From a virus, in IMG/VR virus record IMGVR_UViG_3300042924_002749, positions 1 to 42,480 of that record: DNA of 42,480 nucleotides, one strand, 5' to 3'. Under the pieces are notes generated by a model that was given only the letters and a program-made list of their open reading frames with translations, did no database searches and was not told the origin of the DNA. The translations under genes and the position numbers were made by a program. Shown here piece after piece: positions 1 to 42,480 of this stretch; positions within the stretch are counted from its first letter, which is position 1; every line of letters begins with the position of its first letter.

Positions 1-1
1 T

Positions 2-946
2 GTGGTTAACTGGACACCTTCTGCAACCAATCAGGCTGGTAGTGTTACTTTATCGCACGGCTCTAGCATTGTGACTGCCGTTCAGACCCGTCAAGAAATT
101 TTGGTGTGGACTGATTCTGCCATCTATTCTCTCCAATACATTGGCCCGCCAGTGGTTTGGTCTAGCCAATTGATGGGAGATAACATCTCTATCCTTGGTC
201 AAAACGCAGCAACCCAAGCTTCTGGCGTGGTGTACTGGATGGGTGTAGATAAGTTCTATCTGTACGATGGGCGCTTACAAACACTGCCATGCGATCTCCG
301 TAGATACGTATATCAAGACATCAATCTTCAGCAAAACCAACAAGTGTTTGCCAGCACCAACGAGGGTTTTAACGAAATCTGGTGGTTCTATTGCTCGGCT
401 GGTAGCTTGATTGCCAATCGTTATGTGGTGTACAACTACCTTGAAAAAATCTGGTACTACGGCACGATGGAGCGCACAGCTTGGCTTGACTCCGGTCTAA
501 GGGATTTCCCTATTGCCGCTACGTACAACTACAACTTGGTCGATCAAGAGTTTGGCTTAGACAATAACGAGACGGGTACGCCAGCAGGTATTGAAGCTTA
601 CATATCTTCTTCTGAGTTTGACATTGATGACGGCGACAGATTTGGATTTGTATATCGTATGTTGCCTGACTTAACATTCTCTGGGTCGGATGCTTCTCCT
701 ACGCCACAAGTTGTTTACACGCTTTACCCTTTGCAGAACTCAGGCTCTGGAACTGGCACGGCGGTAACGGGCAATGTAACTAAACAGACCGGCGCTCAGT
801 ACACAGTGACTGAAGGCTTTACAGGACAGATTAACACCCGTGTTCGTGGCCGTCAGCTTATCTTGAAGGTAAGCTCTACAAACCTTGGAACTACATGGCA
901 GTTGGGTGCTACCCGTATTGACATCAGACCGGACGGCAGACGATGA
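2..946 (+). CDS. Tail nozzle / DNA-stabilisation-type virion protein (C-terminal part)
   Basis: The frame is open at the left edge, so this is the C-terminal 314 residues or so of a longer protein; the first in-frame GTG at base 2 is probably internal. The sequence is aromatic- and beta-rich, with blade-like segments such as YWMGVDKFYLYDG and VVYNYLEKIWYYG. This resembles the beta-propeller nozzle or stabilisation proteins (P22 gp10 type) that close the head-tail channel of short-tailed phages. Its position ahead of other late virion genes agrees. The stop overlaps the next start (ATGA, 943-946), so the two are translationally coupled. The assignment is by style and context, not a diagnostic motif. 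Confidence 0.6.
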   Translation: MVNWTPSATNQAGSVTLSHGSSIVTAVQTRQEILVWTDSAIYSLQYIGPPVVWSSQLMGDNISILGQNAATQASGVVYWMGVDKFYLYDGRLQTLPCDLRRYVYQDINLQQNQQVFASTNEGFNEIWWFYCSAGSLIANRYVVYNYLEKIWYYGTMERTAWLDSGLRDFPIAATYNYNLVDQEFGLDNNETGTPAGIEAYISSSEFDIDDGDRFGFVYRMLPDLTFSGSDASPTPQVVYTLYPLQNSGSGTGTAVTGNVTKQTGAQYTVTEGFTGQINTRVRGRQLILKVSSTNLGTTWQLGATRIDIRPDGRR

Positions 947-1614
947 CCTACATCATTACGTCGGATTTTGAGCTTAATAAGGTAGCCGCACCTAACTTGC
1001 CGCTACCTCCGGAAGAGTACAACCGTATATATTTTGACCAGATGCTAAACATCTTGCGTCTGTACTTCAACAGGATTGATGCGTTAACCACGCAGTTGAT
1101 GACCTCTGGCTCAATTGATCCTAGTTTAATTAACAACCCCAATGGGTTGTTCTTTAGTACGGTAGACCAGACACTTGCCGCAATAAACACGGGCTACCCC
1201 ATTACATTTAACCAGACATACCTAAACAACAACGTAGCCCTACAGACTGCCAGCACTTCTAAAATTGAGGTGGCTGTGGGTGGGGTTTACAACTTCCAAC
1301 TGTCGGCCCAGTTAAAAAGCTCAAACGCTTCAGCCAAAGATGTGCAGATTTGGATCAAGCGAAACAACGTTACGATTGGTTACTCTGCTCATAAATACAC
1401 GGTTGAAGGTTCAGACAATCACATGAACGTGTCTTGGAACTTCAACATTGACTTGGCGGCTAATGAATACATTGAGATGCAGTGGGCCGCAGATAATACA
1501 AATGTAACGCTAGAATCTATTCCAGCCTCTGCCCCGTATCCAGCCGCAGCTTCCGTAGTAATGGCAGTTAACTTTATTGCTAAGTTACCTGACCCACGCC
1601 CAACGCCCCCGTAA
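943..1614 (+). CDS. Virion-associated protein with jellyroll-like C-terminal domain
   Basis: A 223-residue protein. Residues 1-70 are largely helical with a short LPLPPEEYNRIYFDQM segment. Residues from about 100 onward are beta-rich (KIEVAVGGVYNFQLSAQL, then VQIWIKRNNVTIGYS and EYIEMQWAADNTNV), like the C1q/TNF-like jellyroll domains found in many phage structural proteins. It starts within the stop of the upstream nozzle-type gene and is followed nine bases later by the next virion gene. A tail or neck appendage role is inferred from position. No enzyme motif is visible. Confidence 0.55.
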   Translation: MTYIITSDFELNKVAAPNLPLPPEEYNRIYFDQMLNILRLYFNRIDALTTQLMTSGSIDPSLINNPNGLFFSTVDQTLAAINTGYPITFNQTYLNNNVALQTASTSKIEVAVGGVYNFQLSAQLKSSNASAKDVQIWIKRNNVTIGYSAHKYTVEGSDNHMNVSWNFNIDLAANEYIEMQWAADNTNVTLESIPASAPYPAAASVVMAVNFIAKLPDPRPTPP

Positions 1615-1622
1615 GGTTTTAA

Positions 1623-4600
1623 ATGGCACTAACACAAGAACAAGTTGACTGGTGGTTTTCCCAAAACCCAGATGCTACGGCTGAAGATGTTGCTGCGGCT
1701 GTAAAGTCTATTGGCGGCCTGGAAGCCAACGCAGGTTTAGCAGGGATGCTTGCTAACCGTTTTTCTATTGCTGAGCCAGACGTCACTAACTACTACAACA
1801 CATACGTAGGGGCAACCACCCCCACAACGTCAACTACAAACACAGATGCCCAGACGTTTACAGATAATATTATCAATACGCCAACGACAGAAACCGATTT
1901 ATTTAAAACTATTGGTGACGGACAGCCCCCTGTTACACAAACGACAATCTATGAACCGAAGCTTGTAGATTTGGGTAATGGCACGTTTAGAACGCCTGGC
2001 GGCAACATTATTGATTCCAATGGGTATCCGGTTACCACAACCACCCCACCTGCTGACAACATAACTAATTCGGGATTAACTGGACAAGCCGGTCAGATGG
2101 TTGTTGAAGGCGATGATATTGAGACACAGATCGCCCAGTTACCCCAGGAGTATGCCAGCTGGCAGACTTCAAGCATTCCAGGGTACATTGATTTCATTCG
2201 CAAAGATGACGGAGCGGTGTTAGATCGTCGCCAAAATAACACCTTTAGCGACCTAGACCTGTTAAAAATTGGCTTGTCTTTTATCCCTGGTGCCGGACAA
2301 ATTCTTGCTGCAATCAATGTTGCTGATGCGGCTAGAACTGGTAATTGGACGCAAGCGGCTATTGGCGCAACGGGATTAGTTCCTGGAATGCAAAACGTTA
2401 ATACGGCGTTGCGTGTAGGACAGGCGGTAGATGCTGGGAATGGTCTGGGGGCAATCACAGCGCTGGCTGGCAATACAGACGTACAAAACTTATTAGGTTT
2501 GGGTAATGTGAATGTTGGTGGGTTTACCGCCAAAGATGCCATGACTGCAGCCCAATTAGCATCGGCTGCCAGCTCGGGTAATACCGCTGGTGTTCTGACA
2601 AGCTTAGGCACGCTTGCCGGCAGTAGCGACACAGTGTTGGCGGGTCGGGCTTTAGGTTTAATTACGCGCATTCAGAACGGAGACACCAGGGCACTTGGCG
2701 AAGCCGTGAATCTTTCCAATAGTATTTCAGGCTCTACAGCTGGGGCTACTACGGGTTCTACAACTGGCGCAAACATTACCACTTTGTCTGACGAAGACTT
2801 GGCGGAGCTACAACCCGGGGAGTTAAACGCTTACCAAACCGGTGGCGTTCAAGGTTTAGCTGACTTTAGACGAGACATGAGGTTGCTCAATAGTTTAACC
2901 ACCAGTGGTCGCACCGGCGATGACACGGGCGGCGACACAACTACCACAAGCACCGATATTTCTGGCCTGCCTACAGGATTACAACTTGCCTCGACTGGCG
3001 ATGGCGTTTTTAGAACAGATGTGGGCGGCGTTCCTACGTATGCGGAAAGCTCTAATGCATCTAGTGTTAAAGCACCTCTGGGCTACACGTTGCTTTCCAT
3101 CTCGGAATCAGATGACAAGCCGGCTGGGTCCTACTACGACATTACCGCTAACGCATGGTTTAAACCTGACGCGGCCGTAACCAATCTAACGGGCGACGCA
3201 AACATCCAGGCTGATGCAGCTTTATTTAATAATTCTCTTGGCACACTTGACCAATTAGATACAACCCGAACCGCCGATGAGTTTGCCGACTTCTTGGCCA
3301 CTATTGGTATTACAAACACTACGCAACTTGCGGATAGCGGTCTTAGCAACCAGGACATCCTGGACATGATCAACGCGTTAGATGATACGGTTACCGTTAC
3401 TGGTGGCACTGGTAATGATGTAATTACTGGGGGTACTGGAAATGACGTAGTTACGGGTGGCGATGGAAATGACGGCATCCCAACTGTATTGGTAGAAGCA
3501 TGCAAAGACGGCAAGGTGCGCGATCCTGTAACCGGCCAGTGTGTTTTACCTACAACCATAACCGACACAACTACGGGTGGCGATGGAACTACCGATCTTG
3601 GTACCGTCACGGTTGTAGATAAGAAATGCCCGACCGGGTCTGTGTACGACGAAGACTTAAAGAAATGCGTACCTATTGCAGATGACTCATGCCCAACAGG
3701 TTATGAGCGCGATGAATTGACAGGCAAGTGTATTCCAGTCGTTACGATTGTGGATAAGAAGTGCCCGCCCGGTCAAGTTTACGACGAAGAACTAAAGAAG
3801 TGCGTACCGATTTTAGATGATTCATGCCCAGAAGGTTTTGAGCGCGATGAGGCTACAGGTAAATGTATTCCGGTAGTTACGGTTGTGGACAAAACATGCC
3901 CAACCGGTCAAGTGTATGACGAAGATTTAAAAAAATGTGTGCCTATTACGACTGACGAGTGCGAAACCGGATATGAAAAAGTTAACGGCGTTTGCGTACC
4001 CGTCTGCAAAGAAGGGTATTCGCGTGATGAGGCTACAGGTCAATGTATTCCGGTCGTCACAATCATAGACAAGAAGTGCCCGCCCGGTCAGGTTTACGAT
4101 GAAGAACTAAAGAAGTGTGTGCCTATTGAAACTGACGAGTGCGCTGTCGGTTTTCATAAAGATGCTACGGGTTTGTGCGTTCCTGACGATGATGGCAAAT
4201 GCGAAACTGGCTATGAAAAAGTTAACGGCACCTGTGTGCCGGTTTGTAAAGAAGGCTACATCCGCAACTTAGAAACCGGTGTGTGCGAAAAAGCGGAAAA
4301 AGAATGCCCAGTTGGTCAGGTGCGCAATGCGGAAGGTAAGTGCGTACCTATTCCTAAAACCACCGAGTGCCAGCCAGGATTTGAAAAAGTCAATGGCGTG
4401 TGCGTTCCCATCTGCCAACCAGGTTATGTGCGCATTGACGGGGTATGCAAAAAAATACCCACCGAAGTAATAACAACCATGCCCGTTAGTGGGATTGCCG
4501 ACCCCGGTGAAAAAACAGACCCCATTTATGCGGGGGGCATGGATAGCTTTAATTTGTTGGCAACTTTGCAGGAGCTTTTAGCAGAAGAGCCTCCAAAAAA

Positions 4601-4709
4601 AGATGACAAGAAATCGAAGGATAAGACTAAAATGGCTACCGGCGGGCACCTTGATGACCTGCTGGCGGAGCAGATGACGGTGGACGATCTGCTAAAACTA
4701 CTACGCTAA
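1623..4709 (+). CDS. Large virion protein with RTX-like and cysteine-module repeats
   Basis: A 1028-residue protein of unknown function in the late operon. Residues 1-60 form a helical head starting MALTQEQVDWWF; the next gene starts with the similar MALTQDELGNWY. The middle part is Gly/Ala/Thr-rich with a hydrophobic stretch around residues 215-300. Around residues 594-618 lie three glycine/aspartate nonapeptides of the Ca-binding RTX style. Residues about 627-943 hold fifteen short modules, each with two cysteines and a CxxG core. The C-terminus ends LLAEQMTVDDLLKLLR after a lysine-rich stretch. Adhesion or a tail-tip role is possible because repeat architectures of this kind are often extracellular, but this is inference. 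Confidence 0.6.
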   Translation: MALTQEQVDWWFSQNPDATAEDVAAAVKSIGGLEANAGLAGMLANRFSIAEPDVTNYYNTYVGATTPTTSTTNTDAQTFTDNIINTPTTETDLFKTIGDGQPPVTQTTIYEPKLVDLGNGTFRTPGGNIIDSNGYPVTTTTPPADNITNSGLTGQAGQMVVEGDDIETQIAQLPQEYASWQTSSIPGYIDFIRKDDGAVLDRRQNNTFSDLDLLKIGLSFIPGAGQILAAINVADAARTGNWTQAAIGATGLVPGMQNVNTALRVGQAVDAGNGLGAITALAGNTDVQNLLGLGNVNVGGFTAKDAMTAAQLASAASSGNTAGVLTSLGTLAGSSDTVLAGRALGLITRIQNGDTRALGEAVNLSNSISGSTAGATTGSTTGANITTLSDEDLAELQPGELNAYQTGGVQGLADFRRDMRLLNSLTTSGRTGDDTGGDTTTTSTDISGLPTGLQLASTGDGVFRTDVGGVPTYAESSNASSVKAPLGYTLLSISESDDKPAGSYYDITANAWFKPDAAVTNLTGDANIQADAALFNNSLGTLDQLDTTRTADEFADFLATIGITNTTQLADSGLSNQDILDMINALDDTVTVTGGTGNDVITGGTGNDVVTGGDGNDGIPTVLVEACKDGKVRDPVTGQCVLPTTITDTTTGGDGTTDLGTVTVVDKKCPTGSVYDEDLKKCVPIADDSCPTGYERDELTGKCIPVVTIVDKKCPPGQVYDEELKKCVPILDDSCPEGFERDEATGKCIPVVTVVDKTCPTGQVYDEDLKKCVPITTDECETGYEKVNGVCVPVCKEGYSRDEATGQCIPVVTIIDKKCPPGQVYDEELKKCVPIETDECAVGFHKDATGLCVPDDDGKCETGYEKVNGTCVPVCKEGYIRNLETGVCEKAEKECPVGQVRNAEGKCVPIPKTTECQPGFEKVNGVCVPICQPGYVRIDGVCKKIPTEVITTMPVSGIADPGEKTDPIYAGGMDSFNLLATLQELLAEEPPKKDDKKSKDKTKMATGGHLDDLLAEQMTVDDLLKLLR
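3402..3476 (+). repeat. Three RTX-like GGxGND nonapeptide repeats
   Basis: The coding sequence encodes GGTGNDVIT, GGTGNDVVT and GGDGNDGIP in tandem. This matches the GGxGxDxxx pattern of hemolysin-type calcium-binding repeats. Three copies are few for a stable parallel beta-roll, so calcium binding is uncertain. The repeats sit directly before the cysteine-module array. Confidence 0.7.
3501..4448 (+). repeat. Array of 15 two-cysteine modules inside the 1028-aa protein
   Basis: Fifteen consecutive modules follow the pattern CxxG, about 4-11 residues, then C followed by hydrophobic-Pro. Two forms alternate: CPPGQVYDEELKKCVPI-like and CPEGFERDEATGKCIPV-like, with shorter CETGYEKVNGVCVPV variants toward the end. 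The nucleotide copies are close but diverged, which points to expansion by internal duplication. The regular cysteine pairing suggests one disulfide per module outside the cell, or a metal-binding rod; the sequence alone does not decide. Confidence 0.8.
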
Positions 4710-4718
4710 GGACTCAAG

Positions 4719-6737
4719 ATGGCTTTAACACAAGATGAACTCGGAAACTGGTATGACGACGGTACTGAAACCGACGAAAGTGTGTCTTCATACGACCCAT
4801 ATGAGTACTTCATGCCGACTCCAGGCAATATCACATATGACTCCTATTCGTCGCCACTAGGTGATACCAGCGAATGGTTTAAAACCGATGTGACGACTAA
4901 AACCGCCACAGCAGACACAGATGCGTCCGGTAATATCACGTATAAATATGATGACGGCTCTACTCTTACGGTAGATAAAAGCGGCAATCCAATTAGCAAT
5001 ACTGAAAGCGCTGACGCCAAAGGGAACTCTGTTGCGGCCAACCGCGCCATCGCATGGGCGGCTAAGAATTTAGGCTCCAATGCATCAAAAGTTATACAGT
5101 CATTGCTTAACAACGGGGCCGGCATAGTCACGGCGTTGGCAGCAGCAAAATCTATTGGCGGCGACAAAGAGGGTGGGTACAACGTACCAGTGCCTAAGTT
5201 GGACGTAGTACGCGAACAAGTGCCATATAGCGATGTCAATCGTCGTCCTGGTGCAGCTGGGCGCCAATACTTTACCGATCCTAAATTTGCCAAGCAAGGC
5301 GATGCAGCCGCATTAACGGCAGCCCAAAATGCAGCCGCCGCACAAACCGCCGGTATTTTGGCAGCTGCGCCCAAATATACGGCACCGGTGAATACCTACG
5401 ACACCACAATGAAAATGCCGTGGAATCCGCCGGCAACCACAACAGGCGCTACAACAGGCACCACAACGGGCGCAACCGGCACCACGGCACCGGTCGGTCT
5501 TGCGGCGATACCTACACAAGAGCAACTTATGAACCCCAACTATAAAATTGGCATGGCGTCTGGTGGTATTGCTTCCGCCCGATACTTAAAAGGCGGCACA
5601 GATGGTATGGCTGACAAAATCCCAGCCAACATTGACGGCGAGCAGCCAGCAGCCTTGAGCCACGGTGAGTTTGTAATTCCAGCTGACGTCGTGTCCCACT
5701 TGGGTAACGGCAACTCAGAAGCTGGCGCCGACAAGCTGTATCAGATGATGTCCCGTATTCGTAAGGCACGGACTGGTAACGAAAAGCAAGGTAAAAAGAT
5801 TAACGCTGACAAGTTTATGCCTGGTGGCTTGGCCGCGGCTTATGCGGCGGGCGGGTCGGTCAAAGGATTTAATGGCGCTACAGGAAGCACGGTAGCAAAT
5901 ACTGCAACATCTGCAGGTGGCGTGCCTTTAGATACATCTAAAACTTCTACCTTGTCACCTTGGGCTGGCGATTACGTCACAAACTTCTTGGGTCAAGGCG
6001 CTGCTTTAGCCAATGCTCCGCAGCAGGTTTTTGGTGGACCGCTCACGGCCGGCGCTTCTAACTTACAGCAGCAAGGTTTTGCTGGCATCAGCGATGTAGC
6101 AGCTGGTGGATACCAACCTGCAACTTTTACAAGCGGAACGTTTGGTACAGCTGAAGCCAACAAGTACATGAATCCATATCTGACGGCAGCTTTACAGCCG
6201 CAGATTGATGAGGCCCGTCGCCAGTCCCAGATTACCCAGCAGCAAAACGCTGCCAAGATGACGCAAGCTGGCGCGTTTGGTGGTTCACGCGGTGCAATTA
6301 TGGATGCCGAAACCCAGCGCGCTTTGGGCGCAAACTTGGCCAACATTACCGGCACCGGGTATAACACCGCTTACGACAAAGCTATGGCTCAGTTTAATGC
6401 TGAACAAGGCCGCGGCCTGGATACGCAGAAAGCAACCGAAGCATCGCGTCAGTACAGCGCTGATTATGGTTTGAAATCCTTGTCGGATCTGATGGCAGCC
6501 GGTCAAACCCAGCGTGATATTGAGCAGCAAGGTATTGCAGCAGACAAGGCTCAGTTTGAGCAGCAGCAAGCATATCCATTTAACATGGTTGAGTTCCAGC
6601 GTAAATTGGTTGAAGGCTTGCCAATTGGCGCTTCTACTACTGCGGTTAATCAGGATGCGATATCAAAAGTGCAGAGTGATGTGGCAGGTTTAGCTTCTTT
6701 ATATAAAACACTGGCCAACCTTGGCGTTAAAAAGTGA
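4719..6737 (+). CDS. Internal virion-type protein, Gly/Ala-rich
   Basis: A 672-residue protein. Residues about 270-380 carry a segment with GGIASARYLKGGTDGMADKIP and HGEFVIPADVVSHLGNG, followed by a KLYQMMSRIRKARTG helix. I recognise this block from virion proteins of many environmental phages. The C-terminal third is helical and Gln/Ala-rich (KYMNPYLTAALQPQIDEARR, then GAFGGSRGAIMDAETQRAL), as expected for a protein packed inside the capsid or ejected. It sits nine bases after the cysteine-module protein and nine before the next gene. The exact role, internal core or ejection, is inferred. Confidence 0.55.
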   Translation: MALTQDELGNWYDDGTETDESVSSYDPYEYFMPTPGNITYDSYSSPLGDTSEWFKTDVTTKTATADTDASGNITYKYDDGSTLTVDKSGNPISNTESADAKGNSVAANRAIAWAAKNLGSNASKVIQSLLNNGAGIVTALAAAKSIGGDKEGGYNVPVPKLDVVREQVPYSDVNRRPGAAGRQYFTDPKFAKQGDAAALTAAQNAAAAQTAGILAAAPKYTAPVNTYDTTMKMPWNPPATTTGATTGTTTGATGTTAPVGLAAIPTQEQLMNPNYKIGMASGGIASARYLKGGTDGMADKIPANIDGEQPAALSHGEFVIPADVVSHLGNGNSEAGADKLYQMMSRIRKARTGNEKQGKKINADKFMPGGLAAAYAAGGSVKGFNGATGSTVANTATSAGGVPLDTSKTSTLSPWAGDYVTNFLGQGAALANAPQQVFGGPLTAGASNLQQQGFAGISDVAAGGYQPATFTSGTFGTAEANKYMNPYLTAALQPQIDEARRQSQITQQQNAAKMTQAGAFGGSRGAIMDAETQRALGANLANITGTGYNTAYDKAMAQFNAEQGRGLDTQKATEASRQYSADYGLKSLSDLMAAGQTQRDIEQQGIAADKAQFEQQQAYPFNMVEFQRKLVEGLPIGASTTAVNQDAISKVQSDVAGLASLYKTLANLGVKK

Positions 6738-6746
6738 AGGTGAAAT

Positions 6747-8507
6747 ATGAATCTCGTTAAAGCACAAGAACTTGCAAAGGGCATGGGCCCGGCACAATTA
6801 CAAAAGTTTGCTGATGGATTTGCCCCGGATTTAATTCCACCTTGGTTGGCAACGGGAGAAATCCAAGCCCAGCTGCAACGTGCGCAGAAAATGAAAGCTA
6901 TGCAAGGCGGTGTTCAAGGCCCGCAGCCTAGTGTAAAAGAACAGATTGAGCAGAAGGCCGGCTTGATGGGTTTGCAAATGGCCCAGCAACGTATGGCTCA
7001 GCAGCAGCAAATGGGGCAAATGGGGCAGCGCCCACCAGCAGGTCCTGTACCAGAAGGTACGCCAGAGCCAGAGATGCAACCAGACGCAGAAATGATGATG
7101 GCCCGTGGCGGCCTGGCCAACGTGCCTGTACGTTTTAACTATGACGGCGGTGGCATTGTTGCCTTTACTTCCGGTGGTGATGTGGATAGTGCCCGTGAGG
7201 CGGCCAAAGAAGCTCAAGCCAAAGTTAGAACTTATGGTTTAGCTCAGCGTAAGAATGACCCAGAAGGTTACCAAGCGGCGCAAGATGCATTGGCAAAAGC
7301 GCAATCAGCTTTGGCTGCTGTTGAGGCTGCGTATGCAAAAGAAATGTCGGCCGCGGGTGTTGATCGTCCCGCCAGAGGTGCTAAAGATGTTGGTGGTCTA
7401 AAGCAATTGATGGCTGCTGCTCCTGCCGCTGGAGACATGATCATTCCTTACGGCCAAACCAAAGCAACCAATGTGCTGGCTGCGGCCCCTCCTCGCCCAC
7501 CTGCACCACCTCGCCCACCTGGTGCGCAGCAAGGCACCAAGCCTGCTACACAACAAGTAGGCCCAGTGCAAGAGCCTTTAAACGTGGGCGTACCAGGTAC
7601 ACCAAACATTCCCGCATTAAGTGACCCAGCCGCGGCCGCCGCTGTAGCTACGGCTTTGAAAGCCCCAGATCAATCAACTTTACTGACAGAAAACCAAGCG
7701 CGCCTAGCAGCCATGGGCGTGACAGGTCGTGGCGGCGAAGAGCAAGAGTCACGAATCCAAGCGGCTCGTGACTTGTATGAGAAATCTAGACCATCCGGTT
7801 TAGATGATTTGATCCGCGTGTTTGGCCAAGCTGGTCAGTCCAAAGGTTTATCTGGTTTGGCTCCGGCTTATACAGCCATGCAAACCCAGAAGCGCGCTGA
7901 AGATTTGAAGATGCAACAACAAGAGATGGAGTTGCGTAACGCGGTAGATGTTGCCCGTCGTACAGAAGGTATTGCCGGAGCTAATAAAGTTGCCGATGTG
8001 CTGACCAGAATGCGCGACACATCAGCTACTACTGGCGCCAGTGTGCTGGGCTCACAGATGCAGGGTAACGTTAATTTGGCTAACCAGGCCGCTAGTAATG
8101 CCGTTCAATTGCAGATTGCCAAAGACCGCAACTTGAATGCATTGGAGGTCCAACGTATTCAAAGTGCAGCTGCTAACCGTCCAGGTGAAACTGAGCGCTT
8201 GTTAGCCCAATACGGCGCGCTGAAAGCTAAAGACCCCCAGGCTGCCGAGCAAATGTTGGTAGATATTGAGCGCATCAAGACCGGAACCAGAGGCGCCACA
8301 GCCCAAGACAAGGTTGCGTTGCAGCGTCAAGCCCTGGTTGAGAAAAGCGAGCCATACAAAAACGCTGCACAACAGTACTATTTCAGTAAAGATCCTGCCA
8401 AGAAAGCAGCAGCTAAAGCTATCATGCAAGAGATTGAGCGCAACGCGGGCATCATGCCTGACCTGCCTTCAAACATTGAGAGCTTGGTAAATCAATACGC
8501 AAAATAA
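6747..8507 (+). CDS. Internal virion-type protein, Gln/Ala-rich helical
   Basis: A 586-residue protein, mostly low-complexity helix. An N-terminal QxLAKGMGPAQLQKFADG region is followed by Gln/Met-rich runs (residues about 65-95). Next comes a MARGGLANVPVRFNYDGGGIV segment, which shares the glycine-rich GG-hydrophobic style of the upstream protein. Residues about 245-260 contain a short proline-rich repeat (PPRPPAPPRPPG). The C-terminal half is coiled-coil-like. It sits between another internal protein and the giant polyvalent protein, so an ejected or core protein is the likely role. No catalytic motif is seen. Confidence 0.5.
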   Translation: MNLVKAQELAKGMGPAQLQKFADGFAPDLIPPWLATGEIQAQLQRAQKMKAMQGGVQGPQPSVKEQIEQKAGLMGLQMAQQRMAQQQQMGQMGQRPPAGPVPEGTPEPEMQPDAEMMMARGGLANVPVRFNYDGGGIVAFTSGGDVDSAREAAKEAQAKVRTYGLAQRKNDPEGYQAAQDALAKAQSALAAVEAAYAKEMSAAGVDRPARGAKDVGGLKQLMAAAPAAGDMIIPYGQTKATNVLAAAPPRPPAPPRPPGAQQGTKPATQQVGPVQEPLNVGVPGTPNIPALSDPAAAAAVATALKAPDQSTLLTENQARLAAMGVTGRGGEEQESRIQAARDLYEKSRPSGLDDLIRVFGQAGQSKGLSGLAPAYTAMQTQKRAEDLKMQQQEMELRNAVDVARRTEGIAGANKVADVLTRMRDTSATTGASVLGSQMQGNVNLANQAASNAVQLQIAKDRNLNALEVQRIQSAAANRPGETERLLAQYGALKAKDPQAAEQMLVDIERIKTGTRGATAQDKVALQRQALVEKSEPYKNAAQQYYFSKDPAKKAAAKAIMQEIERNAGIMPDLPSNIESLVNQYAK

Positions 8508-8516
8508 GGTTGGGCT

Positions 8517-11500
8517 ATGGCAGACATGCAGACTCTTTACCGTGCGCTACAAAATGCGCATGCGGCAGGTGACGTTCAGGCGGCAACGCAACTTGCAACA
8601 TACATCAAGAGTTTGCAGGGGCAGGCTGAGCCTATACCCGCTGAGCCTACCTTTCTAGGTGGTGCTAAAGCTGCTGCGGTCCGTGGCTTTGAAGCCGTAC
8701 CCGAAAGCGCATCTGGTATTGGGTTGGGTATTAAAGCAGCCCTGGGAATGAAAGAATCTGCTAGCAAACAAGCAGAAGACATTCGCGCACAGGCTAAAGC
8801 AGAAGCAAGCAAACCCCAGGGTGTATCGTTTGCTGATCTGGAAAAAGCATATCAAGAGCAAGGTCTGATGGCTGCGGCCAAGAAGCTGCCGTCCTACATT
8901 ACTGAGCAGGCATTACAAAGCGCCCCATCTATGGCTATACCTGTGGCTGCGGGTGTTGGTGCTGCTGCCGTGTCGGGACCACTTGCTCCCGTGGTGGGAC
9001 CATTGGCTGGTATTGGTACATATGGCCTGCAGCAGTTTGGTAACTTCATGCGCCGTCAAGCCGAAGAGGGTAGGACTGGCGAAACCCTAGAGCCTGGCAA
9101 AGCATTTGGAACTGCGGCAGCCACTGCTCCTATTGGATATTTTGCTGATAGATTAATACTTGGTTTTGGCAAAGTTCCGGAAAAGATTCTGGGGCAGCAA
9201 GTTGCAGCTGAGCTGGCCAAACGTGCTGGTGTACGCGCTGCTACGGGCGCAACTGTTGGTGTGGTGGCAGAAGCCCCTACCGAAGTGCTGGAGCAAATGG
9301 GTGAACGTTGGCAAGCAGGCCTACCCCTCAAGGGCGAAGAGGCTATGCGCGAATACAAAGAGGCATTCTTTGGCGGTGCTGCTTTGGGTGGTGTTGGCGG
9401 TGCTGCTTCCGGCGCTTTACGCAGGCCTACAGTTACGCCAGAACCTGAGCCAGAAGCATACAAACCGCCTGTTTCCCTAACCGGAAAAACACCCGCCGAG
9501 ATGTTCCAGGAGCAAGCTGCTGGCCGTCAGGGCATGGGTGCTGATGTCATGGGTGCGGCCCGTGAGCGTGAAGCTGCCGCCGCTAAAGCTAGACAAGATG
9601 AGCTGGACGCACAACGTGCTACACAAGAACGCGCTGCTGGTTTGTTTGAGCAACAAGCTGCCCCACGTAATGAAGATTTGATGCAGGCCGCTCGCGTCCG
9701 TGCAGACGAGAAAGCTGCTGCCGACGAAGAGGTGCGCATCCAGGCAGAGAAAGAAGCCAAAGCCAAGCGTGATGCTGAAGCTAAAGCTGCGGCCGAAGCC
9801 ACATACAGCGGCGATCCGGCCCTGAATGTTATTCGTCGTGATGAGCAGCTGGCTATGCTGGGCTACCAGATTACGCAAGACAAAAAGGGTAATGATGTCG
9901 TTACCCCTATCCCGCCAGCAGGCCGAGATATTGCCGCTGAACGTGCAGCTCAAGAGGCGAAGATTGCCGAAGGTCGCAGGGCTGATGAGGTGCGTCAGTC
10001 CCTGGCTGGGACTACGGCTAACGAAGATTTAATGGCGTCTATCCGTCAGCGCCAGGCAGACCAGGCTGCGGCCGCTGCTAAAGCCGAGCAGGATAAGAAG
10101 GCTGCTGCGGCGACAGATATTCAAGCTCGCGTGAATGGGATCATGGCTACCGAATACAGCCGTGACCCGATTATGAATAACGTACGTCAACGTGAAGCAT
10201 TGGGTGAATTGGGATATGAGCTAAAGCTGGACAAGAAGGGCAACCTGACGCCCCAGCCAAAAGCAGAAAAGCCTGTTGTTGTTACGCCTACGCCAGAGCT
10301 AACGCTTGAAAAACCTAAGTTTGAAGAGCAGCAAGTTGAAGATGCCAATGCCGGCAAAATGGTTCCTGGTTTCTTTTTCCAAATTCAAATGGACAAAAAG
10401 GGCACCACGGGCACCGCTACGTTTGGCATGCAAGACAACCGTCTGTACCCCATTTATGTAGACAACGGTGGCGTAGGTGGAACCGGTAAATTTATACAGC
10501 TTTATAAAGATGCAGTGGCAGAAGCTGAGCGCCGCGGCTTGAAATTTACTTCTGATAACTCGGTAACACCAGATGCTGCCAAGCTGTACGACGCTTTAAA
10601 ACGCGATGGATATACAGTCATTCAGAATCCTACAGCCAGAATGGCTCAGCCTCCAGAAGTGGTGACGCCTCGCTTGATGTCAACAGATGGTAAGCCTGTC
10701 TTTACCGTGATATCCCCAGAGGCGCGCAAAACAACAACGACTGCTGAAGTTCGGGAAGAGTATCCACAACTTAGCCAGGCTGAAGTGGATGAGCTGGGCC
10801 TGGCCCCGCCCGCCAAAGTGGTTAAGCCTAAAGAACCAAAGGTGGATTACTTTAACCACCCTGACAACATTGGCCACGACGCATCTGCCAAGCGCGAGTT
10901 GGATGACAAGGGTAAGTTGGCGGTAGCACCGCAGCCCGTTACTGAAGGCGGCGTACCGTTTAAAACCCGCAAGTCAGCAGATATGGCGCGTAAGAACTAT
11001 CCTGAAATGCGCGTGTTGCCCAATAAAAACGGGAAGGGTTTCATCCTGGCGCCCAAGACGCCCAAGCAGATTGCTGCTGATGAAGCTAAAGCTAAACGTT
11101 TAGGCCTGGCCAAGACGTCGGCTACGGGTACGCCAATGTCTGCCCACGAGTACATCACCAGCGAAGGCGGCATAGTTAAAACTGAAATGTCTGACCTGGG
11201 CATGGACAAGAATGTCCGTGTTGGTAATCGTTACCTGTTTGCTGGCGAAGGCAAAGGCATGACGATGGAAGAGGCTTACACCAAGCTTCAAGCAGCCGGC
11301 TACCTGGGTGATAAAGCTACCCAGAACGACGCCCGCAACATGATTACGGAAAGCGTCAAGAAGCCGCAGTATCGCCAACAAGATATAGAAGAAATGGCCA
11401 AGCGCGACGAAGAAAAGCGCTTTGAAGATTACCGCAAAGCAGAAGAAGAGGCATCCCTGTATTCCCCCGTCGATGAAGAGCTGGGTTATGAGATGTCTGA

Positions 11501-14500
11501 CTTTGACGGCACCGGCTACGAAGCTGCCGACCCTGACGTCCAGGCTGAAGTGCGCGCGCTGCTGGCCCAGGCCGATGAGCTTGGCATCGATACAGAATCA
11601 ATGAGAGAAGAGGTCTTTTATGAAACAGAAAACCAATCAGTCCAAGCCTACTACAAAGCCTTCAAGTCAGCCCTCGAAGGAGCCATCGCCCGAGGCCGTG
11701 AAGATAGCGTCCAGGATACTGGCGAACCGAGCGATGCGGGAGCTGAACTCACGCTAACCCAACCTTCCGTTGAAGAGATTGTGGCCAAGCAAGATGCTGC
11801 AATCAAAGCGGAAAAGGACAGGAAAGCTGCCGAGCGCGCTGCGGAAGAGAAAGCTAAAGCCGACGAAGCCGCTGCTGACTTTGTCCTGACAGGTAGCGAC
11901 CGTGATGCTGATGTTGCCGCGGCCCAAGGTCAGGGAGATATCTTTGCCGAACCAGCAAAGCCCAAGGCACCTCCAAAGCTCAAGAAGCCAGAGGGTTTTA
12001 CGCTCAAAGAAAATCGCAACGAACAGGTTGTGTTGGCTGCTCGCGAACTACAAGCTGGCCGCATTACCAAAGAACAGTTTGATGAGTATGTAGATTTCTA
12101 CATGCCTATTGGCACAATTCCAAACCCTGAGCGGCCCATGTCTCAATCTGACATGAAGCTGGTTTTGCAGACTAACCAGATATCCAAAATGAATGCGCCA
12201 ATTGCTGACGGTACGCCGGTTGGTTTGCGCATGGATATTAATGCCCTGGGCCGCGCTAAAGCTCAGGGTTTGACAGGTAGCGTTGTTGCTATCCATCCAG
12301 AAAATAATCCTAAATCACCCATCAGTTACTCAAGCGCTGCCCGCATACAGAACGTACGGTTCTCTATCCGCAATCAAAAGGCCGCCATGAAGGTGGCCAC
12401 CCAGGCTGAGCCCAAGATTAGCGCAAGTGGCAGTGTTGTGCCGCAGGGCAACAAGTCACCCCAGCAAACCATGGAAGGTAACTGGGTCAACATTACACCT
12501 GAAGAAGCCTATGCAATGGTCCAGCGCTTATTGAAAGATAAGGCATGGTCACAGGTTAGCTTTGATCCGCTGCGTCATTCCTACTTCTATGACCGGGCAA
12601 CCAAGCAGCCTGTGATAGCTGCTGACGACGTTATCCAGATAGGCCGTTTCGTGCTGGCTAAGAATGTCCAGTACTCTGACCGAGGTGAGTTCTTGTACAT
12701 GTTGCGGGATGCTACGCCAGAGCAGATTGCTTTTGTAGATGCTGGAGCCGAAGGCGTGAACGGCCAGGTGGTCTGGCAGCGTGGATCGTTGGCTTTGGTT
12801 CGTGGTTGGAACAAACGAACAGGCAATCCGGTTTATGTGGCTATCAAAGATTTTACCCGCAACAACTTTGATATTGATACGCAACAAGGCACCAACGGTT
12901 TAACAGCAGCCGAAACCAAAGAGTTGCGTCAGGTTAAATTAGATTTGGAAACAGCCGATGCACAGGCAGAAGCTGAGAATCCATTTATTAAATTTGACAA
13001 AAATGGGTTGGCGTTTTCCAAGAATATGCCGCCTAAAATTGCGGGCGTGGTCAAAGGCTGGAAAGAGTTGTTGGGCATCACTAACAATATCTACATCACA
13101 ACAATCCCTGATGCCCGCGTAGATGCACACAACATGACGGGACAGTGGCGCGCCGTTGGTTCTGCTGCCCTGGACTACCGTTCGGCTGGCTCTATGCGCC
13201 AGATGCCTAATGGGGATTACTACATTGCCATGACGCCGTCTTCTAGCATTACATCAATGTTAGAAATTCTGGCGCACGAAATGGGACACATGCACCAGTT
13301 TGAGGTGTTTAACAAAGCGCCCGCTGAAACCCAAGCGGCCATCAAAGCTGAATACGACAAGTGGTTGGCGTCTACCAAAGGCAAGACTGCTCGTGAGCTG
13401 GTCAATTCTTTGCGCGCCAAGACAACGGCAAAAACCACGGACATTAGTGAAGGCGCTATGGCCGCCGACATGGATTCGTATTGGTTTAACTTTAAAGAGT
13501 GGTACGCCGACCAGGTTTCCCGTTGGGCGCTGACGTCTGACAAACCCGTAGGTGTGGTTGAGCAATTCTTTAAACGCCTGGCTGATTCGCTCCGTGCGTT
13601 CTATGCCAAGGTAAAGAATGCCGGCTACCTGCCTAACGAAACGTTCAAGAAGTATTTAGAAGCGGCTAATGAAGTTGCTCAAAAAGCCAAGGACATGACG
13701 ATTCCGCCAATCATCTCGCAAGATGCGCAGATGGAAATGTTCATGCTCAAAGAAGCTGGTGAGTCGGCGGCCAAGGTTGCAGCAACCGTCAAAGCTGCAG
13801 CCCAACAGAAGCTACAGAAGCGTGAGCCTATTAACCGCGAAGCCCTGTCTGACCTTGATGCGGATTATGTTGAGAAGCTGGGCGCAGTATTTAACCCCCA
13901 GACCAAGACAATCATTGACCGTATTGCTGGCTTGCAAGATGGCTTCTGGCGCCGTGCTGCCCAGGGTATTGCTGACCAGTACCGCACCATCAAAGACTAC
14001 AGCGAAGAGGCCTACATGATGGCCCGTCTGTCAAAGACTGTGGACGGCGCGCTAGAAGGCTTACTGATGCACGGCCATGTCTACAACAACGGCGGCGCCT
14101 TGGATATCAAGGGCAAGACCAAAGGTTTGTTTGAAGCGATGAAACCGGTCGGTGCTGAGACAGACCGCTACATGATGTGGATTGCCCTTGGTCGTGAGTC
14201 CCGCCTGCCTATTGACAAACGCTCTCCTAACCTAGCCCCGCTGCTTGCTGACCGTGATCAGCTGGTGCAAGGTGAAATCAATGGTAGGCCCCGCTTAGAG
14301 GTGTATCAAGAAGTCCAGAAGGACATGAACGCCCTGAATAAATCTGTGCTAGATGTTGCTTACAACGCCGGCCTGATGGATCAAAAGGCATACGAACGCT
14401 TCTCTCAGGACCTGTTCTACATTCCGTTCTATAAACAAATGGAGAGTGGCGACCTGCAAGATGCGGCCACGGCGTCTGGTTTAACTAGCCAGAAGTTTAG

Positions 14501-16472
14501 TGCTGAACTAAAGGGTCAGAGTGACAAGCCATTTGGCGATCTGATGGAAAACACGCTGCGCAACTGGAGTCATATCCTGTCTGCGTCGATGAAGAATCAG
14601 GCATCCAACGCAACGCTTGATGCAGCCATGGAAGTGGGCGCTGCCATTCCTAATTTGAAAGTTGGCTTGGCTTGGGAAGACGGCAAGGTTGTGTCTACCA
14701 AATCTGGTGAGTTGGTGGGTGATGGGTCTTTACGCCCCGAATACACCGAGGCCGGCAAAGGTGTCGTCAAGACAATGATGAACGGTCAGCCCGCCTACTT
14801 TGAAGTGCTGGATCCGATGCTGCTGGATTCCATTACATCGATTGGCTACCTGGGCCCCAAGTCAAAGTTTCTGGATGTAGCTCGCGACTTCAAGAATCTG
14901 CTGCAATACGGCGTGACCATTTCCCCCGCTTTCAAGACAAACAACTTGATTCGCGATTCAATCCAGGCAATTGCTGTTAGCGATTTAAAACGCAATCCAT
15001 TTGCCAACGTGATTGAGGGCTGGGCTGCCACGGATAAAAATAATCCTGCGCATATTTCTGCTTTGGCTGGCGGTGCAATCTTTAACTTTGGCTCGGCTTA
15101 TGAGGGCGACCAGTCTAGGCTGATTAAACGCTTGCTGGCTCAAGGTGTTAAAGGTGAACATATTCTGGACACGCCAGAGAAGATTAAAGCCGGCCTGAGC
15201 GCGGCCTGGGATAAGTATCAGGAGTGGGGTAATAAATCTGAAGCCGCTAACCGCATGGCTTTGTATAACCAGATGCGCGAGCGTAAGCTAACGCACCTCC
15301 AGGCATCGTTCGCTGCCAGGGATCTGCTGGACTTCTCTATGCAGGGTTCGTGGCCAGCGTTTAGGTTGGTCACCCAGGTGGTTCCGTTTATGAATGCTCG
15401 CATCCAGGGTTTGTACAAGCTGGGCCGTGATGGCGTTACGCCTACAGCTCGCGTTTTGTACAACACCGTGACCGGCAAACCAATTGAGCAGACAGACAAG
15501 CAGAAAGCTGAATCATTTGGCTACACCACATTGGCTGTGGCCGGTGCGTCTATGGCTTTGTACATGATCTTTAAAGACGACGAAGACTACAAGAAACGCG
15601 ACGAGTGGGACCGCGATAATTTCTGGTGGTTCAAGCTGCCAGGTATGGATTTCGCATTCCGTGTACCAAAGCCGTTTGAAATCGGCGCATTTGGAACCAT
15701 GGCTGAGCGCGTCCTGGAGCAGATCGTTGACCAGGAAGCAGAAGGCAAACAGTTTGGCGACAGTATCAAGCGCATGCTGGGTGATACGTTTGCTTTGAAT
15801 CCTGTGCCGCAGATATTCAAACCAGTGCTAGACCTGTATGCCAACAAAGATAGCTTCACCGGCTCGCCAATTGAAAGCGCTGGCATGGAGCGTCTGTCTA
15901 AGCAGGAGCGCGCAGCTGACACAACTAGCCCGCTGGCCATAGCTCTGGGCGGCATGACTGCTATCCTGGGTGAGAAGGGTGAGCTGTCGCCCGTCCAGGT
16001 GGACTACGCAATCAAGGCCTACTTTGGTTGGCTGGGTAGCACGGCTGCCGTTACCAGTCATTACGCCGTTATGCCGTTTAATGATGGTGATTATCCTGAT
16101 GCAAAGTGGTTGGACCGCGCCAGCTTGGGATTGATTAAGTCTCTACCTTCTAACCAGTCGCGCTATGCCACGGCGTTCTATGAGAACAATCGTCAGATTA
16201 GCCAGGCCTTTGCTGACATGCGCCACTACGCTGAATCCAATCAAACGGATAAAGTTATGGAAATCCTGGAAGAGAAGGGCGACAAGATTGCCTTGGCAAA
16301 ACTGTACGACCAGACATCCAAGAAGATGGCTGCAGTGCGTAAACAGATTCGGGAAGTTAACGCCAACGAAGGGCTGACCGGCTCTGACAAGCGTGAAGAA
16401 ATTGACCGTTTGAAAGAACTAATTGGCATGTACGCCGAGCAAGCTGAGTCAGTACGTAAATCTCTTAAATGA
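8517..16472 (+). CDS. Giant polyvalent virion protein with zinc-metallopeptidase motif and LPD38-like region
   Basis: A 2651-residue protein, the largest in the window. Residues about 125-210 are Ala/Gly-rich and hydrophobic, possibly membrane-active. Residues 320-600 are charged coiled coil with two copies of a YSxDPxxNxxRxxExLxxLGY module (starting near 430 and 547). Residues about 610-715 look like an acetyltransferase-type (GNAT) fold ending GYTVIQNP. HEMGH at 1587-1591 with a downstream EWYAD (E1661) fits a gluzincin-type zinc peptidase. The C-terminal part (SPAFKTNNLIRDSIQA near 2140; PVPQIFKPVLDLYANK further on) resembles the LPD38 domain of phage polyvalent proteins. Such proteins are typically packaged and ejected with the DNA. 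The peptidase target is unknown. Confidence 0.7.
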   Translation: MADMQTLYRALQNAHAAGDVQAATQLATYIKSLQGQAEPIPAEPTFLGGAKAAAVRGFEAVPESASGIGLGIKAALGMKESASKQAEDIRAQAKAEASKPQGVSFADLEKAYQEQGLMAAAKKLPSYITEQALQSAPSMAIPVAAGVGAAAVSGPLAPVVGPLAGIGTYGLQQFGNFMRRQAEEGRTGETLEPGKAFGTAAATAPIGYFADRLILGFGKVPEKILGQQVAAELAKRAGVRAATGATVGVVAEAPTEVLEQMGERWQAGLPLKGEEAMREYKEAFFGGAALGGVGGAASGALRRPTVTPEPEPEAYKPPVSLTGKTPAEMFQEQAAGRQGMGADVMGAAREREAAAAKARQDELDAQRATQERAAGLFEQQAAPRNEDLMQAARVRADEKAAADEEVRIQAEKEAKAKRDAEAKAAAEATYSGDPALNVIRRDEQLAMLGYQITQDKKGNDVVTPIPPAGRDIAAERAAQEAKIAEGRRADEVRQSLAGTTANEDLMASIRQRQADQAAAAAKAEQDKKAAAATDIQARVNGIMATEYSRDPIMNNVRQREALGELGYELKLDKKGNLTPQPKAEKPVVVTPTPELTLEKPKFEEQQVEDANAGKMVPGFFFQIQMDKKGTTGTATFGMQDNRLYPIYVDNGGVGGTGKFIQLYKDAVAEAERRGLKFTSDNSVTPDAAKLYDALKRDGYTVIQNPTARMAQPPEVVTPRLMSTDGKPVFTVISPEARKTTTTAEVREEYPQLSQAEVDELGLAPPAKVVKPKEPKVDYFNHPDNIGHDASAKRELDDKGKLAVAPQPVTEGGVPFKTRKSADMARKNYPEMRVLPNKNGKGFILAPKTPKQIAADEAKAKRLGLAKTSATGTPMSAHEYITSEGGIVKTEMSDLGMDKNVRVGNRYLFAGEGKGMTMEEAYTKLQAAGYLGDKATQNDARNMITESVKKPQYRQQDIEEMAKRDEEKRFEDYRKAEEEASLYSPVDEELGYEMSDFDGTGYEAADPDVQAEVRALLAQADELGIDTESMREEVFYETENQSVQAYYKAFKSALEGAIARGREDSVQDTGEPSDAGAELTLTQPSVEEIVAKQDAAIKAEKDRKAAERAAEEKAKADEAAADFVLTGSDRDADVAAAQGQGDIFAEPAKPKAPPKLKKPEGFTLKENRNEQVVLAARELQAGRITKEQFDEYVDFYMPIGTIPNPERPMSQSDMKLVLQTNQISKMNAPIADGTPVGLRMDINALGRAKAQGLTGSVVAIHPENNPKSPISYSSAARIQNVRFSIRNQKAAMKVATQAEPKISASGSVVPQGNKSPQQTMEGNWVNITPEEAYAMVQRLLKDKAWSQVSFDPLRHSYFYDRATKQPVIAADDVIQIGRFVLAKNVQYSDRGEFLYMLRDATPEQIAFVDAGAEGVNGQVVWQRGSLALVRGWNKRTGNPVYVAIKDFTRNNFDIDTQQGTNGLTAAETKELRQVKLDLETADAQAEAENPFIKFDKNGLAFSKNMPPKIAGVVKGWKELLGITNNIYITTIPDARVDAHNMTGQWRAVGSAALDYRSAGSMRQMPNGDYYIAMTPSSSITSMLEILAHEMGHMHQFEVFNKAPAETQAAIKAEYDKWLASTKGKTARELVNSLRAKTTAKTTDISEGAMAADMDSYWFNFKEWYADQVSRWALTSDKPVGVVEQFFKRLADSLRAFYAKVKNAGYLPNETFKKYLEAANEVAQKAKDMTIPPIISQDAQMEMFMLKEAGESAAKVAATVKAAAQQKLQKREPINREALSDLDADYVEKLGAVFNPQTKTIIDRIAGLQDGFWRRAAQGIADQYRTIKDYSEEAYMMARLSKTVDGALEGLLMHGHVYNNGGALDIKGKTKGLFEAMKPVGAETDRYMMWIALGRESRLPIDKRSPNLAPLLADRDQLVQGEINGRPRLEVYQEVQKDMNALNKSVLDVAYNAGLMDQKAYERFSQDLFYIPFYKQMESGDLQDAATASGLTSQKFSAELKGQSDKPFGDLMENTLRNWSHILSASMKNQASNATLDAAMEVGAAIPNLKVGLAWEDGKVVSTKSGELVGDGSLRPEYTEAGKGVVKTMMNGQPAYFEVLDPMLLDSITSIGYLGPKSKFLDVARDFKNLLQYGVTISPAFKTNNLIRDSIQAIAVSDLKRNPFANVIEGWAATDKNNPAHISALAGGAIFNFGSAYEGDQSRLIKRLLAQGVKGEHILDTPEKIKAGLSAAWDKYQEWGNKSEAANRMALYNQMRERKLTHLQASFAARDLLDFSMQGSWPAFRLVTQVVPFMNARIQGLYKLGRDGVTPTARVLYNTVTGKPIEQTDKQKAESFGYTTLAVAGASMALYMIFKDDEDYKKRDEWDRDNFWWFKLPGMDFAFRVPKPFEIGAFGTMAERVLEQIVDQEAEGKQFGDSIKRMLGDTFALNPVPQIFKPVLDLYANKDSFTGSPIESAGMERLSKQERAADTTSPLAIALGGMTAILGEKGELSPVQVDYAIKAYFGWLGSTAAVTSHYAVMPFNDGDYPDAKWLDRASLGLIKSLPSNQSRYATAFYENNRQISQAFADMRHYAESNQTDKVMEILEEKGDKIALAKLYDQTSKKMAAVRKQIREVNANEGLTGSDKREEIDRLKELIGMYAEQAESVRKSLK

Positions 16473-16510
16473 GAACTAAAGTGTATCGAGAACCAAAACG
16501 TTTCGGTTCT
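16472..16510. repeat. GAAC half-site array, left copy
   Basis: AGAACTAA (16472-16479), six bases, then TCGAGAACC, a central AAAACGTTTC and GGTTCT. The same ordered set occurs at 35376-35415, with seven bases in the gap and the two asymmetric central bases swapped, so this is a conserved dispersed repeat. The inner part, with arms AGAACC and GGTTCT, is a dyad. It begins on the stop codon of the giant virion gene, at the convergence with the minus-strand operon. Confidence 0.75.
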
Positions 16511-16514
16511 TTTT
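16489..16514 (+). terminator. Rho-independent terminator of the late virion operon
   Basis: The six-base stem AGAACC/GGTTCT, with a ten-base AT-rich loop that can pair partly, is followed directly by TTTT (five T in a row counting the last stem base). It lies 16 bases after the stop of the 2651-aa gene and just before the convergent end of the PP-loop gene. The stem is short, so termination may be partial, and the same sequence may be an operator (see the half-site array). Confidence 0.6.
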
Positions 16515-16527
16515 ACATTTTGTAGTA

Positions 16528-17361
16528 CTAATCACCACAGAAACAGGCGATGCCCTCGTCGTCTGGGTCAAACAAATCTGTTTGTTTTAAAGCAAATTCC
16601 TGCATCTGAGCGTAGCTTGGCCGGTCATTTCTAAAGGTGGCGCCAGTATTACGGGCGCTGGATTGGGCGTGTTGCTCCATCTTAATCCACCAGTTTGCGC
16701 GCTCAGGCTTCTCCCGAATCAGGCTCAAAATTTGTTGAGCTGGCTTTAAAAAGCATAGGTCGCAGTTGCCGTGCATGGTGACGCCGTTCATGCTGGGCAG
16801 CTCTAGGTCAAAGGAATGCTGGCGCCAGAAGTTTCCTACGGTTTCTTTGGTCACGCCATCGACGACTAAAGGTGTTCGGCTGCGGTGAATCTTTGCCGCC
16901 CTGCGTAGCTCGTCTGCCCTAATGCCGACCCAGTCTTGATTCTCTTCGTGATCCCATCCCAGGGATAGCAAGTAGTGATGGATAACATTAAGCTTGAGTC
17001 GCACGGTACAGATGCGCGCAACGGGATTGGGCAGGAAGGGTTTGCCGTTCTGATCTATAAGCTCAAAGAATGGCTGGCCATCCCGGCTGGCCGTTTCAAA
17101 CGTAACTTGTTTAAACCTTTGCTTGACGTCTTCGTGGTGGGTGTATTCCAACCAATGAATCTTGACGCCCCATTCTTTAGAACACCGATCAATGAACCGT
17201 AGCGTAGCTTCTTCTTCTTTGCCCGTATTAGCAAAACAAACTATAGCTTCGCTTGGTAGGCTCATGTCGTGAGCTTCCAGGATTTTCCATAGCATGTATG
17301 CCGAGGTGCGCCCACCGGAAAAAGAAATGCACGTTGGTTCAGTGATGCGGTATGGGCTCAT
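16528..17361 (-). CDS. PP-loop ATP pyrophosphatase, PAPS reductase / DndC-like family
   Basis: A 277-residue protein with the ATP-binding PP-loop SFSGGRTS at residues 13-20, typical of phosphoadenylylsulfate reductase-family enzymes that adenylate a substrate or reduce PAPS. Cysteines in ICTVRLK (C118), NCDLC (C200, C203) and the C-terminal CFC (C273, C275) could bind a cluster or carry sulfur. The frame is open further upstream, but the ATG at 17361 is chosen because it overlaps the stop of the upstream gene by four bases. It is the last gene of the leftward operon. Sulfur metabolism, nucleobase or tRNA thiolation, or DNA phosphorothioation are all possible; no dnd partners are visible. Confidence 0.7.
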   Translation of the reverse strand: MSPYRITEPTCISFSGGRTSAYMLWKILEAHDMSLPSEAIVCFANTGKEEEATLRFIDRCSKEWGVKIHWLEYTHHEDVKQRFKQVTFETASRDGQPFFELIDQNGKPFLPNPVARICTVRLKLNVIHHYLLSLGWDHEENQDWVGIRADELRRAAKIHRSRTPLVVDGVTKETVGNFWRQHSFDLELPSMNGVTMHGNCDLCFLKPAQQILSLIREKPERANWWIKMEQHAQSSARNTGATFRNDRPSYAQMQEFALKQTDLFDPDDEGIACFCGD

Positions 17362-17621
17362 TGGTTGTCCAGCAAACGTTCTATCGTAATGTTTAAAGCG
17401 TCCAGCTCGTCCATCTTTTTGATGGCCCACATGCGCTTCTGCCCGTGCCATCCCATGACCGGGCCCTGATGGCAGTCGGTACATAGGGCGACAGCGGTGT
17501 ACTGCTGGTTCTGCTTTACATGATGCGCAGCGCTGGGGCCTGGTGCATCACATACGCTACATGGTAAAGCTTTTACCAAAGCCAGGTGGCGCCTGTGTTT
17601 GGCAGTCAGCTTGTTATTCAC
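17358..17621 (-). CDS. Ref-like HNH recombination-enhancement nuclease
   Basis: An 87-residue protein with a zinc-binding nuclease layout: C21xxC24, PGPSAAHH (H33-H34), C47xxC50-H51 and H59. The C-terminal MWAIKKMDELDALNITIERL helix is like the Ref family. P1 Ref is a RecA-dependent nuclease that acts on D-loops; phage homologues occur in recombination operons like this one with SSB and Erf. It overlaps both neighbours by four bases (ATGA), so expression is coupled. Family assignment is by motif pattern. Confidence 0.65.
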   Translation of the reverse strand: MNNKLTAKHRRHLALVKALPCSVCDAPGPSAAHHVKQNQQYTAVALCTDCHQGPVMGWHGQKRMWAIKKMDELDALNITIERLLDNQ

Positions 17622-17824
17622 AGGCGTTTCTCCCGTTCGGCCATCAAGGCTTCTGCCATGTCAAAAATCTTTTCAGCTTCCGCTCCGTGATCTTCGTCGG
17701 TGCAAACCCAGGCAATCGTGAGAGCCATCGCATACCAGTCAAGCATTGTGATGTCCTGGATGGATGGGTTGTGTGGCTTGGGCGCTAGGGCTGCTATACC
17801 TTCAGGCTTTTTTCTTGTTGCCAT
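17618..17824 (-). CDS. Small hypothetical protein
   Basis: A 68-residue protein beginning MATRKKPEGIAALAPKP. The ATG at 17824 is preferred over an upstream TTG because GGAGG lies five bases before it. It is acidic and helical after residue 25, without a recognisable domain. It overlaps the Ref-like gene by four bases and the end of the RHH gene by 23 bases. Function unknown. Confidence 0.6.
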   Translation of the reverse strand: MATRKKPEGIAALAPKPHNPSIQDITMLDWYAMALTIAWVCTDEDHGAEAEKIFDMAEALMAEREKRL

Positions 17825-18107
17825 TTTCGCCTCCAAGCTTCTCAGCGATTTGGTCAGATAAAACTTCTGACATCAGCTCGCCGTGAACAGACAGGCTCTT
17901 GGCCCAAACGTCATCACGCACCACTTTCATAGCTTCGCGTAGGCCTTTGTTAAACCCTGCGCTAAAGGCGTCGTCGCCCTCGATGATCATGGTGATGGCG
18001 TCACGCACGATTCCGCTGGCTTTACGGCCCTTTGCAGCGTCTTTTAGCTGATGGTAGATGTCCTCCCGCAGGTGGACCGAATAAGGGATTAGGCGCTTTG
18101 TTTCCAT
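17802..18107 (-). CDS. Ribbon-helix-helix-like DNA-binding protein
   Basis: A 101-residue protein. The N-terminal RLIPYSVHLREDIYHQLKDAA strand-helix and the following GIVRDAITMII helix match the ribbon-helix-helix (Arc/MetJ) pattern, usually a dimeric DNA-binding fold. The C-terminal half is helical and charged, ending in a lysine-rich tail. It is embedded in the recombination operon, overlapping both neighbours. It could repress the operon promoter at 21.65 kb, but no target is shown. Confidence 0.55.
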   Translation of the reverse strand: METKRLIPYSVHLREDIYHQLKDAAKGRKASGIVRDAITMIIEGDDAFSAGFNKGLREAMKVVRDDVWAKSLSVHGELMSEVLSDQIAEKLGGENGNKKKA

Positions 18108-18508
18108 GCTAGGTATTCCTGTTGCAGGGCCATGTATTGTCTGGCCGCTTCTGGGTTGTTTTTAAGTTCTGCGCGCGAGGCGATCTGGAATTCATCCAGC
18201 ATCCATTGCCGGGCTTCTTCTTCGCTTTCGCCAAAGGTCTGGCCAGCTTGGCATAGAAACTTTTGAAAGAGGGGGTCGCGGCACAGCATCCCGGCGCTGC
18301 GAACCAGGTCGCGGGCGTACTCATGCTCGCGGTTCATCGGTTCTTCTTGCGCATTCAGCCGTACCATGACCACCTGGTACCGTGCCCCAACAAAGTCACG
18401 CAGAATATCTTCCGGTACTTCGTCGGGGTGGACGGACAAGGTCAACACGTAGCCGGTACGATTCTGCGTCATCGCAATCTTGACGGCTTCAAAGTTGTTG
18501 GTCTTCAT
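18089..18508 (-). CDS. Hypothetical protein next to SSB
   Basis: A 139-residue protein. Residues 1-50 look like an alpha/beta domain (KIAMTQNRTGYVLTLSVHPDE, then ARYQVVMVRLN); the rest is helical and rich in Glu, Arg and Ala. No family is recognised. It lies two bases after the SSB stop and overlaps the RHH gene by 19 bases. A role in recombination or replication is suggested only by operon context. Confidence 0.6.
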   Translation of the reverse strand: MKTNNFEAVKIAMTQNRTGYVLTLSVHPDEVPEDILRDFVGARYQVVMVRLNAQEEPMNREHEYARDLVRSAGMLCRDPLFQKFLCQAGQTFGESEEEARQWMLDEFQIASRAELKNNPEAARQYMALQQEYLAWKQSA

Positions 18509-18510
18509 GG

Positions 18511-18891
18511 TCAGAAAGGCACATCACCACTGTCGTCATACGCTTGCGCCTTGGGTGCTGCGCGGCGCTCTTGCTGCGGCTCTGCATCGCGGCGGCCGCC
18601 TTGCAGGGCTACATCACCCACACGAACATCCATAGACTTGCGCTTGTTGCCTTCTTTGTCAGTCCATTCGCGTTCAGACACGGTGCCCGACACGGTAACG
18701 GCCTGACCTTTAACCAGGTACTGGGACAAAGATTCTCCGCGCTTGCCGTACAGGCTGCAGTTCCACCAAATAGTTGGCTTGTCTTTACCTTGGCCGTCTG
18801 CTACGGAGAAATTGCACAGGGCATCGCCGTTAGGCATTTTTTTCATCTCTGAGTCTTTACCTAGGGTGCCGGCTACTGTAATTGAGTTCAT
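18511..18891 (-). CDS. ssb: Single-stranded DNA-binding protein
   Basis: A 126-residue protein with an OB-fold at residues 1-100 (SITVAGTLGKDSEMKKMPNG, IWWNCSLYGKRGE, VSGTVSEREW). A Gln/Arg/Ala-rich linker leads to an acidic tip, DSGDVPF, which in bacterial SSB recruits partner enzymes. It coats single-stranded DNA during replication and annealing. The start overlaps the Erf stop (ATGA), as expected for an SSB-annealase pair. Confidence 0.92.
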   Translation of the reverse strand: MNSITVAGTLGKDSEMKKMPNGDALCNFSVADGQGKDKPTIWWNCSLYGKRGESLSQYLVKGQAVTVSGTVSEREWTDKEGNKRKSMDVRVGDVALQGGRRDAEPQQERRAAPKAQAYDDSGDVPF

Positions 18892-19586
18892 GCTTTTTCC
18901 TTAAATGATTCACTGGTTTTCTTAAATTCCGCCATAAGCTTTTCATAGCGGTCGGCATCTAGCACTTTGAAATGTGCAAAGATGTTGCGGTTTACCTTGA
19001 AGAGGGACATGACATCTGCTTCGCTGCCGCACTGGGTTAAGCCAATGCGTGACATGTCCACCACCAAACCGCACCATTCCTTGTCGTCACCAGCCGGCCT
19101 GGCTGTCACTTTAAGCGACCAGTAGTCGGGGGCGCCTTGCATCGTTTCGGGTGTTGTAGGTTTCTCCGCTGGCTTTGGTGCGGGCTTGGGCTCAGGCTTG
19201 GTCTTTGGCTCTGGGGCCGGCGTCATGTCTATCGTGTCATGTTCGGTCAGCTCCATCGCTGCCATCCAAAGGTAGCGACGTTGATAAGTCTGTATGCTAC
19301 CCATGAGCTGGATCGGCTGGGCACCTTTGAGTGCGGCCTCTGCCATTGGACTGGTGATCACAATGACCGTGCCGTCATCTACGTCTGTGATGCACAGCTG
19401 GGCATACTCGTTGTTAAACGTTACCACCCCGCACAGACCGATATCGTTAAAGATGGTTTGAATGTGGGGGATGAAATCGCCCAGCTCAAAGTATGAGTAG
19501 TTTTGAAACGTGTTCCGTCCCGACTTCTTTAAGTCGGTGGCCAGAAGCTTGACCCGGGCGGCCATGAGTTTTTTATGAACTGACAT
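18888..19586 (-). CDS. erf: Erf-family single-strand annealing recombinase
   Basis: A 232-residue protein using the ATG at 19586, preceded by AAGGA; the longer frame upstream lacks support. Residues 1-115 match the Erf core: helical start MSVHKKLMAARVKLLATDLK, GRNTFQNYSYFELGDFIP, and the hallmark GAQPIQLMGSIQTYQRRY near 88-105. A proline/lysine linker (125-150) joins a second small domain. Erf proteins anneal complementary single strands in recombination and genome circularisation. It pairs with SSB downstream and the RecB-like nuclease upstream in the same operon. Confidence 0.85.
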   Translation of the reverse strand: MSVHKKLMAARVKLLATDLKKSGRNTFQNYSYFELGDFIPHIQTIFNDIGLCGVVTFNNEYAQLCITDVDDGTVIVITSPMAEAALKGAQPIQLMGSIQTYQRRYLWMAAMELTEHDTIDMTPAPEPKTKPEPKPAPKPAEKPTTPETMQGAPDYWSLKVTARPAGDDKEWCGLVVDMSRIGLTQCGSEADVMSLFKVNRNIFAHFKVLDADRYEKLMAEFKKTSESFKEKA

Positions 19587-19594
19587 TGTTTTCC

Positions 19595-19831
19595 TTATGG
19601 GTGGATTTCGTTGACGATGCCGTGATTGGCCCTGTTCCACAACATTTCGTGTACGGATGCTGCGCCCGCAAGCACTAGCTCGGCTGCGGAGTAGGTGGTC
19701 CGGTTGAACTTGGGGTAGCCGGGGCCTACATACAGGTGGCAGTTACGGTAATGCGGGACATAGGTTACATCCTTTAGTTTGTAAGCTGTTTGCGCCACGC
19801 ATGGCGCTGATTCTGAGGTGTTGCGTTTCAT
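19595..19831 (-). CDS. Small hypothetical protein
   Basis: A 78-residue protein (MKRNTSESAPC start) with segments VPHYRNCHLYVGPGYPKF and YSAAELVLAGAASVHEML. It overlaps the upstream stop by four bases and ends eight bases before the Erf start. No domain is recognised; context suggests an accessory of the recombination operon. Confidence 0.6.
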   Translation of the reverse strand: MKRNTSESAPCVAQTAYKLKDVTYVPHYRNCHLYVGPGYPKFNRTTYSAAELVLAGAASVHEMLWNRANHGIVNEIHP

Positions 19832-20010
19832 AATTTAATCTTTTGGACTGCATGGTTAGGGTGGCCAACCCATTTCTCGCCGAGCTTTTCAATCGCTAAT
19901 TTGACGCGTTGCTCATTGCGTTGGCGAATGGCCTCGAGTTCAGTTTCGATGCAGACTGGTGGGTCTTCACGAAAGAATTCTTTGATTTGGTTTTGAATTT
20001 TTTGCAGCAT
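19828..20010 (-). CDS. Small hypothetical protein
   Basis: A 60-residue basic, helical protein starting MLQKIQNQIKEFF. The ATG at 20010 shares one base with the upstream stop (TAATG), so it is preferred to the in-frame start further upstream, which lies inside the neighbouring gene. The last third contains EKLGEKWVGHPNHAV. Function unknown. Confidence 0.6.
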   Translation of the reverse strand: MLQKIQNQIKEFFREDPPVCIETELEAIRQRNEQRVKLAIEKLGEKWVGHPNHAVQKIKL

Positions 20011-20513
20011 TATCCGATCCTCATAACGTCCACCGAATTGGTGGATTTGTTTTGAAAAGTAGTGCAAGCATTCTTGCCGTGTGTGCTGACAAACCAGGAC
20101 GTCACAGAGTTTTGAATGTTGCTGACGCCGTACTTGTCTGCGGGGATGGAGACTGTATCACCGATCTGCATGGTGCCGATAAAGGATTTCACATACGCTC
20201 GGGTGTCTCCGTATGGGAATTCGCGCTGCGGTTTAACCACTGGGTCGGGCGTCTTGTCAATGGTGTTGCTGTACTTCATTCCATCTTTAGTGGTGATGAC
20301 GTACTGGCATTCCATCTTTTCTAACACGGCGCTGACCAGGCCGTGGCGAACACCGGCGGCGTCGATCACAGCATAGGTAGAGCCAAGCTCATCCAAGACT
20401 GTAAGCGGGCTGCCGTGTAGTTCTTTGTCAGCGTCTACGATTGCAAAGGTGCAGCCTAGTGCGCTGAGTGTTTTGATTGACCGGTCCAGTGCGGCCTTTT
20501 GAACGTCGTTCAT
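20010..20513 (-). CDS. Hypothetical protein of the recombination operon
   Basis: A 167-residue protein with an AAGGAG ribosome site. It contains three related short units, each with a hydrophobic CTFAIVDADKELHGS-like strand-turn (near residues 21, 45 and 69), and then a region with GDTVSIPADKYGVSNIQNSV. The repeated units suggest a small beta-repeat domain. The start overlaps the RecB-like stop by four bases. Function unknown. Confidence 0.65.
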   Translation of the reverse strand: MNDVQKAALDRSIKTLSALGCTFAIVDADKELHGSPLTVLDELGSTYAVIDAAGVRHGLVSAVLEKMECQYVITTKDGMKYSNTIDKTPDPVVKPQREFPYGDTRAYVKSFIGTMQIGDTVSIPADKYGVSNIQNSVTSWFVSTHGKNACTTFQNKSTNSVDVMRIG

Positions 20514-21388
20514 TCTTTCTCCTTGAGGTAGGTTTGGTATTGATCACAGTACTGGGCGATTTGACAGAATCCAGAGCATCTGGTGCGGTCGCCTTCGCGC
20601 ACCTCGATGCCATAACCCTTGGTCTTTGCGACTTCTAGGGCTGCCTGCGCTTCCTCAAGCGTCTTGTGAACGCTCTTGGCCCTGGCTGCGCCGTCCTTTT
20701 TAACGGCGTACATAGTGGGTTTTTCCCACATCTCTTCGGGGGTGCATTCGGAAATGCTCCCACCAATTTCTGCATTAAAGAACGCTGCTTCGTGCAAGGC
20801 TACGCGGGCCTTGACGTATGCTTCGCGCTCTTCAAATGACCATAACGGAATGTCTATTACCACAATCGGCGCTTGCGGGTAACCCTCGCGTGTCTTAGCG
20901 TCGCGACGTGACCAGTCGCGAACGATGGCGACGATCTGCGCCTTGCATACAGGCTTTTTCTTGACGCTTTCAACCAGGTAGGCGTACAGGTTTAACTGTG
21001 AATGCCAATCTTGTTTCTCATTCATCACAGCCCAGGCGCTGGTGACTTTGTAGTCAGACAGAATGGTGCCGGCATCGGTCAACTCTTGCAGGTCGATGGC
21101 GCCGGATATCTTCCAGCCATCCACTTCGGTATGGATGCGCTCTTCTACGATATGGTGGTCGTCTTTACCATGCTCCAGTACGCCGTGAACGGCAGTCCCA
21201 AATAGGGACCAAACCATGTCGGCTGCGTCCTCTTCTATGTCGTCCCAATGTTTACGCTTGAGCTGCACAACGCGGGGGCTATTGAGTAGTTCAGTGGCCG
21301 ATATGTTTGCCTTGCCTTTGCTATACGTGGGGCGCTTTAGGACATTGACAATTGTCTCGGGTAGGTTGTAGTTGTTAGTGAGTTTCAT
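20510..21388 (-). CDS. RecB-like PD-(D/E)XK exonuclease
   Basis: A 292-residue protein. Motifs fit the RecB/Cas4 nuclease family: GTAVHGVLE (H68), SGAIDL (D99), SDYK (D112, K114) and QLNLYAYL (Q131). Three cysteines near the C-terminus (C271, C275, C281) resemble part of the iron-sulfur site of AddB/Cas4 nucleases, though no N-terminal partner cysteine is obvious. With Erf and SSB it probably supplies resection for annealing. The start has GGAGG and overlaps the upstream gene by 14 bases. Confidence 0.85.
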   Translation of the reverse strand: MKLTNNYNLPETIVNVLKRPTYSKGKANISATELLNSPRVVQLKRKHWDDIEEDAADMVWSLFGTAVHGVLEHGKDDHHIVEERIHTEVDGWKISGAIDLQELTDAGTILSDYKVTSAWAVMNEKQDWHSQLNLYAYLVESVKKKPVCKAQIVAIVRDWSRRDAKTREGYPQAPIVVIDIPLWSFEEREAYVKARVALHEAAFFNAEIGGSISECTPEEMWEKPTMYAVKKDGAARAKSVHKTLEEAQAALEVAKTKGYGIEVREGDRTRCSGFCQIAQYCDQYQTYLKEKE

Positions 21389-21620
21389 GCGAGCCTCCGA
21401 TCAGTGATTCAAAATGAGCTGCTCGGGCATAGACGCCGCGCACCAGGTCAATTGCTTTTTGTTCATCAATACGGTTGGAACACATCAATGATGCGTATGC
21501 CATACCCAGGGCCAGGGATGCAATCATCCCGTTGTTATCTGCTTTGTCCATTGAATAGTCGACAAGATGAGCGGCCAGCCCATAGCCGGTGTCCATCAGA
21601 TCGGTTGCTTTCTCTTCCAT
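21375..21620 (-). CDS. Small hypothetical protein, first gene of the leftward operon
   Basis: An 81-residue protein starting MEEKATDLMDTGYGLAAHLV, chosen because AGGAG lies upstream of this ATG. The longer frame would run across the promoter region. It is helical and contains SLALGMAYASLMCS, which is amphipathic rather than clearly transmembrane. It is the first gene after the promoter at 21652-21680. Function unknown. Confidence 0.6.
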   Translation of the reverse strand: MEEKATDLMDTGYGLAAHLVDYSMDKADNNGMIASLALGMAYASLMCSNRIDEQKAIDLVRGVYARAAHFESLIGGSHETH

Positions 21621-21651
21621 TGCTTTCTCCTGACTGGTTGTTCTGTGTGCG

Positions 21652-21680
21652 AATGTAACAGGTAGGTTCATGTACGTCAA
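21652..21680 (-). promoter_or_regulatory. Sigma70-type promoter of the leftward recombination operon
   Basis: On the minus strand, TTGACG (21680-21675) and TACATT (21657-21652) are separated by 17 bases, close to consensus. It points into the operon 21620-16528 and lies in the gap between divergent genes. Confidence 0.65.
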
Positions 21681-21729
21681 CAGTTTTTTTATATCTGGTA
21701 TAAACGCCAATCAACATGAGGACTTTTGT

Positions 21730-22014
21730 ATGCGACGAGCTGCCAGGCGCGACGATAATGAAAACGAAATAGTTCTATTCCTGCGGGAATGTGGGGCGTA
21801 TGTTCGTGCGATTAATCACGCCGGCCTGTTTGATTTGTTGGTGTATTACAACGGCTACACGCTTTTATTTGAAATAAAAGATGGCAGTAAAGCTGCGTCG
21901 GCCCGCGATCTGACGGCGGCGGAACAGAAGTTCCATGATGAGTGGCCAGGAAATAATTTATTTATTGTTAATTCTGTAGAAGATGCGGTTGAAGTTTTAA
22001 AAAAATGTGTGTAA
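21730..22014 (+). CDS. VRR-NUC / Holliday-junction-resolvase-like nuclease
   Basis: A 94-residue protein starting at the ATG at 21730 after AGGA. The fold signature is E11 near the N-terminus, GLFDLLVYYNGYTLLFEIKDG (D35, E48, K50) and AEQKFHDEW (Q66). This is the order seen in PD-(D/E)XK resolvase-like and VRR-NUC nucleases, which cleave branched DNA. It is divergent from the recombination operon and followed by an intrinsic terminator. Confidence 0.7.
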   Translation: MRRAARRDDNENEIVLFLRECGAYVRAINHAGLFDLLVYYNGYTLLFEIKDGSKAASARDLTAAEQKFHDEWPGNNLFIVNSVEDAVEVLKKCV

Positions 22015-22082
22015 TATGGAATCATTCCAGAGGGCTGGTTGGTTTGTTGATTGTTATTTTGGTTTCTCCTTTGATTGGTTTT

Positions 22083-22110
22083 GTGGCTCCGTAACTGGGG
22101 CCACTTTTTT
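22083..22110 (+). terminator. Rho-independent terminator after the VRR-NUC-like gene
   Basis: GTGGCTCC (22083-22090) pairs with GGGGCCAC (22097-22104), including one G-U, around a six-base loop, then six T. It lies 69 bases after the stop at 22014. The region 22015-22082 holds no recognisable gene. Confidence 0.85.
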
Positions 22111-22117
22111 CAGAGGC

Positions 22118-22155
22118 AACACGCATGGGGATTGAGCCAAGTTCCCATACGTGTT
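22118..22155 (+). other. Long hairpin overlapping RNA element A
   Basis: AACACGCATGGG (22118-22129) is complementary to CCCATACGTGTT (22144-22155) with one mismatch, around a 14-base loop. Its 3' arm shares three bases with the first strand of RNA element A, so the two structures could compete. No T tract follows, so it is not a terminator. Confidence 0.55.
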
Positions 22156-22232
22156 GGTGGTAAACGGGTTAGCGCCGTGCGTTGTTCCTTAGTTCGGTTT
22201 TAGCGCCAACACTGCTTCATGTGCCCACTAAC
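22153..22232 (+). ncRNA. Structured RNA element A, leader of the glutaredoxin gene
   Basis: P1 is GTTGGTGG (22153-22160) with CCACTAAC (22225-22232), including one G-U. P2 is ACGG (22164-22167) with CCGT (22175-22178) closing a GTTAGCG loop. P3 is GTT-c-GG (22192-22197) with CCAAC (22206-22210). It is followed at once by ACTGCTTCATGTG. The same order recurs in element B with different stem bases but the same P2 loop and 3' motif, which argues for conserved structure. The element ends nine bases before the glutaredoxin ribosome site, a position typical of a cis-regulatory leader. No known riboswitch class is recognised. Confidence 0.55.
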
Positions 22233-22249
22233 AATTTACAGGAGCTGTT

Positions 22250-22522
22250 ATGAAGATAACTGTCTATTCCAAATCAGCTTGCCCACAGTGCGATGCGGCC
22301 AAGAAACTACTGACTGCCAAGGGCATGGCATACGAAGAAGTTATGCTCGATGATGAAGCCGGCCGCACAGCTTTCTATGAGAAGTGCGGGCCATCGGTTC
22401 GCCAGATGCCACAGATATTTATTGACGACCAGCGCGTCGGTGGATTGGCTGGGCTGCACCAGGCGCTATGCCAGATCACCCAAAATTCTGCAGGGGTATT
22501 GACAGGCCCTGCAATTATTTGA
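22250..22522 (+). CDS. Glutaredoxin
   Basis: A 90-residue thioredoxin-fold protein with the active site CPQC (C11, C14), the cis-proline motif QMPQIFIDD (P54) and the GG turn (G64-G65) that binds glutathione in glutaredoxins. It reduces disulfides, often to supply ribonucleotide reductase. No ribonucleotide reductase is visible in this window, so the partner may be the host enzyme or the PP-loop enzyme. It is a single-gene unit: RNA element A precedes it and a terminator follows. GGAG lies five bases before the ATG. Confidence 0.9.
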   Translation: MKITVYSKSACPQCDAAKKLLTAKGMAYEEVMLDDEAGRTAFYEKCGPSVRQMPQIFIDDQRVGGLAGLHQALCQITQNSAGVLTGPAII

Positions 22523-22558
22523 TATAAACGAAGCGTTGTCGTCGTGGGCAATACTCTG

Positions 22559-22631
22559 AAGCCATTTACACATGCCTCGCCCCGTTAAGGGGTACCACGA
22601 CGGGGCAGTTGTAAGTGGCTTTTTTGTTTTT
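22559..22631 (+). terminator. Rho-independent terminator after glutaredoxin
   Basis: A 12-bp outer stem, AAGCCATTTACA (22559-22570) with TGTAAGTGGCTT (22610-22621), encloses an inner stem GCCCCG/CGGGGC (22579-22584 with 22601-22606). It is followed by a T-rich run to 22631. An upstream CGTCGTGG (22540-22547) is fully complementary to CCACGACG (22595-22602), giving a possible competing fold. Confidence 0.8.
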
Positions 22632-22727
22632 GAGACTGGGGTTGTGTTGCGGGTTAGCGCCGCAAGCTCCTTAAAGTGGACGAAAAGTTTTGAAAAAACA
22701 CTGCTACATGTGAGCAGTCCCAGTCTC
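22632..22727 (+). ncRNA. Structured RNA element B, homologous to element A
   Basis: P1 is a perfect nine-base pairing, GAGACTGGG (22632-22640) with CCCAGTCTC (22719-22727). P2 is TTGCGG/CCGCAA (22647-22652 with 22660-22665) with the same seven-base loop GTTAGCG as element A. P3 is GTTTT/AAAAC (22687-22691 with 22695-22699). Then comes ACTGCTACATGTG, one base different from element A. A further hairpin CTGCT/AGCAG fits inside. Like element A it follows an intrinsic terminator directly. A 91-residue reading frame across it (22572-22847) lacks a ribosome site and is probably not coding. Confidence 0.55.
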
Positions 22728-23015
22728 TCCTCCTACGGCAACCCTCAGAGCGGGTTAGCTAATAGGCCAATGTCGGGGCCGTACTCAAGAAACCGATGGC
22801 GCTTTAATAGACCCCCGGCGCCGCAGCGTTTCGTAGCGACTGCATAAAACGACCAAGCAAACCGACAATCAGCGTCTGGCCCACGACACGGGCGGTCGAT
22901 AGTTGAATACGACGTTCCGCGAGCAGCAGGTTTCGACTGGCTGGTGACTTCCACATATCTGTCCACAAGGGTACAGGTCGGGAGTCTCGGGGGTCTACTA
23001 TCGCTATACGTACTG
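22728..23015. other. Noncoding stretch between RNA element B and the early promoter
   Basis: No convincing gene is present; the short frames here lack ribosome sites and have arginine/proline-rich, atypical translations. A partial third copy of the element motif (GCGGGTTAGC) occurs at 22750-22759. Small hairpins are present, for example GCCC/GGGC at 22879-22893. It could hold an origin of replication or further structured RNA; nothing decides this. Confidence 0.4.
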
Positions 23016-23045
23016 CCTGTTATAAATAAACAGGAACAACCTGTT
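23016..23045. promoter_or_regulatory. Operator-like CCTGTT inverted repeats
   Basis: CCTGTT (23016-23021), AACAGG (23029-23034) and CCTGTT (23040-23045) form two overlapping dyads with 7- and 5-base spacers. The last copy overlaps the -35 box of the early promoter, so a bound protein would block or modulate it. The HTH proteins encoded downstream are candidate ligands. Confidence 0.5.
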
Positions 23046-23072
23046 GCAAACCATCTTGAATACGTGTATAGT
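23044..23072 (+). promoter_or_regulatory. Sigma70-type promoter of the rightward early operon
   Basis: TTGCAA (23044-23049) and TATAGT (23067-23072) with a 17-base spacer. The first gene starts at 23099 after AAAGGAGAGG. All genes to 29240 follow on the same strand with four-base overlaps or short gaps. Confidence 0.65.
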
Positions 23073-23098
23073 CGATTTCAAGTTTAAAGGAGAGGCGT

Positions 23099-23281
23099 AT
23101 GACAAAACACGGCGGAGCTAGGATTGGCGCGGGCCGGCCGGCGACACCAATAGATGTAAGACGAGCGATTGTGCTGCGTAAACAGGGGCTTTCGTACCGA
23201 CAAATTGCAGAAAGATTTGGGGTGACAGAAACAGTTGTCAGGCGGGCAATCAGAAACGAAACCAAAAAGGAATCAATATGA
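23099..23281 (+). CDS. Small HTH DNA-binding protein
   Basis: A 60-residue protein. GGARIGAGRPATPID is followed by a resolvase/Hin-type helix-turn-helix: RRAIVLRKQGLSYRQIAERF and GVTETVVRRAIR. It is the first gene after the early promoter and its inverted repeats, so autoregulation is plausible. There is no catalytic domain, so it is not a recombinase. The stop overlaps the next start by four bases. Confidence 0.7.
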   Translation: MTKHGGARIGAGRPATPIDVRRAIVLRKQGLSYRQIAERFGVTETVVRRAIRNETKKESI

Positions 23282-23508
23282 GAGAGAAAACAGGCGGAGC
23301 AGCATTCCCTACACCCAGGTTCATGGTCGACGATGAGTCGCGGATCTTGGGCTTTTCAATTAACACCGACGGCATGTCGCTGCGGGACTACTTTGCGAAC
23401 ACGGCGATGCAAGCGTTGTTGGCTGGCGGCGCGCACCCCAACGTGTACCAGCTGGCAGCAGATGCATACAAAGCAGCCGATGCCATGCTAGAGGAGCGCG
23501 ACAAATGA
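23278..23508 (+). CDS. Conserved phage hypothetical protein
   Basis: A 76-residue protein with the segment GMSLRDYFANTAMQALLAGG and a C-terminal YKAADAMLEERDK helix. This pattern is common in small early phage proteins of unknown function. It overlaps both neighbours by four bases (ATGA). No enzyme motif is seen. Confidence 0.65.
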   Translation: MREKTGGAAFPTPRFMVDDESRILGFSINTDGMSLRDYFANTAMQALLAGGAHPNVYQLAADAYKAADAMLEERDK

Positions 23509-23804
23509 AGCCAGCTAAAGAAGTATGTTTACGCATGGCGCTATACCAGTACACCGCCCGCAATGAGCAGCTCATGTGGCGCTGGTTGTTTACCTGGGCG
23601 GCATGGAAAGATGAGCCTGAATTCTTTGCCGACCCCAGGGTGCCTGTGTTCAAACCGCGCAAAGCCAAGAAGCGCTGGAAGAACCTGACCAATAGTGAAA
23701 CAAACGCAATCATTAAGCAGATGCCGAACTGGACGACGGACCACCTGAACACATTCATCTTCAAGGTGCTTGTTGAAGAGAAATTCAAGGAGAAGAACGC
23801 ATGA
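23505..23804 (+). CDS. Hypothetical early protein
   Basis: A 99-residue basic, tryptophan-rich protein (WRWLFTWAAWKDEPEFFADP, KKRWKNLTNSE). It is coupled to both neighbours by four-base overlaps. No family recognised. Confidence 0.6.
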   Translation: MKPAKEVCLRMALYQYTARNEQLMWRWLFTWAAWKDEPEFFADPRVPVFKPRKAKKRWKNLTNSETNAIIKQMPNWTTDHLNTFIFKVLVEEKFKEKNA

Positions 23805-24151
23805 CCGAAGAAAATTTTGGTAAGGCTCTTCGTGCCGATAGATTTGCACTGGGTTTTACTCAGCAAGAATTTTGTTCGGAGCTTGCCAAATTTGCAAAGA
23901 CAGTCGTTTCTCAACAAACATTGGCACGATGGGAAAAAGGTGCAATTCCACACCACTCTAGCCGTGTAAATTTATTTCAATTTTTAAAACATAGCCTTCA
24001 AGCCCGCGGGCTCCAGTCTGACGTTTTAAATTTTGAATTCCCAGAGTCAACTAAAAACAAAAACACGGTCAAAGAACTTATGAAAATTCTTGACGACCAA
24101 GCATTAGAGATTTCCAAATTAAAAGATGTCATTCGGACATTGATCAGCTAA
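23801..24151 (+). CDS. Xre-like helix-turn-helix regulator
   Basis: A 116-residue protein. Residues 5-55 form an Xre/Cro-type domain: [20 protein letters not shown], then [18 protein letters not shown]-terminal coiled coil (residues 85-115) may mediate dimerisation. It lies directly before the alpha-CTD gene in the same coupled operon, so it may act with it in early-to-late control. Target unknown. It is more AT-rich than its neighbours. Confidence 0.75.
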
Positions 24152-24161
24152 AGGAACAACC

Positions 24162-24518
24162 ATGAAAAAAGAAGAATTACTTGACCAACTTGCAATAGAA
24201 ATGTTGCGTCTTGCACCGCATTTGTTGGTGAAAACTTATGAGGTTTATGACCTTGCAAAGGCAATGGTAGATCGTAGACAGCACATCCTTGATCAATGGG
24301 CTTTGCGCGATGTCAACACCGGGGGTGTGATTGCATCCTTGGGGCTAAGTGTCAGAGCTTCTAAATGTCTGGAGGCGGATGAGATTTACACAATCGGTCA
24401 GCTGGTTTACTACACCGAGAATGATTTACTAAAAACGCCCAATCTAGGCCGCAGAAGTCTGAATGAAATTAAAGAGAAGCTGGCCGAGCGAGGACTGAAG
24501 TTGCGGGGGCAGGCGTGA
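24162..24518 (+). CDS. Stand-alone RNA polymerase alpha C-terminal domain protein
   Basis: A 118-residue protein. Residues 60-113 align with the bacterial RNA polymerase alpha [23 protein letters not shown], then [19 protein letters not shown]. Numbering coincides with E. coli alpha minus 200. R65 (R265), N94, G96, S99 and E102 are kept, K98 is replaced by R, N268 is replaced by K68 and K271 by E71. Those positions bind UP-element DNA and activators. The N-terminal 55 residues are helical and do not match the alpha N-terminal domain, so it cannot assemble as a normal alpha subunit. A transcription factor that mimics or competes with host alpha-CTD is the likely role. AAAGGA precedes the ATG. 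Confidence 0.85.
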
Positions 24519-24691
24519 TAGTCCGTAAGGTCAGGGGCCAAAACAAAGTTGGCAAGATCATATTACTCAGGACCGAGGTGGACATGATTCGCAAGATGGG
24601 GCTATCTGTTGGGGATTACGTTAAACATGCTCTGCTGCGGATTGCCAAAGAGCGACGATGGAAATGGTACTTTAACAAGGAGAAACAATGA
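24515..24691 (+). CDS. Small basic protein (58 aa, GTG start)
   Basis: A short frame beginning GTGATAGTC, overlapping the alpha-CTD stop (GTGA) and ending in ATGA with the next start. The product is basic, with [20 protein letters not shown] and [16 protein letters not shown]. Without this gene there would be a 169-base gap inside an otherwise coupled operon. The helical pattern [21 protein letters not shown] is reminiscent of a ribbon-helix-helix but incomplete. Confidence 0.55.
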
Positions 24692-24918
24692 CTTACAACG
24701 CAGAACAAATTACCTATATGTTGGCGGAGGCCATAGACCAAAACCGTGAGTACAAGTCGTGGCACTGCAGCACTCAGCACCTGATGGCTCTTGTTGAGAG
24801 GGTTGTTGCCGAGGAGCGTGAGGCGTGTGCAAATACGGCGGGTCTTGCATTACTTGGCGCAGATAAAGCACTAAGTGATCGGGTTTTAAAAGCCATCCGA
24901 GCAAGGGGACAAGCATGA
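24688..24918 (+). CDS. Hypothetical early protein
   Basis: A 76-residue helical protein ([16 protein letters not shown] start) with VERVVAEEREACANTAG, a pattern common in small phage proteins of unknown function. AAGGAG precedes the ATG; it overlaps both neighbours by four bases. Confidence 0.65.
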   Translation: MTYNAEQITYMLAEAIDQNREYKSWHCSTQHLMALVERVVAEEREACANTAGLALLGADKALSDRVLKAIRARGQA

Positions 24919-25079
24919 CCAAGAAACAAAGAGCATATCTACACATCCTTACTTTGCCGTTTGTTATTTCAGCGGCAGTTGAGTTTTTACCTGCGTGGTT
25001 GTATTGGCCTATTGCCGTGATTTGTGGCATGGCATGGTTCGGTGCTTGTGTAATTTTGGCGGAGGTAAACCATGACTGA
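24915..25079 (+). CDS. Small two-segment membrane protein
   Basis: A 54-residue frame, coupled by ATGA to the gene before and overlapping the next gene by eight bases. After a basic start (MTKKQRAYLH) come two hydrophobic stretches, ILTLPFVISAAVEFLP and WLYWPIAVICGMAWFGACVI, which can span the membrane twice. Holin-like size, but its early-operon position argues against calling it a holin. Function unknown. Confidence 0.55.
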   Translation: MTKKQRAYLHILTLPFVISAAVEFLPAWLYWPIAVICGMAWFGACVILAEVNHD

Positions 25080-25230
25080 TGACGATGACATCCAAGACTA
25101 TGTTCGCCCATGGGTTGGGCTGACGGATGAGGAGATCATGCAATGCTTAGATCAAGCACATGGAGTAAATATGCGACTTGATGGATTTGCGCGAATTATT
25201 GAAGCCAAACTCAAGGAGAAGAACACATGA
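25072..25230 (+). CDS. Small acidic hypothetical protein
   Basis: A 52-residue frame starting MTDDDDIQDYVRPWVGLTDEE and ending AIIEAKLKEKNT-like (ARIIEAKLKEKNT). The WxGLTDEE and IEAKLKEKN elements recur in small early proteins of proteobacterial phages. GGAGG lies upstream of the ATG, and it overlaps the next gene by four bases. Function unknown. Confidence 0.55.
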   Translation: MTDDDDIQDYVRPWVGLTDEEIMQCLDQAHGVNMRLDGFARIIEAKLKEKNT

Positions 25231-25454
25231 AGCCCTTGAGTGAAACAACTGCACGAACAACCATCGGCATGATGCGTTCAATCGCAAGCCACAAGCCAAT
25301 CAGTCCGTTTCACCTGATGGCGGCTGATGAGATGGAACGTTTACTCAACGAAGTATTGGAATACAGAAAGGCAAACAATGAGCGAACCAAGTCTAAACAT
25401 ATGGGAAAAGGCGCTGGGATGGCGCAAGAGGCAGATGATCATCAAACAACTTGA
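25227..25454 (+). CDS. Small hypothetical protein
   Basis: A 75-residue helical protein (MKPLSETTARTTIGMMRSIA start). AAGGAG precedes the ATG. Its last 77 bases overlap the next gene in another frame, an unusually long overlap for this operon, so the C-terminus may be relaxed or one start may differ. Confidence 0.5.
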   Translation: MKPLSETTARTTIGMMRSIASHKPISPFHLMAADEMERLLNEVLEYRKANNERTKSKHMGKGAGMAQEADDHQTT

Positions 25455-25578
25455 TCCGGTAACCAATCAGATCAGGAACAACACCTTGGAAGAGGTGGCC
25501 CAAGAGTTTGACAAGATGAAGAACGGTGGGGATACCACGGCCAGCTTTGCCGTCTACGTTCGGAGCATGAAGCGATGA
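25378..25578 (+). CDS. Small hypothetical protein
   Basis: A 66-residue protein starting MSEPSLNIWEKALGWRKRQM; this ATG is chosen over an upstream one because the upstream translation is atypical. It contains NTLEEVAQEFDKMKNGGDT. It overlaps the previous gene by 77 bases and the next by four. Function unknown. Confidence 0.5.
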   Translation: MSEPSLNIWEKALGWRKRQMIIKQLDPVTNQIRNNTLEEVAQEFDKMKNGGDTTASFAVYVRSMKR

Positions 25579-25817
25579 TCAAATACGACGGCTATGACGA
25601 AGCAATCATTGGACCTGCGCATATTTGGCGGGACCATACAACAGTTGCAGTCCTGGTTTACGACGCAGAAAAGATTGCAGAAATACTAATGCGGGATGGA
25701 TGCTCGGCCGAAGAGGCCAGGGAGTTCATTGAATTCAACATAGAAGGCGGATACCTGGGGCTTGAAACGCCTGTTCTGGTATGGCCTAACGACATATGGG
25801 ACGAAGAAAATGATTGA
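25575..25817 (+). CDS. Conserved phage hypothetical protein
   Basis: An 80-residue acidic protein (IKYDGYDEAIIGPAHIW, then VLVYDAEKIAEILM and REFIEFNIEGGYLG). I recognise this arrangement from early regions of many phages, with no known function. It overlaps the DUF3310-like gene by eight bases. Confidence 0.65.
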   Translation: MIKYDGYDEAIIGPAHIWRDHTTVAVLVYDAEKIAEILMRDGCSAEEAREFIEFNIEGGYLGLETPVLVWPNDIWDEEND

Positions 25818-26055
25818 GAAAGCATCAGCCGATGAGCATCAGGTGGGTGGCGACCACTATCACCAAATCGGCATCCAGCCTTGGGCCGTCATGGAATCTG
25901 TGCTTAGCCGCCAGGAATTCATAGGCTACCTGAAAGGCAACATCATCAAATACAGCATGAGAGCTGGCCGCAAAGAGGGGTCAGACGATGCCGCTAAAGC
26001 TTGGCATTACAAACAAAAGCTCAATGAATTTATAGGTTTCGACGCACCATTTTAA
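25810..26055 (+). CDS. DUF3310-family protein
   Basis: An 81-residue protein, start at 25810 inside the end of the previous gene. QVGGDHYHQIGIQPWAVM and GYLKGNIIKYSMRAGRKEG are the signature of DUF3310, a small family widespread in phages and sometimes labelled nucleotide-kinase-like without proof. KxWHYKQKLNEF closes the domain. Confidence 0.8.
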   Translation: MIEKASADEHQVGGDHYHQIGIQPWAVMESVLSRQEFIGYLKGNIIKYSMRAGRKEGSDDAAKAWHYKQKLNEFIGFDAPF

Positions 26056-26064
26056 GGGAACGAC

Positions 26065-26898
26065 ATGTTAGAAAGAAAAGAATTAGAACTGAAACAAATC
26101 AGGCTGGACGGCGGCACCCAGGTGCGCGCAGCAATTAAAGAAGAAGCGGTGATGCGCTACGCTACGGACCTGGAAGGCGGGTCAGTATTCCCACCGATGC
26201 GGGTGTTCTTTGACGGCACAGATTACTGGATGTCAGATGGATTCCACCGGTATCACGCAGCCCTACGGATTGGGATGGCCACCTTCCCGTGCGAGGTAGA
26301 AACAGGCACCCCCAGGGATGCTCTGTTCTTTGGTAGTAGTGCCAACAACTTGCACGGCCAGCCGATGGACAACGCCGACAAGCGCAAGGTCACTATGATT
26401 TTCGTAGAAGATTTTGAATGGGGCGAGTGGAGCAATGCAGAAATTGCCAGGAAGGTTGGCGTGTCTGCGCCGTTCGTTGCCAAGATGCGTGGGGAAAGCG
26501 CGCCGGCCGTGCGCAAATACATAACACCCAAAGGCAATGTGGCCGAGAAGCGAAAGCCCGAAAAGAAAGATAAGCCAGCTAAGCCAGCCAAAGCAGCGCC
26601 CCTGGTTGAGCCACCCAAAGCAGAGCCACCAGCGGTAGATCACCGCCAGGAAATGGTAGACGAGCTGATTGCTCAAAATGAAACATTAACCGACCGCTTG
26701 GCCGTCAAAGTCATGGACGCGACAGCCGAAGAAAAGAAAGCAGCGGAAGATTTGATCAAACAATTGCGCGAAGAGATTCGTATTCTGAAACTAGAAATGA
26801 ATGCGGTTAAATCCAGCCGGGATAAATTCCAGTTGGAAAACGCGCAGCTCAAGCGTCAGATTTCCATGCAACAAAGACAACTTAAAGCCTACGAATAA
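26065..26898 (+). CDS. ParB-like nuclease-domain protein with HTH and coiled coil
   Basis: A 277-residue protein. Residues 1-85 form a ParB/sulfiredoxin-type domain (QIRLDGGTQVRAAI, then SDGFHRYHAALRIGM). Residues about 115-150 contain a helix-turn-helix (WSNAEIARKVGVSAPFVAKM). A lysine/proline/alanine linker leads to a long coiled coil (190-277). Phage ParB-like proteins of this kind may bind or nick DNA in replication. It is followed by the helicase and primase genes. DNA binding is well supported, nuclease activity is not. Confidence 0.75.
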   Translation: MLERKELELKQIRLDGGTQVRAAIKEEAVMRYATDLEGGSVFPPMRVFFDGTDYWMSDGFHRYHAALRIGMATFPCEVETGTPRDALFFGSSANNLHGQPMDNADKRKVTMIFVEDFEWGEWSNAEIARKVGVSAPFVAKMRGESAPAVRKYITPKGNVAEKRKPEKKDKPAKPAKAAPLVEPPKAEPPAVDHRQEMVDELIAQNETLTDRLAVKVMDATAEEKKAAEDLIKQLREEIRILKLEMNAVKSSRDKFQLENAQLKRQISMQQRQLKAYE

Positions 26899-26909
26899 AC
26901 AAGGCCCAA

Positions 26910-26932
26910 GCCGGCGGGCATAGTGTGCCGGC
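26910..26932 (+). other. GC-rich hairpin before the helicase gene
   Basis: GCCGGC at 26910-26915 and 26927-26932 can form a six-base stem with an 11-base loop, between the ParB-like stop and the helicase ribosome site (GGAG, 26936-26939). No T tract follows. It may tune translation or RNA stability. Confidence 0.35.
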
Positions 26933-26946
26933 AGCGGAGAATCAAA

Positions 26947-28416
26947 ATGAGTTTACAACTAAGGGATTATCAAGACGCTACCCTGGCAGCGCTACGCCAG
27001 GGGTTTGCAGAGGGAAAGCGCGCGCAGATACTTTATGCACCGACCGGAGCGGGCAAGACAGAAATGGCTATTGCTTTGCTCAACGCAACCAGGGGTAAAG
27101 GTAACAAGGCAGCCATGCTGCTGGACCGAATCATTCTGTGTGACCAGACCAGCGAGCGATTAGAAAAATACCATATCCCGCACGGGGTACTGCAGTCAGG
27201 CCATTGGCGCTATCGGCCGTATGAACACATCCAGGTTTGCTCAGCTCAGACGCTGGAAAAGAGGGGCTCATTCCCAGGGCTGAACCTTTTGATTGTGGAC
27301 GAGTGCCACACAACGCGGCAGCAGACAGTTGATTTCATTAAGAATAATCCGGAGGTGCGGGTCATCGGGCTGACGGCCACGCCTTTCACCAAGGGGCTGG
27401 CCCATATCTATGACAACATCGTCAACACCATCACAACCCGGGAGCTGGTAGAGCAGAAGGTATTGATGCCTCTACGTGTCTTCATTGCCAAAGAAATTGA
27501 CATGACCGGCGCCAAGAAGGTGGCGGGCGAATGGTCCCAGGCCGAGGCATCTAAGCGGGGCATGCAGATTACCGGGAACATTGTCGAGGAGTGGATCCGA
27601 AAGACCAATGAAATCTTTGGTGGTCCTCGTAAAACGATTGTGTTCTGTTCGGGCGTCGAGCATGGCGCCGACCTGGCCGCACAGTTTGCAGCCGAGGGTT
27701 ATAACTTTGTATCGGTCAGCTACCGGGATGATGACCAGTTCAAGCGGGATGTGATTGAAGACTTTGCCAGGCCGGACACAGAAATACATGGACTGATTGC
27801 CACGGATATCCTGACCAAAGGCTTTGATGTACCTGATGTAATGATCGGCGTGTCGGCCAGGCCGTTTAGCAAATCTTTATCGTCGCATATCCAGCAGATG
27901 GGCCGCATCATGCGCCGGGCTGACAACAAAGAGTTTGCTGTCTGGCTGGACCATAGTGGGAACTACTTACGCTTCCAGGAGGATTGGGAAGCGGTCTATC
28001 ACAACGGCGTCGATGTCCTGGATGATGGAAAAGAAAAGGCCAAGAAAGAAAAGACAGAAGACGAGAAGAAAGAATCCAAGTGCCCATCGTGCGGGCATCT
28101 GTGGCCGGGCGGGTCTGATACCTGTTTGCATTGCGGCCATGTGCGCGAGCGTCAGAACAAGGTAAGCAGTATTCCTGGTGTATTGGAAGAGTTGGAAGGG
28201 ATGGCCAGCAGGGATAACAAGCAAGCGTTTTGGGCGATGTGCCAATGGTATGTGAAGTATCGCGGGTGGTCGAGCGGCCGCGCTGCGCATTGCTATAAGG
28301 ATAAGTTTGGGGTGTGGCCCAGGGGCCTAGCTGATTCGGTGGCGTCGCCTGATATTGCGTTCGATAAGTTTGTCAAGAGCCGGCTGATTGCATACCTGAA
28401 AGGGAAGGGTAAATGA
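26947..28416 (+). CDS. SF2 DEAD/DEAH-box helicase with C4 zinc ribbon
   Basis: A 489-residue protein; the ATG at 26947 follows GGAG. It carries Q-motif-like RDYQ, Walker A PTGAGKT (32-38), DECH (118-121), GLTATPF, ATDILTKGFDVPDV and motif VI QMGRIMRR (317-324). A four-cysteine ribbon, CPSC (C379, C382) and CLHC (C393, C396), sits in the C-terminal part. This is the RecG/RecQ/RadD-like superfamily 2 layout; the best-known relatives are RadD-like helicases that aid recombination and replication. It overlaps the primase gene by four bases, so the two probably work together. Confidence 0.85.
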   Translation: MSLQLRDYQDATLAALRQGFAEGKRAQILYAPTGAGKTEMAIALLNATRGKGNKAAMLLDRIILCDQTSERLEKYHIPHGVLQSGHWRYRPYEHIQVCSAQTLEKRGSFPGLNLLIVDECHTTRQQTVDFIKNNPEVRVIGLTATPFTKGLAHIYDNIVNTITTRELVEQKVLMPLRVFIAKEIDMTGAKKVAGEWSQAEASKRGMQITGNIVEEWIRKTNEIFGGPRKTIVFCSGVEHGADLAAQFAAEGYNFVSVSYRDDDQFKRDVIEDFARPDTEIHGLIATDILTKGFDVPDVMIGVSARPFSKSLSSHIQQMGRIMRRADNKEFAVWLDHSGNYLRFQEDWEAVYHNGVDVLDDGKEKAKKEKTEDEKKESKCPSCGHLWPGGSDTCLHCGHVRERQNKVSSIPGVLEELEGMASRDNKQAFWAMCQWYVKYRGWSSGRAAHCYKDKFGVWPRGLADSVASPDIAFDKFVKSRLIAYLKGKGK

Positions 28417-29240
28417 CTGACCTGATTAGCTATTGCAAGCTGCATGGCATCCTGATTGATAGCCCTCCACCGATTGGTTACTGGCGCCGATACCCGACGG
28501 ATGATCACCCAAACAGTAGGAACGGAGCGGTCAAGTACATGGGAACCCATGCGTTCGTGCAGAACTGGGCGACCGGCACGGAGGTGGCCGTGTGGCATGC
28601 GGATGAATTGAAACCGGCTGATGTAGTGCGCATACAGAAGCAAGCCAATGATGCCGAAGCGCAGCGACAAAAGCAGGGGAAGGAGGCGGCTAGCAAGGCG
28701 GCTTGGATCCTGGGCCAATGTCAATTCGGTAGGCATGACTATCTGAAAGCGAAAGGTTTCCCGGAAGAGCAGGGGAATGTATGGGCGTTCAATGGTCAGC
28801 AACTGTTGGTCATTCCGATGCGGTCGGATGGACACTTAGTGGGTGTACAGTTAATTGACCAGGTTGGCGGGAAGAAGTTTCTGTCCGGCCAGCGCACGAG
28901 CGGAGCTGAATTTATATTCAACAACAAAGGGATGCACATCCTGGTCGAGGGGTATGCCACGGCGTTGTCTATCCGGCTGGCCTTGTCGCAGCTCAAGCGT
29001 CGCTACACATTGCATGTTTGTTTCAGCGCGGGGAACATGGTGAAGGTGGCTGCCAGGTTGCCGGCTGGGGTGGTCATTGCTGACAACGATACCAGCGGCA
29101 CCGGCGAGCGGGTGGCCAAGCAAATCGGCTGGCCGTATTGGATGAGCGATGTCGAGGGAGAGGATGCCAACGACACGCACCGGCGGCTCGGGTTGTTCAA
29201 GTTTTCCCAAAGCCTGACCCGGTCAGTTGTAATACTCTGA
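28413..29240 (+). CDS. Toprim-domain DNA primase-like protein
   Basis: A 275-residue protein. The C-terminal half holds a Toprim domain: ILVEGYATALSI (E179), VVIADNDTSGTG (D224, D226) and a following DANDTHRR. The N-terminal half resembles the region before Toprim in phage P4-type primases (YWRRYPTDDHP, FVQNWATGTE), but has no zinc-finger cysteines. Its role is RNA priming for replication, coupled to the upstream helicase. The 3' end overlaps a convergent gene by 18 bases. Confidence 0.8.
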   Translation: MTDLISYCKLHGILIDSPPPIGYWRRYPTDDHPNSRNGAVKYMGTHAFVQNWATGTEVAVWHADELKPADVVRIQKQANDAEAQRQKQGKEAASKAAWILGQCQFGRHDYLKAKGFPEEQGNVWAFNGQQLLVIPMRSDGHLVGVQLIDQVGGKKFLSGQRTSGAEFIFNNKGMHILVEGYATALSIRLALSQLKRRYTLHVCFSAGNMVKVAARLPAGVVIADNDTSGTGERVAKQIGWPYWMSDVEGEDANDTHRRLGLFKFSQSLTRSVVIL

Positions 29241-29423
29241 AATCTGAATGGGCCGGACCGTGAACTGTTTCGGGTGTTCACGCTCCAGCTCTTTAATGCC
29301 GGTCATTATCTCGATGCCCAGGTCAAACGAAGCCTGACCTAGGCCTAGATAATCGGCCGACACAGTAACGACGCCGTCCTCCTCATGCAGGAATATTGCG
29401 AATAGTGTTGGGCGCTTCTTCAT
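29223..29423 (-). CDS. Small hypothetical protein
   Basis: A 66-residue protein (MKKRPTLFAIFLHEEDGVV start; ends QISEYYN), alpha/beta-like, ending tail-to-tail within the last 18 bases of the primase gene. It overlaps the previous minus-strand gene by 41 bases. Function unknown. Confidence 0.5.
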   Translation of the reverse strand: MKKRPTLFAIFLHEEDGVVTVSADYLGLGQASFDLGIEIMTGIKELEREHPKQFTVRPIQISEYYN

Positions 29424-29571
29424 TAATGCTCACAATCTTAGTTTGTTTGCCGTCCATGGCATCATATTTCAAAGCCAGGTCGGTGACCAGCCGGATGATA
29501 TCTAACCGGCTGGCCGCCTCCATTGTCAGCGTAACTTGATGCTCGCGGATGATGGTTACCCAGTATTTCAC
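29383..29571 (-). CDS. Small hypothetical protein (62 aa, GTG start)
   Basis: The GTG at 29571 overlaps the upstream stop (GTGA), supporting this start over the long frame upstream, whose first part reads through two other genes. It encodes KYWVTIIREHQVTLTMEAAS, then RLVTDLALKYDAMDGKQTKI. Function unknown. Confidence 0.5.
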   Translation of the reverse strand: MKYWVTIIREHQVTLTMEAASRLDIIRLVTDLALKYDAMDGKQTKIVSINEEAPNTIRNIPA

Positions 29572-29663
29572 GACGTCCACCAGGCCACCAGCAGCGCAGC
29601 AAAGCCGACGCCGATAGCCACGGCCGTGAGAATGTCGAGTGCGGTTTCGTAACTTTGTTTCAT
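29568..29663 (-). CDS. Single-span membrane micropeptide (31 aa)
   Basis: A short frame starting MKQSYETALDILTAVAIGVG, with a hydrophobic stretch through FAALLVAWW that is long enough for one membrane span. AGAGG lies upstream of the ATG in the same sequence context as neighbouring starts (CATCCG before ATG). It is coupled to the next gene by GTGA. Function unknown. Confidence 0.5.
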   Translation of the reverse strand: MKQSYETALDILTAVAIGVGFAALLVAWWTS

Positions 29664-29674
29664 CGGATGACCTC

Positions 29675-30052
29675 TTACCAATTCGCGTATTTCTTGAACG
29701 CCTTTTTGTATTCGGCGTAACTCTCAAATGGTCCGTTGCGTAGGCAATGATGCAAGAATAGTTCATCCATAAACCAGCCCTGTGCCAGCTCATCCCCTGA
29801 TCGGCCCAGGTCTTTATATTCCTCGCCGTTGTAGTACTCGGCCAGGACCATCTTCACCTCGGGCCATTGGAAGCGGCCCCTGGCGGTTTCCACCAGGCCG
29901 ACACCGGCGACGCGGCCGTATCCGTCATAAGACCCGGTAAATTTTTTGCCATTGGGCAGCAGCGCTACCACCTCGCTAAGCCTGGGGATGTCCTTCAAGT
30001 TGGCGACGATTGGCAGGTGTGTTTTTGCGCATGTTTTAGAAAAGAAACCCAT
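29675..30052 (-). CDS. Hypothetical protein
   Basis: A 125-residue protein starting MGFFSKTCAKTHLPIVANLK after AAGGAG; the upstream extension is not supported. It has a beta-rich middle (GKKFTGSYDGYGRVAGVGLV) and an aromatic C-terminus (HHCLRNGPFESYAEYKKAFK). It is a stand-alone small-domain protein with no recognised family. Confidence 0.6.
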   Translation of the reverse strand: MGFFSKTCAKTHLPIVANLKDIPRLSEVVALLPNGKKFTGSYDGYGRVAGVGLVETARGRFQWPEVKMVLAEYYNGEEYKDLGRSGDELAQGWFMDELFLHHCLRNGPFESYAEYKKAFKKYANW

Positions 30053-30065
30053 AATAAATTCTCCT

Positions 30066-30305
30066 TTAGATTGATGGAATAGTTGGTAATTTGCGGTTGG
30101 TCGTAAACAGGGAGCCGGCGCCGTTGCCTTCGTCGTCGCGGCTTGGGTAAAAACGCAGACCATTGTCTAGCGTAATGATGAGCGGGCGGTGGTGCCAATC
30201 TACTTCGTTGGCGTCCTCTTCGGTCATGTAATCAACGGACACAATGCGGCGGCCCACCAATAATTCGGCGGCGGCTTTGGTCCAGCGGTCTTGTATGTCG
30301 GTCAT
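30066..30305 (-). CDS. Hypothetical protein
   Basis: A 79-residue protein (MTDIQDRWTKAAAELLVGRR start) with LIITLDNGLRFYPSRDDEGN, an alpha/beta pattern known from small phage proteins of unknown function. It uses the conserved AGGAGTCCATCCG leader before its ATG. Confidence 0.6.
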   Translation of the reverse strand: MTDIQDRWTKAAAELLVGRRIVSVDYMTEEDANEVDWHHRPLIITLDNGLRFYPSRDDEGNGAGSLFTTNRKLPTIPSI

Positions 30306-30318
30306 CGGATGGACTCCT

Positions 30319-30495
30319 TTATGCGGTTAACCGGTTGTACTGGTCGTTGATTTCTTCATCGGTGCAAGTGGTGAAACCTCCTTTCGCAAAAAATTCTGTG
30401 ACTTCTTGCACCAGGTTAAGCTCCACCCCATTACCCAAAAACCAATCGATTTCGTTTTGAGTCAGGGCTAAAATTTTGTCTTCTCTTGTGATCAT
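30319..30495 (-). CDS. Small hypothetical protein
   Basis: A 58-residue acidic protein starting MITREDKILALTQNEIDWFL. The ATG at 30495 is preferred because the AGGAGTTCATCCG leader precedes it. Function unknown. Confidence 0.55.
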   Translation of the reverse strand: MITREDKILALTQNEIDWFLGNGVELNLVQEVTEFFAKGGFTTCTDEEINDQYNRLTA

Positions 30496-30506
30496 CGGAT
30501 GAACTC

Positions 30507-30677
30507 CTAGTTGTTGTCGATTAGTTCCAAGGCCTGGGCCTTGCATGTTTCTACCTGCTCGGGCGTCATGCCGCGGGCTAGTTGCTCGGCCATAGCGACA
30601 CAGTCGCGGGCGCGTTTTCTGTCAGGCGCGGTTATAGCTAAAACCAGCGCGAGCGTGAGGGCGTGGGGTTTGTTCAC
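30507..30677 (-). CDS. Small hypothetical protein (56 aa, GTG start)
   Basis: The GTG at 30677 follows the AGGAGTCCATCCG leader; the in-frame ATGs upstream fall inside other genes. The product has a hydrophobic N-terminal part (ALTLALVLAITAP) and a helical C-terminus (CVAMAEQLARGMTPEQVETC). The hydrophobic stretch is short for a membrane span. Function unknown. Confidence 0.5.
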   Translation of the reverse strand: MNKPHALTLALVLAITAPDRKRARDCVAMAEQLARGMTPEQVETCKAQALELIDNN

Positions 30678-30688
30678 CGGATGGACTC

Positions 30689-30871
30689 CTAGCGCTGGCG
30701 CGCTTCTGCGCGGCCGGTTTCGATCAGGCGCCGGGCCTCGGCGCGGTCGTCGATCTGCTCCGATTCCAGCATGCGGCGCAGCATGCCGGCCTGGGCTATC
30801 GTTTGGGCCGGTGTCTTGGCGAGCTGGTAGCGCGCGCCGGCGTTGATATAGTCTGCTTCGGGGTGGTTCAT
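30689..30871 (-). CDS. Small hypothetical protein
   Basis: A 60-residue helical, arginine-rich protein (MNHPEADYINAGARYQLAKT start). AGGAG precedes the ATG, which overlaps the upstream stop by four bases. Function unknown. Confidence 0.5.
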   Translation of the reverse strand: MNHPEADYINAGARYQLAKTPAQTIAQAGMLRRMLESEQIDDRAEARRLIETGRAEARQR

Positions 30872-31002
30872 TGTTTAGGCTCCTGGGTTTCATTAAATAA
30901 AGCTTGCGCGCCGCATTCGGGGCAATCATTGGTCTGTGGTCCGATTAGTTGGCCGATATCGGTTACGGCGCCGCATTCGGGGAAAATTATGGGGTCGTGC
31001 AT
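30868..31002 (-). CDS. Small protein with two PECGA cysteine motifs (44 aa)
   Basis: A short frame starting MHDPIIFPECGAVTDIGQLI; the second motif, CPECGA, follows 19 residues later. The second motif is a zinc-knuckle half; the first has only one cysteine, so a complete zinc site would need dimerisation or another ligand. AAAGG precedes the ATG, and the stop overlaps the next start (ATGA). Confidence 0.5.
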   Translation of the reverse strand: MHDPIIFPECGAVTDIGQLIGPQTNDCPECGAQALFNETQEPKQ

Positions 31003-31015
31003 GGTTTACCTTTCG

Positions 31016-31267
31016 TTAAATGGTGCAGCAGCCGCAGCATGGCGCGTCTTCGCACCGGCCCTTTTTGTTTCGGTAGAATTCCCGGCCGCTAAAATTAAAA
31101 ACGTCACTAACCCTGGGCCGGTCCGTCGTGTAGGTCATGCGGTCGTCGTCGGGCTCCAGCTCGGCGGTCCGGGTGTCGGTGTTGTAAATAATAAAATCCC
31201 CGGGGTTTATCCGGGCGCCGGATAAGCTGCATTTGCCTGGGTACTTTGCGCGCATCTTTTTCAACAT
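31016..31267 (-). CDS. Hypothetical cysteine-containing protein
   Basis: An 83-residue protein starting MLKKMRAKYPGKCSLSGARI; this ATG follows AAAGG, whereas the longer frame would need TTG. CSLSGARINPGDFIIYN is followed by a beta-rich stretch, and the C-terminus ends CEDAPCCGCC, so metal binding is possible. Function unknown. Confidence 0.55.
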   Translation of the reverse strand: MLKKMRAKYPGKCSLSGARINPGDFIIYNTDTRTAELEPDDDRMTYTTDRPRVSDVFNFSGREFYRNKKGRCEDAPCCGCCTI

Positions 31268-31269
31268 GT

Positions 31270-31965
31270 TCAACCTTTCAAAATTGGGATAACCCGGCGC
31301 GCCTTGGCGTCGGTCTGTTTTGCTTTGCTGCCATGGGCCCGGAAACCTACGATAAAAGCGCGGTCGGCCCGGCTACACCAGGGGCTAAAATTTCCGCAGC
31401 TCTCGCATGTGGCGCCGTCGCGGGTCTGTGCCTGGCAAATCACAATCTGCCGGCCTTCGGGCGTGTAACTGATTTCGGGCGTGTCGGTTGGCACAATGCA
31501 AGCGACCGGGCCGGCGTTCGTGTTGGCCAGCTGGTCGGCGTGGCCGGCGTCGTCGGCGCTTAGGTTTATTGTGAAGCCCCAGGCGTTGGCGTGTCGTATC
31601 CATAGCAGCGCGTCGGGGTGGTGTTTGTGCGTGTATGTGAACCCGCGGCGGCCCCTGTTGGCCTTGACTATTTCCCCGAGCTGGTAGGCGTCGATTGTTT
31701 CCCCTTCACCTGGTAAATCCCCGGCGACGTTCATCCGCCACACTTGGGCGGGCGGTAGGCTGGCGATTGCGCGCGCGTGTGCTGCGATATCGTGGCCGCG
31801 GGTCGGGACCTTGTCCCAGGTCATGCGGGTGTAAAAGTCTTCGCCGTAACAGTCTTCGCCGTAGTGGCTGCAGCTGGGCGGGCATGAGCTGCGCGTGCTA
31901 TACGTAACCGGGATTGGGCCGGTTTTGCGGTTCCCGCTGCTGCGGATAAAGTGAAATTGATTCAT
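31270..31965 (-). CDS. Hypothetical protein with two cysteine clusters
   Basis: A 231-residue protein. CPPSCSHYGEDCYGEDFYTR (near residues 28-46) and CESCGNFSPWC (near 190-200) are probable metal or cluster ligands. The middle contains VWRMNVAGDLPGEGETIDAY and RRGFTYTHKHHPD, which I recognise from a phage protein family of unknown function (a DUF7227-like pattern, from memory). The cysteine layout would fit a radical-SAM-like or zinc protein, but no CxxxCxxC motif is present. Confidence 0.6.
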   Translation of the reverse strand: MNQFHFIRSSGNRKTGPIPVTYSTRSSCPPSCSHYGEDCYGEDFYTRMTWDKVPTRGHDIAAHARAIASLPPAQVWRMNVAGDLPGEGETIDAYQLGEIVKANRGRRGFTYTHKHHPDALLWIRHANAWGFTINLSADDAGHADQLANTNAGPVACIVPTDTPEISYTPEGRQIVICQAQTRDGATCESCGNFSPWCSRADRAFIVGFRAHGSKAKQTDAKARRVIPILKG

Positions 31966-31968
31966 TTT

Positions 31969-32451
31969 TTAGGCTCCCAGGTTGACGGATAAAAAGCGGT
32001 CGGAAATAAAGCGCTCAATCTTTGCCATGCTTTCGGCGCGCTGCTTGGCGCGGGCCTTGGCCTTGGCGCGCTTGTTGGCTGCATGGTCCCGGCATGCTTG
32101 GCGCCAGCCGGCCGCGTATCCTCCAGGATTGGGCGCGAGCTGGTCGAGCTGGTCCAGGATGCGGGCCGGGCATGCGTAGGCGTGGGGGCCGCAGTCTTCG
32201 CTCATGTCTTTGTAAAAAAATTCGGTCAGGCCGTTGCGCTGCTTGCGGCGCTCGGTCAGGCATACCAGGCCGGAATAATGCGCGGCGCCGGTGGGGTCGG
32301 TGCGTTTGCTGATTGCGTACCAGGTCGCGCCAATGGTGGCCGTGTCGGTTATTTCCCAGCGGCTGCCATCGGTGCCGGCCTGGGTGAATTCCCGGCGTAG
32401 CACGGCGTCGGTGGTTGCGGCGGTGTCGATTGTGTAAGAGGTCCATCCCAT
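31969..32451 (-). CDS. Hypothetical protein (MGWTSY-type)
   Basis: A 160-residue protein starting MGWTSYTIDTAATTDAVLRR after AAGGAG. The N-terminal 100 residues are alpha/beta (ITDTATIGATWYAISKR, LTEFFYKDMSEDCGPHAYAC); the C-terminus is a lysine/arginine/alanine-rich helix. A family starting MGWTSY occurs in phages and plasmids, without known function. Confidence 0.6.
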   Translation of the reverse strand: MGWTSYTIDTAATTDAVLRREFTQAGTDGSRWEITDTATIGATWYAISKRTDPTGAAHYSGLVCLTERRKQRNGLTEFFYKDMSEDCGPHAYACPARILDQLDQLAPNPGGYAAGWRQACRDHAANKRAKAKARAKQRAESMAKIERFISDRFLSVNLGA

Positions 32452-32465
32452 AATTAATTCTCCTT

Positions 32466-32864
32466 TTAGTTAAATGCGGGGGCGGTGGTGGTGATCTGTT
32501 CGACGATTGCGGCCGTCTTTGCCTGGTTGATTTCTTCGCCGCGGGTGTGGTGCAGCCGGGCCAGGATGGTTAAATCTTGGCCCAGCACATAGGTTCCGTT
32601 GTCGCCGTTGTCGCGGTCGCTGCCGGCAAAGTGCAGCCTATAAACTGTCATTCCAACATTGCAGCGGAAATAAAAGCGGGCCAACATTTCGGCGAGCTGG
32701 TCCAGCGCTTCGGTTTGTGCCTGGGCCGTTGGGGCATGGCGTAGGCCCAGCTGGCGCGCTGCGGTTAAAAAACCCTCTACGCTGGCGCGGCCGCCGTTCC
32801 AATGAAGGTATATCGCGGGCGCGTTGTTGGCGGTGCTGAATGTAATTACTGCGCGGTTTCCCAT
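32466..32864 (-). CDS. Hypothetical protein (MGNRAVITF-type)
   Basis: A 132-residue protein (MGNRAVITFSTANNAPAIYL start, then HWNGGRASVEGFLTAARQLG). The pattern MGNRAVITF followed by YLHWNGG is seen in conserved phage and plasmid proteins of unknown function. It shares one base with the upstream stop. Confidence 0.6.
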   Translation of the reverse strand: MGNRAVITFSTANNAPAIYLHWNGGRASVEGFLTAARQLGLRHAPTAQAQTEALDQLAEMLARFYFRCNVGMTVYRLHFAGSDRDNGDNGTYVLGQDLTILARLHHTRGEEINQAKTAAIVEQITTTAPAFN

Positions 32865-33055
32865 TATTGATTCTCCAATTGTTTGTTGATTTGCTCCAGG
32901 ATGTCGGCGCGGGTGCCGGTGAATCCCTCGGTTTTAAGGATTGCATAAGCGCTGGGGCCGCGGCGTTTCATGCCGGCAATTTCCAGCTTAAGCGCTGCGC
33001 GTAGTGTTGCCAGGCGGTAGCGCGCTATTTGGTCGGGGGTGGTGAGTGCGGTCAT
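32864..33055 (-). CDS. Small hypothetical protein
   Basis: A 63-residue helical protein (MTALTTPDQIARYRLATLRA start) using an AAAGG ribosome site seven bases before the ATG. It contains LKLEIAGMKRRGPSAYAILK. Function unknown. Confidence 0.55.
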   Translation of the reverse strand: MTALTTPDQIARYRLATLRAALKLEIAGMKRRGPSAYAILKTEGFTGTRADILEQINKQLENQ

Positions 33056-33065
33056 TGGTGGCCTT

Positions 33066-33182
33066 TCAATTCATCAAGATTTTTTTAAGTTCTGCGACGG
33101 TGTGGCCGGTTATGGTGGCCAGCTGCTGCAGCGTCAAGTTTGGGTGTGTGTCGTAATAATCGCGGATTGCTTCGGGTGTCAT
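33066..33182 (-). CDS. Small HTH-like protein (38 aa)
   Basis: A short frame starting MTPEAIRDYYDTHPNLTLQQ and continuing LATITGHTVAELKKILMN. The second half resembles a minimal helix-turn-helix. AAAGG precedes the ATG. Its neighbours are ten bases away on either side. Function unknown. Confidence 0.5.
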   Translation of the reverse strand: MTPEAIRDYYDTHPNLTLQQLATITGHTVAELKKILMN

Positions 33183-33192
33183 TGGGTGCCTT

Positions 33193-33381
33193 TCAGTTGG
33201 TGGGGTTGTAAGCCTGGAGCAAATCCAATAGTTTTGCCTCGACCTTTTCGGCGTGGCGGCGGCTCAATCCGTTAGGGTCTAGCAGGGTGGTTTCAATCCA
33301 CATTAGCTTGTCGGTTTGTGCCTGGTATTTGCGCAAATCCTCCAGGGTGAGTAAATCGATAAGAAATTGAAGCTTGCTCAT
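33193..33381 (-). CDS. Small hypothetical protein
   Basis: A 62-residue helical protein (MSKLQFLIDLLTLEDLRKYQ start). AAAAGG precedes the ATG. It looks like a short amphipathic coiled coil. Function unknown. Confidence 0.55.
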   Translation of the reverse strand: MSKLQFLIDLLTLEDLRKYQAQTDKLMWIETTLLDPNGLSRRHAEKVEAKLLDLLQAYNPTN

Positions 33382-33391
33382 GTTGGACCTT

Positions 33392-33790
33392 TTAAGCGTT
33401 TAAGTGTTTGAGGGTGTGCAGCTGCTGGCCGATACCTTGGCCGGTGAGCGGGCGGGAAACGTTGGGCCAGCCTTCAACGGCGGCGGCGTAGTGCTTGCCG
33501 GCTAGGATCACCACCGGGCGGCCTTTGTGCTGCTGCAGCTGCTGCGCGGTCATTGCGGCCCAGACGGCGCGCTGGTGCTTGCTCATTTGTGCCAGCGTTT
33601 TGTTATAGGGTGCCAGGTTGGCCGCTGGGTCAACGGCGCCATGCAAAGCGCTGAGAATGACGACGTCGGCGCCGGCCCGGGTGGCTGCAGCTTTGGCCAG
33701 CTTGAATGCCTGGCCCTGGTAAAGGTCGGCGGCCGGTGCGGTGCGGTCCAGCTTGGCGGCGCTGCATGCGATGAGGTATAGGGGTTTCAT
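33392..33790 (-). CDS. DUF6884-like protein
   Basis: A 132-residue protein with the pattern LIACSAAKLD, APAADLYQGQAFKLAKA, VVILSALHGAVDP and VVILAGKHYAAAV. This is a Rossmann-like fold shared by DUF6884-type proteins found in phages and near nucleoside-modification genes. A nucleotide or base-handling enzyme is plausible but not demonstrated. The start overlaps the previous stop by four bases. Confidence 0.65.
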   Translation of the reverse strand: MKPLYLIACSAAKLDRTAPAADLYQGQAFKLAKAAATRAGADVVILSALHGAVDPAANLAPYNKTLAQMSKHQRAVWAAMTAQQLQQHKGRPVVILAGKHYAAAVEGWPNVSRPLTGQGIGQQLHTLKHLNA

Positions 33791-33981
33791 TGGAATAAAT
33801 CTCCGGTTGTTGGTTGGGTGGTTATTGCTGCCAGGCCCAGGGCCGCGCGTAGCTGGTTCTTTTCGTCGTTGATTAAATAAATGCGGCGCTTGTACTCCGC
33901 CGGCGTGAGCTGGTAGTTAACCGGGCGCACGGCGTCAAGTTCCCGGCGCGCTTGGCGCATGATGGTTTCGTGTGTGCTCAT
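33787..33981 (-). CDS. Small hypothetical protein
   Basis: A 64-residue protein starting MSTHETIMRQARRELDAVRP; this ATG follows AAGGGG and overlaps the upstream stop by four bases, so it is preferred to the longer frame. Helical, with YKRRIYLINDEKNQLRAALG. Function unknown. Confidence 0.55.
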   Translation of the reverse strand: MSTHETIMRQARRELDAVRPVNYQLTPAEYKRRIYLINDEKNQLRAALGLAAITTQPTTGDLFQ

Positions 33982-34115
33982 GCTTGGCCCCTTAATGCTT
34001 TGAACATAAGACACTCGTTATAGGTGCCGGTGTAGGCTATGCGATAGCCCCGGCGCTGGTCATCCCCTCTGCAAACAATGACGTTTCCGTGGGCGTCGAT
34101 TTGTGCTGTGTACAT
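33978..34115 (-). CDS. Small hypothetical protein (45 aa), first gene of the GC-rich leftward operon
   Basis: A short frame starting MYTAQIDAHGNVIVCRGDDQ and continuing to GYRIAYTGTYNECLMFKA. AAGGG precedes the ATG and the stop overlaps the next start (ATGA). It is the promoter-proximal gene of the block running to 29223. Confidence 0.5.
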   Translation of the reverse strand: MYTAQIDAHGNVIVCRGDDQRRGYRIAYTGTYNECLMFKALRGQA

Positions 34116-34162
34116 CTTGCGTTTCCCTTCGTGTTGGTTTGTTGTCTGCATCCTGGCTGGTG

Positions 34163-34203
34163 CATTGGGAGATAATGTAGCATCTTGTCAAGCCCTCTGT
34201 CTG
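34163..34203 (-). promoter_or_regulatory. Possible promoter of the leftward small-gene operon
   Basis: On the minus strand there is a perfect TTGACA (34191-34186), but no good -10 box at 16-18 bases. Alternatively CAGACA (34203-34198) pairs with TACATT (34179-34174) at 18 bases; the same TACATT box serves the promoter at 21.65 kb. One of these, or both under an activator, probably drives the operon. Confidence 0.35.
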
Positions 34204-34218
34204 TCACATTCGCGACAG
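34201..34218. promoter_or_regulatory. CTGTC/GACAG inverted repeat upstream of the leftward promoter
   Basis: CTGTC (34201-34205) and GACAG (34214-34218) form a dyad with an eight-base spacer beside the proposed leftward promoter. An A-run/T-run pair (AAAAAC at 34220-34225, GTTTTT at 34230-34235) follows. Operator function is a guess from position. Confidence 0.35.
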
Positions 34219-34244
34219 TAAAAACGCGGGTTTTTTAGTCTACC

Positions 34245-34280
34245 GGGTAGGGTATCGATTCTTTAGGGGGTAGGGTATCG
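34245..34280. repeat. 13-bp direct repeats GGGTAGGGTATCG
   Basis: Two perfect copies, 34245-34257 and 34268-34280, have a period of 23 bases, about two helical turns. They sit in the noncoding divergent region next to the CCTGG cluster. Iteron, operator or terminase-recognition sites are all possible. Confidence 0.65.
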
Positions 34281-34288
34281 GCGCGCGC

Positions 34289-34423
34289 CCTGGTGGCCGG
34301 GTCGGTGGTCCTGGTGTGTTACCTGGTAGCAGCTTTTTTGCCTGGGCCGGTGCTGCAGCTGGTGGCGCCCTGGTCAAGCCGTGGGGGTTTTGTGTGTTGC
34401 CTGGTCGGTGGGTTTTGACCTGG
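34289..34423. repeat. Cluster of seven CCTGG motifs upstream of terminase
   Basis: CCTGG occurs at 34289, 34310, 34322, 34341, 34369, 34400 and 34419, all in the same orientation, within 135 bases. By chance about 0.1 copy would be expected. Most intervals are near multiples of 10-11 bases (21, 12, 19, 28, 31, 19), which would place sites on one DNA face. The stretch is G/T-rich on the plus strand and has no convincing gene. CCTGG is also a Dcm methylation site. Confidence 0.55.
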
Positions 34424-34592
34424 GGCCGGTGGCCAGCTGATCAGGGTGGGACCATGGCGCCGGGGATTGGCGCGGGTATTGCCGAGCGCTAGCGAGTGGC
34501 CCAGGGGCTGCAATTGTATAAGGGGCTCACATAGAAGGGTAAGCGCTGCCACATGTTCCCAGGCTGCCATAAAACCCCGTTTCCTGTACGTA
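34424..34592. other. Noncoding stretch before the terminase promoter
   Basis: The frames here on both strands have arginine/glycine/proline-rich translations without ribosome sites and look non-coding. TTCCTGTA occurs at 34581-34588 and again at 34611-34618 inside the promoter, a possible direct-repeat operator. Nothing else is recognised. Confidence 0.4.
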
Positions 34593-34622
34593 TTGACAGT
34601 AAGCCTTTTGTTCCTGTATATT
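34593..34622 (+). promoter_or_regulatory. Strong sigma70-type promoter of the terminase / late operon
   Basis: A perfect TTGACA (34593-34598) and TATATT (34617-34622) with an 18-base spacer. The expected transcription start, six to eight bases after the -10 box, falls at or beside the terminase ATG at 34630. TTCCTGTA repeats flank and overlap it. Confidence 0.75.
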
Positions 34623-34629
34623 GCGCCGC

Positions 34630-35346
34630 ATGACACAAACAAAGCTAACCCGCAAACAAATCCGCGAAGGCCTGGAGCAAATACCGGTCGAGCAGCTGCT
34701 AGGCCGGACCGCGTCAAAGCAGCTCACCCCGAAGCAGCGAAGCTTTGCCCTGGAAGTTGCGAAGGGCTCGACCGGCGCCGCAGCATACCGGGCCGCATAC
34801 AAAACGAAGGCTAAACCGAAAACCCAGGGCGACGAAGCAGCCAGGCTTAAGCGGCGCCCATCAATCGCCGCGGAAATAGAAGCTTACCAGGCGGCCATTG
34901 AAAGCGAGAAACATAGAACGCCGGCCGCTTTGCGTGCTCTCATAATTAAAAGCCTGGTGGGCGTCATCATCGACGAAGACACGCCGCCGGCCGTGCTGGT
35001 CCAAGCGGCCAAGGTAGCTGGGACCATTTCAGAGGTGGGCCTATACACGGAAAGGAAAGAGGTCCGGACCATTAGCAGCAGCGACGATGCCAAGGCGCGG
35101 GTAATGGCCGAGCTGCGCCGCCTAATGAATGCCCAGGCCGACGACGCCCAGGTGATCGACGCCGCGGCCAGCTCATTGCTCGACGAATTGGCGGATGCGC
35201 GACCCCACCCATCCCCCACCAGCCCGACTGACCAAGCGGAGTCCCTGGCTGATGAACATACTATTCCACACAAACAATCCCAAAATTTACCAGAATCAGA
35301 ACCCCACCCCCTCGATATGGCGAACCCACCCCCTATCGAAAATTAA
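34630..35346 (+). CDS. terS: Terminase small subunit
   Basis: A 238-residue protein. Residues about 30-85 match the phage terminase small-subunit fold (LTPKQRSFALEVAKGSTGAA, then EAARLKRRPSIAAEIEAYQA), with a helix-turn-helix for recognising phage DNA. A central oligomerisation helix and an acidic, proline-rich C-terminal tail follow. The ATG at 34630 has no ribosome site and lies at the predicted transcription start, suggesting a leaderless message; the next in-frame ATG would remove the DNA-binding domain. GC content is higher than in the following terminase large subunit. Confidence 0.8.
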   Translation: MTQTKLTRKQIREGLEQIPVEQLLGRTASKQLTPKQRSFALEVAKGSTGAAAYRAAYKTKAKPKTQGDEAARLKRRPSIAAEIEAYQAAIESEKHRTPAALRALIIKSLVGVIIDEDTPPAVLVQAAKVAGTISEVGLYTERKEVRTISSSDDAKARVMAELRRLMNAQADDAQVIDAAASSLLDELADARPHPSPTSPTDQAESLADEHTIPHKQSQNLPESEPHPLDMANPPPIEN

Positions 35347-35375
35347 TACTTTATGATAAAAAATTCCGCAAATTT

Positions 35376-35432
35376 AGAACTAATAGCGCGTCGAGAACCG
35401 AAACGTTTTGGTTCTCTGATAGTTCGGAACCA
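35376..35432. promoter_or_regulatory. GAAC half-site array upstream of the LexA-like gene
   Basis: The order is AGAACTAA (35376-35383), AGAACC (35394-35399), GGTTCT (35410-35415), GTTC (35422-35425) and GGAACC (35426-35431). The two GTTC at 35411-35414 and 35422-35425 are seven bases apart, the GTTC-N7-GTTC form of the alphaproteobacterial LexA box. The first three half-sites repeat those at 16472-16510. The array ends about 55 bases before the LexA-like start, so it is a good autoregulatory operator candidate. Confidence 0.6.
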
Positions 35433-35487
35433 GAAAATGATGTTGCGGAAAAAGGATTTTACGTATGAGCAATGTATGGAGGTTGAG

Positions 35488-35712
35488 ATGACGCCGGCGC
35501 AAAGGGAAGTGTTTTTGATTGTGGATGAGTGGTGGAAGAGGTATGGGTACAGTCCGTCGGTTAGGGACATAGCGTATCAGCGTGGGAGAAGCGGATTGGG
35601 GAATACGTTAGAGATTGTGGATAGATTGGTTGCTAAGGGAGTGTTGAAAAAATTGCGGAAAAGCGGGCGCTCGATTCGTCCTGTGTACATTAATTTCAAG
35701 AATTTAGAATGA
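35488..35712 (+). CDS. LexA-type winged-helix DNA-binding protein without peptidase domain
   Basis: A 74-residue protein. The ATG at 35488 is chosen because a perfect GGAGG lies five bases upstream; the longer frame would run across the operator array. MTPAQREVFLIVDEWWKRYG, then YSPSVRDIAYQRG and IVDRLVAKGVLKKLRKSG, matches the LexA N-terminal DNA-binding domain. The C-terminal self-cleavage domain is absent, so it cannot be inactivated like host LexA. It probably represses or times the late genes; the stop overlaps the terminase large-subunit start. Confidence 0.75.
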   Translation: MTPAQREVFLIVDEWWKRYGYSPSVRDIAYQRGRSGLGNTLEIVDRLVAKGVLKKLRKSGRSIRPVYINFKNLE

Positions 35713-37205
35713 GTGATAAGTTAGATGCTTTGATGGCGACGCTTCCTGAAGAGGAGCGGGAGGTGTTTTATAACGCCGTGGAGGATTATCGTTTGGCTTT
35801 GGAGAGGGAGAAAGCGCAGACGGGGTTTATGAATTATGTGAAGATGATGTGGCCTGGGTTTGTGCATGGAAGGCATCATGCGGTGATGGCGAAGAAGTTT
35901 GAAGCTATAGCCAATGGGACATTAAAAAGGTTGATTATCAATATGCCGCCACGGCATACTAAATCTGAGTTTGCGAGTTACCTGTTGCCTTCGTGGTTTC
36001 TGGGCCGGTACCCGAATAAAAAAATTATCCAAACTTCTAACACTTCTGACCTGGCGGTTAACTTTGGCCGAAAGGTTCGTAACTTGGTTGATAGTGAGCA
36101 GTATGCAAAGGTATTCCCTGGCGTGGCATTGAGACAGGATAGTAAAAGTGCCGGCCGGTGGGCGACGAATCAGAATGGGGAGTACTTCGCTATCGGTGTT
36201 GGAGGTACGGTTACCGGAAAAGGAGCAGACCTTTTAATTATTGACGACCCGCATTCTGAACAGGAAGCGGCTTTAGCTGCTGGGGACCCCGGAGTATTTG
36301 ATAAAACGTATGAGTGGTATACGTCTGGACCGCGGCAACGTTTACAGCCGGGTGGGGCTATTGTGGTTGTGATGACCCGTTGGGCTGAGAGGGACTTAAC
36401 CGGCCGAGTTTTAAAAGATGCCCAGATGCGGGATTCATTGGGTGAGTGGGAAGTTGTAGAGTTCCCCGCGATCATGCCCAGTGGGAATCCGCTCTGGCCT
36501 GAGTTTTGGTCGGCCAAAGAATTGGAAGCATTACGGGAAGAACTGCCTCCTTCTAAATGGAATGCTCAGTACCAACAGGCTCCTACTGGAGAAGAGGGTG
36601 CTTTGGTTAAACGGGAATGGTGGAAGATGTGGAACCCGGAAGACCCGCCTAAGTGTGAATTTATTATTCAGAGTTGGGATACCGCTTTTACGAAGAATGA
36701 GCGTTCGGACTATTCGGCCTGTACGACCTGGGGGGTTTTTCATATGAACGACGACCCCAATGATGTGAATGTGATTTTGCTCGATGCGTTTCAGAAACGA
36801 ATGGAGTTTCCGGAATTAAAAGAAAAAGCGATGGCCAGCTACAGGGAGTGGGAGCCGGACGCTTGTATCATTGAAGCTAAAGCCGCTGGGGCTCCGCTCG
36901 TGTTTGAGCTGCGGTCTATGGGTTTGTTGGTGAGTGAATACACTCCTAGTCGAGGTAATGATAAATTTGTGCGCTTGAATTCGGTGACTGATTTGTTTAG
37001 ATCGGGCAAAGTATGGGCGCCTGAGACAAGATGGGCCAGTGAAGTGATTGAGCAGATGGCTGCCTTTCCCAATGGCGAGCATGATGATTTGGTGGACTCA
37101 AGTACCCAAGCGCTGATAAGATTCAGGCAGGGCGGGTTTTTACGTTTAGATTCTGATGAACGTGAAGAGCTGCAGAGCTTTCGCCGCAAAGCGGTTTACT
37201 ATTAA
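35709..37205 (+). CDS. terL: Terminase large subunit
   Basis: A 498-residue DNA-packaging motor. The ATPase part has a Walker-A-like NMPPRHTKSE (79-88), Walker B LLIIDDPHSEQEA (D179-D180) and VVMTRWAERDL. The nuclease part has QSWDTAFTKNERSDYSACT (D324) and a late DDLVDSSTQA (D459-D463 region), giving the RNase-H-like acidic residues. It translocates DNA into the prohead and cuts the concatemer. It is coupled to the LexA-like gene by a four-base overlap and followed by the portal gene. Confidence 0.93.
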   Translation: MSDKLDALMATLPEEEREVFYNAVEDYRLALEREKAQTGFMNYVKMMWPGFVHGRHHAVMAKKFEAIANGTLKRLIINMPPRHTKSEFASYLLPSWFLGRYPNKKIIQTSNTSDLAVNFGRKVRNLVDSEQYAKVFPGVALRQDSKSAGRWATNQNGEYFAIGVGGTVTGKGADLLIIDDPHSEQEAALAAGDPGVFDKTYEWYTSGPRQRLQPGGAIVVVMTRWAERDLTGRVLKDAQMRDSLGEWEVVEFPAIMPSGNPLWPEFWSAKELEALREELPPSKWNAQYQQAPTGEEGALVKREWWKMWNPEDPPKCEFIIQSWDTAFTKNERSDYSACTTWGVFHMNDDPNDVNVILLDAFQKRMEFPELKEKAMASYREWEPDACIIEAKAAGAPLVFELRSMGLLVSEYTPSRGNDKFVRLNSVTDLFRSGKVWAPETRWASEVIEQMAAFPNGEHDDLVDSSTQALIRFRQGGFLRLDSDEREELQSFRRKAVYY

Positions 37206-37215
37206 GGATTGAATA

Positions 37216-39798
37216 ATGGCTACTAATATGGTTCCATCAATAAACCCAGCGCCTCTTGGGCTGGATGCGCTCGATGTACCAGACGAGGGCGTTGGTATTG
37301 AAATTGAAATTGAAAATCCTGAAGGGTTGAAGATTGGAATGGACGGCATGGTGATTGACATGCTAAAAGAGCCAGCAGACGAATCGTTTGATGAGAACCT
37401 GGCCGATGTGATGGATAAGGGAAAGTTAGCTGGGATAGCTACCGACATCATTGAGATGGTGGACGCGGATATTAATTCAAGAAAAGAATGGGTAGAAATG
37501 TATGTCAAAGGACTAGATGTCCTGGGCATGAAATACGAAGAAAGAACCGAGCCGTGGAATGGTGCTTGCGGTGTTTTTTCTACCATCTTAACGGAAGCTG
37601 CTGTTCGCTTTCAATCAGAAACTATTTTGGAAACGTTTCCAGCCCAGGGTCCTGTAAAAACAGAAATCATTGGCGCTATTGACAAGCTAAAAGAAGACGC
37701 GGCCGAGCGTGTTCGGGAAGATATGAACTTCCAGCTCACAGAAGCGATGCCCGAATACAGACCTGAGCATGAAAGAATGCTTTATTCCCTGGGTTTAGCT
37801 GGCGCTGCGTTTAAAAAGGTGTACTTTGACCCGTCGTATCAGCGTCAAGTAGCTATTTTTATCCCTGCTGAAGATTTTATTATTCCCTATGGCGCCTCTA
37901 GCGTCATCAATGCCGAGCGTGTAACCCACGTTATGCGCAAAACGAAGAATGATATTAAGAAATTACAGGTTTCTGGCTTCTATCGTGATGTAGACCTGGG
38001 TGAGCCCGTCAGTATTCATACCGATGTAGAGAAAAAGAAGGCCGAAGACCAGGGATATAGCCTAACTGACGACGACCGGTACCAGATTTTGGAGGTTCAT
38101 ATTGATTATGACCTGCCAGGGTACGAAGATGAAGACGGAATTGCTTTACCTTACGTGATTACGATTGACCGTGGCACGACAGAGGTGCTTTCTATCCGTA
38201 GAAACTGGTCAGAAGATGATGATCGCCGTCTAAAGCGCCAGCATTTTGTCCAATATACGTATGTTCCCGGCTTTGGAGCGTATGGTTTGGGTTTAATTCA
38301 CCTAATTGGCGGCTATGCACGGGCTGGAACTTCCATTTTGCGCCAATTAGTGGACGCTGGTACGCTTTCTAACCTGCCTGGCGGCCTGAAATCCCGCGGT
38401 TTACGCATAAAAGGGGACGATACACCCATCAATCCTGGCGAATTTAGGGACGTAGATGTGCCTTCTGGCACTGTACGAGACAACATTATGACGTTGCCGT
38501 ACAAGGAGCCGAGCCAAGTTTTGTCTGCATTGCTCGACAAAATCACCCAAGAGGGTAGACGTTTAGGCTCTATTGCGGATATGCAAGTGTCTGATATGTC
38601 AGCTAACGCCCCAGTCGGTACCACTTTAGCATTGTTAGAACGTCAACTCAAGAACATGTCGGCTGTGCAGGCGCGCGTTCACTATTCAATGAAGCAGGAA
38701 TTTAAACTGCTACGTATCATCATCCGCGACAACACGCCAGGTGAATATGAGTTTGACCCATCTAGCGGCGACCGCATGGCCAAGCGGGAAGATTACGACA
38801 TGGTGGATGTTATTCCCGTGTCTGATCCCAATAGTTCTACGATGGCCCAGCGGATCATGCAGTACCAGGCTGTTATCCAGCTGGCGCAGCAAGCTCCCCA
38901 GATTTACAACTTGCCAGTTCTACATAGACAGATGATTGAAGTGCTGGGCATCAAGAATGCTGACAAGTTAGTACCAGTAGAAGACGACATGACGCCGCGC
39001 GACCCAGTGAGCGAGAACATGGCCTTCTTGAATGGCGAACCAACCAAAGCGTTCATCTACCAAGACCACGACGCACACATTGCTGTTCACGCAAGCATGA
39101 TGCAAGACCCGCTTTTGATGGCGCAGATTGGTCAGAACCCACAAGCCCAGAAGATGATGGCCGAGATTCAAGCGCACATTGCAGAACACTTGGCGTTTGC
39201 TTACCGCAAGAAAGTGGAAGAGCAGCTGGGTGTTCCTATGCCGGCGCCGGATACCGATTTGCCAGAAGAATCGGAATTGATGCTGTCCCGCTTGGTGGCT
39301 CAAGCCGCAACTCAATTGCTGGCTCAAAGCAAAGGCCAGGTTCAGCAGCAGCAAGCTCAGCAAATGGCACAGGACCCCGTGGTTCAAATGCAACAGGCAG
39401 AGCTGGCTATTCGCAAGCAAGATGCCGAAACCAAGCTGCTCAAAGTCAAGGGCGATTTGCAACTGAAAGCTGAAGAGTTGTCGCTCAAAGCTCGCGAAAG
39501 TGCGGCCAAAACTGGTGAAGACCCAGCTATGGCGGCTATGCGTTTGCAGCAAGAAATTATGCAAGCCCAAGAGTTGCACGGTTTAGAAATAGCCGCTAAA
39601 CAGATGGAGCTTCAACAAGCCCAGGCTCAGCAACAGCAAGCTATGCAACAGCAACAAGCTCAGGCTCAACAGAAGATGGCTCACGGCGGTCAAATACACG
39701 CTCAAAAGTTAGCTCATGGCGGGCAAATTCACATGACGAAGATGCAACAAGCAGCTGCTGAAAACGTTAACAACCAAAATACGTCAAAGGATGAATGA
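37216..39798 (+). CDS. Portal protein
   Basis: An 860-residue protein in the position and size range of large podovirus-type portals. The clip/stem-type middle (YVPGFGAYGLGLIHLIGGYA, LRQLVDAGTLSNLPGGLKSR) and GTTLALLERQLKNMSAVQAR are patterns I know from portal proteins of this type. The C-terminal 150 residues are Gln-rich coiled coil, which may form the barrel inside the head. It forms the ring through which DNA enters. It ends overlapping the next small gene. Confidence 0.85.
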   Translation: MATNMVPSINPAPLGLDALDVPDEGVGIEIEIENPEGLKIGMDGMVIDMLKEPADESFDENLADVMDKGKLAGIATDIIEMVDADINSRKEWVEMYVKGLDVLGMKYEERTEPWNGACGVFSTILTEAAVRFQSETILETFPAQGPVKTEIIGAIDKLKEDAAERVREDMNFQLTEAMPEYRPEHERMLYSLGLAGAAFKKVYFDPSYQRQVAIFIPAEDFIIPYGASSVINAERVTHVMRKTKNDIKKLQVSGFYRDVDLGEPVSIHTDVEKKKAEDQGYSLTDDDRYQILEVHIDYDLPGYEDEDGIALPYVITIDRGTTEVLSIRRNWSEDDDRRLKRQHFVQYTYVPGFGAYGLGLIHLIGGYARAGTSILRQLVDAGTLSNLPGGLKSRGLRIKGDDTPINPGEFRDVDVPSGTVRDNIMTLPYKEPSQVLSALLDKITQEGRRLGSIADMQVSDMSANAPVGTTLALLERQLKNMSAVQARVHYSMKQEFKLLRIIIRDNTPGEYEFDPSSGDRMAKREDYDMVDVIPVSDPNSSTMAQRIMQYQAVIQLAQQAPQIYNLPVLHRQMIEVLGIKNADKLVPVEDDMTPRDPVSENMAFLNGEPTKAFIYQDHDAHIAVHASMMQDPLLMAQIGQNPQAQKMMAEIQAHIAEHLAFAYRKKVEEQLGVPMPAPDTDLPEESELMLSRLVAQAATQLLAQSKGQVQQQQAQQMAQDPVVQMQQAELAIRKQDAETKLLKVKGDLQLKAEELSLKARESAAKTGEDPAMAAMRLQQEIMQAQELHGLEIAAKQMELQQAQAQQQQAMQQQQAQAQQKMAHGGQIHAQKLAHGGQIHMTKMQQAAAENVNNQNTSKDE

Positions 39799-39995
39799 TG
39801 GATCACAAACTGCTTGATATCTTGAACGGCAAACTGAACGAACAAGTTCAGCAGTTAGTCGATGTTGTGAGTGCTGGTGGAGCTAAATCCCACGAGCATT
39901 ACAAAGAACTGTGCGGAACTATCCGAGGTCTGCAAACCGCACAGATGGAAATTGCTGACCTTGTGCGAAAAATTAAGGATTATGACGATGACTGA
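39798..39995 (+). CDS. Small coiled-coil protein between portal and co-chaperonin
   Basis: A 65-residue protein (MDHKLLDILNGKLNEQVQQL start). The second of two adjacent ATGs is preferred for its distance of seven bases from AAAGG; the first overlaps the portal stop. It is acidic and helical. Its location between portal and GroES-like genes suggests a head-assembly accessory. Function unknown. Confidence 0.55.
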   Translation: MDHKLLDILNGKLNEQVQQLVDVVSAGGAKSHEHYKELCGTIRGLQTAQMEIADLVRKIKDYDDD

Positions 39996-40392
39996 ATTTG
40001 ATGTGAAAGCCGTAGATCTTTCTGGATTGCTAAATACATCCACGGAAGAGAAGGCCAAGCAGGTGCCGGACCCGGCTACATACCATATCTTGTGTATGTT
40101 GCCCAAGGCAGAAGAAGAGATGAGTGAAACGGGGATTATTAAATCCGCAACGATGATGCATCACGAGGAGCTTTTATCCCCCGTGCTATTTGTCGCCAAG
40201 ATTGGCCCCGATGCTTTTGCAGACAAAGCCCGATTCCCTTCTGGGCCCAGCTGTAAAGTGGGTGACTTTGTGTTAGTACGTCCTAACACCGGAACCCGCA
40301 TGAAAATTCATGGCACCGAATGGCGCCTGATTAATGATGATTCCGTCCAGGCGGTTGTGCAAGACCCTCGTGGTATCCAACGCCCCAACTAA
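39988..40392 (+). CDS. GroES-like co-chaperonin
   Basis: A 134-residue protein; the ATG at 39988 lies eight bases after AAGGA and inside the end of the previous gene. VLFVAKIGPDAFADKARFPS, then CKVGDFVLVRPNTGTRMKIH and LINDDSVQAVV, matches the Cpn10 beta-barrel as found in phage co-chaperonins. ETGIIKSA near residues 47-54 corresponds to the mobile loop that docks on GroEL. Like T4 gp31 it may let host GroEL fold the phage capsid protein; it lies between portal and scaffold genes. Confidence 0.8.
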   Translation: MTEFDVKAVDLSGLLNTSTEEKAKQVPDPATYHILCMLPKAEEEMSETGIIKSATMMHHEELLSPVLFVAKIGPDAFADKARFPSGPSCKVGDFVLVRPNTGTRMKIHGTEWRLINDDSVQAVVQDPRGIQRPN

Positions 40393-40402
40393 GGAGTAGA
40401 TC

Positions 40403-41353
40403 ATGGCAGAAGTTGAAAAAACAGAATTTGAATTCCCCGATGAGGTGGAAGTTAACGCCCGAAAAGGCGGCAAAGTTGTGGAGCCAGAACCGGATCCAGA
40501 AATAGAAGTGATAGACGATACGCCTATAGCTGACCGTGGCCGCACCCCTATGGCTGAACCGCCAAAAGAATTTGCTGAAGATGAGCTGACTAAATACGAC
40601 GAAGGCGTCCAAAAGCGCATCAAGCATTTCACCAAGGGCTACCATGAAGAGCGCCGTGCTAAAGAGGCAGCCGAACGGGAAAAAGATGAAGCTTTGCGTT
40701 TTGCTCAAAGCCTGGCCGAAGAGAATAAAAAGCTCAAGGGTTCGGTCAATCAAAACCAAACGGCATTGATTGAGCAGGCTAAAAAAGTGGTGGCCAATGA
40801 GGTGGAAACCGCTAAACGCCAATACAAGCTGGCCTACGAATCCGGTGATTCAGAAGCCCTGGTCAATGCTCAAGAGGCATTAACTAGCGCCAAGATGAAA
40901 GCGGATAAGGTAAATAATTTTAGACCTACCCCTTTACAGGAAACAGAAACTCCTGTACAAATGCAACCGCAGCCTACCAGACCTGCACCGCTTGACGACA
41001 AACTGCTTGCTTGGACTGAAAAGAACCAGTGGTTTGGACCTAACAAACGGATGACTTCATATGCCCTTGGGTTACATGAAGATTTGGTAGGCGAAGGGAT
41101 ACCAGCTGGCAGCGAAGAATACTATCGTCGTATCGACGCTGACATCAGGGAAAGATTCTCGGATCAGTTTGGAGCCGATGAGTCCGTTGATGCGAAACCT
41201 CAACGCACTAAATCCAACATCGTTGCACCTGCAACCCGTAGCACAGCGCCTAAAAAGATCGTGCTGACGCAGACCCAGGTGAATATCGCTAAGCGATTGG
41301 GGGTTCCATTGGAACTGTACGCTCGCAAGGTTGCTGAAGAAATGAGGAAATGA
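40403..41353 (+). CDS. Scaffolding-like protein
   Basis: A 316-residue, highly charged protein. An acidic N-terminus, then coiled coil (residues about 60-170, EERRAKEAAEREKDEALRFA), a proline/glutamine linker and a small C-terminal helix pair (NIAKRLGVPLELYARKVAEE). This composition and the position between the portal and capsid genes fit a podovirus-type scaffold (T7 gp9 style), which directs capsid assembly and leaves the head. Assigned by context and composition. Confidence 0.7.
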   Translation: MAEVEKTEFEFPDEVEVNARKGGKVVEPEPDPEIEVIDDTPIADRGRTPMAEPPKEFAEDELTKYDEGVQKRIKHFTKGYHEERRAKEAAEREKDEALRFAQSLAEENKKLKGSVNQNQTALIEQAKKVVANEVETAKRQYKLAYESGDSEALVNAQEALTSAKMKADKVNNFRPTPLQETETPVQMQPQPTRPAPLDDKLLAWTEKNQWFGPNKRMTSYALGLHEDLVGEGIPAGSEEYYRRIDADIRERFSDQFGADESVDAKPQRTKSNIVAPATRSTAPKKIVLTQTQVNIAKRLGVPLELYARKVAEEMRK

Positions 41354-41355
41354 AA

Positions 41356-41808
41356 ATGGAAAAAACTAACCGCGCACCACGCGAACTTGAAACCCGCGAA
41401 AAGGCGGAGCGTCCTAAACAATGGATGCCCCCCAAACTTCTACCCGATCCGCATCCGGAACCGGGTTATGCGTTTCGCTGGATTCGTATCGCTACACAAG
41501 GTAAAGATGACGCCACGAACTATTCCTCCAAGCTTGCCGAAGGTTGGGAGCCCGTTAAAGCTTCAGATCATCCCGAAATTCGTTTGTTTAGCTCTGCTGC
41601 GGCAAAGTTTCCAGACAGTATTGAGGTAGGTGGTTTATTGCTTTGCAAAACACCTGTGGAGTTTACTGAGCAGCGTAATGCGTATTACCGCCAACAAGCG
41701 GATGCGCAGATGCAATCGGTTGACAACACATACATGCGCGAAAATGATCCGCGGATGCCTATGTTCAAAGAACGTAAGTCTACGGTCACTTTCGGAAAAG
41801 GTATTTAA
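41356..41808 (+). CDS. Head-associated hypothetical protein
   Basis: A 150-residue protein (MEKTNRAPRELETREKAERP start). The ATG at 41356 is eight bases after GAGG; an ATG at 41350 overlaps the upstream stop and is an alternative. It contains GYAFRWIRIATQGKDDATNY and IEVGGLLLCKTPVEFTEQRN, a pattern I know from genes next to the capsid genes of environmental phages. A small head or connector protein is likely; function unknown. Confidence 0.6.
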   Translation: MEKTNRAPRELETREKAERPKQWMPPKLLPDPHPEPGYAFRWIRIATQGKDDATNYSSKLAEGWEPVKASDHPEIRLFSSAAAKFPDSIEVGGLLLCKTPVEFTEQRNAYYRQQADAQMQSVDNTYMRENDPRMPMFKERKSTVTFGKGI

Positions 41809-41826
41809 TTTTTTTTGGAGACTTAA

Positions 41827-42429
41827 ATGTCAATGACCAATACTCCCTATGGCCTACGAGCCATAAATCGTAACGACGGCATGCCCTATGCCGGCGCTAC
41901 AAGTCAGTTCTTGATTGACCCAGCAGGTCTTGGTTCCAACTTGTTCTTTGGACAAGCAGTTATCATTAATGCTAACGGTTATATCGCTTTGTCTACCGCT
42001 ACCGGCGCAGATTTGACTACCAATAATCTTGGTGGTACAGATATGGGTGCTTGGGGCGTGTTTGTTGGTGCATCCTACATCAACGCACAAGGTCAGCAGA
42101 TTTACGGCCAGTACTACCCCTCCGGCACAACCGGCGTGGTGACTGCATACGTTATCACTGATCCTAACGTTACTTTCCAAGCTCAATTGGATGGTCAAGT
42201 TACTCAGGCCGCTCTTGGCGCAAACACTTTCTTTGCCGCTGTTCAGTCTACTTCTACAGGTAACACCCGTACAGGTAACTCTACCAGCGCCTTGGAAAGC
42301 TCAGTTGTAACGACTGCCGCTGCGTTCAAGATCATTGGTTTCGCTTCTCCATTGACCGACACATACACTGAAGTGTTTGTGAAGTTCAATCCCGGCGCTT
42401 CCGCTTTCACTAACGCCGTTGGCATCTAA
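41827..42429 (+). CDS. Head structural / decoration-type protein
   Basis: A 200-residue beta-rich, Gly/Thr/Ala-rich protein starting MSMTNTPYGLRAINRNDGMP. The TPYGLRAINR opening and Gly/Thr-rich body occur in virion proteins encoded just before the major capsid gene in environmental phages. Decoration or minor capsid function is inferred. TTGGAG precedes the ATG. Confidence 0.6.
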   Translation: MSMTNTPYGLRAINRNDGMPYAGATSQFLIDPAGLGSNLFFGQAVIINANGYIALSTATGADLTTNNLGGTDMGAWGVFVGASYINAQGQQIYGQYYPSGTTGVVTAYVITDPNVTFQAQLDGQVTQAALGANTFFAAVQSTSTGNTRTGNSTSALESSVVTTAAAFKIIGFASPLTDTYTEVFVKFNPGASAFTNAVGI

Positions 42430-42440
42430 GGAGCTAAATC

Positions 42441-42480
42441 ATGGCTATTTCACGCGCACAACTGCTCAAAGAATTACTCC
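42441..42480 (+). CDS. Probable major capsid protein (first 13 codons only)
   Basis: The ATG at 42441 follows AAGGAG, and the window ends 40 bases into the frame (MAISRAQLLKELL). This start resembles the N-terminus of major capsid proteins of related phages, and the gene is in the expected slot after scaffold and decoration genes. Only the N-terminus is visible, so the assignment is mainly positional. Confidence 0.55.
   Translation, partial: MAISRAQLLKELL

Follow-up and report, generated by a model that had tools for sequence, protein, structure and literature searches.

Two short segments of a viral genome, here called elements A and B, lie on either side of a glutaredoxin gene and repeat the same loop sequences, which raises the question of whether they are copies of a single structured RNA and what such an RNA might do. 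The window that we analysed is the whole stretch of 42,480 nt (IMG/VR record IMGVR_UViG_3300042924_002749). Elements A and B are homologous copies of one structured RNA family, and each conserved motif has exact matches only at these two sites within the 42-kb window (n = 2). The features of the locus are as follows.

22083-22110, plus strand: intrinsic terminator upstream of the A unit, read from the sequence as GTGGC...GCCAC followed by T6
22118-22155, plus strand: P0 hairpin, located 5′ of A, whose 3′ end overlaps the first P1 bases of A
22153-22232, plus strand: element A, from sequence and P1 pairing, with a model score of 61 bits
22153-22160 and 22225-22232, plus strand: P1 of A, GTTGGTGG with CCACTAAC
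22161-22167 and 22175-22181, plus strand: P2 of A, with the loop GTTAGCG at 22168-22174
22171-22174, plus strand: AGCG, the kissing side in the P2 loop of A, pairing with UGCU at 22213-22216
22182-22209, plus strand: variable arm of A
22210-22212 and 22221-22223, plus strand: P4 of A, within CACTGCTTCATGTG at 22210-22223
22250-22522, plus strand: glutaredoxin gene 3′ of A (Pfam PF00462, 1.8e-14), with the ribosome-binding site AGGAG at 22240-22244
22632-22727, plus strand: element B, from sequence and P1 pairing, with a model score of 77 bits
22632-22645 and 22714-22727, plus strand: P1 of B, GAGACTGGGGTTGT with GCAGTCCCAGTCTC
22646-22652 and 22660-22666, plus strand: P2 of B, with the loop GTTAGCG at 22653-22659
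22656-22659, plus strand: AGCG, the kissing side in the P2 loop of B, pairing with UGCU at 22702-22705
22667-22698, plus strand: variable arm of B
22699-22701 and 22710-22712, plus strand: P4 of B, within CACTGCTACATGTG at 22699-22712

In the sequence, standard pairs make up only the inner 4 bp of P2 in A and the inner 6 bp in B. The intrinsic terminators that the first-pass annotation had placed upstream of A (22083-22110) and directly before B were both found; B abuts the U-run of the terminator before it, with no promoter visible for B itself. The distance of nine bases given between A and the glutaredoxin ribosome site had to be corrected, as the 3′ strand of P1 (P1′) ends 7 nt before AGGAG (22240-22244). 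The P0 helix is equalled in at most 8 of 100 shuffles in 18 of the 22 A-type members tested, and by none in 16; its stems vary between A-type members through paired changes. The overlap between P0, with a loop of 4 to 76 nt, and P1 in A-type loci is a possible switch. Two neighbouring stretches were also observed. Between the glutaredoxin gene and B, positions 22499-22628 hold a promoter (TTGACA-18-TATAAA), approximately 100 nt of unannotated sequence and a long terminator hairpin, a layout that related loci share with different stems. On the 3′ side of B, approximately 300 nt without a clear gene (22730-23030) are conserved in close relatives; the first ~64 nt are similar in 28 loci, the remainder is hypervariable, and this stretch, which has no Rfam match, is possibly another structured RNA.

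To search beyond the window, we used a degenerate pattern built from the loops shared by A and B (GTTAGCGC-N22-50-ACTGCTNCATGTG). It matched at least 119 stretches among viral contigs, whereas control patterns that carried nearly the same information but had mismatched loops yielded 2 and 0 matches, and two further loop variants (G-C to A-U and G·U to G-C) yielded 0 matches each. Extrapolation from a complete scan of the sub-pattern in which the free position is A (26 stretches, compared with 17 of the 127 listed instances of the first pattern) gives a total of ~180 viral stretches. Among the matches listed, 103 instances were distinct, and their P1 arms were highly different in sequence. The elements are roughly 80-110 nt long and occur in one to three copies per phage. 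We regard it as almost certain that this family is a real structured RNA.

Comparison among members shows that the fold is a three-way junction formed by P1, by P2 with the loop GUURGCG and by a small invariant P4. Among 48 representatives, 11.15 of 12 positions of the P1 arms were paired, compared with 7.45 ± 0.20 (sd) when the partners were exchanged, and across the family P1 is paired in nearly any sequence. Because G-U pairs (73) far outnumber A-C combinations (12) in these representatives, the plus strand is read as the RNA, as had been proposed at the outset. Folding energy does not carry this call because the minus strand of B folds equally well; folded as single sequences, A had an unremarkable energy (z −1.1) and B a stronger one (z −3.1). 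In an alignment of 67 diverse members, which was fitted to a covariance model built without the P2-P4 pseudoknot and included host copies beyond the reach of the pattern, 93.9% of pair cells were paired, compared with 69.0% for shuffled sequences and 26-44% when the partners were slid; because these 67 rows were model-fitted, the exchanged-partner test is the cleaner of the two. Changes on both sides occurred in 19 of 26 pairs of the 67 members, including all 12 P1 pairs and five of the seven P2 pairs. The unconstrained minimum free energy fold of one member (L002) matched the consensus in P1, P2 and P4.

The homology of A and B claimed from the window holds, the covariation is real, and further homologs with compensatory changes in P1 and P2 were found. 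The architecture proposed there was right in P1 and in P2 with its GTTAGCG loop, but P2 has 7 bp in the family, and the supposed P3 hairpin (GTT...AAC) is absent as a feature: the stretch between P2 and P4 is a variable arm of 16-43 nt that forms a hairpin only in some members. The stretch with an A/T variant before the P1 closing strand is indeed conserved, but as part of P4, an invariant mini-hairpin CAC[UGCUNCAU]GUG of 3 bp with an 8-nt loop, to which both AACACTGC and the ACTGCTNCATGTG stretch belong.

A further family feature, missed in the first reading, is a kissing interaction in which comparison indicates that the P2 loop GUU(A/G)GCG pairs with UGC(U/C) in the P4 loop, giving a compact junction. 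In two host copies (L132 and L134), a change from A to G in the P2 loop is matched by a change from U to C in the P4 loop, and over the 67 rows this covarying pair is A-U in 62 and G-C in 5, with 0 mismatched. A pattern with the G-C combination found six viral stretches, of which L151/L154, L152, L153 and L156 proved to be true elements when checked with the model and in the sequence. The mismatched A·C combination gave two chance-like matches in viral contigs and no true member, and the G·U combination gave 0 matches there. The remaining three kissing pairs hardly vary and are supported by position alone.

The sequences around P1 suggest where the transcript begins and ends. A −10-like hexamer lies 3-9 nt 5′ of P1 in 24 of the 67 members, compared with 8.4 in shuffled sequences (maximum 17), a count that ignores kinship; the spacing peaks at 6-7 nt before P1, and type I members also have TTGACA. 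On the 3′ side, a U-run directly follows P1 in 5 of 67 members, and a separate terminator within 70 nt is found in 4 of 67, compared with 0.95 at random positions (kinship ignored in both counts). Three loci (L129, L135 and L137) have GGCCCGCC...GCGGGCC and then a T-run after P1′, and in others (L027 and L134/L146) the element lies 6-11 nt upstream of tRNAs or tRNA operons. The last two loci, L134 (931-1493) and L146, are Burkholderiaceae prophage-like, and a permuted tmRNA and tRNAs come right after the element. In the best-resolved members, P1 follows a −10 box by 6-7 nt, and the 3′ side runs into a terminator belonging to the element, into tRNAs or up to a ribosome site. For part of the family, these features support an RNA that would start at P1 and be freed as a separate molecule; a member's own promoter and terminator are likewise seen in some members and not for B.

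The genomic contexts differ between groups of loci. In type I, comprising about 30 loci, an SNF2-type helicase gene is followed by the element and then by a gene of 141 aa, and A- and B-type loci, including those of the window, are surrounded by recombination genes and tiny reading frames. In other members, what follows is a replication gene, tRNAs, tail genes or terminase genes, and some have no downstream gene on the same strand; nuclease-like genes and bacterial chromosome genes are further neighbours. A glutaredoxin gene follows only a handful of members and is not a conserved partner. With contexts this inconsistent, the redox- or glutaredoxin-sensing leader that had been suggested is not supported; the phage sRNA, another of the functions offered at that stage, is the option to which the sequences best point.

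Cultured bacterial carriers are Pseudorhodoferax (sp. Leaf265 and sp. Leaf274) and Variovorax (sp. ZS18.2.2), and few Burkholderiaceae bacteria carry the element overall. In model searches, it was present in 7 of 401 genomes of one bacterial family and 2 of 399 of the order; only the centre genome was positive among 399 of the phylum and likewise among 392 of the order of the Vreelandella genome. The pattern search of GTDB found six contigs, three of which hold one identical phage sequence (L122, L124 and L125) labelled as an Aeriscardovia MAG, Vreelandella and a Clostridia MAG, so some of the labels are doubtful. A weak additional model match of 22 bits, on the opposite strand in the L122-type phage, was judged to be due to chance. 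Some host copies lie within prophage-like sequence, and others neighbour chromosomal genes such as gyrA and icd (names read from the proteins). An integrase-like fragment lies near the element in L147, and some host copies may be prophage remnants; because such copies are also rare (7/401), their contexts need not reflect function. A blastn search of cultured phages with three elements, which easily misses short diverged RNAs, gave no convincing match, and the proteins encoded nearby share <60% identity with their closest cultured relatives. From the IMG/VR sample numbers and the Burkholderiales hosts, we read the carriers as freshwater phages.

No family of Rfam 15, including the ROOL and GOLLD models, matched the element at the gathering score in searches of the window and loci, and relaxed searches gave only chance-level matches. 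We found no description of this RNA family in the literature searched; the family appears new and fits the first-pass suggestion of an undescribed phage RNA outside the known classes, whereas its kind, a phage-borne structured RNA, is known. The Burkholderiales-1 motif, which the listing consulted gives without an Rfam accession and with uncertain RNA status (PMC2864571), is likewise from Burkholderiales, a comparison made by listing and not by sequence. ROOL and GOLLD, structured non-coding RNAs of unknown function, come from phages and prophages and often have tRNAs nearby (PMC12286853). They resemble the element in these respects but are much larger (GOLLD >800 nt) and form nanocages (PMC12286853), whereas the element has 80-110 nt and a different fold. 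The c4 antisense RNA (RF01695) is likewise a small structured phage RNA, but the element has neither a match to it in Rfam nor an antisense match in the window.

For the function, the reading that we prefer, at about an even chance, is a discrete small RNA or decoy that would act mainly in trans through its kissing-loop face; we rank it above a cis antiterminator, a riboswitch, a ribozyme or a 5′ stabiliser. Such an RNA would begin at P1 and either be released by a terminator (sometimes P1 plus U-run) or by tRNA processing or remain attached to an mRNA as its 5′ end; the kissing-loop face would be presented in trans to a conserved RNA-binding partner from the host or the phage, and the variable arm would be free to differ. 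At one locus (L148), the downstream gene, PfpI/DJ-1-like as read from sequence, is convergent, so there is no cis target. Against the trans reading, the fixed operon place of type I (about 30 loci) suits a cis role. As for antisense action on the phage's own genome, the variable arms were no more complementary to the remainder of the window than expected by chance. UCCU/CUCCU is enriched in this arm (UCCU in 30 of 67 members compared with 7.8 in shuffled sequences, kinship ignored), which may be an anti-Shine-Dalgarno seed, but UCCU is not clearly more unpaired (0.675) than other tetramers of the arm (0.628).

Processive antitermination in cis, in which the nascent RNA would stay on RNA polymerase so that later terminators are passed, is known from HK022 put, which consists of two stem-loops, binds the zinc-binding domain of the polymerase β′ subunit and suppresses termination (PMC9378689). 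The element is often at a transcript 5′ end, terminators surround A and B, and members lie with a terminator upstream of genes (L140/L141, RecT/exonuclease-like in L140) or ahead of terminase-like genes (L142/L144; all names read from proteins); put, too, is a small phage RNA of ~70 nt present twice per phage near early promoters (PMC9378689). We nevertheless consider this rather unlikely: put has no enclosing helix (PMC9378689), whereas P1 of the element encloses P2 and P4; copies directly before tRNAs or convergent genes have little to antiterminate; and B sits after, not before, the adjoining terminator. A self-cleaving ribozyme would fit the small size, the free P1 sequence, the conserved loop-loop contact and the phage origin, but is highly improbable given that there is no conserved junction core and no match to Rfam ribozyme families, and that stand-alone copies with a promoter and terminator would be unusual.

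The purine riboswitch is a three-way junction with a 7-bp P2, a 7-nt loop and kissing loops, and the geometry of the element is similar, analogous only, with one covarying kissing pair. A riboswitch or protein-binding leader, in which the kissing junction would sense a ligand and P1 (or P0 versus P1 in A-type loci) would control a ribosome site or U-run, would also suit the P0 strand that overlaps P1 in A, the position of type I elements and A just 5′ of ribosome sites and the P1′ strands that in some members enter U8. It is improbable because the downstream gene is inconsistent, several copies have none and Rfam holds no match; moreover, conservation sits in the loops and mostly not in the junction nucleotides. 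The element also departs from the purine riboswitch in its P4, which has 3 bp and a loop of 8 nt, in the long variable stretch that separates P2 from P4, and in lacking both a conserved ligand core and downstream purine genes. A 5′ stabiliser or processing element, whose stem flush with the mRNA end would block RNase E-type decay or mark a cleavage site, agrees with the prediction that P1 in type I coincides with the first base and with elements adjoining tRNAs and terminators, but is distinctly improbable, as a simple stem would suffice, leaving the invariant kissing loops and the stand-alone copies with terminators unexplained.

Within the favoured small RNA or decoy reading, we tentatively propose, at less than even confidence, that freshwater phages may supply one to three doses of this kissing-loop sRNA to capture or redirect a conserved machine of Burkholderiaceae hosts (polymerase, ribosome, RNase or defence protein), and that it would belong to a larger island of structured RNAs not yet described. 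Few small structured RNAs of phages are known and most of them lack an explanation; this family is common in uncultivated phages. Its fold is well defined, with testable base pairs, and the cultured carriers allow tests of expression, structure and partners.
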